Of a stretch of DNA of 64,000 nucleotides, positions 1-64,000 are shown piece by piece. A program made the position numbers and the translations under genes. The stretch is taken from the NCBI GenBank assembly GCA_004297305.1, contig SCTR01000006.1:318129-382128 (forward strand), given 5' to 3'. The notes beneath the pieces are model-generated. The model ran no database searches. It was not told where the DNA came from and was given only the letters and a program-made list of their open reading frames with translations. Positions within the stretch are counted from its first letter, which is position 1; each line of letters begins with the position of its first letter. The DNA is from Actinomycetota bacterium. GTDB lineage: Bacteria; Actinomycetota; Actinomycetes; S36-B12; FW305-bin1.

Positions 1-2
1 CG

Positions 3-176
3 GATGACGCGGCGGCGGAAATCCTTGGTACCAGCGCTATCGAGGTGACCACCGCGGCCTCCGATCGGAACGGGGAGGCCGCTGCGAGCAGCGCGACCGT
101 GACAGGCGTGGCAGCCGCCACCCTGGAGGGGTTGTTCGCCAGCGGCGGGCACACCATGCGGCACAACGGAACATGA
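3..176 (+). CDS. 3' end of an unidentified gene (partial)
   Basis: An open frame enters from the left edge and runs 57 codons to a TGA at 174-176. The visible tail is rich in Ala, Thr and Ser and ends FASGGHTMRHNGT. I recognise no domain in it. Its stop overlaps the ATG of the next gene as ATGA (173-176), so the two genes are very probably translationally coupled in one operon with the threonylcarbamoyl-AMP synthase. In many actinobacteria the Sua5 gene follows release-factor methyltransferase or low-molecular-weight phosphatase genes, but this tail is too short to tell. Confidence 0.6.
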   Translation, partial: DDAAAEILGTSAIEVTTAASDRNGEAAASSATVTGVAAATLEGLFASGGHTMRHNGT

Positions 177-1162
177 CGGTTCCCCGCACGGCCGATCCCG
201 AGGCAGCAGCCAGAGTGCTGCGCGCCGGCGGACTGGTCGCCCTGCCCACCGAGACCGTGTACGGCTTGGCCGCCGATGCCGAGCAGCCCGCTGCGGTCGC
301 CCGGATCTACGCGGTCAAGGGCCGGCCGGCCGGGCACCCGGTGATCGTTCACGTCGCCGCTGCCGACGCTGTCGATTCGTGGACCCGAGCGGTTCCCGGC
401 TACGCCCGGAACCTCGTCGCCGCCTGCTGGCCGGGGCCGCTGACCGTCGTCCTGCCACGGTCAGCGCGGGCCACCGACGCGGTCACCGGCGGTCAGTCCA
501 CCGTGGCGCTACGGATGCCCTCGCATCCGGTGACGCTGGCCACCCTGGCGGCGTTCGCCGGTGACAGCGACCGCGGCGTGGCCGCCCCGAGCGCCAACGT
601 CTTCGGCACGGTCAGCCCGACCTCGGTGGACCACGTCCTGGCGAGCATCGGCGACCGCCTGGATCCCGGCCGGGACCTCGTGCTCGACGGCGGCGCGTGC
701 GAGGTGGGCGTCGAATCAACGATCGTCGACTGCACCGGCCCGGCGCCTCGCCTGCTGCGCCCGGGCGCGGTCTCGGTCGAGACCGTCGAGGCGGTGACCG
801 GCTTGGCGGTGACCGCCGCCGCGGGCGGCTCAGTTCGCGCGCCGGGCACCCTCGCGGCCCACTACGCACCGCGGGCGCGTGTCGTCGTCACGCCGACCAC
901 GACAACCGAGCCGCAGGTCGCCGCGCAGACCGGCCCCGGATCCACCGGCCTGATCGCACCGGTGGGTGTCCCGACCCCTGGCGGGTTCGTCCGCCTCGCC
1001 GCCCCGACGGATGCCAGCGGCTACGCACGGATCCTGTACGCCGCGCTGCGTCGCGCCGACCTCCTCGGGCTGCAGGTCATCGTCGCCGTACCCCCGTCCG
1101 GACCCGGGATCGCCGCGGCCGTCCGGGACCGGCTCGACCGTGCCGCCGCGGCCGGAGGTTAG
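173..1162 (+). CDS. L-threonylcarbamoyladenylate synthase, Sua5/YciO/YrdC family
   Basis: Makes threonylcarbamoyl-AMP from threonine, bicarbonate and ATP, the first step of the universal t6A37 modification of ANN-decoding tRNAs; acts in the cytoplasm. The N-terminal YrdC domain (about residues 8-205) shows PTETVYGLAADA, the K-x-R nucleotide-binding stretch YAVKGRPAGHPV, APSANVFGTVSPT and VESTIVDC. After it comes the short Sua5 linker RAPGTLAAHYAPRARVVV and a small Sua5 C-terminal domain, so this is the two-domain (Sua5) rather than the single-domain (TsaC) form. The 329 residues fit that form. The ATG overlaps the stop of the upstream gene, which fixes the start. Confidence 0.92.
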   Translation: MTVPRTADPEAAARVLRAGGLVALPTETVYGLAADAEQPAAVARIYAVKGRPAGHPVIVHVAAADAVDSWTRAVPGYARNLVAACWPGPLTVVLPRSARATDAVTGGQSTVALRMPSHPVTLATLAAFAGDSDRGVAAPSANVFGTVSPTSVDHVLASIGDRLDPGRDLVLDGGACEVGVESTIVDCTGPAPRLLRPGAVSVETVEAVTGLAVTAAAGGSVRAPGTLAAHYAPRARVVVTPTTTTEPQVAAQTGPGSTGLIAPVGVPTPGGFVRLAAPTDASGYARILYAALRRADLLGLQVIVAVPPSGPGIAAAVRDRLDRAAAAGG

Positions 1163-1262
1163 CCCGGCACGGGTTCAGTGGTCGGCGCGCCCGGCGTACG
1201 CCTCGGATGCGCTTGGCCACACGACCCGGCGTCGCCACGGCGCGGGCACCCTGTCGGTGGGA

Positions 1263-1613
1263 TCAGCCGTAGCCGAGGTCGTGCAGCCGGTCGTCGTCAA
1301 TGCCGAAGTGGTGGGCGAGCTCGTGCACCACGGTGATCCGGACCTCGGCGACGACGCGCTCCGGGGTGTCGCAGATCGCCAGGATCGGGCGGCGGAAGAT
1401 CGTGACCCGGTCCGGCAGGGTCCCGGCGTAGCTGCCGTCACGTTCGGTCAGCGGGACTCCCTCGTACAGGCCGAGCAACTGTCGATCATGAGCAGGAGCA
1501 TCGTCCTCGACCACCACGACGAGGTTGTCCACGAGCGCCGCCAGGGCTGCCGGGACCTCGTCGAGGGCCTGCGCGACGAGGTCTTCGAAGGCGGCCGCAT
1601 CCAACTCGAGCAC
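1263..1613 (-). CDS. metallopeptidase family protein (zincin-like, DUF1025 type)
   Basis: A 116-residue protein ending VVHELAHHFGIDDDRLHDLGYG. The HExxH zinc motif (HELAHH) lies near the C-terminus, followed by GIDDDRL, the usual arrangement in the small actinobacterial metallopeptidase family; Glu is the presumed general base. The frame stays open upstream across the tRNA-Glu gene, so the long version starting near 1772 is not credible. I chose GTG at 1613 because GGAGAGG lies about 12 bases upstream and the protein then begins MLELDAAAFEDLV, as in relatives. Substrate unknown. Its 5' side faces the two tRNA genes. Confidence 0.8.
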   Translation of the reverse strand: MLELDAAAFEDLVAQALDEVPAALAALVDNLVVVVEDDAPAHDRQLLGLYEGVPLTERDGSYAGTLPDRVTIFRRPILAICDTPERVVAEVRITVVHELAHHFGIDDDRLHDLGYG

Positions 1614-1764
1614 TACGACATCCTGCCTCTCCGGCGCCGCGGGACCGCGTGTCCGAGGCAGGAAGGGGACCCCGGTGCTGCTTTGGTGATCGCCGATGTG
1701 CTCCCCTATGCTGTGGCGGCACCCGACGACGATGGTCGGCGGGGGCCCGGTGTGACGACCACAG

Positions 1765-1837
1765 GCCCCCATCGTCTAGCGGCCCAGGACACCGCCCTTT
1801 CAAGGCGGCAGCGCGGGTTCGAATCCCGTTGGGGGTA
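1765..1837 (+). tRNA. tRNA-Glu (anticodon TTC)
   Basis: A 73-base cloverleaf. The acceptor pair is GCCCCCA / TGGGGGT with discriminator A. The anticodon stem is CCGCC / GGCGG around loop CTTTCAA, giving anticodon TTC. The T arm contains GGTTCGAATCC. The 3' CCA is not encoded. It lies 17 bases before tRNA-Asp on the same strand. Confidence 0.96.
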
Positions 1838-1854
1838 CGCCTCAGCAGCACCGA

Positions 1855-1928
1855 GGCCCCGTAGCGCAGTTGGTTAGCGCGCCGCCCTGTCACGGCGGAG
1901 GTCGCGGGTTCGAGTCCCGTCGGGGTCG
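1855..1928 (+). tRNA. tRNA-Asp (anticodon GTC)
   Basis: A 74-base cloverleaf with acceptor GGCCCCG / CGGGGTC and discriminator G. The anticodon stem is CCGCC / GGCGG around loop CTGTCAC, giving anticodon GTC. The T arm carries GGTTCGAGTCC. It forms a pair with tRNA-Glu just upstream and is followed at once by a strong hairpin. Confidence 0.96.
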
Positions 1929-1935
1929 CTCTACC

Positions 1936-1958
1936 GGGTCCGCACGATGTGCGGACCC
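1936..1958 (+). terminator. hairpin after the tRNA-Glu/tRNA-Asp pair, probable terminator
   Basis: A perfect inverted repeat: GGGTCCGCAC, three-base loop GAT, GTGCGGACCC. It starts 8 bases after tRNA-Asp. No T-run follows, as is common for actinobacterial terminators. The DNA from here to 2174 contains no convincing gene; only the probable promoter and ribosome-binding site of the next gene can lie there. Confidence 0.65.
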
Positions 1959-2174
1959 GCGCCATGTCCGACGTACCAGCGTTGCGCGCCTTGTCGGCCG
2001 TTAGCCGGCCGACAGCGGCCACGTTGATGACCACAAAGCGCGCAACACCGGGACGTCGCGGCCGGCTTTGCAGTCGCCGAACCGCCACCTGGTGGCCCGA
2101 TGCCGGCCGCTGGAAGGGCGGTCGTAGCGCCTTGCCGGGGCGGGCTGTGGAGTAGGTCATGGGAGATTGACCCC

Positions 2175-3113
2175 ATGCTGCTGCGAATCTTCACCGAGCC
2201 CCAGCGGGGTGCGTCGTACGACGATCTGCTGCGGGTGGCTCGCGCCACCGAGGATGCCGGCTTCGACGCGTTCTTCCGCTCCGACCACTACCTGGCGTTC
2301 GGCGACGCCGACGGCCTGCCCGGCCCGACCGACGCGTTCATCACGCTGGCCGGACTGGCTCGCGAGACGTCGCGAATCCGGCTCGGGACGCTGGTCAGCC
2401 CGGTGACGTTCCGGTCACCGGGTCCGCTGGCGATCAGCGTCGCGCAGATCGACGCGATGAGCAGCGGGCGCATCGACCTCGGCATGGGCGGTGGCTGGTT
2501 CGCCGCTGAGCATGCGGCGTACGGACTGCCCTTTCCTCCTGTGGCAGAACGGTTCGACCGGCTCGAAGAACAACTCGAGATCATCACCGGGTTGTGGACG
2601 ACGCCGCTCGGGCAGATGTACGACTTCCACGGCCGCTACTACGACGTGACCGATTCGCCAGGGCTGCCCAAGCCCGTACAGCAGCCGCACCCGCACCTGA
2701 TCGTCGGCGGCGTGGGTCCGCGCAGGACGCCCGCGCTGGTGGCGAGGTTCGCCGACGAGTACAACGTCTCGTTCCGCGACGTCCCGATCGCGCAGCAGGC
2801 GTTCGAACGCGCCCGCGCGGCGTGCGAGCGGATCGGCCGGGACCCCGGCTCTGTGATCCGGTCGGTCGCGCAGGTGCTGTGCTGCGGCCGCGACGACGCC
2901 GAACTCGCCCGGCGTGCCGCGACGATCGGGCGGGAGGCCGGCAAGCCGCGGCCCGACGAACTGTCCGGTACGCCGAACCAGCTCGTCGACCGGCTCGGCC
3001 GGTTCGCCGAAATCGGGGTGTCGCGGGTGTACCTGCAGATGCTGGACCTGGCCGACCTCGATCACCTCGAGCTCGTCGCGTCCCAGGTGGCCCCCCAGGT
3101 CGCCGCCCTGTGA
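2175..3113 (+). CDS. LLM-class oxidoreductase, probably F420-dependent
   Basis: A luciferase-like TIM-barrel flavin/F420 oxidoreductase of 312 residues. Family signs are FFRSDHYLAFGD, RIRLGTLVSPVTFRSPGPLA, AQIDAMSSGRIDLGMGGGW near residue 100, and the late PHPHLIVGGVGPRRTPALVARFADEYN segment. Actinobacterial members of this subgroup usually use coenzyme F420 rather than FMN; the substrate cannot be read from sequence. I start at ATG 2175 (MLLRIFTEP), with GGGAGA about 10 bases upstream. A longer frame from 2100 adds only low-complexity residues. The gene stands alone between tRNA genes. Confidence 0.86.
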   Translation: MLLRIFTEPQRGASYDDLLRVARATEDAGFDAFFRSDHYLAFGDADGLPGPTDAFITLAGLARETSRIRLGTLVSPVTFRSPGPLAISVAQIDAMSSGRIDLGMGGGWFAAEHAAYGLPFPPVAERFDRLEEQLEIITGLWTTPLGQMYDFHGRYYDVTDSPGLPKPVQQPHPHLIVGGVGPRRTPALVARFADEYNVSFRDVPIAQQAFERARAACERIGRDPGSVIRSVAQVLCCGRDDAELARRAATIGREAGKPRPDELSGTPNQLVDRLGRFAEIGVSRVYLQMLDLADLDHLELVASQVAPQVAAL

Positions 3114-3244
3114 CACGGGCCGCCTGACACCGGCGGCTCGACACCGGAGCGGCGGACCGCGGCTCGACACCGGAGCGGCGGACCGGTGGCGCGGTCGGGG
3201 CACTAGCCGGTCCGATACGATCGCCCGGCCGCTGCGGCGGTCAC

Positions 3245-3318
3245 GGCCAGGTAGCTCAGTTGGTACGAGCGTCCGACTGAAAATCGGAAGGTCGGCGGTT
3301 CGACCCCGCCCCTGGCCA
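3245..3318 (+). tRNA. tRNA-Phe (anticodon GAA)
   Basis: A 74-base cloverleaf with acceptor GGCCAGG / CCTGGCC and discriminator A. The anticodon stem is TCCGA / TCGGA around loop CTGAAAA, giving anticodon GAA. The D arm is GCTCAGTTGGTACGAGC. CCA is not encoded. Confidence 0.96.
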
Positions 3319-3654
3319 CACCGTTTGCCCAGGTCGGAAGCCTGACAGGCGCACAGAGCCCGAGGCACAAGCTGGGCGCCTTGCGATCTCTCACAAAGAG
3401 GTCTGGGGACCCGCCGTCACGCCGCAGGAGCGGTGCTAGGTGGTCGTGCCCGCCACCGCATCGTCGTGCCGCGCTTGGCGCAGATCCGTTCGATGAGGAC
3501 GCACATGGTGCCCGTAGACGCTCGTCACGACGTGCACCGGGATCCCAGCGTTGACCCGCGACCCCGACCCCAGGCACGACGAGATGATTTTGCAGATTGG
3601 TCGGACTGAGCCCATCCCGCTAGACCGGCCTGAACTCGATACGTTCGTTGCCAG
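3319..3654. other. gene-free stretch after tRNA-Phe
   Basis: About 335 bases between tRNA-Phe and the convergent YihY gene. Both strands hold short open frames, but none has a recognisable domain or a good ribosome-binding site. The stretch has more A/T than its surroundings around 3580-3660. A tRNA 3' flank is a classic integration site, so a worn-out element remnant is possible, but I see no integrase and no repeat of the tRNA end. Confidence 0.4.
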
Positions 3655-4629
3655 TCAGTTGGCCTCGTCGGTTGCCGTACCCGGTGGCGTGGTGGTGCCG
3701 CTGCCGGCGCCGCCACGGCCGAAGGCGTCGGACAACCGCATCGGACGGGACGGCCCCGGCAACGCGGCCGCGCTCCCAGGCGTCAGGCAGTCCCCCGTGG
3801 GGTTGAGCCAGCGCGCCAGCCGATCGTCCCCCTCAGCGAGCGCCGGACCGAGGACCGCGGCGCCGACGATGATGAACGCGAAACCCGTGAGCCACATGAC
3901 GAATGCCAGGCTCAACCCGAAGGCACCGAACTGGGCGTAGTTCTTCGCCACCGTCGTGGGAAACCAGACCGATGCCGCCAAGGTGTACAGCCAGGAGCCG
4001 AACCCGGTGGCGATACCGGTCGGCAGCAACGCACGCCAACGCACCTCACCGCGGACCATCAGCCGAGCCGTCCACCACCACAGCCCGATCGACAGCGCCG
4101 TGCCGACAACCCACGCGACGACAGCGCCGACCGAGCCCTTCACCAAGGCGTTGACCAGCGCGAGCGTGCCGAACAGCGCCAGCACACCCCCTACCCAGGC
4201 GGCTCCCCGGCGCTTGTTGCCAATGCCGCCACCAGGCGGTCGGCGCCACGCGCGCAGATAGGTCCGCTGCAGCGCGGTGGTGAAGGACACCGCGAACGCC
4301 AACGTCAGAATGACGCCGACGAGCCCGGTCGCGGTCCTCGTCTCCGCCGGAGAGGCGAACGCGACCCGAAGCACGTCCAGCGCGCCACCGGACAATCCGA
4401 ACCGGGCGATCACGGTGTTCACGATCGCCTGCCGGGTCTCGTCCGGCGCGATGGCGACCACGAGAACCAGCAGCGGGAACACGCACACCAGCAACTTGGC
4501 CGCGAGCGCCACTGCCCGGTCGACGAACTCGACTTCCAGCAGCCGGGACCAGAACCGGCCCACGGCTGTGGGTTCGAGCAGCTCGGCGTACCGCTGCATC
4601 GTCGCGCGCAGCTGCATCGTGACCGACAC
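3655..4629 (-). CDS. YihY/BrkB-family integral membrane protein
   Basis: A 324-residue inner-membrane protein of the YihY (once called BrkB/RNase BN) family. About six hydrophobic segments are visible, among them LLVCVFPLLVLVVAIA, TGLVGVILTLAFAVSFTTAL, AAWVGGVLALFGTLALVNAL, AVVAWVVGTALSIGLWWW and LSLAFVMWLTGFAFIIVGAAVL. The family landmark GTGIATGFG-like loop appears as LLPTGIATGFGSWLYT. The C-terminal 40 residues are polar and Gly/Thr rich, likely a disordered cytoplasmic tail. The family's function is not established; it is not an RNase. It stands alone. Confidence 0.85.
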   Translation of the reverse strand: MSVTMQLRATMQRYAELLEPTAVGRFWSRLLEVEFVDRAVALAAKLLVCVFPLLVLVVAIAPDETRQAIVNTVIARFGLSGGALDVLRVAFASPAETRTATGLVGVILTLAFAVSFTTALQRTYLRAWRRPPGGGIGNKRRGAAWVGGVLALFGTLALVNALVKGSVGAVVAWVVGTALSIGLWWWTARLMVRGEVRWRALLPTGIATGFGSWLYTLAASVWFPTTVAKNYAQFGAFGLSLAFVMWLTGFAFIIVGAAVLGPALAEGDDRLARWLNPTGDCLTPGSAAALPGPSRPMRLSDAFGRGGAGSGTTTPPGTATDEAN

Positions 4630-4675
4630 GAGCCGAGGGTACGACCCAGCGGTTCCCTGCGACGGTCAGGTCGGG

Positions 4676-5575
4676 CTAGCCGACCGAATCGCCTGCGGCG
4701 GCGGTGATCCGGGAATTCATGTGCACCAGCAGGTCCGCGCTGCTGGTCGGGACCACCCCGCCGGCCGTCGAGGTGATCTCGTCGATGTGATCGGCGACCG
4801 ACTCCGGGGTGAGCGGCGTACCGCCGGAGGACCAGCCGTCGGCGACCCCCAGATAGATCCGGCCGACGAACGTCGCACCGACCCGGAAGCACTGCCCGCC
4901 CACCGCGCACTCGTCGGATGCCAGGTAGCCGACCAGCGCTGCGACGTTGTCCGGTGTCGCCAGTTCGACCGGGATGGGGGCGGTCGGCACCCTCGGCCGG
5001 GTCGCGGCCAACGGGGCGATGACGTTCACCTTGATGTCCACGCCCTGCTGCACGGTCTCCAGATGCATGCTCGCAGCCAGGCCGAGCAGGCCGGCCTTCG
5101 CGCCGCCGTACGTCGGCACCCTCGCGTCACCGAAGATCCCTGCTGACGAGGTCAGCACGATCCGGCCACGACCGTTCGCTGCCATCCAGCGCCACGCCGG
5201 CTGTCCCACGTAGTAGGCGGCGCAGAAGTGCACCGCGAGCAGCCGCGTCAACTGATCGGCCGGCACCTGCCCGAACGGCGCGTGTTCGACGACGCCAGCG
5301 TTGTGGACGACGATGTCGGCGGACCCGAACTCCGCGATGACCGCTGCGACCAGGTCCTCGCCACCGGTCTCGGAGGCGATGTCATGAGTGGAGACGAGCG
5401 CCTGCCCGCCGGCAGCGACGATCTCGTCGACCACGGAACCGGCTGCGGCAGCGTCGATGTCGTTGACGACGACGGCTGCGCCGCGCGACGCCAGCAGGAG
5501 GGCATGGGCCCGGCCGATGCCACGGCCCGCTCCGGTCACGACAGCGGCTCTGCCGCGCAAGGACAACTCAGCCAT
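4676..5575 (-). CDS. SDR family NAD(P)-dependent oxidoreductase
   Basis: A classical short-chain dehydrogenase: the Rossmann motif VTGAGRGIG lies at residues 12-20, VHNAG follows the beta-4 strand, and the active site is Ser (LTSSAG) with YGGAK. At 300 residues it is about 45 longer than a minimal SDR. The extension is at the C-terminus, after GGQCFRVGATFVGRIYLG, and resembles the tail seen in hydroxysteroid/acyl-CoA type SDRs. The ATG at 5575 lies inside the end of the amidohydrolase gene (8-base overlap), so the two are cotranscribed and probably coupled. Substrate unknown. Confidence 0.82.
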   Translation of the reverse strand: MAELSLRGRAAVVTGAGRGIGRAHALLLASRGAAVVVNDIDAAAAGSVVDEIVAAGGQALVSTHDIASETGGEDLVAAVIAEFGSADIVVHNAGVVEHAPFGQVPADQLTRLLAVHFCAAYYVGQPAWRWMAANGRGRIVLTSSAGIFGDARVPTYGGAKAGLLGLAASMHLETVQQGVDIKVNVIAPLAATRPRVPTAPIPVELATPDNVAALVGYLASDECAVGGQCFRVGATFVGRIYLGVADGWSSGGTPLTPESVADHIDEITSTAGGVVPTSSADLLVHMNSRITAAAGDSVG

Positions 5576-7322
5576 GGGATCCCCCGCTCCGATCGGTGCC
5601 GCGCGCGGCCTGTGGCCCCCGGACGACTCGGCCCGGTAGCGCACCGGTCGACTCGCCGTCCTGGTAGGTCTGTACGCCGGCCACGAACGTGTGCAGGTAG
5701 CCGTCTGCCCGCTGCAGCAATCGTTTCCCGCCGGCGGGCAGGTCGTAGGCCATCCGCGGACAGTGCAGTCGCAGGCCGTCGAGGTCGATGACGTTGATGT
5801 CGGCACGGTAGCCCGGCAGCAGCACTCCCCGATCGAGCAGGCCGACGGATCGAGCGGTATCGCGGGCTTGCTGCTGGACCACATACGCCAAGTCCAGCCG
5901 GTCATGGTCGCGGTCGCGGACCCAGTGCTGCAACAGCGTCGTGGGGAAGCTGCTGTCGCAGATGGAGGCGACGTGGGCACCACCGTCGCCGAGGCCGGGC
6001 ACGGTGTTCGGGTGCACCATCATCTCGCGCGCGGCATCCAGCGAGCCGTAGGCGTAGTTGGCGAACGGCTGGTGGATGAAGCCCTGGCCGTCGTCGGAGA
6101 TGAGGATGTCGTATGCCAGGTCCAGGGGATCCCGGCCGGTCGCGGCAGCCTGCGCCGCAAGCGATTCCGATGCCTTGGGCTCGTAGTCCGGGGTCAACTC
6201 GCCCAGCGGGAACATCCACTCGAAACGGTCGATCCGCATGCCGCCGATGAGATCGGGACGTTTGGCGTCAGTCTGCGCGGCCAGGATCTCCTGCCGCACC
6301 AGCGGATCGGACATCCGCCGCGCCTGCTCCGGCACCGGCAGGTGACTCATCGCCAGCCACACCGGGTTGGCCACGAGGGGGTGCACCGGGCAGTGCAGGC
6401 CCATGAGGGCGCCGATGCCGCGGCAGGCGACCTGGCCGGTGAGCCGCAGTCCGTCGGCGTTGGCCGCGCTCAGCTCGTCGAGTATCTGCCGGTACAGCTC
6501 CGGCCGTTCCCGTGTCTGGAACAACGACACTGTGACGGGGCGGCCGGACGCCGACGCCATGCCGCGCAACAGGGCCATGTCCTCGGCCACGTCGGGGAAG
6601 TCGGTGATCAGTTGCAGCACACCGCGACCGGTCCCGCCGATGGCAGCCGCGATCGCGGTCAGTTCCTGTTCGGCGGTCCCGTAGACCGGAGTGACCGCGC
6701 CGGCCTTGGTCTTGTGGGCCAGCGTCCGCGAGGTCGAGAAGCCCAACGCCCCCGACAGGACGGCGTCGCGTGCCAGCCTCGCCATGAGCTCGATCTCGTC
6801 CGGACTCGCCTGCTCGAAGGCCGCCGCCCGTTCCCCCATGGCGTAGAAACGAAGCGCGGCGTGCGGCACCTGCGTGGCGAGGTCGAGATCCCGCGGACGA
6901 CGCTCCAACGCCGACAGGTAGTCGTCGAACGACGTCCATTCCCAGGTGATTCCCTCGTACAGCGCCGTGCCGGGAATGTCCTCGACGCCTTCCATGAGCT
7001 CGATCAGCAGGTCCCGATGCTGCGGCAACACCGGGGCGAAGCCCACTCCGCAGTTGCCGGTCACCACCGTCGTCACGCCGTGCCAGGAGGACGGCTGCAG
7101 CCGGTCGTCCCAGACCGCCTGGCCGTCGTAGTGCGTGTGGGCGTCGACGAAACCGGGCGCCACGATAGCTCCGTCGGCGTGGATCTCGCGCCGGCCCCGG
7201 CCGGCCACCTTGCCGACCTCGACCACGACGCCGTCGGCGACGGCGACGTCGGCCACTCGCGGTGCAGCGCCGGTGCCGTCGACGACGGTGCCGCCCCTGA
7301 CCACGAGGTCCAGCGAACTCAT
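5568..7322 (-). CDS. N-acyl-D-amino-acid deacylase / D-aminoacylase-like amidohydrolase
   Basis: A 584-residue metal-dependent hydrolase of the amidohydrolase-3 family. It opens [13 protein letters not shown], then [12 protein letters not shown] with the metal-binding HxH. It continues with [33 protein letters not shown], and near the end [20 protein letters not shown]. It closes with the beta-sandwich part [19 protein letters not shown]. These are the landmarks of D-aminoacylase-like proteins, although many relatives hydrolyse other cyclic or acyl amides. It lies between two SDR genes in one minus-strand operon (6-base gap above, overlap below), pointing to a catabolic module rather than peptidoglycan recycling. 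Confidence 0.85.
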
Positions 7323-7327
7323 CGGCG

Positions 7328-8326
7328 TCAGCCCAACCCGGTCCAGTCGGACGACAGCTGCCAGAGCCGTTGCGCCCCATCCGGATCCACCGCATAGGGG
7401 GCGAAGCCCTCCCGGGTGCCGGGGACATTCGGCTTGGCCAGCGCGCAGCGCTCGAAGTACTTCCCGCTGACCCCGGCCAGCTCGGGCGCGACGGCGACGT
7501 ACACCGAGGTCGCCGCACCGAAGTCCGGGGTGCTCCAGGTCACCGCAGCGCCCGCCGGCAGCTGCCGGATCCGGCCCACTTCTTCGTCGGTGACGTGCTT
7601 GAGCAGGTTGGTCCGGATCCGGCCGGGCATCACCGCGTTGACGTCGATGCCGTCGTCAGCCCACCGGGGGGCGGCGCCGACGGCGAACAGGACATTGGCC
7701 GTCTTCGACTGGGCGTAGGCGATCCAGGGGTCGTACGGCCGAACCTGGAAATGGATGTCGTCGAAGTCCACCGGCGAGTTGAGGTGCCCCGCGGAACTGA
7801 GCACCACGACGCGGGCGTGGCCGGCGGCCGCGAGTGCCGGCCGCAGGCCTACGGCGAGCGCGAAGTGACCGAGGTGATTGGTGGCGAACTGCAACTCCCA
7901 GCCCTCGGCGGTTCGCTGCAGCGGGCCGGCCATGATCCCGGCGTTGGCGATGAGGATGTCGAGCGGGCCGTCCCAGCCCGCGACGAAGGCCGCGACGGAC
8001 TTCTGATCGGCGAGGTCCAGATGCCTGACGCTCACCGGTGGTCCGTCGACGGTGGCCGCGACGTCGGCCGCGGCAGCCTCGCCGGCGGCGACGTTGCGGA
8101 CCGCGATGGTGACCTCGCCGCCCACCTGCGCCAACGCGCGCACCGTTTCCAGACCGATGCCGGCACCGCCGCCGGTGACCAGGATCCGCTTGCCGGACAG
8201 ATCCGAACCCGCTGCGACCTCGGCCGCCGTCGGTCCGGGGTCGGTGGCCGACGTGTCGGCTGCGCCGGAACTCCCGGTGTCAGGCGTCGTCTCGGAGACC
8301 GCAGGATCGGAATTCGTCGTGGTCAT
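7328..8326 (-). CDS. SDR family oxidoreductase, retinol-dehydrogenase/WWOX-like
   Basis: A 332-residue short-chain dehydrogenase. A 40-residue Thr/Ala/Pro-rich N-terminal tail precedes ILVTGGGAGIG. NHLGHFAL, IANAGIMAGP, VVLSSAGH and the catalytic YAQSK follow. The Asn-His-Leu-Gly-His segment is typical of the retinol-dehydrogenase-like group. I start at ATG 8326 (MTTTNSDPAVS); the frame stays open for 52 more codons upstream but is low complexity and would reach into the divergent intergenic space. It is first in the operon with the amidohydrolase and the next SDR (5-base spacing). Confidence 0.8.
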   Translation of the reverse strand: MTTTNSDPAVSETTPDTGSSGAADTSATDPGPTAAEVAAGSDLSGKRILVTGGGAGIGLETVRALAQVGGEVTIAVRNVAAGEAAAADVAATVDGPPVSVRHLDLADQKSVAAFVAGWDGPLDILIANAGIMAGPLQRTAEGWELQFATNHLGHFALAVGLRPALAAAGHARVVVLSSAGHLNSPVDFDDIHFQVRPYDPWIAYAQSKTANVLFAVGAAPRWADDGIDVNAVMPGRIRTNLLKHVTDEEVGRIRQLPAGAAVTWSTPDFGAATSVYVAVAPELAGVSGKYFERCALAKPNVPGTREGFAPYAVDPDGAQRLWQLSSDWTGLG

Positions 8327-8547
8327 CGGCTCTCTCAGCACAGAACGCGGCGCCGGCTCGTCCCCCGGCCATCGGCCGCACTCCGGCGAGGGCCGCACAC
8401 CGGTCCCGGCCCGACTGTAGGACGCCACCCCGGGTGGCTGGCAAGGCCGACCACCGCTGCGCCGACGCGCGTCGACCGTCATCGGCCATTGATGGCTAGG
8501 ATCCGCTGCCGTGTCCGCCCGGGCACCCGTAGCGAAGGAATGGACCC

Positions 8548-9312
8548 ATGACGAAGCCAGCCGAGCTGTTCGATCTCACCGGCCGGGTGGCCGTCGTCAC
8601 GGGCGCCTCGAGCGGACTCGGCGTCGACATGGCCCTGACGCTGCGCGACGCCGGGGCGACCGTCGTGGTCGCGGCCCGCCGTACCGAACTGCTGGCCGAC
8701 CTGTGCGCCCGCGAGACCGGGCTGGTGGCACTGCCGTGCGACCTGACCGACGAAGAGTCCATGACGACGTTCGTGCAGACCGTCGCCAAGGACGTCGGCC
8801 CGGTCGACGTCCTGGTCAACAACGCCGGCATGACCGTCGCCGAACGCGCCGAGAACCACACCATGGCGGACTTCCGGCAGGTCCTCGAGGTCAACCTGAT
8901 CGGGCTGTTCCGGCTCACCCAGCTCGTCGGCAGCCAGATGCTCGAGGCGCGGCGGGGCAGCATCATCAACAACGCCTCGATCCTCGGCATCGTGGCCGCG
9001 TCGCCGGCCAATGCCTCGTCGTACGTCGCCTCCAAGGGTGCGGTCATCAGCCTCACCCGCGAACTGGCCGTGCAATGGGCCCGCAACAACGTCCGGGTCA
9101 ACGCGCTGGCCCCCGGCTACGTGCACACCGCGCTGACCGCCGAGCTGTTCGAGGGCGAGAACGGGCCGGGATTCATCGAGCGCAACACCCCGATGCGTCG
9201 CCCCGGCCAGTCCCACGAACTTGCCGGCGCCCTGCTGCTGCTGGCCAGCGACGCCGGCAGCTACATCACCGGGCAAACCATCGTCGTGGACGGCGGCTGG
9301 ACGGCACGCTAA
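8548..9312 (+). CDS. SDR family oxidoreductase, FabG-like
   Basis: A 254-residue classical SDR with all landmarks: VVTGASSGLG at residue 12, VNNAGMTVAE, NASILG with the active-site Ser region, YVASK, and the ending GQTIVVDGGWTAR that is typical of 3-oxoacyl-reductase-type enzymes. The start ATG has GAAGGAAT 8-15 bases upstream. The gene is divergent from the SDR/amidohydrolase operon and converges, with a 4-base overlap of stops, on the acyl-CoA synthetase gene. Probably reduces or oxidises an acyl or alcohol intermediate; the substrate is unknown. Confidence 0.83.
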   Translation: MTKPAELFDLTGRVAVVTGASSGLGVDMALTLRDAGATVVVAARRTELLADLCARETGLVALPCDLTDEESMTTFVQTVAKDVGPVDVLVNNAGMTVAERAENHTMADFRQVLEVNLIGLFRLTQLVGSQMLEARRGSIINNASILGIVAASPANASSYVASKGAVISLTRELAVQWARNNVRVNALAPGYVHTALTAELFEGENGPGFIERNTPMRRPGQSHELAGALLLLASDAGSYITGQTIVVDGGWTAR

Positions 9313-10901
9313 GCGAGCTGGTCGCGCAGCACGTCCTTGCGGACCTTGCCCATCGTGTTGCGGGGCAGCGCCTCGACGACGTAGACCCGTTTGGGAATCT
9401 TGAAGCCGGCCAGGTCGGCCCGCAGCAACCGGCGTAGCTCCTCCGGGTCCAGGCCGGCACCGGGCTCCGCGACCACCGCGGCGACCACCGCCTCACCGAA
9501 GTCCGGATCGGCGACGCCGACCACGGCCGATTCGAGGACGCCGGGCAACGCGTCGAGGGCCTGCTCGACTTCCTTGGGATAGACGTTCAGACCGCCGGAG
9601 ATCACCAGGTCCTTGGCGCGCCCCACGATCTCCAGGTATCCGTCGGCGTCGAACCGCCCGACGTCCCCGGTGACGAACCAGCCATCCGGCGTGAACTCCG
9701 TCGCCTGCAGTTCCGGACGCCGCCAGTACCCGCCGAACACGTTGGGGCCGCTGACTTCGATGCCACCGGGTTCGCCGGCGCCGGGGGCCGTCGCACCGGA
9801 ACTGGAGTCGTCGGCGACACCGCGATCGTGGACAGCAACGCCGGCCGCGCCGGGACTGCCATCCGAGGCGGAGTCGCCCGCCGGACCGGCGACGATTCGC
9901 ACCTGAACGCCGGGCAGCGGCGGCCCCACGGTGCCCGGCCGGCGCTGCCCGTGCAGCGGATTTGACGCGATCATGTGCGTCTCGGTCATGCCGTACCGCT
10001 CGAGGATGGCCGCGCCGGTCCGCTCCCGGAATGCCTCGTGGGTCGCGGCCAGCAGCGGCGCCGACCCGCAGGTGAACAGCCGGACCCGTTCGGCCGCCGT
10101 ACGGTCGAGGCCCGGATGGGACAGCAGTCGCGTGTAGTGCGTGGGGACACCCATGAAGACGGTGCAGGCCGGCAGGTCGGCCAGGACCCGTCCGGGTTCG
10201 AACGCCTCGTGGAACCGCAGCGCACCGCCGGCGGCGAGGGTGACGTGGACGGCGACGAACAACCCGTGGGCATGGTGCAGCGGCAGGACGTGCAGCACCA
10301 CGTCGTCCCTGCTGAAACCCCAGGCCGTCGCCAGGTTCCGGGCGCCGAAGCACAGGTTGCCGGCCGACAGCACCGCACCTTTCGGCCGCCCCGTGGTTCC
10401 ACTGGTGTAGAGCATGACGGCCGGATCGCCGGCCGAACGCGGGACGTCGTCGTACGCCGGTGACAGTGACTCGGCTTCGGCCTGCAGCGCTGCCAGCGCC
10501 ACTGTCGTCACGCCCCGCACCGGCCGTTCCCGCACGACCAGCACCGGATCGGCGTCGGCGACGAGGTCGTCGACCTCCCGATCGGTGTAGGCGGTGTTCA
10601 GCGGGCACCAGACCGCACCGACCCGGGCGCACGCGACATGAAGGGCGAGCAGTCCGGCCGACTTCGGCAACTGGACGCTGATCCGGTCACCCGGTCGGAC
10701 GTCGCGGGCGGCAAGTGCATGCGCCAGCCGGGCCGACGTCGCGTCCAGGTCCCCGTACGTCCAGGTCGTGCCGTCCGGGCCCCACAACAACCGGCGGCCA
10801 GGCTCACGCCCGGCCTGCCCGAGCAGCAGGTCGGCGAACGCGTTCGTCGGCGGCGGCACAACAGGGGGTGGCACAGCGTTCGTCGGCGGCACAGCGGGCA
10901 C
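9309..10901 (-). CDS. matB: malonyl-CoA/methylmalonyl-CoA synthetase-like AMP-binding enzyme (MatB type)
   Basis: An ANL-superfamily acyl-CoA synthetase. The P-loop MLYTSGTTGRPKGAVLS, LPLHHAHGLFVAVH, FMGVPTHYTRLL, CGSAPLLAATHEAF and ILERYGMTETHMIASNP match the MatB/ACSF3 pattern closely, so a dicarboxylic acyl substrate (malonate or methylmalonate) is likely. A roughly 35-residue Gly/Ala/Ser-rich insert sits between VQVRIVAG and GGIEVSGPNVFGGYW, where relatives are continuous. The first 20 residues are encoded by a duplicated segment (10837-10893) that gives a PPTNA repeat, so the true start may be the inner GTG about 14 codons downstream. The late adenylation loop RAKDLVISGGLNVYPKEVE is intact. 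Confidence 0.78.
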   Translation of the reverse strand: MPAVPPTNAVPPPVVPPPTNAFADLLLGQAGREPGRRLLWGPDGTTWTYGDLDATSARLAHALAARDVRPGDRISVQLPKSAGLLALHVACARVGAVWCPLNTAYTDREVDDLVADADPVLVVRERPVRGVTTVALAALQAEAESLSPAYDDVPRSAGDPAVMLYTSGTTGRPKGAVLSAGNLCFGARNLATAWGFSRDDVVLHVLPLHHAHGLFVAVHVTLAAGGALRFHEAFEPGRVLADLPACTVFMGVPTHYTRLLSHPGLDRTAAERVRLFTCGSAPLLAATHEAFRERTGAAILERYGMTETHMIASNPLHGQRRPGTVGPPLPGVQVRIVAGPAGDSASDGSPGAAGVAVHDRGVADDSSSGATAPGAGEPGGIEVSGPNVFGGYWRRPELQATEFTPDGWFVTGDVGRFDADGYLEIVGRAKDLVISGGLNVYPKEVEQALDALPGVLESAVVGVADPDFGEAVVAAVVAEPGAGLDPEELRRLLRADLAGFKIPKRVYVVEALPRNTMGKVRKDVLRDQLA

Positions 10902-10960
10902 GGCGCGACTCTAAGGTCCGGCCGCAGCCGGCGGCTCACGGCGTACGGCATCCTGGCGGC

Positions 10961-11449
10961 ATGCCGTCGGTCCCGCCGTCTCGACACCTGGCGCGCGCCA
11001 AGGACCTCGCCGACTCCCGGTACGCCGAGCCGTTGCGCGTGGCCGATCTCGCGGCGGCGGCGGGACTGTCGCGGGCGCATTTCAGCACGCAGTTCCGGCG
11101 GGCCTTCGGCGTCTCGCCGCACGCCTACCTGCTGACGCGCCGGCTCGAGCGGGCTGCGGCGCTGCTGCGCAGCACCGACCGCACCGTCGCCGACATCTGT
11201 CACCTGGTCGGGTGCAGCAGCGTCGGCTCCTTCACCACGGCCTTCACCCGCACCTACGGCCGCTCGCCGACCGCCTACCGGGCCGCGGCTCCGCCGGCAG
11301 CGACGTACGCCCAGATCCCGACCTGCATGCTGCGCGCCTACGGCCGGCCACAACGCCGGACGTTTCGAGAAGACCGGGGCGCGGCCGCCTCCCTACGGTG
11401 GACGCCGGACAGCAGGATCGGCGAACCGGAGACCGGGAGGTCGGCATGA
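10961..11449 (+). CDS. AraC-family transcriptional regulator (DNA-binding domain only)
   Basis: A 162-residue protein that is essentially one AraC/XylS DNA-binding domain. The first helix-turn-helix is around LRVADLAAAAGLSRAHFSTQF and the second around VADICHLVGCSSVGSFTTAF, followed by GRSPTAYR. No ligand-binding domain precedes it, so it is the short form. The ATG at 10961 follows GGCGGC. Its TGA overlaps the ATG of the VOC protein gene (ATGA, 11446-11449), an arrangement seen often for AraC plus glyoxalase-fold pairs. It is divergent from the acyl-CoA synthetase with only 59 bases between starts. Confidence 0.85.
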   Translation: MPSVPPSRHLARAKDLADSRYAEPLRVADLAAAAGLSRAHFSTQFRRAFGVSPHAYLLTRRLERAAALLRSTDRTVADICHLVGCSSVGSFTTAFTRTYGRSPTAYRAAAPPAATYAQIPTCMLRAYGRPQRRTFREDRGAAASLRWTPDSRIGEPETGRSA

Positions 11450-11868
11450 TCACCGTCGGAAGCGCGCAGTTGTGGGTGCATGACCAGGACGCGGCGTTGG
11501 AGTTCTGGACGAAGCGGGTGGGTTTCGAGGTTCGCTCGGATGTGACCGTGCCGGAGATGGGCAATTTCCGGTGGCTGGTCGTCGGCGCGCCGTCGCAACC
11601 GGACTTCGGCGTGGTCCTCATGGCGATTCCCGGGCCGCCGATCATGGATCCGCAGACGCAGGCCGATGTCGCCGACCTGATGGGCAAGGGTTTCGCCGGC
11701 ACAGTCTTCCTCGTCACCGAGGACTGTCAGGCGTCGTATGAGGAACTGTCGGCGCGGGGCGTGGAGTTCGTGGACAAGCCGACCGTGCAGCCGTACGGCA
11801 AGGACGCCGCCTTCCGCGACCCGTCCGGCAACAACGTTCGCCTCACCGAGGTCTACCCGACGGCCTGA
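11446..11868 (+). CDS. VOC family protein (glyoxalase/bleomycin-resistance fold)
   Basis: A 140-residue single VOC domain: VGSAQLWVHDQDAALEFWTKRVGF at the start and YGKDAAFRDPSGNNVRLTEV at the end, a typical pair of beta-alpha-beta-beta-beta modules. The first metal-ligand position is Gln (SAQLWV) instead of His; Glu in RLTEV is present. Start codon overlaps the AraC-family stop, so the two are coupled; the regulator probably controls this gene. The 3' end overlaps the convergent MFS gene by 16 bases. Function could be an antibiotic-binding or lyase role; not decidable here. Confidence 0.82.
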   Translation: MITVGSAQLWVHDQDAALEFWTKRVGFEVRSDVTVPEMGNFRWLVVGAPSQPDFGVVLMAIPGPPIMDPQTQADVADLMGKGFAGTVFLVTEDCQASYEELSARGVEFVDKPTVQPYGKDAAFRDPSGNNVRLTEVYPTA

Positions 11869-13472
11869 GCCTCGTCGCGCCGCGACCCCGGCGCAGTCCG
11901 CGGGATCCGGCCGGTGAGCAGTAGCGATCCCGCGGCCAGCACCGCGGCGACGGTCAGCGCCGACCGCAGCGCCTCCAACCGGGCCGCGGTGTTGATCTCG
12001 ACGATGACCTCGGCAGTCGCCGGCGCGACACCGGCGTCGGCCAGTGCCGTCGACAGGTCCGCGTCGGACAGGAACGGCACGCCGCTCACCAACTCGGTGC
12101 TGGCCTGCTGCTTCACCGTGTCGGGGACCCGCAGATCGGATCCGATGCCGGCCAGCACTGCTGCGGTCAGCGACGCGATCAGGACGGACCCGACCAGCGC
12201 GGTGCCGAGGGACGCTCCGAGATTCGTGGCGGTGTTCTGCAGGCCACCCACCTCGGCGCTGCGCTCGTCGGGCAGCGCCGATACCGTCACGGCTCCCAGC
12301 TGCGAGCTCAGCGCGCCCAGCCCGAATCCCATGAGCAGCATGGGAATCGCCACGATGCTGGCGTTGGCGCCGGGATCCATCCCCCCGATGAGCACGACGA
12401 TGCCCGCCAGCACGGCGATCAGGCCGAGCCGGACCACGCGGCGCGGGTCGGCCCGTGGCGCGAACCGCGGAATTCCTGCCGCCGCGATCAGCAGGGCAGC
12501 GGACAGCGGCAGGACGCGGATGCCGGTCTGCAGCGCCGACAGGCCGAGCACCACCGACAGGAACAGCGGCACCGTGAAGAAGACCCCGGCCTGGATCGCG
12601 AACTGGGAGAAGAACATCGTCAGGCCGCCCCCGAGTTGCCGGTTCGCCAGGGTGTCGGCGCGGACCAGGGGTTCGCCGCCGCGCCGTTCGAGCCGGGCCT
12701 CCCAGTGCAGGAACACCGACACGACCAGCAGACCGCCCAGCAGCAGCCAGACGACCGGCGACACTCCCAGCAGGGTGGGTGTGCCGTCGTTCGGCGCCAC
12801 CCAACCCCACTCGCCGGACCGCAGCACCCCGAACACGATCATGCCCAGACCGAGGATCGACAGCAGGGACCCGACGGCGTCGAGCGGTCCGCGACGGCCC
12901 GGGATGTCGGTGATGATCCGCAGGAACACCAGGATCACCACGACGATCACGACCTCGCCGGCGAAGACGTAACGCCAGCTGCCGAACGTCGTCACCGCGC
13001 CACCGATGAGCGGTCCGGCGGCCACCGCCATGGCCCCCGCGGCCGCGACCAGTCCGTACGCCCTGGTCCGGCCTGCCGGCGCGACGTTGCTGGCCACCAG
13101 GGCGACCACGGCCGGCATGATGAGCGCCGCCCCGATGCCTTCCAGCACAGACCATCCCAGCAGCAGCACGGTGAGGTTTGGGGCGAGCGCGGTGACGAGC
13201 GAGCCCGCGCCGTACACCACGAGGCCGATGCCGAAGGTGCGTCGCCGGCCGAAGATGGTGCCGAGCCGGCCTCCGGTGATCATCAGGGTGGCCATCACCA
13301 GGGTGTAGAGCGTGATGGCGGTCTGGATTCCGGTGATGGTGGTGCCGACGTCGGCGGCGACCTGCGCCATGGACACGTTCATGACCGAGCTGTCGAGGGT
13401 CATGAGGAACTGGCTGGCGGCCAGCACCGCGAGCACCGTTGCGGTATGCCGTCCGGCCGAGGTCGTCGTCAC
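11853..13472 (-). CDS. MFS transporter, DHA2 (EmrB/QacA) family, 14 TM
   Basis: A drug:proton antiporter-like permease of about 539 residues. The N-terminal region FLMTLDSSVMNVSMAQVAADVG holds the motif D1 position, then GGRLGTIFGRRRTFGIG (motif A), LLGWSVLEGIGAALIMPAVVALV (motif B region) and GPLIGGAVTTFGSWRYVF (motif C). Later segments repeat this for 14 helices. I place the start at GTG 13472 (MTTTSAGRHTATVLAV); the frame is open far upstream but crosses tandem repeats and another gene on the other strand. The tail RIPRTAPGSRRDEAQAVG overlaps the VOC gene end. Confidence 0.84.
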   Translation of the reverse strand: MTTTSAGRHTATVLAVLAASQFLMTLDSSVMNVSMAQVAADVGTTITGIQTAITLYTLVMATLMITGGRLGTIFGRRRTFGIGLVVYGAGSLVTALAPNLTVLLLGWSVLEGIGAALIMPAVVALVASNVAPAGRTRAYGLVAAAGAMAVAAGPLIGGAVTTFGSWRYVFAGEVVIVVVILVFLRIITDIPGRRGPLDAVGSLLSILGLGMIVFGVLRSGEWGWVAPNDGTPTLLGVSPVVWLLLGGLLVVSVFLHWEARLERRGGEPLVRADTLANRQLGGGLTMFFSQFAIQAGVFFTVPLFLSVVLGLSALQTGIRVLPLSAALLIAAAGIPRFAPRADPRRVVRLGLIAVLAGIVVLIGGMDPGANASIVAIPMLLMGFGLGALSSQLGAVTVSALPDERSAEVGGLQNTATNLGASLGTALVGSVLIASLTAAVLAGIGSDLRVPDTVKQQASTELVSGVPFLSDADLSTALADAGVAPATAEVIVEINTAARLEALRSALTVAAVLAAGSLLLTGRIPRTAPGSRRDEAQAVG

Positions 13473-13530
13473 GGCGCTGATGGTGACAGCCTCGCGTCGC
13501 CGGCAAGCGCCCGGTCTGCGGCAGCGCCAT

Positions 13531-13633
13531 CTCCGGTCAGGCCGTCTCCGGTCAGGCCGTCTCCGGTACGGGCTGTCTCCGGTACGGGCTGTCCGGGCAA
13601 GGCCGTCGGCGGCAAGGCCGTCTGGGGCAAGGC
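13531..13633. repeat. array of degenerate 14-16-bp tandem repeats
   Basis: Seven head-to-tail units lie between the divergent MFS gene and the first small membrane protein gene: CTCCGGTCAGGCCGT twice, CTCCGGTACGGGCTGT twice, then three CCGGGCAAGGCCGT-like units. Neighbouring units are nearly identical, which suggests recent slippage or unequal crossing over. They fill the promoter side of both genes. Confidence 0.8.
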
Positions 13634-13670
13634 GATGCGGCCGGGGGACGCTGCGCGACATCATGCGGGC

Positions 13671-14198
13671 GTGACCGACCCCACCGGAGTGACCGCGGAC
13701 CGGCAGTTGCCGGTCGAGCGGCTCCCCCATGCCAACTACGCCGGAGCGATCTACGGCTCGCTGCTGGCGGCCGCAACGATCCTCGGTACGGCCGCTACCG
13801 AAGGCGACGATCCCAGTTCGCAACGTCTCGTCGCCACCCTGATCGTGACGTCGCTGGTGTTCTGGCTGCTGCACGTCTACGTGCGGATCATCGGCGACGA
13901 GCTGCCGACGGGGCGGCCGCTGCGCCAAGCGGTACGCCGGGCAGCGGCGTACGAGTATCCGATCCTCGCCGCCGCCGCGCTGCCGTCGTTGGCCGTGGCA
14001 GCGGGTCTGCTGCTCGACGAGACCGGCCGGTGGGCGGCATGGCTGGGCTTCCTGGTCGCGCTGGGTGCGCAGGTCGTCGCCACCTGGATCGCGCTACGGC
14101 TGGCCGGCGGCCGGCTGCCGGCGACTGTGGTCGGGATGGGACTGAGCATCCTGCTCGGTCTGGTGCTGATCTGGCTGAAAGTCCTCATCAGCCACTGA
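13671..14198 (+). CDS. small integral membrane protein, first of a tandem pair
   Basis: A 175-residue protein with about five hydrophobic segments: ANYAGAIYGSLLAAATILGTA, LIVTSLVFWLLHVYVRIIG, YPILAAAALPSLAVAAGLLL, WLGFLVALGAQVVATWIAL and VGMGLSILLGLVLIWLKVLI. It is clearly a paralogue of the next gene (shared NYAGAIYGSLLAA, FWLLHVYVR, AQVVATW). I recognise no named family. GTG 13671 is preferred because the neighbour begins in the same place relative to NYAGAIYGS; an ATG at 13635 is the alternative. The conserved W-L-L-H-V-Y-V-R helix could hold a buried charged or metal-binding site, but that is only a guess. Confidence 0.7.
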   Translation: MTDPTGVTADRQLPVERLPHANYAGAIYGSLLAAATILGTAATEGDDPSSQRLVATLIVTSLVFWLLHVYVRIIGDELPTGRPLRQAVRRAAAYEYPILAAAALPSLAVAAGLLLDETGRWAAWLGFLVALGAQVVATWIALRLAGGRLPATVVGMGLSILLGLVLIWLKVLISH

Positions 14199-14286
14199 CC
14201 GCAGAACCGATGTCACCGGTGGCGCGGTCGCCCGTACCGCGTGGCGGAACCGGCCGCGATGCCCGCCGGGCAGCAGGATCGTCGCG

Positions 14287-14802
14287 ATGCCTCAGACGTC
14301 CTCGGCGCCCGGCCAGCAGTCCGCACCGGAGCAACTGAACTACGCCGGCGCGATCTACGGCTCGCTGCTGGCTGCCTCGACCATCATCGGGACAGCGGCC
14401 ACCGCCGACGATCTGCCGGAACCCGGCCAGCTGCTGGCCGCGGTCGCCGTCACCGCGACGGTGTTCTGGCTGCTGCACGTCTACGTCCGCGTCATCGGCG
14501 AGGAACTGCCCCGCGGTCACCGCGTCACGGCTGCCGTACGGCGTGCCGCCGCGTTGGAGTCGCCGATCCTCGCCGCGGCGGCCGTCCCCACCGTCGTCCT
14601 GCTGCTGGCCGTCGCCGCGGACGAACCCGGTGACTGGACGGCCGCCACCAGCCTGGCCGCTGCGCTGGTGACCCAGGTCGTGGCGACCTGGCTGGCCCTG
14701 CGCGCCACCGGCGCGCGGCGGCTGGCTGTCGTCCTCGGGGTGATCGTGAGCATCGCGCTGGGGATCGGGCTGATCCTGCTCAAGGCCCTGCTGACCCACT
14801 GA
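14287..14802 (+). CDS. small integral membrane protein, second of a tandem pair
   Basis: A 171-residue membrane protein built like its upstream neighbour: NYAGAIYGSLLAASTIIG, VFWLLHVYVRVIGEELPRGH, LESPILAAAAVPTVVLLLAVA, AALVTQVVATWLAL and VLGVIVSIALGIGLILLKALL. Both share the sequence order and the polar loop IG(D/E)ELP(T/R)G after helix 2. The 88-base gap between them and the same strand suggest a tandem duplication that has since diverged to roughly half identity. No family name or function can be given; the pair occupies a spot between a drug exporter and a beta-oxidation gene. Confidence 0.75.
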   Translation: MPQTSSAPGQQSAPEQLNYAGAIYGSLLAASTIIGTAATADDLPEPGQLLAAVAVTATVFWLLHVYVRVIGEELPRGHRVTAAVRRAAALESPILAAAAVPTVVLLLAVAADEPGDWTAATSLAAALVTQVVATWLALRATGARRLAVVLGVIVSIALGIGLILLKALLTH

Positions 14803-14886
14803 CGGCCGCCGCGCTAGGGTCCGGCTGCTGCGCCCGGCGCCGTCCGGCAGCGTTGCCCGGGTGCGGTGAACCAGAGGAGGTCGGTC

Positions 14887-14922
14887 ATGCCGACGTCGGC
14901 AGCGAACCGGAGCACTCGGTGA
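14887..14922 (+). CDS. 11-residue upstream open reading frame (possible leader peptide)
   Basis: ATG at 14887 stands 6 bases after a perfect AGAGGAGG ribosome-binding site (14873-14880) and encodes MPTSAANRSTR before TGA at 14920-14922. That stop overlaps the GTG start of the acyl-CoA dehydrogenase (GTGA). The dehydrogenase has no equally good site of its own, so ribosomes probably load here and re-initiate. The peptide has no obvious regulatory codon run. It may be a coupling device only. Confidence 0.5.
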   Translation: MPTSAANRSTR

Positions 14923-16070
14923 CCGCCCCCGTGCTCGGCCGGCGGACGATCTTCGGCGAGGAGCACGACGACTTCCGGCGGGCCGTGCGGACCTTCCTGG
15001 AACGCGAGGCGCAACCCCGTGCGCCGCAATGGGAATCCGACGGCATCATCGACCGGGAGTTCTGGCGTACCGCCGCGGCCAACGGCCTGGTCGGGTTCGC
15101 GGCCCCGGTCGAGTACGGCGGCCTCGGCAGCACGGACTTCCGGTTCAACGTCGTGCTGGACGAGGAGGTCGTGCGCGCCGGGATCGGCACGGATGCGTTC
15201 AGCCTCACCAACAACGTCATGATCCCGTACCTGCTCGACCTCACTACGGACGAGCAGCGCCAGCGGTGGTTGCCGGGGCTGACCTCCGGTGAGCTGGTGG
15301 CCGCCGTGGCGATGTCCGAGCCGGGCGCCGGCTCGGATCTGCGGGGGATCCGCACGACCGCCCGCCGCGACGGCGACCACTACCGGATCAGTGGCCAGAA
15401 GACGTTCATCACCAGCGGGATCCAGGCCGACCTGGTCGTCGTGGTCGCCCGCGTCGAGGGGGGCGACGGGCTCGGCCTGTTCGTGGTCCCGGCGGATGCG
15501 GCAGGTTTCGCCCGCGGCCGCAAACTGGACAAGATCGGCCGGCGGGCCCAGGACACCGCCGAACTGTTCTTCGACGAGGTCCGCGTCGGACCCGAGGACG
15601 TCCTGGGCGAACCGGGAAACGGACTGGCGCTGCTGAAACGCAACCTGCCGCAGGAGCGGCTCGGTATCGCCGTCATCGCCCAGGCCGACGCCGAATGGAT
15701 GGTCGAGTTCACCCTGACGTATGCCCGCGAGCGCACCGCGTTCGGCCGGCCCATCGGGTCGTTCCAGGCCAACCGGTTCGCGTTGGCCGATCTGGTGACC
15801 GATATCCGAGTGGGCCGTACCTATATCGACCGCTGCATCGAACTGCACGCCGACGGCCAGCTCAGCGGTGCCGAGGCGGCCGGTGCCAAGTACTGGGCCA
15901 CCGATCTGGAATGGCGGGTCGCCGACCGCTGTCTGCAACTGCACGGCGGCTACGGCTACATGGAGGAGTACGAGATCGCGCGCCGTTGGCGCGACGCTCG
16001 GGTGCAACGGATCTATGGCGGGAGCAACGAGATCATGCGTGACATCGTCGGCCGTTCGCTGGGTCTGTGA
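14919..16070 (+). CDS. acyl-CoA dehydrogenase
   Basis: A 383-residue FAD-dependent acyl-CoA dehydrogenase. The first signature AVAMSEPGAGSDL lies near residue 130 and the second, QLHGGYGYMEEYEIARRWRDARV, near 345, followed by YGGSNEIMRDIVGRSLGL at the end. The catalytic base in this architecture is usually the Glu of the (Y/S)GG(S/T)xE segment, here GGSNE. It matches long- or medium-chain and isovaleryl-type enzymes; chain specificity is not readable. Start GTG 14919 overlaps the stop of an 11-codon upstream frame with a strong ribosome-binding site; a TTG at 14853 is a poorer choice. An SDR gene follows after 1 base. Confidence 0.88.
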   Translation: MTAPVLGRRTIFGEEHDDFRRAVRTFLEREAQPRAPQWESDGIIDREFWRTAAANGLVGFAAPVEYGGLGSTDFRFNVVLDEEVVRAGIGTDAFSLTNNVMIPYLLDLTTDEQRQRWLPGLTSGELVAAVAMSEPGAGSDLRGIRTTARRDGDHYRISGQKTFITSGIQADLVVVVARVEGGDGLGLFVVPADAAGFARGRKLDKIGRRAQDTAELFFDEVRVGPEDVLGEPGNGLALLKRNLPQERLGIAVIAQADAEWMVEFTLTYARERTAFGRPIGSFQANRFALADLVTDIRVGRTYIDRCIELHADGQLSGAEAAGAKYWATDLEWRVADRCLQLHGGYGYMEEYEIARRWRDARVQRIYGGSNEIMRDIVGRSLGL

Positions 16071-16071
16071 C

Positions 16072-16884
16072 GTGGCCGAGAACCCCGCCGGGAATCGGCG
16101 TACGGCGTTGGTCACCGGCGGCAGCCGAGGGATCGGGCGGTCGGTCGCCGAACAGCTGCTGGCGGCCGGCCACCGGGTCGTCATCACCGGCCGCGACGAG
16201 GCGACGCTGGCGGCGACCGCGGCCGAGTTGACCGCAGCCGCCGCGAACCTGACTGCCGGCGCGGCTACGGTCGATCCGGTGCAGACCCTCGCCTTCGACG
16301 CAGCCGACCCGGCCGCCACCGCCGAGGCGCTGGCGGGGTCGGTGGCCGACATCGTCGTGGCCAACATCGGCGTGGCCACGTCCGGCACGATCACGAGCAC
16401 GACGTACGACGAATGGACACGGGTCCTCACCACGAACGTCACCAGCACGTTCGTGGTGATGCAGGCGGTGCTGCCGCACATGGTCGAGCAGGGCTGGGGC
16501 CGCGTGGTGACGGTGGGCTCGCTGGCCAGCCATCAGGGGATCCGGTTCGGTGCGGCATATGCGACGTCCAAGCATGCGCTGCTGGGGTTGACCCGGGCCG
16601 CGGCCATGGACCTGGCGAAGACCGGGGTGCTGGTCAACATGGTGTCGCCCGCGCTGGTCCGGACCGACATGACACGGGACAACATCGCCCGGATGGTCGC
16701 TGCCCGCGGCGGCACCGAGGCGGAGGCAGAAGCCCGTCTGGCGCGCAACACCCCCGAGGGCCGCATCATCGAGCCCGACGAGGTCGCCCGGGCGATCGTC
16801 GCGCTGACCACGGAGGACCTCACCGCCACGGGCACCGTCGTCGCGGTGGGCCACCAGCTCGCCGACCCGCCGCCGGTGGGGTGA
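16072..16884 (+). CDS. SDR family oxidoreductase (3-oxoacyl reductase/hydroxyacyl dehydrogenase-like)
   Basis: A 270-residue SDR that starts at GTG one base after the stop of the acyl-CoA dehydrogenase. Motifs are ALVTGGSRGIGRSVAEQLL, VVANIGVA (the usual NNAG replaced by ANIG), VTVGSLASHQG and YATSK. The region after Lys, MVSPALVRTDMTR, is standard. The ending lacks the common DGG tail and instead reads VVAVGHQLADPPPVG. Pairing with an acyl-CoA dehydrogenase suggests work on a beta-oxidation intermediate. Confidence 0.8.
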   Translation: MAENPAGNRRTALVTGGSRGIGRSVAEQLLAAGHRVVITGRDEATLAATAAELTAAAANLTAGAATVDPVQTLAFDAADPAATAEALAGSVADIVVANIGVATSGTITSTTYDEWTRVLTTNVTSTFVVMQAVLPHMVEQGWGRVVTVGSLASHQGIRFGAAYATSKHALLGLTRAAAMDLAKTGVLVNMVSPALVRTDMTRDNIARMVAARGGTEAEAEARLARNTPEGRIIEPDEVARAIVALTTEDLTATGTVVAVGHQLADPPPVG

Positions 16885-16999
16885 CCGCCGGGCAGAAACT
16901 CTCGGCGGCAACCTGGCCGGCGTGACTACCCTCGCCGTCATGCGCTGGCCTTGAACAACTCCCGGCCCCGCCACTGATGTCGACGTCGATGTCCGGCAG

Positions 17000-18730
17000 T
17001 TGTCCCGGCGTGCGATCAGCTGGGCGTTCGTCGCCGACCTGATCCCGCTGTACCCGTTGTACGCGTTGCTGTTCGCCGACGAGGGCCTGTCGGACGCGGG
17101 GATCTCGGCACTGCTGGGGATCTGGACCATCGTTGCGCTCGTCGGCGAGATTCCCGCCGGGGCGCTGGCCGATCGTTTCTCCCGGCGCGGCGCGCTGGTC
17201 GTCGCGAGCGTGCTGCAAGCCGCGGGATACACCGTCTGGGGCCTCGCCCCGGGTTTCACCGGCTTCGCGGTCGGCTTCGTCCTGTGGGGCATCGGCGGGA
17301 CCTTCGTATCCGGTTCGCTGGAAGCCCTGTTGTACGACGGGTTCGACGGCATTGCGCCGGCGGGCACGTTCGGACGGGTGCTGGGTCAGGTCCGCACCGC
17401 CGGGCAACTGGCCGCCGTCCCGACCGCGGCGCTGGCCACCGTCCTGTACGCCGTAGGCGGCATCGGCGCGGTCATCGTGGCGAGCGTCGGGTCGTGCCTG
17501 CTGGCCGCGGTGCTGGCGGCCCGGCTGCCCGAACGCCGGGCGGGGACCCGCCACGCACCTGGTCAGTCGACTCGCGCCGAGGCCGGCGACGGGCGGCCGG
17601 CCGGATACGGCGCGATGCTGCTCGCCGGCATCCGGCAGGCAGCGCGCCGGCCGATCGTGCGCTGGGCGGCGGTCGCGGCCGCCGCGGTCGGCGGCTTGGA
17701 CGCGCTCGAGGAGTACACCCCGCTGCTGGCCGAGGACTGGGGCGTACGGCGGGACCTGATCCCCACCGTCCTGCTGACGCTGGCACTGGCAGGCGCGGCC
17801 GGCTCCTGGGCCGGCGGACGCTGGCGCCGGTGGTCCGGGACGACCCTGGGGATCGCGCTGGCCGTGGTGGCAGCGGGGCTGGTGACGGCCGGTGCCCTCG
17901 GCACACCGGTGGCGGTACTCGTGCTGGCGGCGGCGTACGGCGGCTACCGCGCGGTGCTCCTGGTGGCCGACGTCGCTCTGCAGGAGCGCATCACCGGCTC
18001 TGCGCGCGCCACGGTGACCTCGGTGGCCGCCGTCGGTACCGAGCTGTCGTACCTGATCTTCGTCGGCAGCTGGGCGGTCGGCGGGCTGGCGGCAGCCGGC
18101 CGGTCCGGGCCGGCCGCGGCTGACGATCCCTGCAGGGCCGCTCGGCCGCCCCGGACGGTGAGCAGGGCCACCAGCGACCCGGTCAGCAACGCCGCCGCCG
18201 CGACGACCACGGCCACCCGCCAGCCGTGGTTGAGCGCGGCGGGGTCGGCAGCGTCGTTGCCGGACAGCCCGGCGACCGCGGGCAGCGCCGACACGGCGAG
18301 CAGTGCCGCCGCCCGCGCCACCGCGTTGTTGACCCCCGAGGCCACCCCCGCGTGCCGGTCGGCGACCGCGGCGAGCACCGTGGCGGTCAACGGGGCTACC
18401 AGGACCGCCAGGCCCAGCCCCCAGACGACCATGGCCGGCAGCACGTCGGCGACGTACGACGCGTCCGGACCGATCCGCAGCATCAGCAGCATCGCCGCCG
18501 CGCAGATCAGCGGTCCCACGGTCATCGGGATCCGCGGACCGATGACGGTCGCGACGCGCCCGGCGCGGGCGGAGAACAGCAGCATGATCACGGTGATCGG
18601 CAGCAGCGCCGTACCGGCGGCCAGCGCGGAGAATCCCGAGACCACCTGCAGCACAACGGCCAGCAGGAACAGGATGCCGCCGAACGCGCCGTACAGGATG
18701 AAGGTCACGGCGTTGGCTCCGCTGAACTGA
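17000..18730 (+). pseudogene. MFS transporter cut off at its 3' end, frame running into antisense of the next MFS gene
   Basis: Residues 1 to about 368 form an MFS carrier: AISWAFVADLIPLYPLYALLF, GALADRFSRRGALVVAS (motif A) and paired six-helix halves up to SARATVTSVAAVGTELSYLIFVGSWAVGGLAAAG near 18100. Then helix 12 is missing and about 208 residues of Ser/Thr/Ala-rich nonsense follow; this is the antisense of the convergent MFS gene. The original stop has been lost. The start is also poor: only TTG 17000 is available in frame. A TGA at 16952 separates it from an upstream MTTLAVMRWP stretch that could have been its true N-terminus. Likely a decaying gene, though the first 11 helices remain open. 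Confidence 0.6.
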
Positions 18731-19533
18731 CGCGAGCGGAACAGGCCCAACGGGAGCATCGGGTGCCGCAGCCGTCGTTCGACCATGACGAACGCAACAG
18801 CCCCCAGCAGCGCCGTCGTCAGGGCCGCGAGGACCTGCGGTGACGCCAGCCCCGCACCGGGCAACGCGATGAGCCCGTACGTCAGCCCACCCAGCGCGAG
18901 CGCCCCGAGTACCGCACCGGCCAGGTCCACCCGGCCGGTCGCATTGGCGTCGCGCGTCTCCGGCAGGTGAACCCGGGCCAACACGACGACCAGGATCGCC
19001 AGCGGCAGGTTCACCCCGAAGACCCAGCGCCACGACAGCGCGCCGATCAGCCAGCCGCCGAGGAACGGACCGACGGCGGTGGCCACACCCGACAGGCCGG
19101 TCCACGCCCCGATCGCCCGGGCCCGGTCGTCCGGCCGGAACGACGCCTGGATCACCGCGAGACTGGCCGGCACGAGGAGGGCACCGCCGACGCCCTGCAA
19201 CGCGCGGGCCACGACGAGGACCGCAGCGGTAGGCGCCAGTCCGCACAGCAGCGACGCGACCGCGAACCACACCGCCCCGACGATCAGCAGCCGGCGGCGG
19301 CCGTAGCGGTCGCCGAGTGCGCCGCCGAGCAGGATGAACGAGGCCAGCGTCAGCGTGTACGCCGTCACCGTCCACTGCAGGGCGGCCAGATCGGCGGTCA
19401 GGTCCTGCCCGATGGCCGGCAGCGCCACGTTGACCACGGTCGCGTCGATGCTGGCCAGCGCCGAGGCCAGCACGCAGACCACGAGTCCCCAGCGGCCAGT
19501 GGCGGACGACACACGGAGCCCGGCGTCGACCAC
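17944..19533 (-). CDS. MFS transporter, DHA2 (EmrB/QacA) family, with antisense-derived C-terminal tail
   Basis: A 14-helix drug-exporter-type permease. Family marks are LASIDATVVNVALPAIGQDL, GGALGDRYGRRRLLIVG (motif A), ARALQGVGGALLVPASLAVI, and GPFLGGWLIGALSWRWVFGVNLP (motif C). The last helix is VAVVVAAAALLTGSLVALLTV near 18150. Normal relatives stop soon after; here the frame runs about 55 further residues (from RAALQGSS on) through DNA that codes for the opposite-strand MFS gene, ending at 17944. I start at GTG 19533 (MVDAGLRVSSATGRW). The core transporter looks complete; the tail should be disordered. Confidence 0.75.
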   Translation of the reverse strand: MVDAGLRVSSATGRWGLVVCVLASALASIDATVVNVALPAIGQDLTADLAALQWTVTAYTLTLASFILLGGALGDRYGRRRLLIVGAVWFAVASLLCGLAPTAAVLVVARALQGVGGALLVPASLAVIQASFRPDDRARAIGAWTGLSGVATAVGPFLGGWLIGALSWRWVFGVNLPLAILVVVLARVHLPETRDANATGRVDLAGAVLGALALGGLTYGLIALPGAGLASPQVLAALTTALLGAVAFVMVERRLRHPMLPLGLFRSRQFSGANAVTFILYGAFGGILFLLAVVLQVVSGFSALAAGTALLPITVIMLLFSARAGRVATVIGPRIPMTVGPLICAAAMLLMLRIGPDASYVADVLPAMVVWGLGLAVLVAPLTATVLAAVADRHAGVASGVNNAVARAAALLAVSALPAVAGLSGNDAADPAALNHGWRVAVVVAAAALLTGSLVALLTVRGGRAALQGSSAAAGPDRPAAASPPTAQLPTKIRYDSSVPTAATEVTVARAEPVMRSCRATSATRSTAR

Positions 19534-19593
19534 GCCGCCACGGTAGGCGCCATCGGCGCCGCCCGCCCGACCGGCGAGCCCTAGGGTGGCGCG

Positions 19594-19938
19594 ATGCCTC
19601 GCCACGCCGTCACCGCCGTCGTCGCCGTCCTCGGGCTGGTCGTCGGCTTCGCCGTCGCCCAGGTCAGCGGGAACCGGACGGCCGGCGGTGTCGTCCTCGT
19701 CCTGGCCGGCGCCTGGTGCACGGCGCGGTGGTGGCGCAGCTGCGGGCGGGCCCGCGCGCTACTGCTGCTGGCGACGTACGCCGCCGCGTTCGCCCTCGCA
19801 CACGTGCTGGCCGGGCCGCTCGGGGCGTGGCCGGCGGTCCTGCTCGTCGCCGCGGTGACGGGCCTGGCGGCGCTCGCCGTGGGGCGGCCGCAGCGGCGTA
19901 CCCACGCCAGCGAACGGGTCCGGCTGCGCACCAGCTGA
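19594..19938 (+). CDS. small membrane protein of unknown function
   Basis: A 114-residue protein with about four hydrophobic segments: AVTAVVAVLGLVVGFAVAQV, AGGVVLVLAGAWCTARWW, LLLLATYAAAFALAHVLAG and WPAVLLVAAVTGLAALAVG. A polar Arg-rich tail follows. No domain name is recognised. GGGTGG lies 8 bases before the ATG. It is divergent from the MFS gene, with at most 60 bases between their starts. It may be cut short or unusual, but the helix pattern in this frame and not in others supports a real gene. Confidence 0.6.
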   Translation: MPRHAVTAVVAVLGLVVGFAVAQVSGNRTAGGVVLVLAGAWCTARWWRSCGRARALLLLATYAAAFALAHVLAGPLGAWPAVLLVAAVTGLAALAVGRPQRRTHASERVRLRTS

Positions 19939-20027
19939 CGCCGCGAGGTGCGGTCGGGGCGCGCACCGGCACGCGTGTCCCGCGTGGGCCAGCCCGGCAT
20001 GGCCGGTTTGACGTGGCGAACCCGGCG

Positions 20028-20861
20028 TCAGGCGACCACGAGCGAGCCGGAGGTGCTGACGAGCAGGATCGCGTCGACCACCGCCAGCACCAGCACCGCC
20101 TCGAACAGCAGGTTGCCGGAACGCCAGATCGAGGCAGTCACGGCGATGCCGGCGACCGCGACCAGCACGACCACCGTCAGCGGGCCCGGCCGGCCGGGCC
20201 CGACCGCGATCAGCACGGTCGCGGCCAGCAGCAGCAGCACGGCCAGCAGCCGGGCCCGTCCCGCACCGAGCCGGTCGGCGAGCGCGCCGCCTCGACCGGC
20301 AGCCTGATCCGACGCCAGGTCGGGCAACGAGTTGGCCAGGTGGGCACCCAGGCCCATGCAGGCGCAGGCGGCCACCGACCACGGCGCCGGCCACGACGGC
20401 GGTTGCAGACTTCCGGTGACCGCCAACGGGATCGATCCGAACGCCACGACGTACGGCACCCCGGACCACACCGTCCGCGCCAGCACCAGGTCGTACAACC
20501 ACGCACAGCTGACTGCCAGCACGTGCCAGCCGCCGCCGATCGGACCGAACCCCCACCACGACAACGGGATCACCAGCAGCAGCGCGATCAGGGCGGCCAC
20601 CGCGACGGCGCGCACACCGACCAGGCCCGCGACGATCGGCTTGTCCCGGCGGCCGGCCCGGGCGTCCGCGGCGGCGTCGTGGGCGTCGTTGCACCAGCCG
20701 ACGCTGAGCTGGCCGGACAGGACCGCCAGCGCGACGCCGAGGCAGCCCACCGCACCCCGGCCGGCACCGGCTGCCAGGGCGGTGACGACCGTGGTCACGG
20801 CCACGGCCGGCCCCGGATGGGACGCCACCACCAGGCCTCGCGCGGTCGCCAGTCGGCTCAT
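20028..20861 (-). CDS. UbiA-family prenyltransferase
   Basis: A 277-residue polytopic membrane enzyme of the UbiA superfamily, which transfers a polyprenyl chain to an acceptor. The first Asp motif is NDAHDAAADARAGRRDKP (N-D-x-x-D) near residue 60. The second is LANSLPDLASDQAAG near residue 180. About eight hydrophobic segments separate them. The order fits MenA/UbiA-like proteins, but the short length and sequence are those of the actinobacterial 'UbiA family' group with unknown acceptor. Start ATG 20861 (MSRLATARGLVV). It stands alone and faces the alpha/beta-hydrolase gene. Confidence 0.78.
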   Translation of the reverse strand: MSRLATARGLVVASHPGPAVAVTTVVTALAAGAGRGAVGCLGVALAVLSGQLSVGWCNDAHDAAADARAGRRDKPIVAGLVGVRAVAVAALIALLLVIPLSWWGFGPIGGGWHVLAVSCAWLYDLVLARTVWSGVPYVVAFGSIPLAVTGSLQPPSWPAPWSVAACACMGLGAHLANSLPDLASDQAAGRGGALADRLGAGRARLLAVLLLLAATVLIAVGPGRPGPLTVVVLVAVAGIAVTASIWRSGNLLFEAVLVLAVVDAILLVSTSGSLVVA

Positions 20862-20994
20862 CGACGGCACGGTACGGCGACCGCAGCGCCCGCGGAACGG
20901 CGCTACCGGCGCGCGGTGCGCCCGGCCGCCGGGCGGAGCGCGGCATGATGCGCTGCGGGGGCATCGGGCAGGAGCCACGCCGTACGCCGGTGTT

Positions 20995-21112
20995 CAGCGG
21001 TGCACTGATCGGACCTGCACGACCGGACCTGCACCGACCGGAACCGCACCGATCGGACCGAACTGATCGACGTTGCACCGTCGGTGTTGCACCGTCGGTA
21101 CTGCGGATCGGG
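20995..21112. repeat. degenerate short tandem repeats upstream of the alpha/beta-hydrolase gene
   Basis: Repeated GACCTGCACGACCG- and GCACCGACCGGAAC-like units, then two TTGCACCGTCGGT units (21072-21099). Spacing is 13-17 bases. They fill the space between the divergent UbiA gene and the hydrolase gene; no open frame with a domain occurs here. Confidence 0.65.
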
Positions 21113-21129
21113 GGGCCAGAGGAGTCGGC

Positions 21130-23160
21130 ATGAACGTTCCCCAGTGGCTGCAGCGCTGGACCGCCGACCGCGCCGTACGGGCCGGCGTGATCGGCGCGGC
21201 GTGGTCGGTCGCCCCGTCGTACGCCCGCGGCCTGCTCCCGCGAAGCGCGGTCGACCAGGCCGCCGCGACCGCCGTGGTCGCCACGCTCGGCTACCAGCTC
21301 ACCGCGACGACGTGGTCCACGGTGGAGGCCGTCGTCGCCGGGCGGCCCGGCCACGTGCCCGGCCCGCGGGCGTTGCTCGCCGGCGCCGCGGGCGCCTGTG
21401 CGATCGGCTTCGGTACGCAACAGGCACTCCGTCGCCGGGCCGACGACAGCCTGGTCGCCGCGGGCGCGTTCGCCGCGGCCCGCACACTGGCCAACGCCGG
21501 GATCGCCGGGACGGTCGTCATGGTGGGCGACCAGGTCCTCCACCGGGTGCTGCGCCGCCAGGTCGGGCTGCACACGACCCTGCTCGCCGACGTCCTCGGC
21601 GGAGCGGCGCTGGCCGGCGTGACCGTGCTCAGCCGGCAGCAGCGAGCAGCCCGCTACGGCCTGGTCGACCCGGAGCGCCGGGCGGTCACGGCCGGGTCGC
21701 CGGTGGCGTTGGCCCGGGCCGGGGCCGTCGGCGCCGCGACCGCGGTCTCGCTCGTGGGCCTCGCCCTCGCCGAACAGACCGTCGCCCGGGCCACGGCAGC
21801 CGGCCTCGCCGAGCTGCTCGGCGAACCGGCCGGCGCCGCCGGCGAGATGATCGGGCACGGGGTCGCGCTGACCGGGATGGGCGTCGCGGGTGCGGTGGCC
21901 CTCACGCAGGTGCGGCGACGCATCTCGCGCCGCGACGACGTGGTCGAACCGGCGTACCCGGCACCGCCGACCTCGCGGCACGTGTCCGCCGGACCGCGCA
22001 GCGGCATCGGCTTCGACACCATCGGCAAGGAGGGCCGCCGCTTCGTCCTGATGGCCCTCACCGCCGCCGACATCACGCGCGTCATGGGCGAACCGGCGCG
22101 CGACCCGGTCCGCGTCGTCGCCGGCTACGAGGCCGCCCCGACGGTCGCCGGCCGAACCGCGCTGGCGCTGGCCGATCTGGAGGCGCTCGGCGGCTACGAG
22201 CGGGGCCTGATCATGGTGGCGGCGCCGACCGGCGTCGGGTATGTGAACTACGTGGTCGCCGAAGCGCTGGAGTACCTGACCCGTGGCGACTGCGCGATCG
22301 TCGTCCCGCAGTACGCCCTGTCGCCTTCGGCACTGGCGCTGGGCAAGACCAATGACGGGGTGGAGTTGCAGCGGGCCGTGCTCGCCGGGATACGCGACAG
22401 GGTGGCGAGCCTGCCGGCCGACCGGCGGCCGCGGGTGGTGCAGTTCGGGGAGAGCCTGGGCGCGCAGGTCGCCCTGGACGTCGCCGGCTCGGCCGGTACG
22501 GCGATCCTGCCGGCGCTCGGACTCGACGGCGGGCTCTACCTCGGCGTGCCGTTCCGCAGTCGCACCTGGGAACTGTGGCGCGAGTCGGCTCATCTGGTGG
22601 ATCCCGAGGGCCGCCTGACGCTCGTGGCTGAGCCGAGTCAGCTGGTCGGCGTACCGACCAGCGGGCGGCACGTGCTCGTCGTGCACGACGACGACCCGGT
22701 CAACAAGTTCTCGTACGAGATGGTGGTGCAGCGGCCGTGGTGGCTCGGCGCCCCTGCGACCCGGCCGGCGAAGGTCCCGCGGGAGACGTCGTTCCGGCCG
22801 GTCGTGTCGTTCGTCCTGGCGCTGGTCGACCTCAAGAACGGGATGAACTCCAAGCCCGGCGAGTTCGTCCGACGTGGTCACGACTACCGCATCGATGCCC
22901 GCGAGGCGCTGCAACGGACCTTCGGGCTGCCCGCCTCGGCCGCCCAGGTCACCGCGATCGAGGCGGCGCTGCGCGAACGGGAGCAGGCCTGGGCGGCCCG
23001 CCGGCTGGTCAGCCGCAAGCTGGACGAGGCGCGGCGCTCCATCGCGCGGACCCTCAACAGCTGGGGCCAGTCCGCCGTACCGGTCGTCGCCGAGGCCGAT
23101 CCGGAATCGCTGGTCGACGGGACCGGCCGGTCGATCATGGGCTCGGTGCCCTGGTCCTAG
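21130..23160 (+). CDS. membrane-anchored alpha/beta-hydrolase (Abhydrolase_9 with its N-terminal membrane domain)
   Basis: A 676-residue two-part protein. The first 270 residues are alanine-rich and hydrophobic, with several predicted membrane helices (for example AVGAATAVSLVGLALAEQ, HGVALTGMGVAGAVALTQV). The rest is a hydrolase domain starting at SGIGFDTIGKEGRRF. The nucleophile elbow is GESLGAQ, with the acid and His likely in HVLVVHDDDPVNKF and the late region. This combination is characteristic of an actinobacterial family found in mycobacteria; its substrate is unknown, possibly a cell-envelope ester. ATG 21130 has GAGGAG 8 bases upstream. Its TAG overlaps the TAG of bldC on the other strand (CTAG). 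Confidence 0.8.
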   Translation: MNVPQWLQRWTADRAVRAGVIGAAWSVAPSYARGLLPRSAVDQAAATAVVATLGYQLTATTWSTVEAVVAGRPGHVPGPRALLAGAAGACAIGFGTQQALRRRADDSLVAAGAFAAARTLANAGIAGTVVMVGDQVLHRVLRRQVGLHTTLLADVLGGAALAGVTVLSRQQRAARYGLVDPERRAVTAGSPVALARAGAVGAATAVSLVGLALAEQTVARATAAGLAELLGEPAGAAGEMIGHGVALTGMGVAGAVALTQVRRRISRRDDVVEPAYPAPPTSRHVSAGPRSGIGFDTIGKEGRRFVLMALTAADITRVMGEPARDPVRVVAGYEAAPTVAGRTALALADLEALGGYERGLIMVAAPTGVGYVNYVVAEALEYLTRGDCAIVVPQYALSPSALALGKTNDGVELQRAVLAGIRDRVASLPADRRPRVVQFGESLGAQVALDVAGSAGTAILPALGLDGGLYLGVPFRSRTWELWRESAHLVDPEGRLTLVAEPSQLVGVPTSGRHVLVVHDDDPVNKFSYEMVVQRPWWLGAPATRPAKVPRETSFRPVVSFVLALVDLKNGMNSKPGEFVRRGHDYRIDAREALQRTFGLPASAAQVTAIEAALREREQAWAARRLVSRKLDEARRSIARTLNSWGQSAVPVVAEADPESLVDGTGRSIMGSVPWS

Positions 23161-23447
23161 CGGGCTGTCCGGTCCTGGCGGGCTGCCCGGTCCTGGTGGA
23201 TGCCCTGGTCCTCGCGGTCCCCGCGGTCCGGCACGTCACCCGGGCCGGCGCTGCCGGCTCCGGCCAGCAGTGAATACACCTCGCTGGACCGGTAGCGCCG
23301 GTGGCCACCGAGGGTCCGGATCGAGGTCAGCTTGCCGGACTTCGCCCAGCGCGTGACGGTCTTCGGATCGACCCGGAAGAGCGCCGCGACCTCGGCCGGG
23401 GTGAGCAAGTCCGTCGCGCCGGGACGCTGCGGCACGGCTTCGGACAT
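23157..23447 (-). CDS. bldC: BldC-like MerR-type transcriptional regulator
   Basis: A 96-residue protein whose residues 14-65 are LLTPAEVAALFRVDPKTVTRWAKSGKLTSIRTLGGHRRYRSSEVYSLL (split: LLTPAEVAALFRVDPKT / VTRWAKSGKLTSIRTLGGHR). This is nearly identical to BldC, a one-domain winged-helix regulator that binds direct repeats cooperatively and holds back development and sporulation genes in Streptomyces. AGGAGG precedes ATG 23447. The C-terminus is about 28 residues longer than BldC and is encoded by tandem repeats (23161-23215), giving a polar tail GDREDQGIHQDRAARQ. It converges on the hydrolase gene with fully overlapping stops. Confidence 0.9.
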   Translation of the reverse strand: MSEAVPQRPGATDLLTPAEVAALFRVDPKTVTRWAKSGKLTSIRTLGGHRRYRSSEVYSLLAGAGSAGPGDVPDRGDREDQGIHQDRAARQDRTAR

Positions 23448-23507
23448 CGCGTCCTCCTCGCGCACGGGCCCGGGGGAAGCACGGCGGACGCCGCGCGGGG
23501 CGGATTG

Positions 23508-23559
23508 TCGGACATGCCCTGCTACGGGGGGTCTGTCCGATTCCGTGGGACTGTCCCAC
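23508..23559. promoter_or_regulatory. nested inverted repeats in the bldC/DUF3073 divergent region
   Basis: The 357-base gap between the divergent bldC and DUF3073 genes has no gene. It holds two palindromes: TCGGACA (23508-23514) with TGTCCGA (23534-23540), and directly after it GTGGGAC-T-GTCCCAC (23545-23559), a perfect 7+1+7 dyad. Placement 60-115 bases upstream of bldC suits an operator. The binding protein is not known. Confidence 0.5.
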
Positions 23560-23804
23560 AGCCCGCAGGACCCCGCAAGACGCCGGGACGGCGCGACACC
23601 GCGGCGCACGACTGCCGGCGAACCGGACACCGGCGGCCACGAGCGCTCCCCCGACGGCACCGACCGGCGGGCGCGCACCCCCGCGTGGCAGGCCGGACCG
23701 GTGTATCGGTACGGCGGCGAGCAGGTACCATCGCAGGGCTGCTGCAGTCGAAGATGCCAGTCCTGACGTGTGCCGGGCTGGGACCCGGACGAGGGGGTCG
23801 AGCC

Positions 23805-24065
23805 ATGGGGCGGGGCCGAGCCAAGGCCAAGCAGACCAAGGTCGCCCGCGACCTGAAGTACGGCGGTCCGCAGACCGATCTGGACCGGCTGCAAGCTGAG
23901 TTGTCCCGGCCCGACAGCGGCCCCCTGGGCACCCGGCCGAGTTCCCCGGCCCCCGGCGGCAGCAGCGAGCACGACGCTGACGACATCGATTCCGACGGGT
24001 TCGAGGACGACGACTTCGACGAGGACGACGACGACGTCCGCGCGGGGTCGGATCAGGCCCGGTAG
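23805..24065 (+). CDS. DUF3073 family protein
   Basis: An 86-residue protein that begins MGRGRAKAKQTKVARDLKY, the invariant basic start of DUF3073, a small actinobacterial family without known function. It ends in a long acidic stretch rich in Asp/Glu (about residues 55-80). The opposite charges at the two ends suggest an RNA- or DNA-associated, partly disordered protein, but that is inference. Start ATG is preceded by GAGGGGG. It is divergent from bldC and overlaps the convergent purM gene by 13 bases. Confidence 0.88.
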   Translation: MGRGRAKAKQTKVARDLKYGGPQTDLDRLQAELSRPDSGPLGTRPSSPAPGGSSEHDADDIDSDGFEDDDFDEDDDDVRAGSDQAR

Positions 24066-25168
24066 TCGGCCACCAGCGTCACCGCACCACCGCCGCCGCC
24101 CTTGGCGGCCGCGTCGCCGGTCTCCCCCTCCCGACGCTCCCGCACGGTGCCACACACCCAGGCCGGCAACCCGCGTGCCGCGAGCATCGCCACTGCATGC
24201 TCGACGCCGTCGGGCGCCAGGACCGCGATCATCCCGACACCCAGGTTGAACGTCGCCTCCAGCTCGGCGCGGACGACTCCGCCGATCGAACCGATCATCC
24301 CGATCACCGGCGGCAGCGCCCACGTCGACCGATCGATGTCGACGGCAAGCCCGGCGGGCAGCACCCGCGCCAGATTCGCGGCCAGCCCGCCACCGGTGAC
24401 GTGGCTGAACGCGTGGATCCCGGCGCGCGGCTCGGCCGCCAGCGCCAGGCAGTCACGGGCATAGACGCGGGTCGGGACAAGCAGCTCCTCGCCGACGGTC
24501 CGGCCGAGGTCGTCGACGTACGCCGCCAGCCCCGGGCCGTCCGGGCCCAACAGGACGTGCCGGGCCAGCGAGTAGCCGTTGGAATGCAATCCGCTGGCGG
24601 CCATGGCGACCACGACGTCGCCGGCGGCGACGCGGTGCGGCCCGAGCATCCCGTCGGCCTCGACCACCCCGGTACCGGCGCCGGCCAGGTCGTACTCGTG
24701 CGGCGCCAGCAGCCCGGGATGCTCGGCGGTCTCGCCGCCGAGCAGGGCGCAACCGGCCTGCCGGCAGCCTTCGGCCACACCGGCGACCAGGGCCGCGATC
24801 CGCTCCGGCACCACCGAGCCCGTCGCGATGTAGTCGGTCAGGAACAGTGGCTCGGCACCACAGACGACCAGGTCGTCGACCACCATCGCGACCAGGTCGA
24901 TCCCGACCGTGTCGTGCCGATCCATCGCCTGCGCCACAGCGACTTTGGTTCCCACACCGTCGGTCGAGGTGGCCAGCAGCGGCCGCCGGTAGCGCAGCAG
25001 CGCGGACGCGTCGAACAGCCCCGCGAATCCGCCGAGGTCGCCGACGACCTCCGGCCGGCGGGTCCGGGCGACCGCGGCCTTCATCAACTCGACGGCACGT
25101 TCGCCGGCCGCCACGTCCACCCCGGCGTCGGCGTACGACGTCCGGCGGCCCGGCACTCGGGCCGTCAC
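24053..25168 (-). CDS. purM: phosphoribosylformylglycinamidine cyclo-ligase (AIR synthetase)
   Basis: Closes the imidazole ring: FGAM plus ATP gives AIR, step 5 of purine synthesis. The 371 residues show TSYADAGVDVAAGERAVELMK, LLATSTDGVGTKVAVAQ, GIDLVAMVVDDLVVCGAEPLF and GCALLGGETAEHPGL, plus ASGLHSNGYSLARHVL; all are standard for the PurM half of the PurM/PurL ATP-binding fold. It is translationally coupled to purF (4-base overlap 25165-25168) and is the last gene of the minus-strand purine belt. The unusual Gly-rich stretch AAKGGGGGAVTLVADYRA is at its very end. Confidence 0.97.
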   Translation of the reverse strand: MTARVPGRRTSYADAGVDVAAGERAVELMKAAVARTRRPEVVGDLGGFAGLFDASALLRYRRPLLATSTDGVGTKVAVAQAMDRHDTVGIDLVAMVVDDLVVCGAEPLFLTDYIATGSVVPERIAALVAGVAEGCRQAGCALLGGETAEHPGLLAPHEYDLAGAGTGVVEADGMLGPHRVAAGDVVVAMAASGLHSNGYSLARHVLLGPDGPGLAAYVDDLGRTVGEELLVPTRVYARDCLALAAEPRAGIHAFSHVTGGGLAANLARVLPAGLAVDIDRSTWALPPVIGMIGSIGGVVRAELEATFNLGVGMIAVLAPDGVEHAVAMLAARGLPAWVCGTVRERREGETGDAAAKGGGGGAVTLVADYRA

Positions 25169-26745
25169 GGCCGGCTGAGCGCGTCGGTCGCGCCGCCGGC
25201 CACACTCACCGAGGTGAGGCCGTCGAGGTCGGCCGACAGGGCCTCGCGCGCGGCGACGTCGGTGGTGACGCGCCGCTCGATGCCCTCAAGCAGGTGCTTT
25301 CCCAGCAACTCGTCGGCCGGCAGCGGCACCGGGTACTCCCCGTCGAAGCACGCCCGGCAGAGACGGTCCTTGGCGACCGTCGTGGCGTCGACGAGCTGGT
25401 CGAGGCTGATGAAGCCGAGCGTGTCCGCGCCGATCGAGGTCCGGATCTCGTCGATCGTCAGGCCGCTGGCGATGAGTTCGGCCCGGGTGGCGAAGTCGAT
25501 GCCGTAGAAGCACGGCCACTGCACCGGCGGCGAGGAGATCCGCACGTGGACCTCCCGGGCGCCGGCCTCCCGCAGCATCCGGATCAGCGCGCGTTGGGTG
25601 TTGCCGCGCACGATCGAGTCGTCGACCACGACGAGCCGCTTGCCGGCGATCACGTCGCGCAACGGGTTGAGCTTCAACCGGATACCGAGCTGCCGGATCG
25701 TCTGCGAGGGCTGGATGAAGGTTCGCCCGACGTAGGAGTTCTTCACCAGACCCTGCGCGAACGGGATACCGGCGCCCTGGGCGAAGCCGACCGCGGCCGG
25801 CGTCCCGGACTCCGGTACCGGGATGACCAGGTCGGCGTCGGCGGGGTGTTCCAGAGCCAGCCGACGGCCGATCTCCACCCGCGCCGCGTGGACGCTGCGC
25901 CCCGAGATCGTGGTGTCCGGCCGGGCGAGATACACGAACTCGAACAGGCAGCCCTTGGGGTCCGCCGCAGCGAAGCGGCGGGATCGCAAGCCGTGCTCGT
26001 CGATGCTCACCAACTCGCCGGGCTCGACCTCGCGGACATAGGAGGCGCCCACGATGTCCAGCGCCGCGGTCTCGCTGGCCACCACCCAGCCACGTTCGAG
26101 GCGGCCGAGCACCAGCGGCCGGATCCCCTGCGGGTCGCGGGCGGCGTACAGCGTGCCGTCGTCCATGAACACCAGCGAGAACGCGCCGCGCAGCCGCGGC
26201 AGCTCGTCGACGGCGGCCTCCTCGACCGAGGTGTCCGGATGGGCGGCCAGCAGCGCGGTCACCAGTTCGGTGTCGCTGGTCGCGTGCGGCACCGTGCCCA
26301 GCGGCAGCTCACCCGAGCCGGCGGCGGTGTCGGCCAGCCGCCGCGACAGCTCCGCGGTGTTGGTGAGGTTCCCGTTGTGCGCCAAGGCAAGATGGCCGGT
26401 AGCCGTCGCCCGGAAAGTCGGCTGGGCGTTCTCCCACACGCTCGACCCGGTCGTGGAGTACCGGCAGTGTCCGATCGCGAGGTGGCCGTGCAGTGACTCC
26501 AGGCTCGCTTCGGTGAAGACCTGCGAGACCAGGCCCATGTCCTTGTAGACCACCGTGTGGTTGCCGTCGCTGACCGCGATGCCGGCCGACTCCTGGCCGC
26601 GATGCTGCAACGCGTAGAGGCCGAAGAAGGTCAGCTTGGCGACTTCTTCGCCGGGTGCCCAGACACCGAATACCCCGCAGGCGTCCTGCGGACCCTTCTC
26701 GCCGGGGAGCAGGTCATGGGTGAGCAGTCCGTCGCCGCGCGGCAC
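25165..26745 (-). CDS. purF: amidophosphoribosyltransferase
   Basis: First committed step of purine synthesis: glutamine plus PRPP gives phosphoribosylamine. The 526-residue protein has a propeptide before the N-terminal nucleophile Cys (DACGVFGVW), the glutaminase domain with HRGQESAGIA and GHCRYSTTG, and the PRPP motif VVVDDSIVRGNTQRAL. Cysteines in KGCLFEF, WPCFYGID and LCRACFDGEYP match the [4Fe-4S] ligands of the Bacillus-type enzyme, so it is the cluster-containing, cleaved form. purM follows with a 4-base overlap. A tandem palindromic repeat lies in its upstream region. Confidence 0.97.
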   Translation of the reverse strand: MPRGDGLLTHDLLPGEKGPQDACGVFGVWAPGEEVAKLTFFGLYALQHRGQESAGIAVSDGNHTVVYKDMGLVSQVFTEASLESLHGHLAIGHCRYSTTGSSVWENAQPTFRATATGHLALAHNGNLTNTAELSRRLADTAAGSGELPLGTVPHATSDTELVTALLAAHPDTSVEEAAVDELPRLRGAFSLVFMDDGTLYAARDPQGIRPLVLGRLERGWVVASETAALDIVGASYVREVEPGELVSIDEHGLRSRRFAAADPKGCLFEFVYLARPDTTISGRSVHAARVEIGRRLALEHPADADLVIPVPESGTPAAVGFAQGAGIPFAQGLVKNSYVGRTFIQPSQTIRQLGIRLKLNPLRDVIAGKRLVVVDDSIVRGNTQRALIRMLREAGAREVHVRISSPPVQWPCFYGIDFATRAELIASGLTIDEIRTSIGADTLGFISLDQLVDATTVAKDRLCRACFDGEYPVPLPADELLGKHLLEGIERRVTTDVAAREALSADLDGLTSVSVAGGATDALSRP

Positions 26746-26781
26746 GCGCCCATGCTACGGCCACCGCCACGGCCGGGCGTC

Positions 26782-26855
26782 GCTGACGTGCGCAGCACGT
26801 CCTGACACCGCTGACGTGCGCAGCACGTCCTGACACCGCTGACGTGCGCGGCGCC
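26782..26855. repeat. 28-bp tandem repeat with internal palindrome upstream of purF
   Basis: Two full copies (26782-26809 and 26810-26837) and a third partial copy (from 26838) of a unit that begins GCTGACGTGCGCAGCACG and ends TCCTGACACC. Each full unit contains the perfect palindrome GACGTGC-GCA-GCACGTC, so two identical hairpins lie side by side 36-75 bases before the purF start, in the gap below the sterol-carrier gene. They could be a double terminator, an operator, or mRNA structure. Confidence 0.8.
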
Positions 26856-26857
26856 GG

Positions 26858-27241
26858 CTACGACGTCGGCCCCACCGGACCCAGCAGCGGCAGCCACGGC
26901 GACAGGTCGGCCCGCTGGCCGCTGGCGCGGACCGCGCCGGAGTCGACCGCGGCCGCCCACGACAGGGCCCCGGTCGCCAGTCGCAGCCAGGTCACCGCGT
27001 CGGTCTCGACGACGGCCGGCGGCGTACCCCGGCGATGCCGCGTGCCAGGGATCGCCTGTGCGACGGCGTACGGCGGTATCCGCACCTCGACGCTGCCGCC
27101 GGGCGCGACGGCCACCAAGGCGTCCAGCGCCGACTTCACGGCCGCCTTCACCGTCGCCCGGTCGGCCGTACCGGCCAGCGTCGCGGCGACCGCGTCCGCC
27201 GGCGGGGGCAGCTGGCGGCCCGGGGGGACGCCGTCGCTCAC
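26858..27241 (-). CDS. sterol carrier family protein (SCP2/MDMPI_C-like)
   Basis: A 127-residue alpha/beta protein. Landmarks are SVEVRIPPYAVAQAIPGTRHRRGTPP, VVETDAVTWLRLATGALSW and SGAVRASGQRADLSPWLPLL, the pattern of the actinobacterial 'sterol carrier family' proteins that often neighbour purF. It probably binds a lipid or other hydrophobic ligand; a direct role in purine synthesis is not established. GTG 27241 overlaps the stop of the enoyl-CoA hydratase gene (GTGA), so it is the last gene of the MFS / hydratase / SCP operon. Confidence 0.78.
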   Translation of the reverse strand: MSDGVPPGRQLPPPADAVAATLAGTADRATVKAAVKSALDALVAVAPGGSVEVRIPPYAVAQAIPGTRHRRGTPPAVVETDAVTWLRLATGALSWAAAVDSGAVRASGQRADLSPWLPLLGPVGPTS

Positions 27242-28059
27242 GGCATGGCACGCCGGTCGAGGTCGACCTGCGTCCGCATCAGCATGGCGTGGGCGATCCC
27301 GATGCGGTCGGCGAACAGTCGGCGCCACCGATCGGTGAACGCGCGACGCTGGAACCGCAACGTCAGATCGGCGTACGTCGCGAGCTGGTGAGCCAGTTCC
27401 AGCGCCCGCGGCAGGAGCTCCGGCAGCGGCCAGATCTCGTTGACCACACCGAGGTGCCGGGCCTCGACGGCGGTGAGCCGGTGGCTGGTCAGCAGGAAGT
27501 AGGTCCCCCGGATCTGGCCGAGCAGTTCCAGCCACAGCACGTGGTTGCCGTCGGTCGCCGGCTCGCCGAGGCTGGGCGGCCACTCCGAGGTCGGATCGGT
27601 CGACCCCGGCAGGTAGCCGTCGCCGAACACGGTGGTGTCCGCGGCGAGCACGATGTCGGACAGCAACGGCACCTGGGAGTGGTAGAAGCACGGCCCGTTG
27701 ACCGCGGCGATGACCGGTGCATCGATCTCCAGCAACGACCGGTAGATCCGCGGATGCCGGATGGTCGCCCGGTCATAGTCCAGCGCGCGGTCCAGCGGCT
27801 CGTCCCAGGAACTGTGCGCGGCGACGAACGAATCACCCGTTCCGGTGATCACCACCACCCGGTTACCCCGGTCCGCGGCGACGTCGCCGAAGGCGTGCGA
27901 CCAGTCGTTGTGATGGGTCGAGCCGTACCGGACCGGACCGTCGTCGCTGTGCAGCCGGATCAGCAGCACGCCGTCGGCGGTGCGGGTGAAGGCGATCGTG
28001 GCGTAGGCGTCGAAGTACGCCGGACGCACCGGGTCGAGGCCGTGGGGATCGCTCGTCAT
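27238..28059 (-). CDS. enoyl-CoA hydratase/isomerase family protein
   Basis: A 273-residue crotonase-fold protein. VVVITGTGDSFVAAHSSW is the first oxyanion-hole region, PVIAAVNGPCFYHSQVPLLSDIVLAADTTVFGD the second, and FLLTSHRLTAVEARHLGVVNEIWPL is the helix after it. Compared with true enoyl-CoA hydratases the two catalytic Glu residues are not obvious, and the NGP-CFYHSQ segment replaces the usual NG-AGGG loop. A related hydrolase or non-canonical activity is therefore possible. Start ATG overlaps the MFS stop (ATGA); the next gene overlaps by GTGA. The coding is tightly coupled. Confidence 0.75.
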   Translation of the reverse strand: MTSDPHGLDPVRPAYFDAYATIAFTRTADGVLLIRLHSDDGPVRYGSTHHNDWSHAFGDVAADRGNRVVVITGTGDSFVAAHSSWDEPLDRALDYDRATIRHPRIYRSLLEIDAPVIAAVNGPCFYHSQVPLLSDIVLAADTTVFGDGYLPGSTDPTSEWPPSLGEPATDGNHVLWLELLGQIRGTYFLLTSHRLTAVEARHLGVVNEIWPLPELLPRALELAHQLATYADLTLRFQRRAFTDRWRRLFADRIGIAHAMLMRTQVDLDRRAMP

Positions 28060-29465
28060 GATCGGCTCCGCAGGAGGGTGGCCCGGGCGGGGGACACGTA
28101 CAACAGGCTGGACAGTAGGGCGACGACGCCGACGATCCGCAGCGCCGTTTCGTAGGCACTCAGCGGCGGGACGACGGCTCCTGCCGGAGTGGCGATCGCG
28201 ATGACCGCCGCCGTGCCCGCGGTCCCGATCGCCTGCCCCGTCATCCGGCAGATGAAGTTCATCCCGGCGGTGATCCCGCGCTGGGACGGATCCGAGATCG
28301 CCACGACATGGACGGCGAAGGCGGTGATGGCGAAGCCGAAGATCGCCGTACAGAGGCCGCCGGCGACGATCAGCGCCAGCACCGTCGAGTTCCACCAGGA
28401 CGTCACGAGCAGACCGATGCCGCTGGCGATCAGGCTCACCCGGACGAGTGCGGTGGTGCGGTAGCGGCGGCCCAGCCGCCCGACGAGCACCGACCCGCTC
28501 ATCTGGCCGAGGACACCCGGCAGCAGGAGCAGGGACGCGGCGAAGACGCCGAGGCCCAGCCCGTAGCCGGCGACCGCAGGGTCGGTCTGGGCGATGACGA
28601 CCACCGACAGCAGCAGCGTGAACTGGCAGATCCCGAGGCAGATCGAGCCGAGATTCGCCGCCAGGACCTGCCGGCTGAAGAACACCGGCATGTCCACAAT
28701 GGCGTCCGGTGTCGCGAAGCCGTGCAGGATCCAGGCCGCCAACCCACCGATGCCGACCGCGGCGCTGACCAGCGTCGGCCACGCCGACCAGCCCCACGTG
28801 CCGCCCTGGGACAGCGTCAGCAGCAGGCCACCGAGTCCCAGGGTCAGCAGGACACTTCCGGTGACGTCCAGCCGCCCGGTCGCCATAGGCGGCGCTGCCG
28901 GCACCGACCAGAAGGTCACCAGCAACGCCAGCAGCGCCAGCGCCGCCAGCACCCAGAAGACCGGCTGGATCCGGCCGGTGAGTTCGGTGATCCCGCCGCC
29001 GAGCAGCAATCCGCCGGACGCGCCCAGCGACAGCGACACCGTCACGAAGCTGATCGCGAACCGGGTGCGTCCCGGCGGCGCGATGTCCGCTGCGACGGCG
29101 ATCCCGAGCGGGATCGCCGCGCAACCCGGCCCTTGCAGCAGCCGGGCGACCAGCAACACCGCGAAACTGTCGGTGGCCGCAGCAAGGGCGCAACCGACGA
29201 ACGTCGAGGCCAGCGATACCAACAGCATCTGCCGTTTGCCGACCAGGTCGCCGAGGCGACCGAGCACCGGCGTGGCCACCGCACCGGCCAGCAGGGCGGC
29301 GGTCAGCACGAGATTCGCCGTACCGACCGAGACGCCGTACTGCTCACTGACCTGCGGGACCAACGGCAGCATCGCGGTGGTCAGCAGCGAGAAGTTCAGC
29401 GGGCCCAGGACCAGGCCGCACAAGGCGAGCACGAACGGCGCATCCGTGTGCCGCGTCGTGGTCAT
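28056..29465 (-). CDS. MFS transporter
   Basis: A 469-residue permease of the DHA2-like group: PLNFSLLTTAMLPLVPQVSEQYGVS, TPVLGRLGDLVGKRQMLLVSL (motif A), ARLLQGPGCAAIPLGIAVAADI, and GASGGLLLGGGITELTGRIQPVFWVLAAL (motif C region). Twelve or more helices are visible. It is the first gene of a coupled operon with an enoyl-CoA hydratase-like protein and a sterol-carrier protein, so import or export of an acid later activated to a CoA ester is plausible. It lies downstream of the amidase gene with 95 bases between them. Confidence 0.82.
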   Translation of the reverse strand: MTTTRHTDAPFVLALCGLVLGPLNFSLLTTAMLPLVPQVSEQYGVSVGTANLVLTAALLAGAVATPVLGRLGDLVGKRQMLLVSLASTFVGCALAAATDSFAVLLVARLLQGPGCAAIPLGIAVAADIAPPGRTRFAISFVTVSLSLGASGGLLLGGGITELTGRIQPVFWVLAALALLALLVTFWSVPAAPPMATGRLDVTGSVLLTLGLGGLLLTLSQGGTWGWSAWPTLVSAAVGIGGLAAWILHGFATPDAIVDMPVFFSRQVLAANLGSICLGICQFTLLLSVVVIAQTDPAVAGYGLGLGVFAASLLLLPGVLGQMSGSVLVGRLGRRYRTTALVRVSLIASGIGLLVTSWWNSTVLALIVAGGLCTAIFGFAITAFAVHVVAISDPSQRGITAGMNFICRMTGQAIGTAGTAAVIAIATPAGAVVPPLSAYETALRIVGVVALLSSLLYVSPARATLLRSRS

Positions 29466-29560
29466 CCCGCTCCCGCCCGCACCCGCCCGCGACGCCTCCC
29501 GCGCCGGCTGGCTGCCGGGCTAATCAATACACCCTGAGTATCTGGAGCGTGGCGGCGGCG

Positions 29561-31078
29561 CTACGCCGTCGCGAGCGCGGCGGTCACCACCGGGGACTCC
29601 ACCAGATGGTGCGCGGTCTGCGCCTGCAGGTAGTCCGCGGCACGCAGGACGGTCGCCTCGTCGAAGGGCCGGCCGGCCAGTTGCAGTCCCAGCGGCAGCC
29701 CGGAGTCGTTGCTCCCCATGGGAATCGACATCGCCGGGAATCCGAGCGCCGCCCAGTAGCGGGTGTTGCTCGGCGAGCCACCCATCGTCATCGTCGACGA
29801 CGCGCTGATCGGGGGGCACGCCAGCTTGGCCGTCGGGCTCACCACGACGTCCACGTCGGCGAACAGCGCCGTCGCCTGCCGAATACCTTCCCGGCGGACC
29901 CGCTGGGCCTGCAGGTAGTCCGTGCCGTTCAGCTGGGCGGCCGTCGCCAGCGTCAGCCGGGCCGGCGCGCCGTAGTCCGCCCAGCGGGAGCGCAGATCCT
30001 CCTGGTGGTAGGTCGCGGACTCCGCCGCCATGCCGACGACGACCACGATGCCCAGCAGGTCGTACCACGGCAGCTCGACGTCGACCACGACCGCGCCGCC
30101 GGCCTGCAGGACCGCCAACGCGTCCTCGGCCAACTGCTGGACGGTCGGGTCGGAACCCTCGCGTGCCATGAGCCGGCGATCAACGCCCACCCGCAGCCCC
30201 TCGACGGACCCGGTCAAGGCCGCCACGTAGTCGACGTTCGCCGCCTTCGCGCTGCTGCGGTCGCTGGCGTCGTACCCGGCCAGCGCGGACAGCAGGATCG
30301 CGCAGTCGCGGGCCGAACGCGCCATCGGCCCGATGGTGTCGAAGGTCCACGCCATCGGGACCGAGCCGGACTTGGGCACCAGTCCGTACGTCGGGCGCAG
30401 ACCGCTGATCCCGTTCCAGCCGGCCGGCATGCGGATACTGCCGCCGGTGTCGGTGCCCAGGCCGGCGAGGAACACGCCCGCCGCCACCCCCGACGCCGTC
30501 CCCGAGCTCGAACCCCCGGCCCACCGCTGCGGATCGAAGGCGTTGCGCGGGCTCGGAAAGCCCTTCGAGTCGTCCGGAGCACCCAACGCGAACTCCATCG
30601 TGGTGCTCTTGGCGACGATGATCCCGCCGGCCGCACGCAGCCGCGCGATGGCGACGGCGTCGCCCTGGGCCCCGAACGCCGGATCCAGGACCCGGCTCTG
30701 CGCGGTGGTCGGCAGCCCCGCTGTGGCGATGTTGTCCTTCACGCCCAACGGGATCCCCAGCAGCGGGCCGAGGTCGTCGCCGGCCGCCAGCGCCTCGTCG
30801 GCCACCGCCGCCGCGGCCAAGGCCGCCTCGTCGTCGCGCGCCAGGCAGATCCCGAGCATCGGGTCGAGCGCCGCCGAACGCCGTTGCACCGCCCGCATCA
30901 GGTCGACCGCGGACAACTCGCCGGCCCGCAGCGCGGCCGCGGCCGCCGTCACGGTCAGCGGCAACCCGTCGGCCTGCGATCGGGCACCGGCTGATGGGGC
31001 ACTGCCGGCTGATGGGGCACTGCCGGCTGATGGGGCGCTGTCCGGTGACCTTCCGTCCGACCTGACCTGCTCTGACAT
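29561..31078 (-). CDS. amidase (amidase-signature family)
   Basis: A 505-residue Ser-Ser-Lys hydrolase. Lys114 lies in LGIPLGVKDNIAT; the Gly/Ser loop WAGGSSSGTASGVAAG supplies the cis-Ser near 191; the nucleophile is Ser214 in GTDTGGSIRMPAG. It is like GatA/AtzE-type amidases but the substrate is unknown. Residues 14-31 are SAPSAG repeated three times, encoded by three 18-bp repeats, which looks like a recent expansion in a disordered N-terminus; translation could also begin downstream. A small GatC/AtzG-like gene ends 51 bases upstream, which supports a two-subunit enzyme. Confidence 0.88.
   Translation of the reverse strand: MSEQVRSDGRSPDSAPSAGSAPSAGSAPSAGARSQADGLPLTVTAAAAALRAGELSAVDLMRAVQRRSAALDPMLGICLARDDEAALAAAAVADEALAAGDDLGPLLGIPLGVKDNIATAGLPTTAQSRVLDPAFGAQGDAVAIARLRAAGGIIVAKSTTMEFALGAPDDSKGFPSPRNAFDPQRWAGGSSSGTASGVAAGVFLAGLGTDTGGSIRMPAGWNGISGLRPTYGLVPKSGSVPMAWTFDTIGPMARSARDCAILLSALAGYDASDRSSAKAANVDYVAALTGSVEGLRVGVDRRLMAREGSDPTVQQLAEDALAVLQAGGAVVVDVELPWYDLLGIVVVVGMAAESATYHQEDLRSRWADYGAPARLTLATAAQLNGTDYLQAQRVRREGIRQATALFADVDVVVSPTAKLACPPISASSTMTMGGSPSNTRYWAALGFPAMSIPMGSNDSGLPLGLQLAGRPFDEATVLRAADYLQAQTAHHLVESPVVTAALATA
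30989..31042. repeat. three 18-bp tandem repeats inside the amidase gene
   Basis: Copies at 30989-31006, 31007-31024 and 31025-31042 of GGCTGATGGGGCACTGCC; the third differs in two bases. The length is a multiple of three, so copy-number change would add or remove six residues (SAPSAG) without a frameshift. Confidence 0.9.
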
Positions 31079-31129
31079 GTCGTCCTCTCCTGTCGCTTCC
31101 AGCCGAACTCGCCGCGGTCGCTGTTTCGT

Positions 31130-31345
31130 TCAGCCGGCGACCGGCGGGGGATCGGCCGGGGTGAACACGGTCAGCGGGTCGTCCTCCCGCGGCAGCGGAG
31201 CGTCGTACAGCCGGTCGACCATCGCCCGGAAGGCCGGGTATCCGGCAGCCAGCGCCGCCTGCTCCTGCGGACTCGGTGACAACCCGGCAGACGCCAGCAG
31301 TGTCCGGACGGTGTCCAGGGCGTCGTTGTCCGGTACGTCGTTCAT
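31130..31345 (-). CDS. small GatC/AtzG-like protein, probable amidase partner
   Basis: A 71-residue protein: helix-rich start DTVRTLLASAGLSPSPQEQAALAAGYPAF, then RAMVDRLYDAPLPREDDPLTVFTPADPP. The short tail with 'PLP-x3-(D/E)P-x-x-x-F-x-P' matches the belt segment of AtzG and GatC, small subunits that wrap around and stabilise amidase-signature enzymes. It lies 51 bases upstream of the amidase on the same strand. GGAAAGGAC precedes the ATG at 31345. The 212 bases between it and purL have no gene. Confidence 0.65.
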   Translation of the reverse strand: MNDVPDNDALDTVRTLLASAGLSPSPQEQAALAAGYPAFRAMVDRLYDAPLPREDDPLTVFTPADPPPVAG

Positions 31346-31557
31346 CAACGGTCCTTTCCTTCCGGCGAGCGCGAAGCCCGTAGCGGACGCAGCTGCTCCA
31401 CGACGGCACAGCGGCCGGGCGCTGCCAATGCCTGGCGACCAGGTGCGCGCTGTCCGGCGAACCATCTCACAGCCCGCTGCGGTCGATCGGCGACGAGTCT
31501 GGGGCAGCGGAGCGGTCGAAGCAACACCGCCGTTGACCTTCGATGAAATCGCCGGTC

Positions 31558-33845
<2,288 letters not shown>

Positions 33846-33849
<4 letters not shown>

Positions 33850-34523
33850 CGCAGCACCAGGCTCTGCAACACGCTGGTGAAGAACGTCAGGCCGTCGGTG
33901 CCGGGGCCGGTCAACGCTTCGACCGCGTGTTCGGGATGCGGCATGAGGCCCACGACGTTGCCGGCGGCGTTGCGGATCCCGGCGATGTCGCGCCGGCTGC
34001 CGTTCGGGTTGGTGTCCAGGTAGCGCGCGACGACCAGTCCGTCGCCCTCCAACCGGTCCAGCGTCGCGTCGTCGGCCACATAGCCGCCCTCACCGTTCTT
34101 CAGCGGCACAACGATCTGCTGCCCTGCGGTGTAGCCCGAGGTCCAGGCGCTGTCCACCGACTCGATGCGCAGCCGTTGGTCACGGCAGACGAAATGCAGA
34201 TGGTCGTTGCGGGTCAGCGCGCCGGGCAGCAAGTGAGCCTCGCAGAGGATCTGGAAGCCGTTGCAGATACCGAGCACAGGCATCCCCTGCGCAGCCCGCT
34301 CGATCACCGCACCCATCACCGGCGCGAACCGCGCGATCGCGCCGCACCGCAGGTAGTCGCCGTACGAGAACCCGCCGGGCAGGACCACCGCGTCGACGTC
34401 CGGCAGGTCGGCGTCGCCGTGCCACAGCCGCACGGCGTCCGCCCCCGCCAGCCGGACCGCACGCGCGGCGTCGCCGTCGTCCAGTGATCCTGGGAAGGTG
34501 ACGACCCCGATCCTCACCGGCAC
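33846..34523 (-). CDS. purQ: phosphoribosylformylglycinamidine synthase subunit PurQ
   Basis: The glutaminase subunit, a class I amidotransferase of 225 residues. The nucleophile is Cys in [11 protein letters not shown] and the His-Glu pair is in MPHPEHAVE; the start [20 protein letters not shown] is typical. I choose GTG 34523 ([10 protein letters not shown]) with GGCGGG close upstream; GTG 34517 is equally possible. The same frame stays open above this point through a Pro/Ser/Asp-rich stretch (34560-34620) made of repeated CGGCCGACGGGTCACGG-like DNA; I do not count this as part of the protein. Overlaps purL by 4 bases. Confidence 0.94.
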
Positions 34524-34632
34524 AGCACCCGCCGTGGGCCAGGCTGGCAGGGACTCGTCACCAGTCGACAGTTCACCGGCCGACGGGTCACGGGCCGATG
34601 GGTCGGCGACGGACTCGACATCGGGTGGCTGG

Positions 34633-34884
34633 TCATCCGTCGACTCGGACGGCGTAGTCCTCGATGACGGGATTGGCCAGCAGCGTCTCGGCGAGCCGGC
34701 GCAGCTCGGCCAGCCGCGCGTCGTCGACGACGCCGTCGACCTCGATCTCGAAACGTTTACCCTGCCGGACCGCCGAGACGCCGCGCAATCCCAGTCGACC
34801 CAGCGCGCCCAGCACGGCTCTGCCCTGCGGATCGAGGATCTCCGGCTTGAGCATGACGTCGACGACGACGCGGGCCACGGGCAC
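34633..34884 (-). CDS. purS: phosphoribosylformylglycinamidine synthase subunit PurS
   Basis: An 83-residue small subunit that bridges PurQ and PurL. The pattern [40 protein letters not shown] and [14 protein letters not shown] is diagnostic. The start is GTG 34884. It leads the purS-purQ-purL operon; the gap to purQ is 109 bases, unusually long, and holds short imperfect repeats. Above it the 144-base space to the alcohol dehydrogenase gene should contain its promoter unless read-through occurs. Confidence 0.95.
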
Positions 34885-35028
34885 TCCGAGGTCGGGTGGA
34901 TCGGACTGTCGGATCGATCGGACCGAGCCGGGAATCCCGCCAGGGGAGACCCGGCAGCAAGCCGGGCGAGTCCGGCAGAGTCTACCGAGCCACGGTGCGG
35001 CAGCCGACGAGTCCGGGACAGCCCGGGG

Positions 35029-36066
35029 TCAGCCCATCGTGGCGGCGTCGATGACGAAGCGGTACCGCACGTCGCTGGCCACCACCCGGTCGTACGCCGC
35101 GTCGATCTGGTCGGCCGAGATGACCTCCACCTGGGCACCGAGCCCGTGGGCCGCGCAGAAGTCGAGCATCTCCTGGGTCTCCGGCAGGCCGCCGATCGGC
35201 GAGGCGGCGAACGTACGCCGGCCGTTGAAAAGGGAGGAGATCTTCAGCGAGACCGGCTCGCTGGGCGCCCCGACGTTGATCAGCGCGCCGTCGACGTCCA
35301 GCAGCGACAGATACGCGTCGACGTCGAAGGCCACCGACACGGTGTTGAGAATCAGGTCGAAGCTGCGGCGCAACTCGCCGAAGGTCGCCGGGTCGCTCGT
35401 GGCGCGGAAGTCCCGGGCGCCGAAGCTGCGGCCGTCGGCCTGCTTGGACAGCGTCTGGCTCAGCACCGTCACGTCGGCACCCAACGCGCTGGCGATCTTC
35501 ACCGCCATATGGCCGAGGCCGCCCATCCCCACGATCGCCACCCGCTTGCCCGGACCGGCGCCCCAGTGCCGCAGCGGCGAGTAGACCGTGATCCCCGCGC
35601 ACAGCAACGGAGCGGCCTCCGCCGACGAGATCCCTTCCGGCACACCGACAACGAAAGCCTCGTCGACGACGATGTGCGTGCTGTATCCCCCGGCCGTCGG
35701 CCGGCCGTCCTTGCCGACGCCGCTGTATGTGCCGACCCGCCGCCGGCAGAACTGCTCTTCGCCCTTGAGGCAGTAGTCGCAGGTCCGGCAGGACTCGACC
35801 AGACAGCCCACGCCGACGCGGTCCCCGATGCGGTGCCGGGTGACGTCCGAGCCGACCTCCCGCACCGTCCCGACGATCTCGTGCCCGGGAACGATGGGGA
35901 ACCGCGTACCGCCCCACTCGTCACGAGCGGTGTGGATGTCGGAGTGGCAGATGCCGCAGTGGCTGATCTCGATCAGCACGTCGCCCGGTCCGGGCTCCCG
36001 ACGCTCGATCACGGTCTTGGCGAACGGTGAGGTGGCCGAGGCGACGGCGTACGCGGTGACATCCAC
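35029..36066 (-). CDS. zinc-dependent NAD(P) alcohol dehydrogenase (AdhC/CAD-like)
   Basis: A 345-residue medium-chain dehydrogenase. The catalytic zinc site is CGICHSDIH, then [12 protein letters not shown] (the GHE motif). The structural zinc Cys cluster is [15 protein letters not shown], and the Rossmann motif is [14 protein letters not shown] near residue 185. The sequence resembles YahK/cinnamyl-alcohol-dehydrogenase-like NADPH aldehyde reductases with broad specificity. It lies between galE and purS on the same strand, but its promoter and role are probably separate. Confidence 0.88.
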
Positions 36067-36135
36067 GGCGTGGATCCTTACCCATGACCGAGCCGAAGTC
36101 CACGGCTGCGGACTTCGGCAACGGTGCCGTCGTGG

Positions 36136-37140
36136 TCAGGCCAGTGCCGCTGCCCCGACGGACTTCGCCTGCTGCCACGCCGACCAGGCGGTGGCGACCA
36201 TCGAGGTGAGGTCGTGTTCGGCGGCCCAGTCCAGGTCGCGCTGCGCGGCTGCCGGCGAGCACACGATCCGGGCCGGGTCGCCGGGGCGGCGGGGCCCGAC
36301 CGACCACTGGAACGGCACCCCGGTCACCGACCGGACGGCCGACAGGATCTGCTTCACGCTGGTCCCCTCACCGCGGCCCAGGCAGTAGACCGGCGAGGGC
36401 GCGGACCCGGCTTCGAGCACCCGGGCCGCCGCCACGTGGGCGGACGCCACGTCTGCCACGTGGATGTAGTCGCGGACGCAGGTGCCGTCCTCGGTCGGGT
36501 AGTCGTCGCCGTGGATCGTCGGCTCCCGACCGTCGTCGACGGCCTTCATCACCAGCGGGAACAGGTTGTGCGGCGACACGTCGAACACCGCCGGGTCGCC
36601 GGACCCGACGACGTTGAAGTACCGCAGCGAGACGTGCCGCAGCGGCGTACCGCCGGCCAGCTCGCGGGCCCGGGCGGCGTCCCGGACGAGCCATTCACCG
36701 ATCAGCTTGGACTCGCCGTACGGCGACTCCGGCCGGGTCGGCGTCGCCTCGGTGACGAGGTCGACGTCCGGCGTCCCGTAGGTCGCCGCGGACGAGGAGA
36801 ACACGATCCGGTCGACCCCGGCGGTCGCCATCGCCTCCAGCAGCAGCCGGGTGCCCTCCACGTTGGCGTGGTAGCACGCGAACGGCGTACTCACCGATAC
36901 CCCGGCGTACTTGAAACCTGCCAGGTGCACCACGCCGTCGACGTCACCGGATCCCAGCGCGGCCCGCAGCGCCGCCGGGTCGGTGATCGAGCCCTCGACC
37001 ACTCGCACGCCCTCGGGCACGAACGCCAGCCGGCCGGTCGAAAGGTCGTCGAGGACGACGACGTCGCGGCCGTCGGCCAGCAGCGCCCGGGCGACGTGAG
37101 AGCCGATGTACCCGGCGCCGCCGGTGACCACCCAACTCAT
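36136..37140 (-). CDS. galE: UDP-glucose 4-epimerase
   Basis: Interconverts UDP-glucose and UDP-galactose using tightly bound NAD, supplying galactose for cell-envelope polymers. The 334 residues show VVTGGAGYIGSHVARALL at the start, HLAGFKYAGVSVSTPFACYHANVEGT, the catalytic SSSAATYG and YGESK, and RYFNVVGSG. Start ATG 37140 overlaps the purC stop as ATGA, so it is cotranslated with purC, an unusual partner for galE. Related sugar epimerases with other substrates cannot be excluded. Confidence 0.88.
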   Translation of the reverse strand: MSWVVTGGAGYIGSHVARALLADGRDVVVLDDLSTGRLAFVPEGVRVVEGSITDPAALRAALGSGDVDGVVHLAGFKYAGVSVSTPFACYHANVEGTRLLLEAMATAGVDRIVFSSSAATYGTPDVDLVTEATPTRPESPYGESKLIGEWLVRDAARARELAGGTPLRHVSLRYFNVVGSGDPAVFDVSPHNLFPLVMKAVDDGREPTIHGDDYPTEDGTCVRDYIHVADVASAHVAAARVLEAGSAPSPVYCLGRGEGTSVKQILSAVRSVTGVPFQWSVGPRRPGDPARIVCSPAAAQRDLDWAAEHDLTSMVATAWSAWQQAKSVGAAALA

Positions 37141-38036
37141 GAGAACGCCTCTCCGGTCAGTCGTTCGTACGCCTGCAGGTAGCGCTGCCGGGTTCGTTCC
37201 ACCACCTCGTCGGGCAACGGTGGCGGCGGCGTACCGGAGTCGCGGTCCCAACCAGCGGCCGGGGAGGTGAGCCAATCACGGACGTACTGCTTGTCGTAGG
37301 ACGGCTGGGGCCGGCCGGGTGACCACTGCTCGGCCGGCCAGAACCGTGACGAGTCCGGGGTGAGCACCTCGTCACCGAGGACCAGCGTGCCGGCCAGCCG
37401 GCCGTGCTGGGCGAAGCCGAACTCCAGCTTGGTGTCGGCCAGGACGATCCCGCGTTCGCCGGCGATCGCCTCGGCGCGCCGGTACACCGCCAGGGTCAGT
37501 CGCTTCAGTTCTTGCGCCTCGTCCTGACCGACCAGCGCGACGACCTCGTCGAAGGTGATGTTCTCGTCGTGTTCGCCCACGGCCGCCTTGGTCGCCGGGG
37601 TGAAGATCGGCTTGGGCAGCTGGGAGCCGTCCTGCAGGCCCGGTGGCAGGCCGACGCCGCAGATGCTGCCGGTCTGCCGGTACGCCGCCAGCCCGGAACC
37701 GGCCAGATAGCCGCGGGCGACGCACTCCACCGGCAGCATGTCGAGGCGAGCGCAGACCAGGGCCCGGCCGGCGACGGAATCCGGGACCTGCGCCGACACG
37801 ACGTGATTCGGCACGAGGTCGGCCAGCTGCGAGAACCACCAGAGGCTCAGCCGCGTCAGGATCGCGCCCTTGTCCGGGATCAACGTCGGCAGTACCCAGT
37901 CGTACGCCGAGATCCGGTCACTGGCAACGACAAGCAGCCGGTCGTCGGGGGCCCGGAACAGGTCGCGAACCTTGCCGGAGTACACGTGCTCGTAGCCGTC
38001 GGGCAACGCGGGAAGGTCTGAAACAGGGGCAGCCAC
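37137..38036 (-). CDS. purC: phosphoribosylaminoimidazole-succinocarboxamide synthase
   Basis: Makes SAICAR from CAIR, aspartate and ATP. The 299 residues begin YEHVYSGKVRDLFRAPDDRLLVVASDRISAYDWV. They continue with KGAILTRLSLWWFSQL, VECVARGYLAGSG, LADTKLEFGFAQHG and DEVLTPDSSRFWPAEQW. These are the SAICAR-synthetase signatures, and the length fits the longer actinobacterial form. The gene sits downstream of purB on the same strand, with a 150-base gap full of short repeats, and overlaps galE by 4 bases. Confidence 0.97.
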   Translation of the reverse strand: MAAPVSDLPALPDGYEHVYSGKVRDLFRAPDDRLLVVASDRISAYDWVLPTLIPDKGAILTRLSLWWFSQLADLVPNHVVSAQVPDSVAGRALVCARLDMLPVECVARGYLAGSGLAAYRQTGSICGVGLPPGLQDGSQLPKPIFTPATKAAVGEHDENITFDEVVALVGQDEAQELKRLTLAVYRRAEAIAGERGIVLADTKLEFGFAQHGRLAGTLVLGDEVLTPDSSRFWPAEQWSPGRPQPSYDKQYVRDWLTSPAAGWDRDSGTPPPPLPDEVVERTRQRYLQAYERLTGEAFS

Positions 38037-38074
38037 GACGCAGACCCTAGGGCCAGCGCATCGGTCAGCGGTTC

Positions 38075-38165
38075 TTAGCCGGTCAGGCCCTTGGCCGGTC
38101 AGGCCTTTAGCCGGTCAGGGTCCCTTCGCCGGCCAAGACGCTGGGCTGGCCACGACGCTGCGCCG
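38075..38165. repeat. degenerate tandem repeats between purC and purB
   Basis: At least four units like TAGCCGGTCAGGCCCT at about 15-17-base spacing, followed by two GGCCAAGACGCTGGGC-like units. They fill the 150-base gap between purB and purC. No gene or clear terminator occurs here. Confidence 0.65.
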
Positions 38166-38186
38166 GCCAGGGTCCTGCGGCGGAGG

Positions 38187-39617
38187 TCAGAGGATCGCGC
38201 GCGGGGTGTACTGCGCCGCGGCCGGATGAGCGTCACGAACCTCGGCGACCCGCGCCACCACGGCGGCGACCTGGTCCCGCGCGGCGCCGGTGAACTCCAG
38301 CGGGGCGCTGGTGACCACGGCCAGGTCGTCGCGCGACAGCCCCAGCCGGGGATCCGCGGCCAGCCGGTCGAGCAGATCGTTGTGGGCCAAGCCCTTCTCC
38401 CGCATCGCCAGCGCGACGGCCACCGCATGCTCCTTGATCGCCTCGTGCGCGACCTCCCGCCCGACGCCGCGGCGTACCGCGGCCATCAGCACCTTCGTGG
38501 TGGTGAGGAAGGGCAGGTAACGCTCGAGTTCGCGGTCGATGACAGCGCCGAACGCGCCGAACTCGGCCAACACCGTGAGAAACGTCTCGAACAAGCCGTC
38601 TGCAGCGAAGAACGAGTCCGGCAGGGCGACGCGCCGCACCACCGAGCAGGAGACGTCGCCCTCGTTCCACTGGTCGCCGGCCAACTGGGCGGTCATCGCG
38701 GCATACCCGCGCAGCAGGACGGCGAAGCCGTTGATCCGTTCGCAGGACCGGGTGTTCATCTTGTGCGGCATCGCGCTGGACCCGACCTGGCCTGGCGCGA
38801 AACCTTCCGTCACCAGTTCGTGGCCGGCCATCAGTCTGATCGTGAGGGCCAGGCTGGACGGCGCCGCGGCTACCTGCACCAAGGCGGAGACGACGTCGTG
38901 GTCCAGCGACCGCGGATACACCTGGCCGACGCTGGTCAGCACGTGGCGGAAACCCAGGTGGCCGGCCACCCGTCCTTCGAGCTCGACGAGCCGGCCGAGG
39001 TCGCCGCCGAACAGGTCGAGCATGTCCTGTGCGGTCCCCACCGGACCCTTGATGCCGCGCAACGGATAGCGCTCGATGAGGTCGGCGAGCCGGTGGTAGG
39101 CGACGAGCAGTTCGTCGGCGGCGGAGGCGAACCGCTTGCCCAAAGTGGTCGTCTGCGCCGCCACGTTGTGCGAACGACCGGTGAGGGGCTGCTCGTCGTA
39201 TCGCATCGCCAGCTCCGCCAAGCGGACCAGCGTGGCGACGACCTTGTCGCGGATCAGCTCGAGGGAGGCGCGGACCTGCAACTGCTCGACGTTCTCGGTG
39301 AGGTCGCGGCTGGTCATGCCCTTGTGCACGTGTTCGTGGCCGGCGAGCGCGTTGAACTCCTCGATACGCGCCTTCACGTCGTGCCGGGTGACCCGCTCCC
39401 GGGCGGCGATGCTCGGCAGGTCCACGTGCTCGACGACCCGCTGATAGTCCTCGATGACGCCGTCGGCCACCTCGACGTCCAGGTCGCGCTGCGCGGCCAG
39501 CACCGCCAGCCACAACCGCCGCTCCAGGACGACCTTGTGATCCGGCGACCACAGCAGCGCCATCGGCTCACTGGCGTATCGGGTGGCGAGGACGTCGGGG
39601 ATGGCGGGTTGGCTCAC
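38187..39617 (-). CDS. purB: adenylosuccinate lyase
   Basis: Removes fumarate from SAICAR and from adenylosuccinate, so it serves two purine steps. The 476-residue enzyme has the fumarase-superfamily signature GSSAMPHKMNTRSCERI near residue 280, the catalytic-loop region GMTSRDLTENVEQLQ, and TGRSHNVAAQTTTLGKRF with the conserved His. I start at GTG 39617 (MSQPAIPDVLATRYASEPM); the open frame continues up to the divergent zwf gene but is not conserved. The intergenic space to zwf is only 57 bases and must hold both promoters. Confidence 0.96.
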   Translation of the reverse strand: MSQPAIPDVLATRYASEPMALLWSPDHKVVLERRLWLAVLAAQRDLDVEVADGVIEDYQRVVEHVDLPSIAARERVTRHDVKARIEEFNALAGHEHVHKGMTSRDLTENVEQLQVRASLELIRDKVVATLVRLAELAMRYDEQPLTGRSHNVAAQTTTLGKRFASAADELLVAYHRLADLIERYPLRGIKGPVGTAQDMLDLFGGDLGRLVELEGRVAGHLGFRHVLTSVGQVYPRSLDHDVVSALVQVAAAPSSLALTIRLMAGHELVTEGFAPGQVGSSAMPHKMNTRSCERINGFAVLLRGYAAMTAQLAGDQWNEGDVSCSVVRRVALPDSFFAADGLFETFLTVLAEFGAFGAVIDRELERYLPFLTTTKVLMAAVRRGVGREVAHEAIKEHAVAVALAMREKGLAHNDLLDRLAADPRLGLSRDDLAVVTSAPLEFTGAARDQVAAVVARVAEVRDAHPAAAQYTPRAIL

Positions 39618-39674
39618 CGGACGATTGTCCCGCATCCGCCCACCGGCCGGCGCCGCCGCTGGCACCATCGCCCT

Positions 39675-41222
39675 GTGCCCGACACGAACGCCCAGCCGGC
39701 CCAGACCATCTCCTATCCCGCGCCCTCCTACGACCAGCCGTCCGATACCTCGCCGCCGCCCGCCTCGTCTCCGCGGCACCGACGCGACGGGTCCGAGCCG
39801 CTGGATCCCCACGTCATCGTCCTGTTCGGCGCCACCGGCGACCTCGCCCGGCGCAAACTGCTGCCGGGCCTGTCCCACCTCGCTGCTTCGTCACTGGCAC
39901 CGGACTTCCGCGTGATCGGCAGCTCGCTGGACGACCTCGACGACGACAGCTTCCGCGCGTTCGCCGCCGATGCGGTGCGGGAGTTCGCTTTGCACAAGCT
40001 CGGTCCCGACCAGTGGGAGGCCTTCGCCAGCCGGCTGTCCTTCGTCCCGCAGCACGCCGGCCCGCAGGCCCTGGCCGCCGCCGTCGCCGACGCCGAGACG
40101 GCGCTCGGACCGACGGCCCGCCGGCTGCACTACCTCAGCGTCCCGCCGCGCGCCGCACTCGCGGTGATCGCGATGCTGCGCGACGCCCACCTCGTCGACC
40201 GCGCACGCGTGGTGATGGAGAAGCCGTTCGGTGAGGATCTGGCCAGCGCCATCGCGCTGAACGACCAGGTGCACGAGACGTTCCGTGAGTCACAGATCTT
40301 CCGCATCGACCACTTCCTCGGGAAGGAAGCCGCGCAGAACATCCTGGCGTTCCGCTTCGCCAACGGCCTGTTCGAGCCGATCTGGAACCGGAACTTCATC
40401 GACCACGTGCAGATCGACATACCCGAGACGCTCGGACTCGACCGGCGAGCCGCGTTCTACGAGGCGACCGGCGCCTACAAGGACATGGTCGTCACTCATC
40501 TGCTGCAGGTCCTGGCATTCGTCGCCATGGAGCCGCCGACGGCGCTGGAGCCGCGGGCCATCAGCGAAGAGAAGAACAAGGTGTTCCGCTCGATGCTGCC
40601 GATCGACCCCGCCCGGGTCGTACGCGGGCAGTACACCGGATACCGCGACGAGGAGGGGGTCGCACGCGACTCCGACACCGAGACCTTCATCGCGTTGCGC
40701 TGCGGCATCGACAACTGGCGATGGGCCGGCGTTCCGTTCTACCTGCGCACCGGCAAGCGCATGGCCGAGGGCATGCGGATCATCTCGATCGCCTTCAAGG
40801 AGGCGCCCCGCACGATGTTCCCGCAGAACTCCGGCGTCGGGGCGGCCGGGCCGGACCACCTGACCTTCGACCTGGCGGACTCGTCGAAGGTCTCCTTGTC
40901 GTTCTATGGCAAACGGCCCGGGCCGGGGATGAAACTCGACAAACTCTCGATGCAGTTCTCGTCGCACGAGACCGAGCACGCCGACGACTTCCTCGAGGCG
41001 TACGAACGGCTGATCCTCGATGCCATGCGCGGTGACCACACGCTGTTCACCACCGCGGAGGGCATCGAGAGCCTCTGGGAGCGGTCAGCCCCGCTGCTGG
41101 AGTATCCGCCGCCGGTGAAGCCCTACGCCCCGGGAACCTGGGGGCCGAACGCGATCCATCAGCTCGTCGCGCCCCACGCCTGGCGACTGCCGTTCGAGCG
41201 AGGCTGGCGCGAGAGCCGGTAG
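39675..41222 (+). CDS. zwf: glucose-6-phosphate 1-dehydrogenase
   Basis: First enzyme of the oxidative pentose phosphate pathway: glucose 6-phosphate plus NADP(+) gives 6-phosphogluconolactone and NADPH, and so feeds PRPP synthesis for the nearby purine genes. The 515 residues show the nucleotide-binding start VLFGATGDLARRKLLPGL after a 35-residue Pro/Ser-rich tail, the active-site RIDHFLGKEAAQN, and YLRTGKRM. It starts at GTG 39675 (MPDTNAQPAQ). It is a plus-strand island in the minus-strand purine belt, divergent from purB. Confidence 0.95.
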   Translation: MPDTNAQPAQTISYPAPSYDQPSDTSPPPASSPRHRRDGSEPLDPHVIVLFGATGDLARRKLLPGLSHLAASSLAPDFRVIGSSLDDLDDDSFRAFAADAVREFALHKLGPDQWEAFASRLSFVPQHAGPQALAAAVADAETALGPTARRLHYLSVPPRAALAVIAMLRDAHLVDRARVVMEKPFGEDLASAIALNDQVHETFRESQIFRIDHFLGKEAAQNILAFRFANGLFEPIWNRNFIDHVQIDIPETLGLDRRAAFYEATGAYKDMVVTHLLQVLAFVAMEPPTALEPRAISEEKNKVFRSMLPIDPARVVRGQYTGYRDEEGVARDSDTETFIALRCGIDNWRWAGVPFYLRTGKRMAEGMRIISIAFKEAPRTMFPQNSGVGAAGPDHLTFDLADSSKVSLSFYGKRPGPGMKLDKLSMQFSSHETEHADDFLEAYERLILDAMRGDHTLFTTAEGIESLWERSAPLLEYPPPVKPYAPGTWGPNAIHQLVAPHAWRLPFERGWRESR

Positions 41223-41583
41223 CACCGCGGCCGTCAGCCCCGCGATGCCGGCAGGTCGTCACTTCGCCGTGCCACCGCAAAGGTCCACAAGCCCGTCCCG
41301 TTGTCAGCCCTAGCGGTGGCACGGCGGGCTGTGGACGGCCGTCACCGTAACCAACCGAGGTTGGCGATGATCCGGCGGTGCCAACACCGCCGCTGACCGC
41401 CCCTCGTCCGCATTCGGCCCCCTGTTCGCGCCCTGCCCTGCTGCCAAACAGCCGTCCGCGGCTCACCGCGCCGCCAAGCCTCAGTTCCCGTCCGACGCGG
41501 TCCACCGCGCCCAAGTCACTCGGCAACCACCGAAACTCACCGCCCTGCAACAAGCCTGGGCTCGATGCGGGCTGCGGACCATC
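41223..41583. other. gene-free stretch between zwf and the AbiEi/DUF559 gene
   Basis: About 360 bases with no convincing open frame. It contains copy A of the 56-bp palindromic element (41272-41327). The region from 41390 on is rich in C-runs and has no obvious promoter hexamers. A 5' leader or operator for the following gene must lie here. Confidence 0.5.
41272..41327. repeat. 56-bp palindromic element, copy A
   Basis: Begins CCACCGCAAAGG and ends GCGGTGGCACGGCGG. With six extra bases on the left the arms are GCCGTGCCACCGC (41266-41278) and GCGGTGGCACGGC (41313-41325), a perfect 13-bp stem. It is the same length as copy B (42768-42823) and matches it at roughly 48 of 56 positions, in the same orientation. 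It lies 256 bases upstream of the AbiEi/DUF559 gene. Confidence 0.85.
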
Positions 41584-42783
41584 GTGAGCGGCGACTGGCG
41601 CGGCCAGCAGATCTCGCCGGGCCTGGCAAATGAAGCTCCCGCGCCCGACAAGGCCTCCTCCGCCGCGCGGCGAGGGCGGGCCGGCACCGCGGCGACCGCC
41701 GCAATCCTGCGGGACCGCTTCGGTCCCGAGCCGTTCACGACCGCCGAAGCGTTGGCCACGGTATCCCGCGGTCGATGGCGGGCAGCCGTGGCCGCCGGGA
41801 GGGTCGACCGGGTGCGGCGCGGCCACTGGATTGTTTCGAAGGTTCCCGCCGTGCCACCGCACGGGCTGCTACTAGCCGATTCCGACGAACCGTTGCGGTG
41901 GCATGGCGGACAGCAGACTGTCACGGTACGGAGGGTCGCCCTGGAGGTAGCCCGATTCGCGGCGGACGGTGTCCCGGCGACCGCCGCCCTCGAGACAGCG
42001 GCGCACCTGCACGGGATTCCCACCGTGGGCCACGACCACGCTGGCGCCAATCGCGTCACGTTGTTCGTGCCCCGACATGCCGACGTACGGCGTGGTGCGC
42101 GGTCCGACCTGCTGGTGCGGGCCACGAATCTCCCGCGGCGACAGCGCGATACCCGCCTGGGTGTGCCGACGACGTCGTTGTTGCGCACCGCCGTCGATCT
42201 CGCTCGCGGCCAGCCCCTGCCCTCGGCACTGGTACCGCTGGATGCTGCACTACGGCAATGGATCCTGCGGCTTTCCGACAGCCAGAGGGGGAGCGCCAAT
42301 TCGGCGCTCGAGGCCGCGTCCGTGCCGCGGGCCCGGGCCACGGACGAGCTGGCGGCCATCATTGCGACGATGGCCCGACTGCCGGGCATCCGTGCTGTAC
42401 GAAGGGCCGCCGAGGACGTCGATCCGAAGGCTGAGACTCCCCTGGAATCCCTGTCGCGCGGCAGGTTTCTCGCGGCTGGCTTGCCACGCCCTGTGGCGCA
42501 GCTCGCCGTCCACGGCGACGACGGCCGCACCTACCGCTCAGATCTCGGCTGGCCGCAATACCGGGTGCTCGGCGAGGCGGACGGCGCGCTCAAGTACGTC
42601 GATCGAGCAGATCTGTTGCGCGAGAAGGAACGCGAGGACTCCCTGCGCCGCGCCGGCTGGATCGTCGTTCGCTGGACATGGGACGAGATTTTGCGTCGCC
42701 CTGAGGTCGTCGTCCGCCGCATCCTCGCGGCGTTGAACAGCTACCTGACGGCACAGCCCTTGCGGAGCCACCGCAAGGGCTGA
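41584..42783 (+). CDS. AbiEi-type antitoxin domain fused to a DUF559/Vsr-like endonuclease domain
   Basis: A 399-residue protein. Residues 38-90 (ILRDRFGPEPFTTAEALATV then RWRAAVAAGRVDRVRRGHW) form an AbiEi-like winged helix; the middle resembles the AbiEi C-terminal region (LGVPTTSLLRTAVDLARG). The last 110 residues match the DUF559 endonuclease fold: ESLSRGRFLAAGLPRPVAQ, YRSDLGWPQYRVLGEADGA with the presumed Asp and Glu metal ligands, then REKEREDSLRRAGW and VVRWTWDEIL. This domain pair is frequent in actinobacteria; its role (defence, repair or mobile-element linked) is unknown. GTG 41584 is the chosen start. Its last codons (SHRKG, stop) lie inside palindromic element copy B, and an element-like palindrome lies inside the coding region. 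Confidence 0.78.
   Translation: MSGDWRGQQISPGLANEAPAPDKASSAARRGRAGTAATAAILRDRFGPEPFTTAEALATVSRGRWRAAVAAGRVDRVRRGHWIVSKVPAVPPHGLLLADSDEPLRWHGGQQTVTVRRVALEVARFAADGVPATAALETAAHLHGIPTVGHDHAGANRVTLFVPRHADVRRGARSDLLVRATNLPRRQRDTRLGVPTTSLLRTAVDLARGQPLPSALVPLDAALRQWILRLSDSQRGSANSALEAASVPRARATDELAAIIATMARLPGIRAVRRAAEDVDPKAETPLESLSRGRFLAAGLPRPVAQLAVHGDDGRTYRSDLGWPQYRVLGEADGALKYVDRADLLREKEREDSLRRAGWIVVRWTWDEILRRPEVVVRRILAALNSYLTAQPLRSHRKG
41854..41909. repeat. 56-bp palindromic element-like segment inside the AbiEi/DUF559 gene
   Basis: Left arm CCGCCGTGCCACCGCA (41846-41861), right arm TGCGGTGGCATGGCGG (41894-41909), complementary at 15 of 16 positions. From CCACCGC to GGCGG it is exactly 56 bases, as in copies A, B and C; the middle differs. 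It encodes VPPHGLLLADSDEPLRWHGG of the protein. Confidence 0.7.
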
Positions 42784-42823
42784 CAAGCCGGTCTCGTTGT
42801 GAGCCCTTGCGGTGGCACGGCGG
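42755..42823. repeat. 56-bp palindromic element, copy B, with an extra arm
   Basis: The element proper (42768-42823) has a perfect 14-bp stem CCACCGCAAGGGCT / AGCCCTTGCGGTGG. A further arm AGCCCTTGCGG (42755-42765) precedes it, so the middle arm (42771-42781) can pair either backward (11 bp, loop of 5) or forward (14 bp). The stop codon of the AbiEi/DUF559 gene is at 42781-42783, within the first arm pair. Could act as a terminator between this gene and convergent purD. Confidence 0.85.
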
Positions 42824-42911
42824 ACATGGGACGAGCTGGCGACGTGCCGGGACAGCCGGCGAGCACAGGTAACCAGGCTCCATCGGGACCGTCCCTCATC
42901 ACCCGACGGCG

Positions 42912-44186
42912 CTACGGGATGGTGATCTCGTCGCGGGAGGCGCGGGCGGCGATGTCGGTGCGGTAGACCGCGCCCGGCAGGTCGAGTTTCGCCACTGCGT
43001 CGTAGGCCCGCTGCCGCGCCGTCGCGAGATCGGGCCCGATGGCGGTGACCGACAGCACACGGCCGCCGCTGGACACCACCGATCCATCAGGCCCGGCGGC
43101 CGTACCAGCGTGCAACACCGTCACCCCGTCGACGGCGGCGGCCGCGTCCAACCCCGTGATCGGGTCGCCGGTCCGCGGCGTCCCGGGGTACCCGGCAGCG
43201 GCCACCACGACCGTGACGGCGGCCGCGTCGCGCCACAGCAACGGCTCCACCTGGTCCAGCCGACCGGTCGCGGCGGCGTACAGCAGGCCGCTCAGCGGCG
43301 TGCGCAGCAACGCGAGCACGGCCTGGGTCTCCGGGTCGCCGAACCGGACGTTGAACTCCACCACCCGCAGCCCACGGGACGTCAGGGCGAGGCCGGCGTA
43401 CAGCAGGCCCGCGAACGGCGTCCCCCGCCGCCGTAGTTCGTCGACGGTCGGCTGCAGCACGCGGTCGGTGACCGTCGCCACCAGATCTTGGGGCGCCCAA
43501 GGCAACGGCGCGTAGGCACCCATCCCCCCGGTGTTCGGTCCGCTGTCGCCGTCGCCGACCCGCTTGAAGTCCTGGGCCGGCACCAGCGGGACGACCGTCG
43601 TCCCGTCGCAGATCGCGAACAGCGACACCTCGGGCCCGTCGAGGTACTCCTCCACCACCACCGTGCCGCCGCCGTCGACGCAGGCGACGCCGTGCGCCAG
43701 CGCTGCCGCGCGGTCGGTGGTCACCACGACGCCCTTCCCGGCAGCGAGGCCGTCGTCCTTGACGACGTACGGCGGCCCGAAGGCGTCCAGCGCCACGGCG
43801 ATCTCGGCCGGATCCGTGCACACGTGCGCCATCGCCGTCGGCACCCCCGCGGCCGCCATCACCTGCTTGGCGAAGGCCTTGCTGCCTTCCAGCGCCGCCG
43901 CCGGAGCGCTGGGTCCGAAACACGCGATGCCCTGCGCGCGTACGGCATCGGCCGCCCCCGCGACCAGCGGCACCTCAGGCCCGATGACGACGAGGTCGGC
44001 CCCCTCCGCCGCTGCGAGGTCGGCGACGGCCGTGGCCGAGGTGACGTCGAGCGGGCGGGTCGGCACCTGCGCGGCGATCCCGGCGTTGCCCGGGGCCACG
44101 ACGATCTGCGGGCCCTCGTCATCGGCCAGCAGGGCATGGACCAGAGCATGTTCGCGGCCACCGGACCCGACGACGAGGACCTTCAC
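42912..44186 (-). CDS. purD: phosphoribosylamine--glycine ligase (GAR synthetase)
   Basis: Step 2 of purine synthesis: phosphoribosylamine, glycine and ATP give GAR. The 424-residue ATP-grasp enzyme starts [19 protein letters not shown], has [37 protein letters not shown], the grasp-loop [20 protein letters not shown] and [14 protein letters not shown], and the metal-site region [18 protein letters not shown]. All marks are intact. It lies upstream of the zwf and AbiEi/DUF559 insert; the amino-transferase gene is 24 bases upstream, possibly in the same transcript. Confidence 0.97.
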
Positions 44187-44210
44187 GGCCGGTGAGCCTA
44201 GGGGACGCGC

Positions 44211-45548
44211 TCAGCCGGTGTAGTAGCCGTCGAGCAACCCGAGGACCTCGTCCAGCACGCCGAGGCCCTCCCGCACCTGGTCGTCGGTCACGATGCACGG
44301 CGGTACGACGTGCATCCGGTTGCCGTTGGTGAACGGCAAGACCCCCCGCTGCAGGCAACCGGCGACGAGTTCGGCCATCGCCGGCGAGGTCCCGCCGTAC
44401 GGCGCCAACGGCTCGCGGGTCGCGCGATCGGTGACCAGTTCGATCCCCCAGAACACGCCGAGCCCTCGGACCTCACCGATCACCGGGTGCCGTTCGGCAA
44501 GGGCCCGAAGACCGGGACCGAGGACGTCGGTGCCGATCCGGGCGGCGTTGCCGACCATCCCTTCGTCGCGCATCGCGTCGATGGTCGCCACGGCGGCCGC
44601 GCAGGCCAGCGGATGCCCGGAGTACGTCAGGCCACCGGGAAACACCCTGTCCCGGAACGTGTCGTAGATCTCGTCGGACACGATGACGCCGCCCAGCGGC
44701 ACGTAGCCGGAGTTGACCCCCTTGGCGAACACGATCAGATCGGGGTCGATGCCGGCGTGCTCGTAGGCGAACCACGCGCCGGTGCGGCCGAAACCGGCCA
44801 TCACCTCGTCGGCGATGTACACGATGCCGTGCTCGGCGCACAGGGCCTTGACCCCGGCGAGGTAGCCCGGCGGTGGGACCAGGATGCCGCCGGTCCCGAC
44901 GACGCTCTCCAGGATCACCGCGGCGATCGTGTCCGGTCCCTCCAGGGCGATCACTCCGGCGAGGTGCTCCAGGGCGCGCTGCCCCTCCTGCTCGACCGAG
45001 GTGGACCAGAACGGGGTGCGGTAGGGGTAAGGGCCGAAGAAGTGGACGTGGCCGACGGCGTACTCGTTCTGCCAGCGGCGCGGATCGCCCGTCGCCGCGA
45101 TCGCCGCACCGGTGTTGCCGTGGTAGCTGCGGTAGCTGCTGAGAATCTTGCGCCGACCGGTATGCAGGCGAGCCATCCGGATCGCGTTCTCGACCGCGTC
45201 CGCCCCACCGTTGGTGAAGAACACGTGATCGTGCCCGGGCGGAGCCAGGGCACTGATCCGCGCTGCCGCCTCACCGCGGGCAGTGGTCGCATGCTGCGGC
45301 GCCACAGTCGCCAGCAGACCGGCCTGCCGCTGGATCGCCGCGACGACCTTGGGGTGCTGATGACCGACGTTGGTATTGACCAGCTGACTGGACAGGTCGA
45401 GGTAGCGCTTACCGTCGAAATCCCAGACGTAGCACCCCTGCGACCGGGCGATCTGGAACGGATTGAGCCCGCCCTGCGCCGACCACGAGTGCATGACGTG
45501 CGCTCGGTCCAGATCGTGAACCCGCGCACCCTCAGGATCCGGTGTCAC
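44211..45548 (-). CDS. class III PLP-dependent aminotransferase (aspartate aminotransferase family)
   Basis: A 445-residue fold-type I enzyme like omega-amino acid:pyruvate and 4-aminobutyrate aminotransferases. VFFTNGGADAVENAIRMAR binds the phosphate of PLP, SYHGNTGAAI follows, IVYIADEVMAGFGRTG carries the Asp that holds the pyridine N, and the Schiff-base Lys is in LIVFAKGVNSGYVPLGG. The substrate amine is not readable. It lies downstream of a VOC dioxygenase-like gene and Rieske dioxygenase genes on the same strand, so it may process an amino-containing intermediate of that pathway. Confidence 0.87.
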   Translation of the reverse strand: MTPDPEGARVHDLDRAHVMHSWSAQGGLNPFQIARSQGCYVWDFDGKRYLDLSSQLVNTNVGHQHPKVVAAIQRQAGLLATVAPQHATTARGEAAARISALAPPGHDHVFFTNGGADAVENAIRMARLHTGRRKILSSYRSYHGNTGAAIAATGDPRRWQNEYAVGHVHFFGPYPYRTPFWSTSVEQEGQRALEHLAGVIALEGPDTIAAVILESVVGTGGILVPPPGYLAGVKALCAEHGIVYIADEVMAGFGRTGAWFAYEHAGIDPDLIVFAKGVNSGYVPLGGVIVSDEIYDTFRDRVFPGGLTYSGHPLACAAAVATIDAMRDEGMVGNAARIGTDVLGPGLRALAERHPVIGEVRGLGVFWGIELVTDRATREPLAPYGGTSPAMAELVAGCLQRGVLPFTNGNRMHVVPPCIVTDDQVREGLGVLDEVLGLLDGYYTG

Positions 45549-45641
45549 CGTCGGCCCGGGGTCATGACGCTTCGCCAGCAGGGCGCATCACAGGTCATCG
45601 CTCATCACAGGCCATGGGTAGCCGAGTAGGGATGCCCGACC

Positions 45642-46145
45642 TTACGGCGTCGTGGGCCCCACATATCCCGGCGGGGTCCGCCCGGGCGGGAAGAGATCGT
45701 GGTAGTACTCCCCGCGCGGAAACTCCAGATTCAGCAGTTCCAGGTACCCGAACGGCGTCTTGTGGAACGCAGCCGGCGGCGGGGTGGTCGGGCCGGCGTC
45801 CTGCAACCATGCCCAACCGCAGTCGTTCACCTCGCGCGAGCGGGTCACCAGGTCGTCGACCCAGTAGCCGATGTGGTGGAACCGCGGAGTGTCGCCGCCC
45901 TCCAGGATCGTGCCGGGAATGCCCTCGAAGAGCTCGATCGACGGCGCTCCCTTCGAGTGCACGTAGGTCGTCGTGTGCTCGTGCTCGACACCGTGCTGAT
46001 CCTTCAACCGGATCGGCGCCACCCGGACCTCGCGCCACTGCAGGCCCAGGACAGTGCTGAACTCCTCCATCCACACCGCGACATCCGGTACGACGAAGGC
46101 CGTGTGGTGCGGGGCCATGACGCGTGGTTCTGTCGACACTGACAT
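45642..46145 (-). CDS. VOC family protein (glyoxalase/ring-cleavage dioxygenase-like)
   Basis: A 167-residue VOC protein: APHHTAFVVPDVAVWMEEFSTVLG, then FHHIGYWVDDLVTRSREVND, and FGYLELLNLEFPRG near the end. The three usual metal ligands are His in PHHTAFV, His in FHHIGYW and Glu in YLELLN. The length and the order fit a single-domain two-module form often found beside aromatic degradation genes. It could be a small extradiol-type dioxygenase or an isomerase. The tandem 30-bp repeats lie just above its start; the operon probably runs from the dioxygenase genes. Confidence 0.78.
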   Translation of the reverse strand: MSVSTEPRVMAPHHTAFVVPDVAVWMEEFSTVLGLQWREVRVAPIRLKDQHGVEHEHTTTYVHSKGAPSIELFEGIPGTILEGGDTPRFHHIGYWVDDLVTRSREVNDCGWAWLQDAGPTTPPPAAFHKTPFGYLELLNLEFPRGEYYHDLFPPGRTPPGYVGPTTP

Positions 46146-46186
46146 TCTCCGTTGGCACTCGGTCCATCAGGCAGGTCTGTCCGCCC

Positions 46187-46350
46187 GCATCCTGCTACAC
46201 GACGACAACTGTTCCGCATCCTGCTACACGATCAGGATTGGTTCCGCATCCTGCTACACGATCAGGATTGGTTCCGCATCCTGCTACACGACCAGGATCG
46301 GTTCCGCATCCTGCTACACGACCAGGATCGGTTCCGCATCCTGCTACACG
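46187..46350. repeat. six-copy 30-bp tandem repeat between the dioxygenase beta gene and the VOC gene
   Basis: The core GCATCCTGCTACACG begins at 46187, 46216, 46246, 46276, 46306 and 46336. Copies 2-5 continue with (A)TCAGGAT(T)GGTTCC or ACCAGGATCGGTTCC. In each of these, ATCCTG and CAGGAT form a 6-bp stem with a 9-base loop, so four hairpins lie in a row. The last copy contains the TAG stop of the beta-subunit gene. Copies 4 and 5 share changes (ACC, ATCGG) that differ from copies 2 and 3, so the array probably grew by duplication of pairs. No unique spacers, hence not a CRISPR array. Confidence 0.92.
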
Positions 46351-46865
46351 ATGATGCTGACCGTGCCGTGCGGACGCAGATCCTCCAAGTCGAGCGTCGA
46401 CCGGCGTACGACGTAGCGCAGGTCCCCATCGACCAGCCGCAGCCGGTGGTCGTAACGGCCCACGTACACATCGGCCTGTCGATTACGGAAGCGGTACACC
46501 GCGAATGACGCGGTGAGCTCGATCTCGTCCCCGGAACGGCCGAGAATCACGACATTCGTGATGAGCCGGCGAGTTCGGGCGTATGGAAACTCCCGGAACG
46601 CTCGGCGACTCTTCAGCCGGGTCACCCGCGCGCGCAGTCGTTCCATGGTGTCGTCGATGTAGACCTGGTCGACGGTCGGATCACCGTCGGGCAGGTCGGC
46701 GCTGGGCATGACGTAGACCGCGTCCTCGCAGAACAACTCGAGCCACGAGTCCAGTTGCCAGCTGTCCAGCAACGCTGCTTCTCGGTAGAGGAAGTCCTCC
46801 AGCTGCGCCCGGGTAACCGCCGCCACTGACGCGGTCACCGGCAGCTGGTCGCTAGGCGCCGACAT
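46344..46865 (-). CDS. aromatic-ring-hydroxylating dioxygenase, beta subunit
   Basis: A 173-residue cystatin-like/SnoaL-fold subunit. QLEDFLYREAALLDSWQLDSWLELFCEDAVYVMPSAD is the typical start, and RRLITNVVILGR, ASFAVYRFRNRQADVYVGRYDHRL and YVVRRSTLDLEDLRPHGTVSIIV the end. It supports the alpha subunit in the terminal oxygenase complex. It overlaps the alpha gene by 14 bases. Its stop is TAG inside the last copy of the 30-bp repeat, and the same TAG recurs every 10 codons downstream in frame. Confidence 0.9.
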   Translation of the reverse strand: MSAPSDQLPVTASVAAVTRAQLEDFLYREAALLDSWQLDSWLELFCEDAVYVMPSADLPDGDPTVDQVYIDDTMERLRARVTRLKSRRAFREFPYARTRRLITNVVILGRSGDEIELTASFAVYRFRNRQADVYVGRYDHRLRLVDGDLRYVVRRSTLDLEDLRPHGTVSIIV

Positions 46866-48168
46866 GGTGCCCCACCGGACGATCGGCCAGCGGCAGGTCG
46901 CTGCCGGTCATGAGGTTGGTCCAGTGGCGCCAGTACGCCCGGATCCCGGCTTCGTCCACGATCTTGGGATCACGCCGCATGCCTCGGGAGATGTCGTTCC
47001 ATTCCACCTCACCGATCGAGTAGCCCTGCTGGCACGCCTCGAGCGCCTCCGCGTCGTCCGGCGTCGCGAAGCCGCCGGGGCCCAGGAAACTGATGAAATT
47101 GTCCAGCCGGCGAGCCAGTGCCGCGCCGCTCTCCTCGCGGGGAGCCAGCTGCCAGTAACGCACCTCGTGGGTATCCACGCCGACCGGCTCGACAGTCCGA
47201 GCAAAGATCGAGTGCGAGTCGGCGAGGGTGAAGTTCGGGAAGACGATGAGATTGCGGGTGTAGTCGCATACCCGGCTCCCCCGCTCCTCGCCGAGCCGGG
47301 CGATGACCTCGGCCCGCAACCGCTCGATGTCGGGCTTGGCCTCCTCGCCGAAGAACGGATTCCAGTGCGCGATCGGCTTGGGGAAACCGGGCGGCATCTC
47401 GAACGCGGCATGCCCGTGGGGATAGATGTGCGTCCGAGATTCGTCGCCGTACCACCCGGTCGGGCGCCGGCTGCCGAACTCCTTCATGTAACTGAAGTAG
47501 GTCGTGTGCAGCGGCTCACCGTGATAGCCGTCGAGCGTATTCTCGACGTTGAGTTTCCAGTTCGATTTGACCGTGTAGTGCGTGTGGCCGCGGATGACGC
47601 GGAGGCCGTCGCGGCTCTGGTCCACCGTCAGGTCGATCATCTCCGTGGCGTCGCCGAGGTAGTCCGCCAACGACGGCGCCTCGAGCGAGTAGTTCACGAA
47701 GTAGAAGTCCCGGTACGAGTCGAACTGCGCCGGTTGCCGCAGTGCCAGGCTCTCGACATCCAGATCAGGGGAGTACCCGTCCCGGTCCGGCATGCTGTTG
47801 AGTTCGCCGGTGGTCGTGAATACCCATGCGTGGTAGAAGCACTGGAATGCCTTGGCGTTGCCTTCGTCCTCCCGGCACAACGTCGCTCCGCGATGGGTAC
47901 ACGAATTGAAGAAAGCGCGCACCTTCCCGTCGCGACCGCGGACAAAGATCAGCGGGCGGCCGCCGACGGTGCGACGACGGAAGTCTCCGGGCGCCTCGAC
48001 CTCGGAGCCGTGGCCGACGTAGAGCCAGGAACCATTGAAGATCCGGCGCTGCTCCTCGAAGAACACCTCTTCAGAGCGCAGGGTGTCACGATGGACCCGG
48101 CAGGTCCCGCGGTCCCTGTCCTCCATGATGAACCGACTGGAATCGGTGAATCTCCTGGCCTCAGGCAC
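46852..48168 (-). CDS. aromatic-ring-hydroxylating dioxygenase, alpha subunit (Rieske)
   Basis: A 438-residue terminal oxygenase. The Rieske [2Fe-2S] ligands are Cys90 and His92 (NSCTHRGATLC) and Cys110 and His113 (CFYHAW). The mononuclear iron region is NVENTLDGYHGEPLH, with Asp213 bridging and His216 and His221 as ligands, in the same D-x2-H-x4-H spacing as naphthalene dioxygenase. The substrate is probably a substituted benzoate or similar ring, but cannot be fixed. No ferredoxin or reductase gene is next to it, so electrons must come from elsewhere. An inner ATG at codon 15 is an alternative start. Followed by the beta subunit. Confidence 0.9.
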   Translation of the reverse strand: MPEARRFTDSSRFIMEDRDRGTCRVHRDTLRSEEVFFEEQRRIFNGSWLYVGHGSEVEAPGDFRRRTVGGRPLIFVRGRDGKVRAFFNSCTHRGATLCREDEGNAKAFQCFYHAWVFTTTGELNSMPDRDGYSPDLDVESLALRQPAQFDSYRDFYFVNYSLEAPSLADYLGDATEMIDLTVDQSRDGLRVIRGHTHYTVKSNWKLNVENTLDGYHGEPLHTTYFSYMKEFGSRRPTGWYGDESRTHIYPHGHAAFEMPPGFPKPIAHWNPFFGEEAKPDIERLRAEVIARLGEERGSRVCDYTRNLIVFPNFTLADSHSIFARTVEPVGVDTHEVRYWQLAPREESGAALARRLDNFISFLGPGGFATPDDAEALEACQQGYSIGEVEWNDISRGMRRDPKIVDEAGIRAYWRHWTNLMTGSDLPLADRPVGHHVGA

Positions 48169-48224
48169 AGCTACTCCCTGTCCGGCGCCCGCGATCGGCC
48201 GGCGCCCGTCCTTGGCCCCCTGGT

Positions 48225-48243
48225 TAGTACAGTTTACATACTA
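48225..48243. promoter_or_regulatory. AT-rich divergent promoter region with inverted repeat
   Basis: The 93-base space between the divergent dioxygenase alpha gene and the 3-hydroxyisobutyrate dehydrogenase-like gene has an unusual AT-rich patch. It carries TAGTA (48225-48229) and TACTA (48239-48243) separated by 9 bases. It is a probable operator; promoter -10 elements for the plus gene could lie at CATACTAT. Confidence 0.5.
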
Positions 48244-48261
48244 TCTGCTACGGTGCGCGCC

Positions 48262-49128
48262 ATGTCAACGACGGAGGCGCTGCGGATCGGATTCGTCGGT
48301 CTGGGCGACATGGGCAAGGGCATGGCGGCCAATCTGGTCCGCAACGGTTTCGACGTGGCCGTCCGCGACCTGCGGCCCGAAGCCGTCGATGAGCTCGTCG
48401 CCCTGGGTGCCGACGCGGCAGCCAGCAACGCCGACGTCAGTCGCGATCGCGACGTCGTGGTCGTCGTTGTCGTCAACGACCAGCAGGTCCGTGATGTCTG
48501 CGTCGGCACCCCGGAGACACCGGGAGTCATTGCGGGATTGACTCCCGGCGCCGTCGTCGTGGTGGCCAGCACGGTGTCGTTGGCCGCGCACCGGGCGGTC
48601 AGCGAGCACGCCGCCACCCACGGCGTGCAGTACGTGGATGCAGCGATGACCGGCGGCAGCGTCGGCGCCCGGGACGGAACGCTGACGTTCTTCGTCGGCG
48701 GGCCGGTGGCCGCGACCGACCGCATCACGCCGGTCCTCGAAGCGATGGGAAACCACGTCTTCCGATGCGGGGAACTCGGCGCCGGAGCCGCGGTCAAGAT
48801 CGTCAACAACCTGCTGAGCATCTCTCACATTCTCGCTGCGCGCGAAGCGATCCGGCTCGCCGCTGCGGCGGGGGTCTCCGAGAGCGACCTGCTGTCCATG
48901 ATCAATACCGGCGACCTCGGCTCCAGCTGGGCAACCCGCAGCTGGGAGCGGCTTCGCTGGCAGGAGCGCAACCACACCGCCGGTCCGGCGGGCATGGTCG
49001 CGATGACGGGGAAGGACCTGCGCCTGGCCCGCGACCTCGCGGCCGATCTCGGCGTCGACGCGCCACTGGTCCAGGCGCTCGTCGACGACGTCCTGCCCGG
49101 CCTCGGCGACGAAGGGCTGACCAGCTGA
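48262..49128 (+). CDS. NAD(P)-dependent beta-hydroxyacid dehydrogenase (3-hydroxyisobutyrate dehydrogenase family)
   Basis: A 288-residue enzyme: IGFVGLGDMGKGMAANLVRNG is the Rossmann start, VVASTVSLAAHRAVSEHA and DAAMTGGSVGARDGTLTFFVGG carry the substrate-binding segment, and KIVNNLLSISHILAAREAIRLA holds the catalytic Lys. The usual GLGxMGxxMAxNL pattern is met. It oxidises a beta-hydroxy acid, or reduces the reverse, as part of the neighbouring degradative cluster. ATG 48262 follows an AT-rich promoter region shared with the Rieske genes. Confidence 0.85.
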   Translation: MSTTEALRIGFVGLGDMGKGMAANLVRNGFDVAVRDLRPEAVDELVALGADAAASNADVSRDRDVVVVVVVNDQQVRDVCVGTPETPGVIAGLTPGAVVVVASTVSLAAHRAVSEHAATHGVQYVDAAMTGGSVGARDGTLTFFVGGPVAATDRITPVLEAMGNHVFRCGELGAGAAVKIVNNLLSISHILAAREAIRLAAAAGVSESDLLSMINTGDLGSSWATRSWERLRWQERNHTAGPAGMVAMTGKDLRLARDLAADLGVDAPLVQALVDDVLPGLGDEGLTS

Positions 49129-49150
49129 CGGGCGCCGCCGGACAACCCTG

Positions 49151-49807
49151 CTAGCCGAAAGCGGCCAGCCGCCGGCGCAGACCCGAACGAACCCGGGGCC
49201 AGTCCTCCGCGACGACCGAGAACAGCGCGGTGTCCCGGACGGTGCCGTCGCTGCGGCGCTGGTAGCGGCGCAGCACACCTTCCGGAGTCGCCCCGAGCCG
49301 CTCGATCGCCCGCAACGACCGGACGTTGCGGACGTCGGTCTTCAGCTGGACCCGGCCCATGCGCAGTTCCTCGAACGCCACGGTCAGCAGCAGCAGCTTC
49401 GTCTCGGGATTGACCGGACCACCCCAGACTGCCGGAGCGTAGGCCGTCGCCCCGATCTCCAGTCGCGCATCGTGGACGGAGATCTCCAGGTACGACGAGG
49501 TCCCCACGACCGTCCCAGGCGACAGTCCGGCATACGGCCGGCGCAGCCGCACCGTCCATGGATGCCGGCCGGCGGCCGGGGCTGCGTTCACCACGGCGAC
49601 CCAGCCATCGGCATCGACGGGGCGTCCGAAGGTGTGCCGCCATACCTCGTCATGATCCGTGGCGGCGAATAGTTCGGCGCTGTCGGCGGCCACGGCCGGT
49701 GTCAGCTCGACCCACGTCCCACGCCAGGGTCCGCCAGGCGGGGGCCAGCCGGCGTCGGGCCATACCGCGTCGTGCGGACGACTGTCCCGATAGCGCTCGT
49801 CGAGCAT
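49151..49807 (-). CDS. GNAT family N-acetyltransferase (RimJ/RimL type)
   Basis: A 218-residue acetyl-CoA-dependent transferase. VELTPAVAADSAELFAATDHDEVW opens the domain; VVGTSSYLEISVHDARLEIGATAYAPAVWGGPVNPETKLLLL is the strand 4-5 region; and RVQLKTDVRNVRSLRAIERLGATPEGVLRRYQRR is the typical strand/helix with the acetyl-CoA Asn. The closest type is the ribosomal-protein-alanine or amino-acid acetyltransferase group; the real substrate is unknown. It converges on the dehydrogenase gene with a 22-base gap. Confidence 0.84.
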   Translation of the reverse strand: MLDERYRDSRPHDAVWPDAGWPPPGGPWRGTWVELTPAVAADSAELFAATDHDEVWRHTFGRPVDADGWVAVVNAAPAAGRHPWTVRLRRPYAGLSPGTVVGTSSYLEISVHDARLEIGATAYAPAVWGGPVNPETKLLLLTVAFEELRMGRVQLKTDVRNVRSLRAIERLGATPEGVLRRYQRRSDGTVRDTALFSVVAEDWPRVRSGLRRRLAAFG

Positions 49808-49847
49808 GCTGGGAGAGTTCCGATACCTTGCGGCGCAGGTGATCCGG

Positions 49848-51191
<1,344 letters not shown>

Positions 51192-51231
51192 TTACCGGAG
51201 GCGGCGACGCGCCGCCGAAAACCCGGGTTGC

Positions 51232-51648
51232 TCAGCCGCCCAGTGCGGTGACCGCCGTCGGGCTGGAGTCGCGCAAGAACGTGGCACACCGGTCCTGTTC
51301 GGCGGTTTCTCCGATAGCGCCGGCCGCCCTGCCCAGGGCGTGCAACGACCGCAGGAAGCCGCGATTGCCCTCGTGCTCCCACGGTATCGGGCCGTGTCCC
51401 TTCCATCCGTTGCGCCGCAACAGGTCCAGGCCTCGGTGGTACCCGGTGCGGGCGAAGGCGTACGACGTCACCACGTGCCCGTCCGCCCACGCCGCATCCG
51501 CCAGGACCGCCCAGACCAGCGACGACGCCGGGTGACGGCGAGCCACGTCGTCCGGCGACGCTCCGTCAGCCAGCAGGCCGCGGACGTCGGCGTCGTCGGG
51601 CAGGAAGGTGGGCGGCGGGCCGCCGAGCAGGTCGGCGTCCAGGGTCAT
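51232..51648 (-). CDS. DUF3151 family protein
   Basis: A 138-residue protein with the DUF3151 landmarks PDDVARRHPASSLVWAVLADAAWADG, VTSYAFARTGYHRGLDLLRRNGWKGHGPIPWEHEGNRGFLRSLHALGRAAGAIGETAEQDRC and FLRDSSPTAV. The domain looks like a TPR-type helical pair. It is conserved upstream of purA and near fba in actinobacteria, but the function is unknown. Start ATG 51648 (MTLDADLLGG) is chosen; the further upstream frame is low complexity. Confidence 0.87.
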   Translation of the reverse strand: MTLDADLLGGPPPTFLPDDADVRGLLADGASPDDVARRHPASSLVWAVLADAAWADGHVVTSYAFARTGYHRGLDLLRRNGWKGHGPIPWEHEGNRGFLRSLHALGRAAGAIGETAEQDRCATFLRDSSPTAVTALGG

Positions 51649-51756
51649 CGCGGCATCCTCGTCATCGGCCCATCCTGCCGGGCGACCGGTCGACTGCCGG
51701 CGGCGGGACGGCGCGGGCACGATGTCGACTGCCGGCAGCGGGACGGCGGCCGCCCG

Positions 51757-52455
51757 TCACGGCGACGACGGCCCGGTCGGCCGTGACGGGGGCGCGAGCA
51801 GCAGCTCGGCCAGCGCAGTACCGAGCCAGTCGGCCACCGCGTCGAGGTCCCAGCCCGGCTGCTGCAGCAGTCGCTCGACCAGTTCCGGCGCGGCTACGGC
51901 CCAGAGCACCTGGCCGGCGCGCGGCACGGGCAGGTCCGCACGCAACACGCCGGCGCCGTCGAGTTCGGCGGCGATCCCGGTCATGGCCGCGAGCCGACCG
52001 GATTCGGCACGGGCCTGCAGCGTCGCCACGTCGGCGTCGGCGGCCGCCGCCTCCCGCATCGCCGCCCATAACGGCGCAACCCGTTGCGAGGCAATGACGA
52101 AGGTCCGAGCGAACACGGCCAGCAGTGCAGTGCCGTCGCCGGTGCGGTGCAGTTCGGCGAGCGCCGCGCGCGGTTCGTCGCGATCGGCCACCGGCACCTC
52201 GGCATGATCGCCGGCGATGGCGACGTCGACCGCGCGCTTCAGCAGCGCGGACTTGGTCCCGAATGCGGCATGGACGGTGGCGACCGACACCCCGGCCCGC
52301 GCCGCGACCGCGGCCATCGTCGTGCCGGCGTAGCCCTGCTCGGCGAAGCACTCAACGGCGGCGTCGACGACGCGGGCCCGAGCGGCGGCCGCGGCGGCCT
52401 GCCGGCCGGACGAGTCGTACGACCGCGCCTTGACGTGTCCCGCAGATTCGTTCAC
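51757..52455 (-). CDS. TetR family transcriptional regulator
   Basis: A 232-residue regulator. The DNA-binding domain is RVVDAAVECFAEQGYAGTTMAAVAARAGVSVATVHAAFGTKSALLKRAVD near residues 28-75. The rest is helical and holds the ligand pocket, with no family-specific marks. The start is GTG 52455, 5 bases after AGAGG. It is divergent from a small gene at 52523 and a palindrome lies between them, so autoregulation and control of that gene are likely. Confidence 0.85.
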   Translation of the reverse strand: MNESAGHVKARSYDSSGRQAAAAAARARVVDAAVECFAEQGYAGTTMAAVAARAGVSVATVHAAFGTKSALLKRAVDVAIAGDHAEVPVADRDEPRAALAELHRTGDGTALLAVFARTFVIASQRVAPLWAAMREAAAADADVATLQARAESGRLAAMTGIAAELDGAGVLRADLPVPRAGQVLWAVAAPELVERLLQQPGWDLDAVADWLGTALAELLLAPPSRPTGPSSP

Positions 52456-52470
52456 ACTCACCTCTAATGA

Positions 52471-52487
52471 ATAGAGCCACACTCTAT
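52471..52487. promoter_or_regulatory. palindromic operator between tetR-type gene and small protein gene
   Basis: ATAGAG (52471-52476) and CTCTAT (52482-52487) with the 5-base spacer CCACA. It lies 16 bases before the TetR start and 36 bases before the plus-strand gene, in an AT-rich patch of an otherwise GC-rich region. This is the standard position of a TetR operator. Confidence 0.65.
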
Positions 52488-52522
52488 CAAATACTGGGCT
52501 CCGGCCCGGGGAGGAGCGGACC

Positions 52523-52846
52523 ATGTATGCACAGTGCGTCACGATGCCCGGAGTCACCGCGGAGCAGTCGGCCACCGTCGATGCGGCAGTCCTGGCGTTG
52601 ACCGGAGGACACCTGCCGGACGGCTGCCGCGCCCACGTCGCCGGTCCGTGCGAGGGCGGCTGGCGGTTCATCGAGGTCTGGGAGTCCGAGGAGCACCTGC
52701 GGCGGTTCGAGAGCACCGTCCTCGGCCAGGCGATGCAGCAGGTGCAGGCCCAGCTGGCGGCGCTGCCCGGCACGCTGACGCGGTCGCCGTTCGACGTGCT
52801 CGCGGTGGCCGGAGCCAGCGCCGTCCCCGCCGTCGCCCCAGCCTGA
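52523..52846 (+). CDS. small protein, probably antibiotic-biosynthesis-monooxygenase/A-B-barrel-like
   Basis: A 107-residue protein. YAQCVTMPGVTAEQSATVDAAV, CRAHVAGPCEGGWRFIEVWESEEHLRRFESTVLGQAM resembles the ferredoxin-like dimeric A/B-barrel fold of ABM and stress-responsive proteins (conserved W-x-F-I-E-V-W-E-S-E-E-x-L-x-x-F). The function is unknown. GGGGAGGAG precedes ATG 52523. It is divergent from a TetR-type gene and likely regulated by it. Confidence 0.65.
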   Translation: MYAQCVTMPGVTAEQSATVDAAVLALTGGHLPDGCRAHVAGPCEGGWRFIEVWESEEHLRRFESTVLGQAMQQVQAQLAALPGTLTRSPFDVLAVAGASAVPAVAPA

Positions 52847-52870
52847 CGGGTCGACCGCCGGCGCGGCTGG

Positions 52871-53668
52871 TCAACCGCTGGGGGCCAGCCGCGCCAGCAA
52901 CCGCAGCGCATCGCGCGGGGCATGGGCGTCGATGTCGTTGTCGAAGTACACGTGGGCGTCCCGGCCGGCGGCGAGGTCCGCGGCCACCCGGGTCGCCCAG
53001 CCGTCGAGCTCCGCGTCGGTGTAGCCGGAGGCATACAACTGCCGGGGACCGTGCAACCGGTAGTACGACAGCGGGCCGGCCGCGAAATGCGGCGGTGGCG
53101 CAGGGAACCGCGACGAGTCGGCGTGGACCAGCGTGACCCCGCGCTCGGCAAAGGCGTCCAGCCGGCTGCCGGTGAACCAGTCGGGGTGCCGCAACTCGAC
53201 GGCGATCGGCGGCCCCGGTACCGATCCGACGTAGTCGAGGAACCCCGTCATCCGCTGCCAGCCCAGGTCGGTCGGGCCGAAACTCGCCGGCAACTGGACG
53301 AGGACCACCGCCAGCCGGTCCCCGAGTGCACCGACACTGCCCAGCAGCCGCGACCAGCTGTCGGGCAGCTCACCGCCCAGCCGCTTCACGTGGGTGAGGT
53401 AGCGCGACGCCTTGACTGCGAAGCCGAACCCGGCCGGCGTCGCCCGGACCCAGCCGGCGACCGCGTCGGCAGCGGGCAGCCGGTAGAAGGAACTGTCGAC
53501 CTCGACCGCCGTGAGCCGTTGCGACAGATAGGCAAGCCACGATCGCTGTGGTACGTCGACGGGATAGAAGGGGCCCCGCCAGGACCGGTACGCCCAGCCC
53601 GACGTACCGAGGAAAAGCCGGCCCGCGGTCAGCTCAGCTTCGTCCCGGACGACCGAAGGTCTTCGCAC
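52871..53668 (-). CDS. DUF72 domain-containing protein
   Basis: A 265-residue TIM-barrel-like protein: LFLGTSGWAYRSWRGPFYPVDVPQRSWLAYLSQRLTAVEVDSSFYRLP, FGFAVKASRYLTHVKRLGG, VVLVQLPASFGP, AVELRHPDWF, VTLVHADSSRFPA, YYRLHGPRQLYASGYTDAELDGWA and VYFDNDIDAHAPRDALRLLARL. These are all landmarks of DUF72 (YecE family), whose function is unknown. The start is uncertain: GTG 53668 lies inside the end of fba (40-base overlap), and conservation begins near residue 15. Confidence 0.85.
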   Translation of the reverse strand: MRRPSVVRDEAELTAGRLFLGTSGWAYRSWRGPFYPVDVPQRSWLAYLSQRLTAVEVDSSFYRLPAADAVAGWVRATPAGFGFAVKASRYLTHVKRLGGELPDSWSRLLGSVGALGDRLAVVLVQLPASFGPTDLGWQRMTGFLDYVGSVPGPPIAVELRHPDWFTGSRLDAFAERGVTLVHADSSRFPAPPPHFAAGPLSYYRLHGPRQLYASGYTDAELDGWATRVAADLAAGRDAHVYFDNDIDAHAPRDALRLLARLAPSG

Positions 53669-54651
53669 GCCTGCGTGACCCGGGCGGCCATCGACGCCTC
53701 GGCCAGCTTGCCCCACGTCCGCGGGTCGTACGCCTTCTTGTTGCCGACCTCGCCGTCGATCTTCAGGACACCGTCGTAGTTCTTCATGACGTGATCGACC
53801 ACCGGACGGGTGAACGCGTACTGGGTATCGGTGTCGACGTTCATCTTCACCACGCCGTAGTCGAGCGCCTCGCGGATCTCGCTGAGCAGCGAACCGGAGC
53901 CGCCGTGGAACACCAGATCGAACGGCTTGTCCTTGCCGTACTTGGCCCCCACCGCATCCTGGATGTCCTTGAGGATCGACGGCGTCAGTTTCACGTTGCC
54001 CGGCTTGTAGACGCCGTGCACGTTGCCGAACGTCGCGGCCACCATGTACCGGCCGCGCTCGCCCAGGCCGAGCGCAGCGGCGGTCGCCAGACCGTCCTCC
54101 GGAGTGGAGTACAGCTTCGCGTCGTGGGTCGCCTCGACCCCGTCCTCCTCGCCGCCGACGACGCCGATCTCCAGCTCCATCACGATCCGCGCGCGATCGC
54201 ACTTCTCCAGCAGCTCCTCGGCGATCGCGAGGTTGCGGTCCAGTTCGATGGCCGAGCCGTCCCACATATGCGAGCCGAACAGCGGCTCGCGGCCGTCGGC
54301 CACCCGCTGCAGCGAGATGTCCAACAGCGGGCGCATGAAGCCGTCGAGCTTGTCCACCGGACAGTGGTCGGTGTGCAGGGCGATGTTGACCGGGTACTTG
54401 GCGGCCGCTACGTGCGCGAACTCCGCCAGTGCCGTCGCCCCGAGCACCATGTCCTTGACCAGCTGGCCCGACGCGTATTCCGCGCCGCCCCAACTCACCT
54501 GGATGATGCCGTCGCTGTCGGCTTCGGCGAAGCCGCGCATCGCCGCGAGAACGGTCTGCGACGACGTGCAGTTGATCGCCGGATAGGCGAAGGCGCCCGC
54601 CTTCGCCCGGTCCAGCATCTGGGCGTATACCTCAGGGGACGCGATGGGCAC
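53629..54651 (-). CDS. fba: class II fructose-bisphosphate aldolase
   Basis: Zinc-dependent cleavage of fructose 1,6-bisphosphate in glycolysis and the reverse in gluconeogenesis. The 340 residues show FAYPAINCTSSQTVLAAM, the metal/active-site segment IALHTDHCPVDKLDGFM, VMELEIGVVGGEEDGVE, TFGNVHGVYKPGNVKL and DLVFHGGSGSLLSEIREAL with the phosphate loop. It starts at GTG 54651 (MPIASPEVYAQM). It ends inside the DUF72 start and begins 5 bases after the TrmH gene end, so they form an operon. Confidence 0.95.
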   Translation of the reverse strand: MPIASPEVYAQMLDRAKAGAFAYPAINCTSSQTVLAAMRGFAEADSDGIIQVSWGGAEYASGQLVKDMVLGATALAEFAHVAAAKYPVNIALHTDHCPVDKLDGFMRPLLDISLQRVADGREPLFGSHMWDGSAIELDRNLAIAEELLEKCDRARIVMELEIGVVGGEEDGVEATHDAKLYSTPEDGLATAAALGLGERGRYMVAATFGNVHGVYKPGNVKLTPSILKDIQDAVGAKYGKDKPFDLVFHGGSGSLLSEIREALDYGVVKMNVDTDTQYAFTRPVVDHVMKNYDGVLKIDGEVGNKKAYDPRTWGKLAEASMAARVTQACEDLRSSGTKLS

Positions 54652-54656
54652 GGCGC

Positions 54657-55331
54657 TCAACTCCTCGATCCGGCGGCCGGGCCATCCTGGCAGAAGACGT
54701 GACGGCGTACCCAGGCATGCATCGCGATCGCAGCAGCAGCGCCGGCGTTGATCGACCGGGTCGAGCCGAACTGCGCGATAGACACGGTCGCCGCAGCACC
54801 GGCGCGGGCGGCCTCGGAGAGTCCCGGGCCTTCCTGGCCGAACAGCAGCACGCAGGCCGGCGGCAGCGCGTAGGTCTCGAGCGGTACGGCGCCGGGAAGG
54901 TTGTCGACGCCGACCACGGGCAACCCGTGGGCACTCGCCCAGCCGAGCAACTCCTCGACGGTCCGGTGGTGCCGGATGTGCTGGTACCGGTCGGTCACCA
55001 TCGCGCCGCGGCGGTTCCACCGGCGCCGCCCGACGATGTGGACCTCGGCGGCCAGGAAGGCGTTCGCCGTACGCACCACCGAGCCGATGTTGAGGTCGTG
55101 GGCGAAGTTCTCCACCGCGACGTGGAACGGGTGCCGCCGGCTGTCCAGGTCCGCCACGATCGCCTCGACCCGCCAGTACCGGTACCGGTCGGCCACGTTG
55201 CGGTGGTCACCTTCGGCCAGCAGCTGCGGGTCGAGCCGGTCGTCGTCCGGCCACGGCTGCGGATGCGGTCCGAGGCCGGGTCCGCCCGGGTCAGCCGGCG
55301 GCACGTGACCGTCGTCGAGGCCGGTCACCAC
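54657..55331 (-). CDS. TrmH/SpoU-family RNA 2'-O-methyltransferase
   Basis: A 224-residue SPOUT methyltransferase. Motif 1 is NIGSVVRTANAFLAAEVHIVGRRRWNRRG, motif 2 is LLFGQEGPGLSEAA, motif 3 is STRSINAGAAAAIAMHAW. These form the trefoil-knot SAM-binding site. The target RNA (tRNA or rRNA) is not known. Before the domain lies an N-terminal segment PWPDDDRLDPQLLAEGDHRNVADRYRYWRVEAIV typical for the actinobacterial members beside fba. Start GTG 55331 (or 55328). Divergent from the DedA gene with 51 bases between. Confidence 0.87.
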   Translation of the reverse strand: MVTGLDDGHVPPADPGGPGLGPHPQPWPDDDRLDPQLLAEGDHRNVADRYRYWRVEAIVADLDSRRHPFHVAVENFAHDLNIGSVVRTANAFLAAEVHIVGRRRWNRRGAMVTDRYQHIRHHRTVEELLGWASAHGLPVVGVDNLPGAVPLETYALPPACVLLFGQEGPGLSEAARAGAAATVSIAQFGSTRSINAGAAAAIAMHAWVRRHVFCQDGPAAGSRS

Positions 55332-55382
55332 CCGCGGAGGCCCTTCACCACGAGTCGGGACCCTAACGACCACTAGCCTGCC

Positions 55383-56150
55383 GTGATGCGCTTCGCCGAT
55401 CAGCTCGCCCTGCTGCCCGACTGGCTCGACCCCATCGAGATCGTCTCGCGCTACGGCAGCGCCGCGTTCTGGATCGCCGTACTGATCATCTTGGCCGAGT
55501 GCGGGATCTTCATCGGCTTCTTCCTGCCGGGCGATTCGCTGCTGTTCGTCGTCGGCCTGCTCATCGCACAAGGCGCCATCGACATCAACATCTGGGTCGC
55601 CGCGGCAATCCTGTCCGCCGCGGCTGTCGCCGGGAACCTCGTCGGGTACGGCGTCGGGGCCTGGCTCGGCCCGCACCTGTTCGACCGGCCGGACTCGAGG
55701 CTGTTCAAACGCAAGCATCTGGACCGGGCGCACGCCTTCTTCGAGCGGTACGGGGCGCCGGCGATCATCCTGGCCCGCTTCGTGCCGATCGTGCGGACGT
55801 TCATCACGGCAGTCGCCGGCATCGCCCGCATGAACTTCAAGGCCTACGCGCTGTACTCGGCGATCGGCGGTGTGATCTGGGCGGCCGGGTTCACGATCCT
55901 CGGCTACTACCTCGGCAACGTCGCGTTCATCAAGAACAACATCGAGGTGCTGACGATCCTGATCGTCCTGGTGTCGGTCATCCCGATCGCCATCGAGATG
56001 ATCCGGCACCGCCACGACGCGCCACTGCTACCCGAGGACGCCCCGCTACCGGCTGACGACGCCTTGCTCGCCGGACCGGACGGAACCGCGGCGGACGCGC
56101 CGGGCACCGGCGCTCGCGACGACACCCCGACACCGGGGCAGGTCGGCTGA
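55383..56150 (+). CDS. DedA family membrane protein
   Basis: A 255-residue DedA/SNARE-associated membrane protein, a family linked to lipid flipping and membrane homeostasis. Typical marks are IFIGFFLPGDSLLFVVGLLIA, the re-entrant ANLVGYGVG-like VAGNLVGYGVGAWLG, FFERYGAPAIILARFVPIVRTFITAVAGIARM and IGGVIWAAGFTILGYYLG, with the conserved Arg of FVPIVRTF. The C-terminal 40 residues are an acidic, disordered tail. GTG 55383 and ATG 55386 are both possible. It ends 3 bases before the convergent pyrE stop. Confidence 0.9.
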   Translation: MMRFADQLALLPDWLDPIEIVSRYGSAAFWIAVLIILAECGIFIGFFLPGDSLLFVVGLLIAQGAIDINIWVAAAILSAAAVAGNLVGYGVGAWLGPHLFDRPDSRLFKRKHLDRAHAFFERYGAPAIILARFVPIVRTFITAVAGIARMNFKAYALYSAIGGVIWAAGFTILGYYLGNVAFIKNNIEVLTILIVLVSVIPIAIEMIRHRHDAPLLPEDAPLPADDALLAGPDGTAADAPGTGARDDTPTPGQVG

Positions 56151-56153
56151 GGG

Positions 56154-56717
56154 CTACAGCCCGAGGTCGGCGAGCGAATACGCGGCGCGGTAACCGAGAC
56201 CGGCCGCCGAGACGGCGTCGGCGGCACCCCGCTCGACGATGACGGCGACGCCGACCACCTCGGCGCCCGCTTCCTGCAAGGCCGTCACGGCGGTGAGCAC
56301 CGAGCCGCCGGTCGTCGAGGTGTCCTCGACGGCGAGGACTCGCCGGCCGGCAACGTCCGGCCCCTCGATCCGGCGCTGCAGCCCGTGCTGCTTGGCCTCT
56401 TTGCGGACGACGAAGGCGTCGAGGCGGCGGCCCCGAGCTGCCGCTGCATGCAACATCGCCGTGGCGACCGGATCTGCGCCCAAGGTCAGCCCGCCGACCG
56501 CGTCGTACTGCAGGTCCGCGGTCAGCCCGAGCATGACGGCGCCGACCAGCGGGGCAGCCGCGCTGTCGAGGGTGACGCGGCGCAGGTCGACGTAGTAGTC
56601 GGCCTCCCGCCCGGACGACAGCACGACCCGGCCGCGCACCACGGCCTTGTCGAGGATGTGGGAGCGCAGCGCAGCGCGATCGGTGTCGTACGACGATGAC
56701 GCGGTCGCGGTAGCCAT
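56154..56717 (-). CDS. pyrE: orotate phosphoribosyltransferase
   Basis: Joins orotate to PRPP in UMP synthesis. The 187-residue enzyme shows SSGREADYYVDLRRVTLDS, VGGLTLGADPVATAMLHAAA, VRKEAKQHGLQRRIEG and the PRPP motif VLAVEDTSTTGGSVLTAV. It is complete and stands in the conserved actinobacterial neighbourhood of fba, TrmH and the SDR/aminotransferase genes. Starts at ATG 56717. Confidence 0.96.
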   Translation of the reverse strand: MATATASSSYDTDRAALRSHILDKAVVRGRVVLSSGREADYYVDLRRVTLDSAAAPLVGAVMLGLTADLQYDAVGGLTLGADPVATAMLHAAAARGRRLDAFVVRKEAKQHGLQRRIEGPDVAGRRVLAVEDTSTTGGSVLTAVTALQEAGAEVVGVAVIVERGAADAVSAAGLGYRAAYSLADLGL

Positions 56718-56797
56718 GGCGGCGGAGCCTAGCGAGTCGCCACAGCCGGTCCGTGTCGCGACCGGGCGCCGTTCGTCCCGTGCGTCAGGCTGGCGCC

Positions 56798-57316
56798 ATG
56801 ACCGTCGGCACCGTGGTGTTGTGCCCGGCGGCACCCGGCGAGCCCGCGGTCGACTGGGACGACATCGCCGAGTCGCTGGTGGACCACGGCGTCCGGGTGG
56901 TCCGGCCCAATGTGCCTGCCCTGCACGACGAGCCGGGCGGCGAGGCACTGCGTACCGCGCACTGGGTCGCCCACTGCGCAGTCTCGTTGTCCGCGTCGAG
57001 TTCGGCGGCCGGATCCGGACTGCGCGAACCACTGCTGCTGGTCACCGTGGGCGGCGCCGGCCCGATGCTGCCGGCGCTGGGCTTCGCGCAGCGGGCCGCA
57101 CGCCGCACCGTCGGCGGTTACGTCCTGGTGGACGCGGCGCTGCCGCAGCACGGCAGCGCGCCGGACTGGCCGGACGCGCCGGTGACGGTGCTGCTCACCG
57201 CCGCGGCGAGCGACGCTGCTCGATCAGCGGCGCTGCAGGCGAGGCTGCGCGGCTGGGATACCCGCCCGACGCCCGACCTGGCGACCGAGCTTGCGACTAT
57301 CGCGTTGCAGCCGTAG
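56798..57316 (+). CDS. hypothetical protein, possibly alpha/beta-hydrolase-like
   Basis: A 172-residue protein with beta-strand-like starts TVGTVVLCPAAPGEP and LLLVTVGGAGPMLPALGFAQ, VGGYVLVDAALP, and VTVLLTAAASDAARSAALQARLRGW. The strand-loop-helix order resembles a small alpha/beta-hydrolase or Rossmann-like fold, but the usual nucleophile motif G-x-S-x-G is absent (GGAGP is in its place), so activity is doubtful. The same arrangement of this gene opposite pyrE may be conserved. ATG 56798. Confidence 0.55.
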   Translation: MTVGTVVLCPAAPGEPAVDWDDIAESLVDHGVRVVRPNVPALHDEPGGEALRTAHWVAHCAVSLSASSSAAGSGLREPLLLVTVGGAGPMLPALGFAQRAARRTVGGYVLVDAALPQHGSAPDWPDAPVTVLLTAAASDAARSAALQARLRGWDTRPTPDLATELATIALQP

Positions 57317-57380
57317 GTCTTTCCCGCTACCCGCGTTGTCGGCTTGCGGCGGCGTCGCGTTCGCCACGACCGGGGCCGCA

Positions 57381-58148
57381 TCAGCCCCGGCGGCCCGGCC
57401 AGCGGCGGGACACCACCCGGAGCACGGCGTACGGCAGCCGCGGCACGACGAGCGAGGCCAGCCGGTACGGCGCCCCGGCCACACTGACCGCCCGGCCGCG
57501 ACCGGCGTCACGCAGGGCCGTGCTCACCACCTCCTCGGCCGACAGCCAGACCCACTCCGGCAAGCCGGACGTGTCGATGTCGGCGCGGTCGTGGAACGCG
57601 GTGTGCACGAAGCCAGGGCACACCGCGACGACGCGCACGCCGGTGCCGTCCAGCCGCATCGCCAGTCCGGTGCTGAACGAGGTGACCCAGGCCTTGGCCG
57701 CGGCGTACGTCGAACCGGGGACCCAGGCGCCCACGCTGCTGACGTTGAGCACGACGCCGCGGCCACGCGCGAGCATCCCCGGCAGTGCCGTATGGGTCAG
57801 CCGCAGGACAGCGGTGACCAGGACGTCGAGCAGCCGTTGCTCGTCGTCGACGTTGGTCGTGACGAACGACCGACCCAGCGAGAAGCCCGCGTTGTTGACC
57901 AGCACCGTGATCGGGCGCCGCTCGTCGGCCAGCCGTTCCTCGACCGCGGCCAGTTCCTCCTCGTCGGCCAGGTCGACGGCGAGGACCTCGCAGGCCACCC
58001 CGTGCTCGGTGCTGAGCACGCTGGCCACCTCGTCGAGCCGGTCGGCGTCGCGCGCGACCAGGACGAGGTCGTGACCGCGGGCGGCCAGCTGCACGGCGAA
58101 CTGGTAGCCCAGGCCCGAGGTCGCGCCGGTGACCAGAGCGGTACTCAT
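57381..58148 (-). CDS. SDR family oxidoreductase
   Basis: A 255-residue short-chain dehydrogenase: TALVTGATSGLGYQFAVQLAARGHDLVLVARD, VLVNNAGFSLGRSF, GVVLNVSSVGAWVPGS and the active site STYAAAKAWVTSF. Then VVAVCPGFVHTAFHDR. This is the 'DltE/YqjQ-like' type common in actinobacteria. It lies between pyrE and the DapC-like gene. Start ATG 58148 (MSTALVTG). Substrate unknown. Confidence 0.82.
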   Translation of the reverse strand: MSTALVTGATSGLGYQFAVQLAARGHDLVLVARDADRLDEVASVLSTEHGVACEVLAVDLADEEELAAVEERLADERRPITVLVNNAGFSLGRSFVTTNVDDEQRLLDVLVTAVLRLTHTALPGMLARGRGVVLNVSSVGAWVPGSTYAAAKAWVTSFSTGLAMRLDGTGVRVVAVCPGFVHTAFHDRADIDTSGLPEWVWLSAEEVVSTALRDAGRGRAVSVAGAPYRLASLVVPRLPYAVLRVVSRRWPGRRG

Positions 58149-58198
58149 GGCCGGAACCGTACGGGGCACCGGCTGGCCGCGCCGTACCCTTGCCGCTC

Positions 58199-59371
58199 AT
58201 GGTCGGCCGGTCGCCCGAACTCGTCGCACGGATGCTGCCGCACGCCACCAGCGTCTTCGGGCAGATGTCGGCCCTCGCCGCGCGAACCGGAGCCATCAAC
58301 CTCGGCCAGGGATACCCCGACACCGACGGTCCCGACGAGCTGAAAGCCATTGCCTGCCAGGCGATCAGCGACGGCCGCGGCAACCAGTACCCGCCGGCGC
58401 ACGGGCTGCCGCAGCTCCGGGACGCCATCGCGGCCCACCAGCAGCGGTGGTACGGGCTGTCGGTCGACCCCGCCGACGGTGTCGTCGTCGGAACCGGCGC
58501 GTCGGAGATCCTCGCGGCCGCGCTGCTCGCGCTGCTGGAACCCGGCGACGAGGTGCTCGTCTTCGAGCCGTGGTTCGACATCTACGCGGCGGGCATCGCG
58601 CTGGCCGGCGGCGTACGGGTGTCCGTCCCGCTGGTCGCGCCGGCGTTCCGGCCCGATCTGGCTGCGTTGCGGGCGGCCGTGACCGCGCGCACCCGGCTCA
58701 TCCTGCTGAACTCGCCCCACAACCCGACGGGGGTGGTGTTCACCGCGGCCGAGTTGACGGAGATCGCCCGGATCGCCGTCGACCACGACCTGCTCGTCGT
58801 CAGCGACGAGGCCTACGAACACCTGTGGTTCGACGAGCACCGCCATATCCCGATCGCGACGTTGCCCGGCATGGCCGAGCGGACGCTGACGGTCGGCAGC
58901 GGCGGCAAGTCGTTCTCGTTCACCGGATGGAAGGTCGGTTGGGGCAGCGGCCCGGCCGACCTGGTCGGCGCCGTACGGGTCGTACGCCAGCACCTGTCGT
59001 ATGTCAGCGGCGGCCCGTTCCAGTGGGCCATGGCCGCGGGGCTGGAACTGCCGGACAGCTATTTCGAGAATCTGCGCGCCTCGTTGCAGTCCCGCCGAGA
59101 CCTGTTCTGCGACGGGCTGACCGGGCTGGGGCTGCCCGTCGAACAACCGCAGGGGACGTATTTCGTGACGACCGACGTCCGGCCGCTCGGGTACGACGAC
59201 GGCGTGGCCTTCTGCGACGAGCTGCCCGAGCGCGCCGGCGTGGCGGCCATCCCGGTGCGAGTGCTCTGCGACGATCCCGAGGTCGCCGCGACCACGGTGC
59301 GCTGGACGTTCTGCAAACGGCCGGAGGTGCTCACGACCGCGCTGGACCGGCTCCGCGCCGCCTTCGGCTGA
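58199..59371 (+). CDS. dapC: pyridoxal-phosphate aminotransferase, DapC-like
   Basis: A 390-residue fold-type I aminotransferase. INLGQGYPDTDGPDELK is the start pattern, GTGASEILAAALLAL binds PLP, HNPTGVVFTAAELTEIA and SDEAYEHLWF follow, and the Schiff-base Lys is in SGGKSFSFTGWKVGWGSG. It matches the mycobacterial N-succinyldiaminopimelate aminotransferase of the lysine/peptidoglycan pathway well, but close homologues also act on methionine or kynurenine. Start ATG 58199. It ends 21 bases before the palindromic element copy C. Confidence 0.8.
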   Translation: MVGRSPELVARMLPHATSVFGQMSALAARTGAINLGQGYPDTDGPDELKAIACQAISDGRGNQYPPAHGLPQLRDAIAAHQQRWYGLSVDPADGVVVGTGASEILAAALLALLEPGDEVLVFEPWFDIYAAGIALAGGVRVSVPLVAPAFRPDLAALRAAVTARTRLILLNSPHNPTGVVFTAAELTEIARIAVDHDLLVVSDEAYEHLWFDEHRHIPIATLPGMAERTLTVGSGGKSFSFTGWKVGWGSGPADLVGAVRVVRQHLSYVSGGPFQWAMAAGLELPDSYFENLRASLQSRRDLFCDGLTGLGLPVEQPQGTYFVTTDVRPLGYDDGVAFCDELPERAGVAAIPVRVLCDDPEVAATTVRWTFCKRPEVLTTALDRLRAAFG

Positions 59372-59392
59372 CGCTGGCACACCCGCGCGGTG

Positions 59393-59448
59393 CCACCGCA
59401 ACGGCGGCCAACGGCACCCGGTTGCCGGCCCTTGCGGTGGCTTCGCGG
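59393..59448. repeat. 56-bp palindromic element, copy C
   Basis: Arms GCCACCGCAA (59392-59401) and TTGCGGTGGC (59432-59441) form a 10-bp stem. From CCACCGC to CGCGG it is 56 bases, like copies A and B; the inside differs (CGGCGGCCAACGGC...GTTGCCGGCCC). Its right end runs into the left 72-bp direct repeat. It lies 150 bases before the AbiEi gene and after dapC. Confidence 0.8.
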
Positions 59449-59510
59449 TGACGTTCAGGCCGCGCGGGTCACGGTGAGGCCGGCGCTGGTGCCGTCGGGG
59501 CCCGGATCGG
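59439..59510. repeat. left 72-bp direct repeat flanking the AbiE module (clpB 3'-end copy)
   Basis: It starts GGCTTCGCGGTGACGTTCAG and ends GGCCCGGATCGG. It is identical to 60955-61026 except for C instead of G at 59452. In the right copy this sequence holds the last codons of clpB on the minus strand (stop at 60971). So this left copy is a stranded clpB tail: its minus-strand frame reads [12 protein letters not shown] then stop, without the rest of clpB. Confidence 0.93.
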
Positions 59511-59594
59511 GCGACCGTCGGGACGTCGCCTGCGCCGCACTGGCGGGCGTCTTGGCGTTGGTCACGACACTACTGTTTTCGGTATGGTTGTGAC
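59511..59594 (+). promoter_or_regulatory. probable leaderless promoter and operator of the AbiE operon
   Basis: TATGGT (59583-59588) fits a -10 TANNNT box and ends 6 bases before the ATG of AbiEi. There is no ribosome-binding site, so a leaderless mRNA is likely. TTGGTC at 59558 is a weak -35 candidate. The near-perfect inverted repeat GTCACGAC (59561-59568) / GTTGTGAC (59587-59594) covers the promoter. AbiEi antitoxins bind inverted repeats in their own promoter, so this is a good autoregulatory operator. Confidence 0.55.
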
Positions 59595-60137
59595 ATGGCT
59601 GCCCACGTGAAGTACCGAACGATCGTGCGCGAGATCGCGCTCGATCACCATGGCTACGTCACGACGAAGGCGGCCGCCGAGGCCGGGGTCCCAGCGGTGG
59701 AACTGCCCAAGCTTGCCGCCCGGGGCGGTCTGGACAACGTCTCGTACGGGCTGTACCGGATGCCCGACATTCCGCCGACGGCATATGACCAGTTCGCGGA
59801 GGCGCTTCTGCGAGCGGGCGAGGGGGCTTACCTTCATGGGGAGTCGGTGCTCGCTCTTCTCGGCCTGGCCGACGTCAACCCTCGACGGATCAAGGTGGCC
59901 GTCCGTCGACGCGCCCGCCCCAAGCTGCCGCCGTTCGTCGAACTGACCCGCGTCAAAGACGAGGCCCGAACCACGCTCTACGAGGGCCTGGCGGCGCAAT
60001 CAGTGGCCGACTCCATCCTTGAGTGCCGCGGCCGCATTGAGACCGAGCGTCTGCTGGACGCCGCCAAACAGGCTCGTAGCAGCGGACTGCTGACCACGAC
60101 GGAATGGCAGCACGTACGAAAGGAACTTCGGTCGTGA
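59595..60137 (+). CDS. AbiEi-family antitoxin
   Basis: A 180-residue protein: winged-helix start KYRTIVREIALDHHGYVTTKAAAEAGVPAVELPKLAARGGLDNVSYGLYRMPDIPPTAYDQFAEALLRAG, then the AbiEi C-terminal part GAYLHGESVLALLGLADVNPRRIKVAV and LYEGLAAQSVADSIL. AbiEi proteins repress their own operon and block the AbiEii toxin (type IV toxin-antitoxin/phage abortive infection). Its stop overlaps the toxin GTG (GTGA, 60134-60137). The local codon use is visibly less GC-rich than the neighbours. The start is leaderless. Confidence 0.85.
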   Translation: MAAHVKYRTIVREIALDHHGYVTTKAAAEAGVPAVELPKLAARGGLDNVSYGLYRMPDIPPTAYDQFAEALLRAGEGAYLHGESVLALLGLADVNPRRIKVAVRRRARPKLPPFVELTRVKDEARTTLYEGLAAQSVADSILECRGRIETERLLDAAKQARSSGLLTTTEWQHVRKELRS

Positions 60138-60967
60138 GCTACATCGACGCGCCGACGAATGTGCGCTCGCTGGAGCAGCGTATCCGCAACCTCGCGGGTA
60201 GCGACGGCGTTGCCCTGCGGCGTCGAGTCGGAATGGCTCTTGTTGTGGTCAGCCAGATGGTGCCCGAGGGCGCGATCAAGGGCGGCAGCGCCATGGCCCT
60301 GCGCTACGGGCGCGAGACCCGCTTCACCCGTGATCTCGACGCTGCGCGAGTTCAGCCACTCGCCAGATATCGCAGCGACTTCGAGGACTCACTGGCGGCA
60401 GGGTGGGCGGGGTTCACCGGGCGGCTGGTGGAGAAGGCTGCACCGCGCCCAACCGCCGTGCCGACGGCCTACCTCATGCAACCATTCGAGGTGAAGCTGG
60501 ACTATCTGGGCAGGCCGTGGTGCACGGTGAAGTTCGAGCTCGGCTACAACGAGATTGGTGATGCCGACGAACCCGAGTATCAGCTTGCTTCCGACTTGGT
60601 CGGACTCTTCACCGAGGTTGGCCTCGAGATACCGAGACCGGTACCGGTCCTGCGGGCCGACCATCAAATCGCGCAGAAACTTCATGCTGTCTCAAGCGAG
60701 CGAAGTGAACGTGCGCGAGACCTGGTTGACCTTCAACTCCTCGATCGAGGCGACGATCTCGACCTGACGCAGGTCGACGCGATCTGTGTCCGACTCTTTG
60801 CCTACCGACGTCAGCAGACATGGCCGCCCACAGTCGTCGTCGGCAACCAGTGGGACACGCTCTATGCACAGGCGGCCGACGGCCTCGACGTCCTCCCAAC
60901 GGTCGACGCTGCCGTTGAGTGGGTCAACGAGTTTGTCCGACGTATTGCGGCGGCGGCTTCGCGGTGA
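60134..60967 (+). CDS. AbiEii/AbiGii-family nucleotidyltransferase toxin
   Basis: A 277-residue nucleotidyltransferase. GGS at 50-52 and DLD at 67-69 (TRDLDAA) are the two-part catalytic motif; MQPFEVKLDYLG and HQIAQKLHAVSSER, ARDLVDLQLL fit the other motifs of AbiEii toxins that block growth by modifying tRNA or similar. Start GTG 60134 overlaps the antitoxin stop. The final codons (A-S-R-stop) lie in the right 72-bp repeat, 3 bases before the stop of convergent clpB. Codon use is less GC-rich than clpB, a sign of transfer. Confidence 0.85.
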   Translation: MSYIDAPTNVRSLEQRIRNLAGSDGVALRRRVGMALVVVSQMVPEGAIKGGSAMALRYGRETRFTRDLDAARVQPLARYRSDFEDSLAAGWAGFTGRLVEKAAPRPTAVPTAYLMQPFEVKLDYLGRPWCTVKFELGYNEIGDADEPEYQLASDLVGLFTEVGLEIPRPVPVLRADHQIAQKLHAVSSERSERARDLVDLQLLDRGDDLDLTQVDAICVRLFAYRRQQTWPPTVVVGNQWDTLYAQAADGLDVLPTVDAAVEWVNEFVRRIAAAASR

Positions 60968-61026
60968 GGTTCAGGCCGCGCGGGTCACGGTGAGGCCGGC
61001 GCTGGTGCCGTCGGGGCCCGGATCGG
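60955..61026. repeat. right 72-bp direct repeat, native clpB 3' end
   Basis: Same sequence as 59439-59510 with one change (G at 60968). It supplies the stop codon of the AbiEii toxin on the plus strand and the last 18 codons and stop of clpB on the minus strand. The two copies start 1516 bases apart and bracket the AbiE pair exactly. Confidence 0.93.
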
Positions 61027-63565
61027 CGACATCGACCACGACGGTGTCGCCGTCGAGCACCTCGGCGGCCAGGATCGCCCGCGCCAACGGGTCGCCCACC
61101 GCCGACTGGACCAGTCGACGCAGCGGCCGGGCGCCGTACACCGGGTCGAACCCCTGCAGTGCCAGCCAGTCCTTGGCCGGCTGCGACACCTGCAGCGTCA
61201 GCCGACGGTCGGCCAAACGGGCGGCCATGAGGTCCAGCTGCAGGTCGACGATGCGCGTGAGTTCGGCGGATCCCAGCGGATGGAACAGCACGACCTCGTC
61301 GAGCCGGTTGAGGAACTCCGGCTTGAACGACGACCGGACCGTCGCCATCACCGCCTCCCGCTTCTCGTGTTCGCCGAGCAAGGGATCGGCCAGGTACGCC
61401 GAACCGAGGTTCGACGTCAGGACCAGGATCGTGTTGCGGAAGTCCACGGTACGACCCTGGCCGTCGGTGAGCCGCCCGTCGTCGAGCACCTGCAGCAGGA
61501 TGTCGAACACCTCGGGGTGCGCCTTCTCGACCTCGTCGAGCAGTACGACGGTGTAGGGCCGGCGGCGTACCGCCTCGGTGAGCTGACCGCCCTCCTCGTA
61601 GCCGACATACCCGGGCGGGGCACCGACGAGCCGGGCGACCGCGTGCTTCTCGCCGTACTCGCTCATGTCGATGCGGACCATCGCCCGATCGTCGTCGAAC
61701 AGGAACTGCGCCAACGCCTTGGCCAGTTCCGTCTTGCCGACGCCGGTCGGCCCGAGGAACAGGAACGACCCGGTCGGCCGATCCGGGTCGGCCACGCCGG
61801 CGCGGGCCCGGCGGACCGCGTCGGAGACGGCGCGGACGGCCTCGGCCTGCCCGACGACGCGCTCGCCCAGTGCCGCATCCATCCGCAACAACTTCGCGGT
61901 CTCGCCCTCCAGCAGCCTGCCGGCGGGGATCCCGGTCCAGGCGGCCACGACCTCGGCGACGTCGTCCGGACCGACCTCGTCGGAGACCATCGCCGCGCGA
62001 GCGTTGGTCTGCGACGACAGCGCCGCGAGCTCTCGTTCCAGCTCGGGGATCTCGGCGTACAGAATCCGGGACGCCTGCTCGAAGTCGCCATCCCGTTGCG
62101 CCCGTTCGGCAATCACGCGCAGCTCGTCGAGCCGGATCTTCACCTCGCCGACCCGATCCAGGCCTTCGCGTTCGGACTCCCAGCGCGCCCGCAACGCGGC
62201 GAGTTCCTCCCGGCGGTCGGCGAGGTCGGCGCGCAACCGCTCGAGCCGGGCCACCGACGCCGGATCGCTCTCCCGCCCCAGCGCGAGTTCCTCCATCATC
62301 AGGCGGTCGACGGTGCGCTGCAGTTCGTCGAGCTCGACCGGGGACGAGTCGATCTCCATCCGCAACCGGGACGCCGCCTCGTCCACGAGGTCGATCGCCT
62401 TGTCCGGCAGGAACCGTGCGGTGATGTAGCGGTCGGACAGCTGCGCGGCGGCGACCAGCGCGGCATCGGCGATGACGACCTTGTGGTGGGCCTCGTACTT
62501 CTCCTTCAGGCCACGCAGGATCGCCACGGTGTCCTCCACGGTCGGCTCGCCGACCAGGACCTGCTGGAAACGCCGTTCCAGCGCCGGGTCCTTCTCGATG
62601 CGCTCGCGGTACTCGTCCAGCGTGGTCGCCCCGACCATCCGCAACTCACCGCGGGCCAGCATTGGTTTGAGCATGTTGCCGGCATCCATGGCCGAATCGC
62701 CGGACGAACCGGCACCGACGACGGTGTGCAACTCGTCGATGAACGTCACGACCTGACCGTCGCTGCCCTTGATCTCCTCGAGGACCGCCTTGAGCCGCTC
62801 CTCGAACTCACCGCGGTACTTCGCCCCGGCGAGCATCGCGGCAAGATCCAGGGCGATCAGCCGCTTGCCGCGCAACGACAACGGGACATCGCCGGCGACG
62901 ATGCGCTGCGCGAGGCCTTCGACCACCGCGGTCTTGCCGACGCCCGGCTCACCGATGAGCACGGGGTTGTTCTTCGTCCGCCGGGACAGCACCTGCACGA
63001 CGCGCCGGATCTCGGCGTCGCGCCCGATCACCGGGTCGATGCGGCCTTCCCGGGCCCGGGCGGTGAGGTCCACGCCGTACTTCGCCAGCGCTTCGAACGT
63101 CCCCTCCGGCTCGGGGCTGGTCACCCGGGCCGAGCCGCGGACCTTGTCCAACGCGGCCAGCAGCGCCGTCGGCGTGGCGCCACGCGGCGTCAGCAGCTGC
63201 GCAGGAACCCCGTCGCGGGCCAGGCCGATGAGCAGATGCTCGGTCGACACGTAGTCGTCGCCCCGCTCGGTGGCCAGGTCCTGCGCGGCCTGCAGCGCCC
63301 GGAATGCGGTCTGCGCCAGTTGGGGTTGCGCGACCGCGGCACCGTGCGCACTGGGCAGCCGACCCAGCTCGGTACTGACCGCGGCCGCCAGGTCCGCAGC
63401 GTCGACTCCGACGTCGTCCAGCAGGGCCGCGGCGATGCCGTCCCGTTGCTCGACCAGCCCCGCGAGCAGATGGATCGGCTCGACGTGCGGATTGCCGGCC
63501 GTGGTCGCCAGCCGGACCGCGGCCGCCAGCGCCTCCTGGCTTCGAGTGGTGTAGTTCAGGTCCAC
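60971..63565 (-). CDS. clpB: ATP-dependent chaperone ClpB
   Basis: A Hsp100 disaggregase working with DnaK. The 864 residues have the Clp-N double repeat (1-145), first AAA+ module with Walker [14 protein letters not shown] and [12 protein letters not shown], a long coiled-coil middle domain ([29 protein letters not shown]), then the second module with [15 protein letters not shown] and [14 protein letters not shown]. The C-terminus [13 protein letters not shown] lies in the duplicated 72-bp segment. GTG 63565 starts [13 protein letters not shown] with GGGAGGGAA upstream. Lies 81 bases after hspR, so it may share the heat-shock operon. Confidence 0.97.
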
Positions 63566-63646
63566 GAGATTCCCTCCCGAGGTTCGCCGAGGTCATCGGC
63601 GTACGAACGAAACTGCCGGCGGGATCGGGCCGGCGACACGGTGGCC

Positions 63647-64000
63647 TCAGCCGCGGGTCACCGGACGCCAGACCACCAAGGCGGTCGAGCGTCGGTCGCG
63701 GGTGAGGTCGTCGAGGCGGTCACGCAACGCCACGACCTCCTGTTCCAGCACCAGGATCCGCTGGATGCCGGCCAGGTTGATCCCCTCGTTCGCCAACCGC
63801 TGCACCTCCCGGAGCCGAGCGATGTCGCGCATGGAGTAGAGCCGATTGCGGCCCAGGCTGCGGTCCGGTGACACCAGACCGAGCCGGTCGTACTGTCGCA
63901 ACGTCTGCGGGTGCAGCCCGGCCAGTTGCGCGGCGATCGAGATCACGTAGACCGGCGCGTCCTCGTCGGGTCCGAAACTCGACCGAGGGTTCTCAGGGGA
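63647..64000 (-). CDS. hspR: heat-shock repressor HspR, MerR family (5' end outside the window)
   Basis: The visible 117 residues are the C-terminal part: DAPVYVISIAAQLAGLHPQTLRQYDRLGLVSPDRSLGRNRLYSMRDIARLREVQRLANEGINLAGIQRILVLEQEV is the MerR-type winged helix of HspR, followed by a coiled coil. HspR with DnaK as corepressor represses dnaK and clpB operons. GTG 63946 is possible, but relatives have about 15-20 residues before VISIAAQ and the frame is open to the window edge without a start; the gene is therefore given as partial. Normal partners grpE and dnaJ would lie to the right. Confidence 0.92.
   Translation of the reverse strand, partial: SPENPRSSFGPDEDAPVYVISIAAQLAGLHPQTLRQYDRLGLVSPDRSLGRNRLYSMRDIARLREVQRLANEGINLAGIQRILVLEQEVVALRDRLDDLTRDRRSTALVVWRPVTRG

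Follow-up and report, generated by a model that had tools for sequence, protein, structure and literature searches.

A fixed-length palindrome family around an AbiEi/DUF559-type nuclease gene in actinobacteria: a candidate REPtron-like mobile unit

A palindrome at both ends of one gene and inside it

Why should a palindrome of constant length stand on both sides of a single gene, and again within it? The question arose from a first-pass annotation of the window, by which we mean the whole stretch of 64,000 nucleotides analysed here, from an Actinomycetota bacterium. It offered two answers: the palindrome is either a small repeat mobilised through the DUF559 nuclease encoded between its copies, or a binding site for winged helices of the AbiEi type.

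The four palindrome copies in the window are real and far beyond chance. Copy A (41265-41326) lies upstream of the DUF559 gene, 42 bp past the stop codon of the preceding gene, and copy C (41847-41908) is in frame within the gene, at about aa 88-109. Copy B (42761-42822) contains the stop codon of the gene and is situated between it and a convergent purD-like gene. The solo copy D (59386-59447) is found 14 bp behind an aminotransferase-like gene. Each is 62 bp long and has no assigned strand.

All four stand where the annotation had put them and share the same arms. The arm pattern GTGCCACCGCA-N(20-50)-GCGGTGGC matched the window four times, against 0.01 matches expected from shuffled sequence. 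A covariance model (R1), built from 10 copies of the source genome and run with its filters off, recovered exactly copies A to D, after which the score falls from 66 to 20 bits. Additionally, every copy folded better than all of its shuffles (z -3.3 to -6.6). Copies A and B are identical at 48 of 56 positions, the roughly 86% identity reported before. An Rfam scan of the window returned tRNAs only. An extra right-arm remnant, AGCCCTTGCGG (42755-42765, likewise without a strand), abuts copy B on its upstream side; the assignment is based on its letters and one arm-pattern match.

The annotation had also connected copy D with a nearby AbiE operon, and this connection fell away: copy D follows the aminotransferase-like gene, and a separate insertion scar marks the operon. 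Copy D is beside the inserted operon, not part of it, and has no special tie to it. The scar is a direct repeat of about 77 bp that brackets the operon (59433-59509 and 60949-61025). It corresponds to the 3′ end of clpB, and its left member also takes in the terminal bases of copy D. Among the ORFs at the operon, we saw no integrase.

The bracketed gene (41584-42783, plus strand) encodes a protein of 399 aa with a putative AbiEi-type N-terminal region and a C-terminal PD-(D/E)XK nuclease domain of the Vsr/DUF559 type (aa 281-384; 42424-42735, plus strand). Residues E284, E288, D320, G330, E331, D333, G334, K337, Y338 and R350 of this domain are invariant in 16 of 16 aligned proteins, and we take the conserved acidic and lysine residues to form the PD-(D/E)XK catalytic site. 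The Pfam DUF559 model matched the window protein at 22.4 bits against a cut-off of 20.6 (E 1.2e-4), and the only solved structure matched by the protein profile was the endonuclease-like protein 3hrl_A (E 2.2e-4). The PADLOC AbiEi model matched at E 4e-6, with its best stretch (aa 129-209) behind the winged helix. The winged-helix model AbiEi_4 of Pfam matched 8 of 10 relatives at E<=0.01, three of them over the 25-bit cut-off; the window protein gave no such match at E<=0.001, but its alignment with the relatives extends across that region. An NCBIfam scan of 7 proteins gave no match, and an AlphaFold prediction of the window protein alone (mean pLDDT 39) was left out of the analysis. The genes on either side are glucose-6-phosphate-dehydrogenase-like and purD-like ORFs, named from their translations.

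As annotated, two of the palindromes are part of the reading frame. Copy B supplies the C-terminus of the protein along with the stop codon. Alignments with 29 homologues, and again with 15, revealed extra residues in the window protein at copy C, which occupies a variable linker behind the winged-helix region. Judged from these alignments, copy C is an in-frame insertion that has become coding sequence of the gene itself. Palindromic elements of the Rickettsia type also occur in coding sequence, and copy C resembles them in lying in frame in a protein-coding gene; unlike them, it is a single such copy of 62 bp in a different lineage. Two of the Rickettsia elements, RPE-4 and RPE-6, are named in PMC3733652.

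The palindrome family in the source genome

A search of the source genome (2.68 Mb, 13 contigs) with R1 gave 15 places at E<=8e-4 and a weak one (E 0.025), which makes 16 copies; a further candidate at C11:116744 (E 0.41, core of 53 bp) was excluded from the own-genome counts. The core measures 48 bp in 15 of the 16 copies and 49 bp in one, so the palindromes elsewhere in the genome keep their length, as had been predicted. The edges of conservation are sharp and delimit a conserved element of 62-63 bp, of which the 56 bp first described are the inner part: the idea of a fixed length stood and the figure did not. The spacing of 42 bases proposed between CCACCGC and GCGGTGG was mistaken. It is 34 bases, and no match with a spacing of 40-44 occurs in the genome; spacings of 24-44 gave 16 places, 10 of them family members.

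Across copies the arms are conserved and the middle is variable, with middle similarity equal in the two orientations (0.42 versus 0.41; shuffled, 0.29). Changes in the arms are not compensated: standard pairs make up 82.3%, against 81.6% after shuffling. Since paired arm changes are no commoner than in shuffled arms, the family looks old in this genome. A constraint acting on an RNA or a hairpin was rejected here on the same figures, the arm changes being mutually independent. Among the 120 pairs of copies, A and B are the closest, both over the full length (52/63, a score that one other pair equals) and over the middle (17/22). Beside the copy at C2:49301 (L039, near 6064), part of a left end, gccgtgccacca, occurs a second time, which could be the trace of another element that was lost or that started there.

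The family carries 71 bits of information, about four times the 18 bits needed to specify 16 sites, which points to common descent of the copies and not to a plain operator. This bears on a purely regulatory reading, in which AbiEi-type repressors would use the palindromes as operators, as AbiE does in regulating itself. In their own promoters, AbiEi and Rv2827c bind inverted repeats of 23 bp (PMC7319586), spaced 3 or 13 bp and thus spanning 49 or 59 bp. The palindromes described here are of similar size, the window protein has a putative N-terminal winged helix like that of this type IV toxin-antitoxin system, and the bracketed genes do carry an upstream palindrome. Nevertheless, an operator would require far less than 71 bits, the gene is also followed by a palindrome, and most solos come after stop codons or separate convergent genes. 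These observations led us to reject operators as the whole story, and we hold regulation alone to be very unlikely. The system at hand also departs from AbiE in its C-terminal nuclease domain, in repeats that lie on both sides of the gene and are dispersed, and in that no AbiEii nucleotidyltransferase (toxin) gene is present beside the window gene. The second answer of the annotation, binding by the AbiEi winged helix, is compatible with these data and is probably part of the same mechanism as mobility, but as pure regulation it leaves the solos behind stop codons unexplained.

Nearly all of the about 16 copies are intergenic, behind genes or between convergent or tandem ones; a single copy (C) is inside a gene, and some overlap gene ends. 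Copies A, B and C alone touch the DUF559/AbiEi-like gene, the only DUF559 homologue that a protein search (E<=1e-5) found in this genome. The other copies lie mostly behind ordinary genes, such as those for pyruvate kinase, glutamate dehydrogenase, an ArsA-type ATPase and a HIT protein. For the 30 ORFs next to these other copies, Pfam matches were read at E<=1e-5, a threshold that would miss the DUF559 match of the window protein itself. In all, 12 of the 16 copies are away from DUF559/AbiE genes, which comes close to the scatter that the annotation had named as speaking against its proposal, but solos are expected of a REP-like family. On the evidence of this genome alone, the palindrome would pass for an ordinary REP-like repeat, and its link to the gene would be weak.

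The source genome gave 0 matches to the Y1 (HUH) transposase PF01797, and the same search was positive in 6 of 14 control genomes. Unpaired arms (within one mismatch) were absent from the source genome except for one at C7:185296, which gives no sign of a larger element with these ends. No target-site duplication was found at the copies, either here or in the young families of relatives. A MITE of a DDE transposon was considered and rejected, given the lack of target-site duplication and of a parent element with the same ends, bar one near match.

R1 is specific to its own lineage: it found nothing in 165 other genomes of the order and nothing in 395 others drawn from the phylum. The arm pattern was absent from viral contigs. 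Ten arm-pattern stretches in a set of genome contigs were rejected as members, their middles being unlike the family (best E 0.057).

The gene and its palindromes in other genomes

The link across genera emerged only when the flanks of the gene were examined elsewhere, not from R1. A DUF559/AbiEi homologue is present at E<=1e-5 in 76 of 166 genomes of the order. The first comparison covered 29 relatives (three with too little flank), several of which carry palindromes on both sides of the gene, in sequences private to their lineages. The wider regions were picked from top protein matches and clpB neighbourhoods, not at random, and contig counts point to draft or metagenome assemblies.

A 50-bp direct repeat, matching at no fewer than 38 of 50 positions, flanks 18 of 32 DUF559 loci (window included; 6 loci near contig edges dropped), against 2 of 305 control intervals of the same length from the same regions; not every such repeat is palindromic. 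For 38 non-redundant loci, which exclude the window, 9 loci near contig ends and 5 syntenic loci, we then counted the palindromes (44-92 bp) at either end of the gene. Both ends carried one at 14 loci, one end at 11 and neither at 13; the corresponding numbers for 451 control intervals were 1, 15 and 435. Thus, 25 of 38 loci, against 16 of 451 controls, have a palindrome at one or both ends, and the concentration beside DUF559/AbiEi genes that the annotation had proposed to look for, while hardly seen within the source genome, is found across genomes. Some of the 13 loci below the threshold (e.g. L126 and L127) have imperfect palindromes. In terms of density, 46 palindromes occur in 29 kb near gene ends, versus 20 in 572 kb elsewhere. 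The bracketing palindromes are mostly 60-66 bp long (about 55-70, typically 62-66), with lengths of 75-81 bp at L118/L119 and L131. An inner core like GAATGGTCGCTAA is common to many of them and resembles AAGGGCTGCTA of the window family.

The pattern of gene and palindromes recurs outside the order of the host. A tblastn search of plasmid records found homologues in Nonomuraea and in Tsukamurella tyrosinosolvens NCTC13231, which belongs to another class. In the latter, the gene for WP_139286304.1 (NZ_LR134464.1) lies between a purC-like gene and purB with a 60-bp palindrome on each side. Nine records, all from Tsukamurella tyrosinosolvens, contain this palindrome, at 13 places in total; the 10 copies that we read measure 59-61 bp, and those away from the gene lie in narrow intergenic gaps or over gene ends. 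The Tsukamurella case is independent and fed no model. Altogether, the five loci examined outside the order comprise one bracketed gene, one with a weak 3′ palindrome and three without an adjacent palindrome. In Nonomuraea gerenzanensis L248, a 69-bp palindrome with perfect 30-bp arms (5440-5508) was noticed about 2 kb from the DUF559 homologue.

Empty sites, which the annotation had proposed to look for in relatives, do exist. One unit (L122, genome G088) is inserted between two genes that are joined by a short gap in the sister genomes G089, G081 and G085, where the junction holds neither gene nor palindrome. Genome G053 has both states: the empty join, here at a contig end (L158), and the occupied one (L134), with 89 bases past the junction identical between the two contigs. 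Coexistence of the two alleles in the sampled population would give this picture, as might an assembly of mixed strains. In G086, the same upstream gene is followed by a solo palindrome whose sequence differs, and the downstream gene does not match. Behind a greA-like gene, G078 and G079 (L126 and L131; flanks 81-87% identical) carry different units in opposite orientation, and units in opposite orientation also occur between matching flanks at L132 and L148. The unit at L143 shares related palindromes and 67-68% gene identity with those at L122 and L134, with no common flanking sequence. A truncated remnant at L131 in G079 resembles the palindrome of the other unit.

These junctions allow two further explanations to be weighed. 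The palindromes might be ordinary transcription terminators or hairpins of mRNA 3′ ends with no tie to the gene, and strong hairpins behind stop codons are indeed what we see. However, terminators would account neither for the fixed length and sequence identity among copies, which have no T-run, nor for the bracketing of one gene family and the empty sites, and we regard this explanation as highly improbable. The other is a homing-type history: the palindromes would spread alone as targets, the nuclease gene would invade them, and loss by recombination would leave solos, much like solo LTRs. Vsr-like (EDxHD) homing endonucleases exist, and they too are stand-alone Vsr-type nuclease genes that act as selfish elements; different units at one site in both orientations (L126/L131) and the other solo beside the same upstream gene in G086 would fit as well. 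Here the target is not split: each side has a whole palindrome, not a half, that comes and goes together with the gene, and the empty junction of G089, G081 and G085 is without any palindrome. We consider this history decidedly unlikely.

Dispersed copies were sought with a second model, R2, made from 22 palindromes of many lineages, among them three own-genome copies and one solo. R2 matched 33 of 166 genomes of the order, many of them in multiple copies; its counts per genome are lower bounds, taken per strand with 31 candidates per genome scored. The gene is present in 31 of the 33 palindrome-bearing genomes, compared with 45 of the 133 others (p 1e-10). When the 13 genomes that fed R2 are left out, it is present in 18 of 20 versus 45 of 133 (p 2e-6). 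Genomes G074 and G076 have palindromes, and the gene was not detected there.

The solos and the gene-flanking copies of one genome are alike in exact ends and length. In G079, 17 solos and the two flanking copies are all 63 bp, run from CG to CG and differ mainly in a few central bases; the common length is 62 bp in G088/G084 and 64 bp in G028. The arms of these young families (G079, G088/G084 and G028) are 98.5-99.6% complementary, with 4, 2 and 6 cells, respectively, changed on both arms. In G078, the sister of G079, both arms of the unit and of two solos carry the same paired differences from G079, which looks like the spread of a new master copy.

Palindrome similarity also follows protein similarity (rho 0.26, p 0.0005, 34 loci), and it does so when 5 syntenic loci are removed (rho 0.22, p 0.004, 29 non-redundant loci). 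This co-divergence is modest, and shared ancestry may be partly behind it.

Finally, the gene might be a passenger. Some other enzyme, from host repair or a transposase elsewhere, would then move the palindromes, and the DUF559 gene would be cargo caught between two copies. To our knowledge, no mobilising activity is known for the DUF559/AbiEi-like family; moreover, the gene went undetected in two palindrome-bearing genomes (G074 and G076), and the solos of the source genome far exceed its one unit. Against this, the DUF559 gene is the sole gene of the unit, across many genera and in Tsukamurella a single family fills this role while the palindromes differ, the palindromes co-diverge with the protein, and the source genome has neither a Y1 transposase nor a visible larger element with the same ends. 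We judge a passenger role unlikely.

A candidate mobile unit and its relation to known repeats

The reading that we favour, and think probable on balance, is a REPtron-like mobile unit in which fixed-length palindromes are paired with an AbiEi-type/Vsr-DUF559 nuclease gene in place of RAYT. At the level of sequence, it is carried by a family of fixed length, the bracketing of the gene across lineages, dispersal, empty sites, co-divergence and intact nuclease residues. These features uphold the first answer of the annotation as far as a mobile repeat tied to the gene is concerned; the action of the nuclease, that is, the binding, cutting and mobilisation of the palindrome by the protein, is what we infer.

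The palindrome would be a REP-like, non-autonomous mobile repeat of fixed length, and the full unit would consist of a palindrome, one gene and a second palindrome. The winged-helix part of the protein may recognise the arms, and the nuclease may nick or cut the palindrome, either as double-stranded DNA or as an extruded or single-stranded hairpin. By repair or replication, the palindrome alone or the entire unit would then be copied into a new site. Most surviving insertions would be those in short gaps downstream of stop codons, and solos would fill the genome.

REPs are described in PMC2817692 and PMC3733652 as dispersed, intergenic and lineage-specific palindromes, located behind genes or between convergent or tandem ones, which can also bracket a single gene and show changes on both arms in young families. 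The likeness to the REP/RAYT system is close: here too, a gene is bracketed by two copies of a genome-dispersed repeat, and the palindromes are intergenic, behind or between genes, both in the source genome and in Tsukamurella. The differences lie in the enzyme and in the shape of the repeat. RAYT is a Y1 HUH transposase, absent from the source genome, whereas the gene described here joins a probable AbiEi-type domain to a DUF559/Vsr-type nuclease. REPs have a stem of 20-40 bp with an unpaired GTAG/CGTC head; the present palindromes are mostly 60-66 bp long, and those of young families are paired to their CG ends.

CGTC-tagged REPs without a dedicated transposase are reported in PMC3733652. 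They are likewise short palindromes, and one lineage here (G079 and G078) starts with CGTC. Their stems are of 8-9 bp with an unpaired CGTC head, whereas CGTC is paired here and other lineages start with CGTT, CGCC or CGAG; homology between the two is not shown. In the literature that we searched, the scope of which left most subscription journals and preprints outside, we found no report of an association between DUF559/AbiEi proteins and palindromic repeats.

The recurring unit of one gene and its repeats hints at a small mobile element with a so far unrecognised mobilising enzyme. We see about an even chance that it represents a new class of prokaryotic mobile element, in which a fusion of AbiEi and Vsr-DUF559 domains copies or moves palindromes together with its own gene. 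If so, REP-like repeats would have arisen around an enzyme unrelated to RAYT, and palindromic repeats that have no mobiliser would gain a candidate one. A common actinobacterial family, now annotated as orphan antitoxin or of unknown function, would acquire a new role: many of the genes labelled 'AbiEi family antitoxin' or 'DUF559 protein' in actinobacteria would be enzymes of mobile elements and not parts of toxin-antitoxin systems.

Follow-up and report, generated by a model that had tools for sequence, protein, structure and literature searches.

We found that the 30-bp tandem array standing between a gene for the beta subunit of a ring-hydroxylating dioxygenase and a VOC/glyoxalase-like gene is very probably a noncoding minisatellite of the VNTR type, which was born at the 3′ end of the beta-subunit gene and grew by slippage. 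As a repeat, the array is more than chance: it has the top score (271, with 94% matches) among the 21 TRF rows of the window, which is the whole stretch of 64,000 nucleotides analysed. The features of the locus are collected in Table 1. Taken alone, the finding matters little, since the array is private to this locus. Its value lies in the control survey, which shows that tandem arrays of this genome lie at stop codons more often than expected and at start codons less often, with no frame preference. Stop enrichment of this kind explains patterns of 'repeated stops' without selection for extra stops.

Table 1. Features of the array and of the neighbouring genes (positions in the window)
Feature	Position	Strand	Basis or remark
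30-bp tandem array, 5.6 copies	46185..46351	-	TRF; directly behind the beta-subunit gene, with the VOC gene downstream
Ring-hydroxylating dioxygenase beta-subunit gene	46344..46865	-	Pfam PF00866, 97.5 bits; true stop TAG at 46344-46346, from homologue C-termini
Rieske-type ring-hydroxylating dioxygenase alpha-subunit gene	46852..48168	-	Pfam PF00355 and PF00848; upstream, same direction
VOC/glyoxalase-like gene	45642..46145	-	Pfam PF13669; downstream of the array; alternative start GTG at 46139, from sequence
Class-III aminotransferase gene	44211..45548	-	Pfam PF00202; next gene, co-directional
Second in-frame TAG (copy 2)	46314..46316	-	Sequence
Third in-frame TAG (copy 3)	46284..46286	-	Sequence
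Fourth in-frame TAG (copy 4)	46254..46256	-	Sequence
Fifth in-frame TAG (copy 5)	46224..46226	-	Sequence
Sixth TAG, shifted by one base against the beta frame	46195..46197	-	29-bp spacing

On the minus strand, the unit reads TCGTGTAGCAGGATGCGGAACC[G/A]ATCCTG[G/A]. Copies 1 and 2 are identical, as are copies 3 and 4; the linker of copy 5 differs, and copy 6 stands 29 bp, not 30, from the neighbouring copy. The preliminary description counted six 30-bp repeats behind the beta-subunit gene. The array and its period are real, and TRF gives 5.6 copies, an exact number that may be wrong if the assembly (13 contigs) was made from short reads. The T/A variation described ahead of the TAG does not exist, all six copies having TCGTG. 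With head-to-tail units of 30 bp × 5.6 copies and 94% matches, the array has the properties of a minisatellite or VNTR (unit of about 10-100 bp, high identity). The geometry and the identical neighbouring copies (1 and 2, 3 and 4, with copy 5 divergent) fit what a local expansion would be expected to leave. In the whole genome of this bacterium, the 21-nt core has six matches with up to three mismatches allowed, and all of them are in the array. A 22-base pattern of the unit has no match in the public genome contigs, which possibly do not include this genome. A CRISPR-like array was considered and rejected, because the 9-nt stretches between the cores hardly differ. A dispersed operator or mobile repeat was also rejected, because the core and the exact inverted repeats are confined to the array in this genome.

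The first TAG is the true stop codon of the beta-subunit gene. Among the loci examined, the nine nearest beta homologues (L047-L053, L008 and L075), which are 39-53% identical to this protein, terminate in the same alignment column or next to it, their C-termini being hydrophobic (for example, AIIL, SIIL and SFIL). Release factor 1 is present in the genome (465 bits against a family cut-off of 423), and 117 of the 666 genes called in our own-genome samples end in TAG. Thus, the first TAG is a genuine stop and the array is noncoding; it is untranslated unless the stops leak. The preliminary description placed an in-frame TAG in every copy. This is right for five of the six, the gene's own stop included, while the sixth TAG is one base off because of the 29-bp spacing of its copy. 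The peptides given for the intervals between TAGs, QDAEPILVV (twice) and QDAEPILIV (twice), were recovered. No similar array is found behind the gene in any of the nine nearest homologues. In L048, a weak and unrelated 21-bp array (score 53) lies farther downstream of the beta homologue. Counting this genome itself where it is listed, beta matches are found in five of 60 relatives' genomes, 32 of 394 genomes at class level and 11 of 396 at phylum level, and alpha matches in 14 of 166 genomes of the order. The relatives and order genomes searched for these matches include no other member of the genome's family, and the public genome contigs contain no close relative of the beta-subunit gene.

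The array was previously proposed to have grown from the gene's own 3′ end. In support of this, each unit repeats the last codons and the stop of the beta-subunit gene (TCGTGTAG), and the orthologous C-termini align. The proposal has to be narrowed in that most of the unit is downstream DNA; for about 14 bases per unit (AACC..ATCCTG..), the flanks offer no clear source. The probable course of events is that a short tandem duplication took in the last codons of the gene, its TAG stop and about 22 bases of downstream DNA, and that replication slippage or unequal recombination between the copies then led to local growth to 5.6 copies. The series of in-frame stops arose because the stop lay in the duplicated unit and 30 is divisible by three. 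Such an array is probably tolerated because the beta protein and the start of the next gene are left intact. Its main physical effect is the lengthening of the gap between the beta-subunit and VOC genes, which with the array measures about 200 bases (46146-46343). What we infer in this account is growth by slippage, near-neutrality and, for this species, an unstable copy number.

A parallel array exists in the genus g73 of the same class. Among the 13 g73 genomes searched, six have a gene homologous to the beta-subunit gene (about 35% identity to ours), and in four of these (L059-L062) a 20-21-bp array lies behind the TGA of the gene. This array repeats the last bases of the gene, and some copies also include a repeat of its stop. 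Like ours, it starts at the own stop codon of a homologous gene and repeats the last bases. Unlike ours, it has an unrelated unit, a TGA stop and a period of mostly 20, and it is mostly out of frame. The unit, the stop and the period indicate that the g73 array is an independent event. Recognised cores number four in L059, five in L060, four in L061, three in L062 and none in L124 and L125, and the distance from the stop to a shared anchor goes from 113 down to 23 bases. These orthologues encode proteins 96-100% identical to the query, and over the last 450 coding bases they share 96.7-99.1% identity with L060. The g73 case shows that stop-seeded arrays arise independently and change size quickly. 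By analogy with this variation in copy number between near-identical orthologues, the earlier suggestion that our array is a slippage-prone site is plausible.

The array is one of a class of stop-containing arrays in its own genome. Our own-genome sample comprised 795,253 bases, namely the window and 37 other stretches (L030-L046 and L082-L101), and genes were called by a simple codon-usage script (338 and 328 in the two samples), whose starts are especially approximate. TRF yielded 230 non-overlapping arrays with a period of at least 10, a density of 28-30 per 100 kb. A gene's stop codon is contained in 26 of the 230 arrays, against about 10.8 expected from random shifts, and a start codon in six, against about 10.6. 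When the coding fraction was matched, 25 of the arrays less than 90% coding contained a stop (13.6 expected) and six a start (14.2 expected). In the two samples taken separately, the excess of stops was equalled in nine and none of 200 simulations, and the deficit of starts in 42 and none of 200, the latter being clear in the second sample only. Smaller samples of six other genomes gave a stop excess in the same direction in five: seven against 4.5 expected in G201, five against 2.3 in G182, two against 1.1 in G255, and one against 0.5 in both G176 and G726, counts mostly too small for significance; G211 had too few arrays. The excess at stop codons could partly reflect selection for some role of the 3′ end and not tolerance. 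No description of stop-seeded arrays as a class was found in the open-access papers searched, covered mostly as titles and the beginnings of abstracts. Stronger arrays than ours occur in the own-genome sample: an array of 87 bp × 2.8 copies (L031, 4931-5176; score 427) contains a gene's stop, and another has 36 bp × 4.6 copies (L085, 12299-12463; score 323). The window also holds a perfect array of 28 bp × 2.5 copies (26781-26849) in a stretch that the gene caller left noncoding, and its unit includes an inverted repeat (ACGTGC..GCACGT).

The in-frame stops of our array are not more than chance. Across the 26 stop-containing arrays of the own-genome sample, no preference of stops for the gene's frame was found: the downstream stops inside them are distributed over the three frames as 14, 16 and 22, with the smallest number in the frame of the gene. 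The period is divisible by three in 12 of these 26 arrays (p = 0.21 against one third), and the stop word is repeated one period on in 13 of the 26, six of these 13 being in frame. Among the noncoding arrays that lack a stop, 46 of 93 have a period that is a multiple of three (p = 0.0013, both own-genome samples); this excess is likely, if unproved, to come from genes missed by the crude caller. These counts bear on the earlier proposal of a fail-safe stop cassette, in which the repeated in-frame stops would intercept ribosomes that fail to terminate at the first TAG. The five TAGs in the beta frame, spaced by ten codons, are in favour of such a cassette, but the absence of a frame preference among stop-spanning arrays speaks against it. 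Moreover, in the ten codons that follow the 666 called genes, another stop is not commoner in frame (81 cases, against 72 and 89 in the other frames), a single extra stop would be enough, and a survey of eubacteria reports that there is no selection for additional stops (PMC6764699). We regard a fail-safe function as extremely improbable. It can also be asked whether TAG is read as a residue, so that the array would be a repetitive C-terminal extension of the beta subunit. On read-through, the frame is indeed open to a TGA at 46167-46169; however, release factor 1 exceeds its cut-off, TAG terminates more than a hundred of the called genes (117 of 666, as above), and the homologues end where the first TAG stands, which makes this reading next to impossible.

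The other alternatives concern RNA structure and the expression of the next gene. The ATCCTG/CAGGAT pairs noted earlier in four units are present as four exact inverted repeats (ATCCTG-N9-CAGGAT), the only ones in the genome, where 13 other sites match with one mismatch. They led to the proposal of serial RNA hairpins that would either stabilise the mRNA upstream or act as attenuators ahead of the VOC gene. Compared with dinucleotide shuffles, the region does fold more stably (z = -2.5 on the minus strand and -2.4 on the plus strand), and clusters of hairpins are reported as terminators (PMC8355165). However, dinucleotide shuffles destroy the repeat. In a stricter control, the unit columns were permuted alike in the first five copies, so that the tandem structure was preserved. 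Folding at least as good as that of the real array was then obtained in 147 of 500 permutations for the transcribed strand and in 50 of 500 for the opposite strand, and the hairpin folding of the array is thus not more than chance. Of 2000 permuted units, 143 acquire an inverted repeat of 6 bp, and each hairpin by itself is weak (-5.4 to -7.9 kcal/mol). A search of Rfam with 45900-46700 gave no match up to E = 1, and the gap between the beta-subunit and VOC genes has no terminator-like site (G+C-rich stem followed by a T run), the sole such site in 44000-49000 being at 47529 on the plus strand. A stabilising or attenuating hairpin series is highly improbable on this evidence. A structured RNA in general was likewise rejected, as permuted arrays fold as well and Rfam has no match. 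A role of array length in VOC expression is conceivable by analogy with the rnc-fpg1 array of Mycobacterium tuberculosis. The copy number would then act as a slippage-driven switch tuning the VOC and aminotransferase genes, through spacing, structure or loss of translational coupling. The array does lie between co-directional genes, the g73 analogue varies in copy number, and the length of the intergenic rnc-fpg1 array is reported to be correlated with downstream mRNA (PMC2734929). We nevertheless consider such tuning unlikely: neither a promoter-like nor a terminator-like site is found in the gap, and arrays are so common in this genome that lying between two genes does not point to a function. 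Should copy number be shown to alter how the next gene is expressed, arrays of this sort would let operons change expression quickly. A bolder idea is that, in this high-GC actinobacterium, slippage-prone and stop-repeating arrays arise systematically at the 3′ ends of genes and set by their length the expression of the next gene, and that ribosomes might hop along ours by repeated termination and reinitiation. Each unit contains TAG-CAGG-ATG, a stop and a start four bases apart, but the frame from the copy-1 ATG ends at a TGA in copy 3, and the frame from the copy-5 ATG passes the VOC start without a stop, so that it provides no coupling to VOC. This idea is very unlikely to be correct.

The preferred reading, a noncoding minisatellite that arose at the end of the beta-subunit gene, can be compared with known repeat systems. 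The rnc-fpg1 VNTR is also a tandem array between neighbouring actinobacterial genes, in a gap of just a few bases in most relatives, and its copy number is reported as variable (PMC2734929). It extends from 40 bp after the upstream stop to the downstream start, whereas ours begins inside the last codons of the upstream gene. MIRU elements are intergenic repeats beside gene boundaries, like our array. However, they measure 40-100 bp, are scattered over 41 loci in H37Rv (PMC2734929) and insert at start codons (PMC12548453), whereas our unit has 30 bp and occurs at one locus, all six core matches being in the array. The TAACTGA direct repeats of marine Beggiatoaceae resemble our array in being short, carrying stops and being able to overlap the upstream stop (PMC4679880). 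This heptamer is dispersed over many loci, mostly before start codons (PMC4679880), whereas our repeat is private to one gene end.

Follow-up and report, generated by a model that had tools for sequence, protein, structure and literature searches.

AbiE is a type IV toxin-antitoxin system of phage abortive infection, in which the toxicity of AbiEii is neutralised by AbiEi. Homology-facilitated illegitimate recombination has been proposed as the source of the orphan 3' ends seen in T6SS effector loci and in Rhs loci (PMC5361080). Restriction-modification systems insert with target duplications of about 100 bp, as stated where PMC3874152 and PMC3031569 cite Nobusato 2000 and Furuta 2010. Further, an integrase-less element served by a trans-acting recombinase is termed a cis-mobilizable element (PMC5704250), and integrase-less islands are known at ssrA (PMC3146451). 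We rate the AbiE-in-clpB arrangement described here as a variant of such known kinds.

As in the cis-mobilizable elements and the ssrA islands, a cargo without integrase is flanked here by a gene on one side and a direct copy of that gene's 3' end on the other, and flanking direct repeats that originate from the 3' end of a gene, a criterion for islands, were found in the window (the whole stretch of 64,000 nt analysed). The likeness to tRNA and tmRNA islands put forward in the original prediction is real in anatomy. On the other hand, the AbiE unit measures only ~1.4 kb, its protein-gene targets vary by locus and share no att core, and no helper element was seen. With the restriction-modification insertions of the above accounts the locus has in common a small addiction-type unit, the lack of a transposase and direct repeats of ~100 nt, but AbiE is a type IV toxin-antitoxin system, and where this could be tested one repeat copy is foreign and no duplicate of resident DNA, in contrast to the duplications described in those accounts. 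The T6SS effector and Rhs orphan ends (PMC5361080, PMC3240628) would be similar in having one homologous and one non-homologous side, and in a related case, genome G651, the old gene end appears likewise pushed downstream of the module. Their cargo, however, is an effector with its immunity partner belonging to that very locus, whereas AbiE is an unrelated unit behind other genes, the ends of which are preserved.

The features of the locus are collected in Table 1. Both proteins match the family profiles of AbiE type IV systems, and with an AbiEii nucleotidyltransferase and AbiEi in one operon the module is predicted to be such a toxin-antitoxin system. Compared with other AbiE systems the operon seems ordinary, save that the last codons of the toxin would be drawn from the target. 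The two genes are the only ones enclosed by the repeat copies, as originally predicted, and no integrase is present among the genes called and profile-searched there, which bears out another part of that prediction. The operon does not, however, lie exactly between the copies: the AbiEii stop codon (60965-60967) and the final codons before it lie inside the right repeat, so that the toxin gene overlaps the repeat.

Table 1. Features of the AbiE locus in the window, and gene 3' ends duplicated at AbiE units (a few of them longer-range cases)
Feature	Location	Strand	Repeat length	Basis or remark
dapC-like PLP-dependent aminotransferase gene, far side of insertion	58190..59371	+		NF005855 equivalog, 557 bits (cut-off 553)
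Dispersed palindromic repeat copy, between aminotransferase gene and orphan clpB tail	59386..59447	.		inverted repeat; similar copies elsewhere in the genome; strong hairpin, z -2.5
Left (orphan) clpB 3' end copy with 21 nt of 3' flank	59434..59510	-		75/77 to 60950-61026; contiguous with the complete palindrome
AbiE promoter/operator region (putative)	59557..59594	+		palindrome gtcacgac...gttgtgac; left edge of homology among AbiE relatives
AbiEi antitoxin / transcription regulator, 180 aa	59595..60137	+		PADLOC AbiEi, E 3e-59; Pfam AbiEi_4, 23.7 bits, slightly below the 25-bit cut-off
AbiEii nucleotidyltransferase toxin, 287 aa counted from the first start	60104..60967	+		Pfam AbiEii, 72 bits (cut-off 22.5); PADLOC AbiEii, E 2.3e-115
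Right repeat copy, completing clpB and ending AbiEii	60950..61026	-		repeat and gene layout
clpB, intact, 864 aa, 3' end toward the module	60971..63565	-		TIGR03346 (ClpB equivalog), 1265 bits (cut-off 1232)
clpB 3' end	window		77 nt
ECF sigma factor 3' end	L032, Corynebacterium		58 nt
DpiA-like response regulator 3' end	L092 (genome G651)		243 nt
Cation-efflux gene 3' end	L093		about 270 nt
Membrane-transport gene 3' end	L094		77 nt
tRNA-His 3' end	L096		42 nt
tRNA-Ala 3' end	L114		134 nt
nadD-like gene 3' end	L115		62 nt

In the repeat search the two copies aligned over 77 nt with 75/77 identical positions and a spacing of 1516, or over 82 nt at 96.3% when one gap was allowed; the near-identical 72 nt repeat first noticed around AbiE proved to be the core of this alignment. 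Each copy consists of the last 56 nt of clpB including the stop codon, along with 21 nt of 3' flank. The clpB nucleotides are identical between the copies (56/56), both mismatches falling outside the gene. Across the 2.68 Mb assembly these two are the sole copies of the repeat, and its score of 71 greatly exceeds both the 99.9% level of a cross-locus null, 21, and the 99% level of the shifted-window controls, 16. ClpB C-terminal matches at E <= 1e-60 were found in none of the other searched genomes of the order; judged at this limit only, the clpB of the window may be unusual for its order. The gene on the other side had been labelled dapC, and it is dapC-like, but it matched the model for a PLP-dependent aminotransferase and scored under the cut-off of the DapC_direct model.

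A palindromic repeat family, CGCGGTGCCACCGCAA...TTGCGGTGGCACCGCG, is dispersed over the genome, and one complete copy runs unbroken into the left repeat, its right arm overlapping the first 14 nt. The right repeat holds just this 14-nt palindrome end, preceded by AbiEii codons. Because the palindrome is complete at the left copy and cut off by AbiEii at the right, we infer that the left clpB end is the native one, i.e. that aminotransferase gene, palindrome and clpB end would represent the original arrangement, with the unit and a second clpB end placed inside clpB. The left copy is a clpB tail without its gene, as in the original prediction, and the right copy is the end of the working clpB. 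Two other copies of the palindrome family (41265-41333 and 42750-42822) flank a 399-aa ORF (41584-42783).

A scan of the genome collection gave 11 close AbiEii relatives at 73-81% identity, found in Aeromicrobium, Agromyces, Propioniciclava, Rothia, Metallococcus, Corynebacterium, Propionicicella, Gordonia, Knoellia and two metagenome bins. Their presence in such scattered actinobacterial genera shows horizontal spread. The DNA homology of these relatives to the window starts at 59557-59563, at the palindromic promoter, the palindrome being conserved in the upstream sequences inspected, and ends by ~60957 at the end of AbiEii, where it coincides with the start of the right repeat. With homology limited in this way, scattered genera and differing flanks, the unit appears to be the bare operon. 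On the AbiEii side the junction in the window lies at an 8-nt near-match, GCGGYGGC. As most relatives stop about a codon earlier than the AbiEii of the window, the final codons and the stop of the latter probably derive from the clpB flank, joined at this short near-match. Carriage of the unit by a phage or plasmid was considered and rejected, since no close AbiEii relative was found in the viral contigs or phage records, and the plasmid relatives were distant ones alone, below 60% identity.

To see how often AbiE is found between such repeats we used 48 AbiE units from the wider family in actinobacteria, each with its neighbouring DNA, and scored direct repeats shared by the 500 nt upstream of AbiEi and the 500 nt downstream of AbiEii, a score of at least 30 being counted as strong. 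A strong, locus-specific close repeat was present at 9/48 units and in 5/1,245 shifted control windows of the same geometry from the same loci. The Fisher p-value is 1e-10; it should be noted that the control windows overlap, that 3/5 control hits come from one locus and that the threshold was chosen after the AbiE scores were known. The repeat sequences vary between loci, and several of them are the 3' end of the neighbouring gene (Table 1). Long-range repeats also seen at L110 (sulfatase copies), L121 and L126 were left out of the gene-end duplications. Where the target codes for a protein, the intact gene points toward the unit and its orphan tail is found at the far side, while the unit itself may run in either direction with respect to the target gene. 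Empty sites were sought for L032 and L094 and were not found.

No strong close repeat was seen at the other 39/48 units, which are located at other genes; these units may be of greater age, or may have arrived by another route. Relatives carrying AbiE without a repeat had been named beforehand as a finding that would count against insertion at the clpB end. As these units sit at other genes, they weaken the view of the repeat as essential to the unit, and leave untouched the arrival of the window copy by such an event. Insertion at the 3' end of a gene, the end being regenerated, as the original prediction had it, is on the other hand supported by the same pattern at other AbiE units and genes, and for one of these by an empty site.

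This empty site belongs to a case in which the polarity can be read, the response regulator gene of G651. In G468 the same regulator gene has one tail, followed by the downstream DNA of G651 at 97.8%. Two further genomes, G662 and G1347, have the same AbiE as G651 (91-95% in the aligned parts) after the same gene but differ from it on the downstream side. In sliding windows the working gene of G651 is ~97% like that of G468 over most of positions 51-450 and drops to 74-86% at about 451-600, while the orphan tail is 92-94% like G468 over 501-600. After the stop codon the working copy runs into the element, like G1347, and the orphan into native DNA, like G468. From this pattern, in which junction positions are accurate to about 40 nt, the working gene end of G651 is seen to be foreign and the native end displaced, so the incoming DNA brought its own gene end. 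The two G651 copies differ at 2/5/20 sites in codon positions 1/2/3 (p 2e-5) and those of G830 at 8/8/22 (p 0.002), and as the differences fall mostly at third positions, both ends seem once to have been coding. Over about 160 nt in their middle the G651 copies are identical, presumably by later gene conversion. Other cargo at such a site, which had been suggested for the clpB position, was seen at the G651-type site: G816 has a PAP2-family phosphatase gene (L163 3804-4493) where G651 has AbiE, but no second copy of the tail. The G651 data fit homology-facilitated illegitimate recombination, in which gene end and AbiE were joined by homology within the gene, and the other side, just past AbiEii, was attached non-homologously to the native gene end. 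They fit site-specific integration by a trans-acting recombinase as well. We rejected the integration of a circle through a crossover located centrally or 3' in the shared tail, as it would leave 451-600 of the working gene native; a circle crossover right where the tail begins is possible.

We suggest a similar course of events for the window, where the ~1.5-kb AbiE unit would have inserted within the last ~18 codons of clpB. The incoming DNA would have been an AbiE operon with a clpB-type gene end attached. On that side, pairing with the resident clpB would have allowed homologous recombination, whereas the opposite end of the fragment would have been linked, with no homology, to a point directly in front of the resident gene end. 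By such a one-sided, homology-guided insertion the original clpB end would be shifted left, beside the native palindrome, and the second end would restore clpB at the right and close the AbiEii frame. We give this explanation of the window about an even chance of being right. It is favoured over an integrase acting in trans and over a long target duplication, and we infer that the clpB case took the same route as G651 with no integrase involved. Since all clpB nucleotides of the repeat are identical between the copies, nothing in them shows whether the second end came from a donor or was duplicated from resident DNA. Further points against the one-sided route are that it requires a donor with AbiE already beside clpB, that in G651 it requires the later gene conversion, that the tRNA loci L096 and L114 resemble integrase islands, and that most of the sampled units have no strong close repeat.

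These tRNA loci bear on the next explanation, a mini-island of the cis-mobilizable kind: AbiE would lie between attL and attR, a recombinase encoded elsewhere or lost would target gene 3' ends, and the element would carry the replacement end. The targets are indeed gene 3' ends, tRNA-His and tRNA-Ala among them, and the polarity of G651, with a foreign working end and a native orphan, is what site-specific integration is expected to give. At L096 a second tRNA-end copy of 28 nt lies further out in reverse orientation (5251-5278), like an island accretion and suggesting stacked islands. At L117 the C-terminal fragment of a tyrosine integrase (1715-1966; PF00589, 26.4 bits with a cut-off of 27.1, E 6.6e-6) lies directly beside AbiE, both between perfect 38-nt repeats. 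These cases speak for a trans-recombinase route at some sites at least. Yet neither the window nor the other short units inspected showed an integrase between the repeats, no two protein-coding targets are the same gene, the repeats range from 58 to about 270 nt without a common core, and AbiE can be oriented either way relative to its target. For the clpB site we regard this as a rather unlikely account. Apart from this, tRNA-His adjoins AbiE in two genomes (L027 6050-6125 and L096 9627-9702).

Alternatively, ~77 nt of resident DNA might have been doubled as the AbiE DNA joined a staggered break. The perfect identity of the clpB coding part between the copies would follow from this, variable repeat lengths and both orientations are compatible with it, and the restriction-modification insertions with ~100 bp duplications, as reported in PMC3874152 and PMC3031569, offer a precedent. 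But a duplication of resident DNA does not yield the third-position differences in G651 and G830, nor the native orphan of G651, and does not by itself explain the frequent targeting of gene ends, though selection for intact genes could. Such a duplication would be enough for the clpB case; it fails for G651 and probably also for G830. As sole model for the whole class it was dropped, on account of the third-position differences and the foreign working end of G651, and for the window we consider it distinctly unlikely. Finally, a local duplication of the clpB end independent of AbiE, or an assembly artefact, is highly improbable: a few unrelated repeats of similar size do occur in the controls (5/1245), but the repeats coincide exactly with the edges of the AbiE unit, here and at other loci, and each copy has different flanks and leaves the reading frames intact.

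Returning to the one-sided, homology-guided insertion, we tentatively extend it to a wider proposal, which we hold to be doubtful at present: AbiE, and perhaps other small addiction modules, could be transposase-free mobile units that use the 3' end of a neighbouring gene as homing arm. The arm would find the same gene in a new host and replace its end, keeping the gene intact, with the resident end orphaned on the far side of the unit. Transfer of toxin-antitoxin units from one bacterium to another goes far beyond what the missing transposase would suggest, and the recurrent gene-end duplication, the empty site and, in one case, the foreign gene end point to a concrete route by which the end of a neighbouring gene may carry AbiE to a safe place. 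An orphan gene tail beyond a small module could then serve as a signature of recent arrivals of defence genes, for which the mobile element need not be known.

AbiE units were also seen closely downstream of menB in Agromyces, Gordonia, Knoellia and the genome G688 (L026 4427, L034 4407, L035 3965 and L095 9044), which makes the 3' end of menB look like a landing place used more than once. In Knoellia a small ORF lies between menB and AbiE, and a flanking repeat was present in G688 alone, downstream of menB rather than within it. Many AbiE copies appear broken, with a frameshift, truncation, internal deletion or stop codon (L035, L033, L095, L072, L058 and L162), which suggests frequent loss after arrival. 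At L078 and L116 pieces of a second, partial AbiE lie upstream of the complete one.
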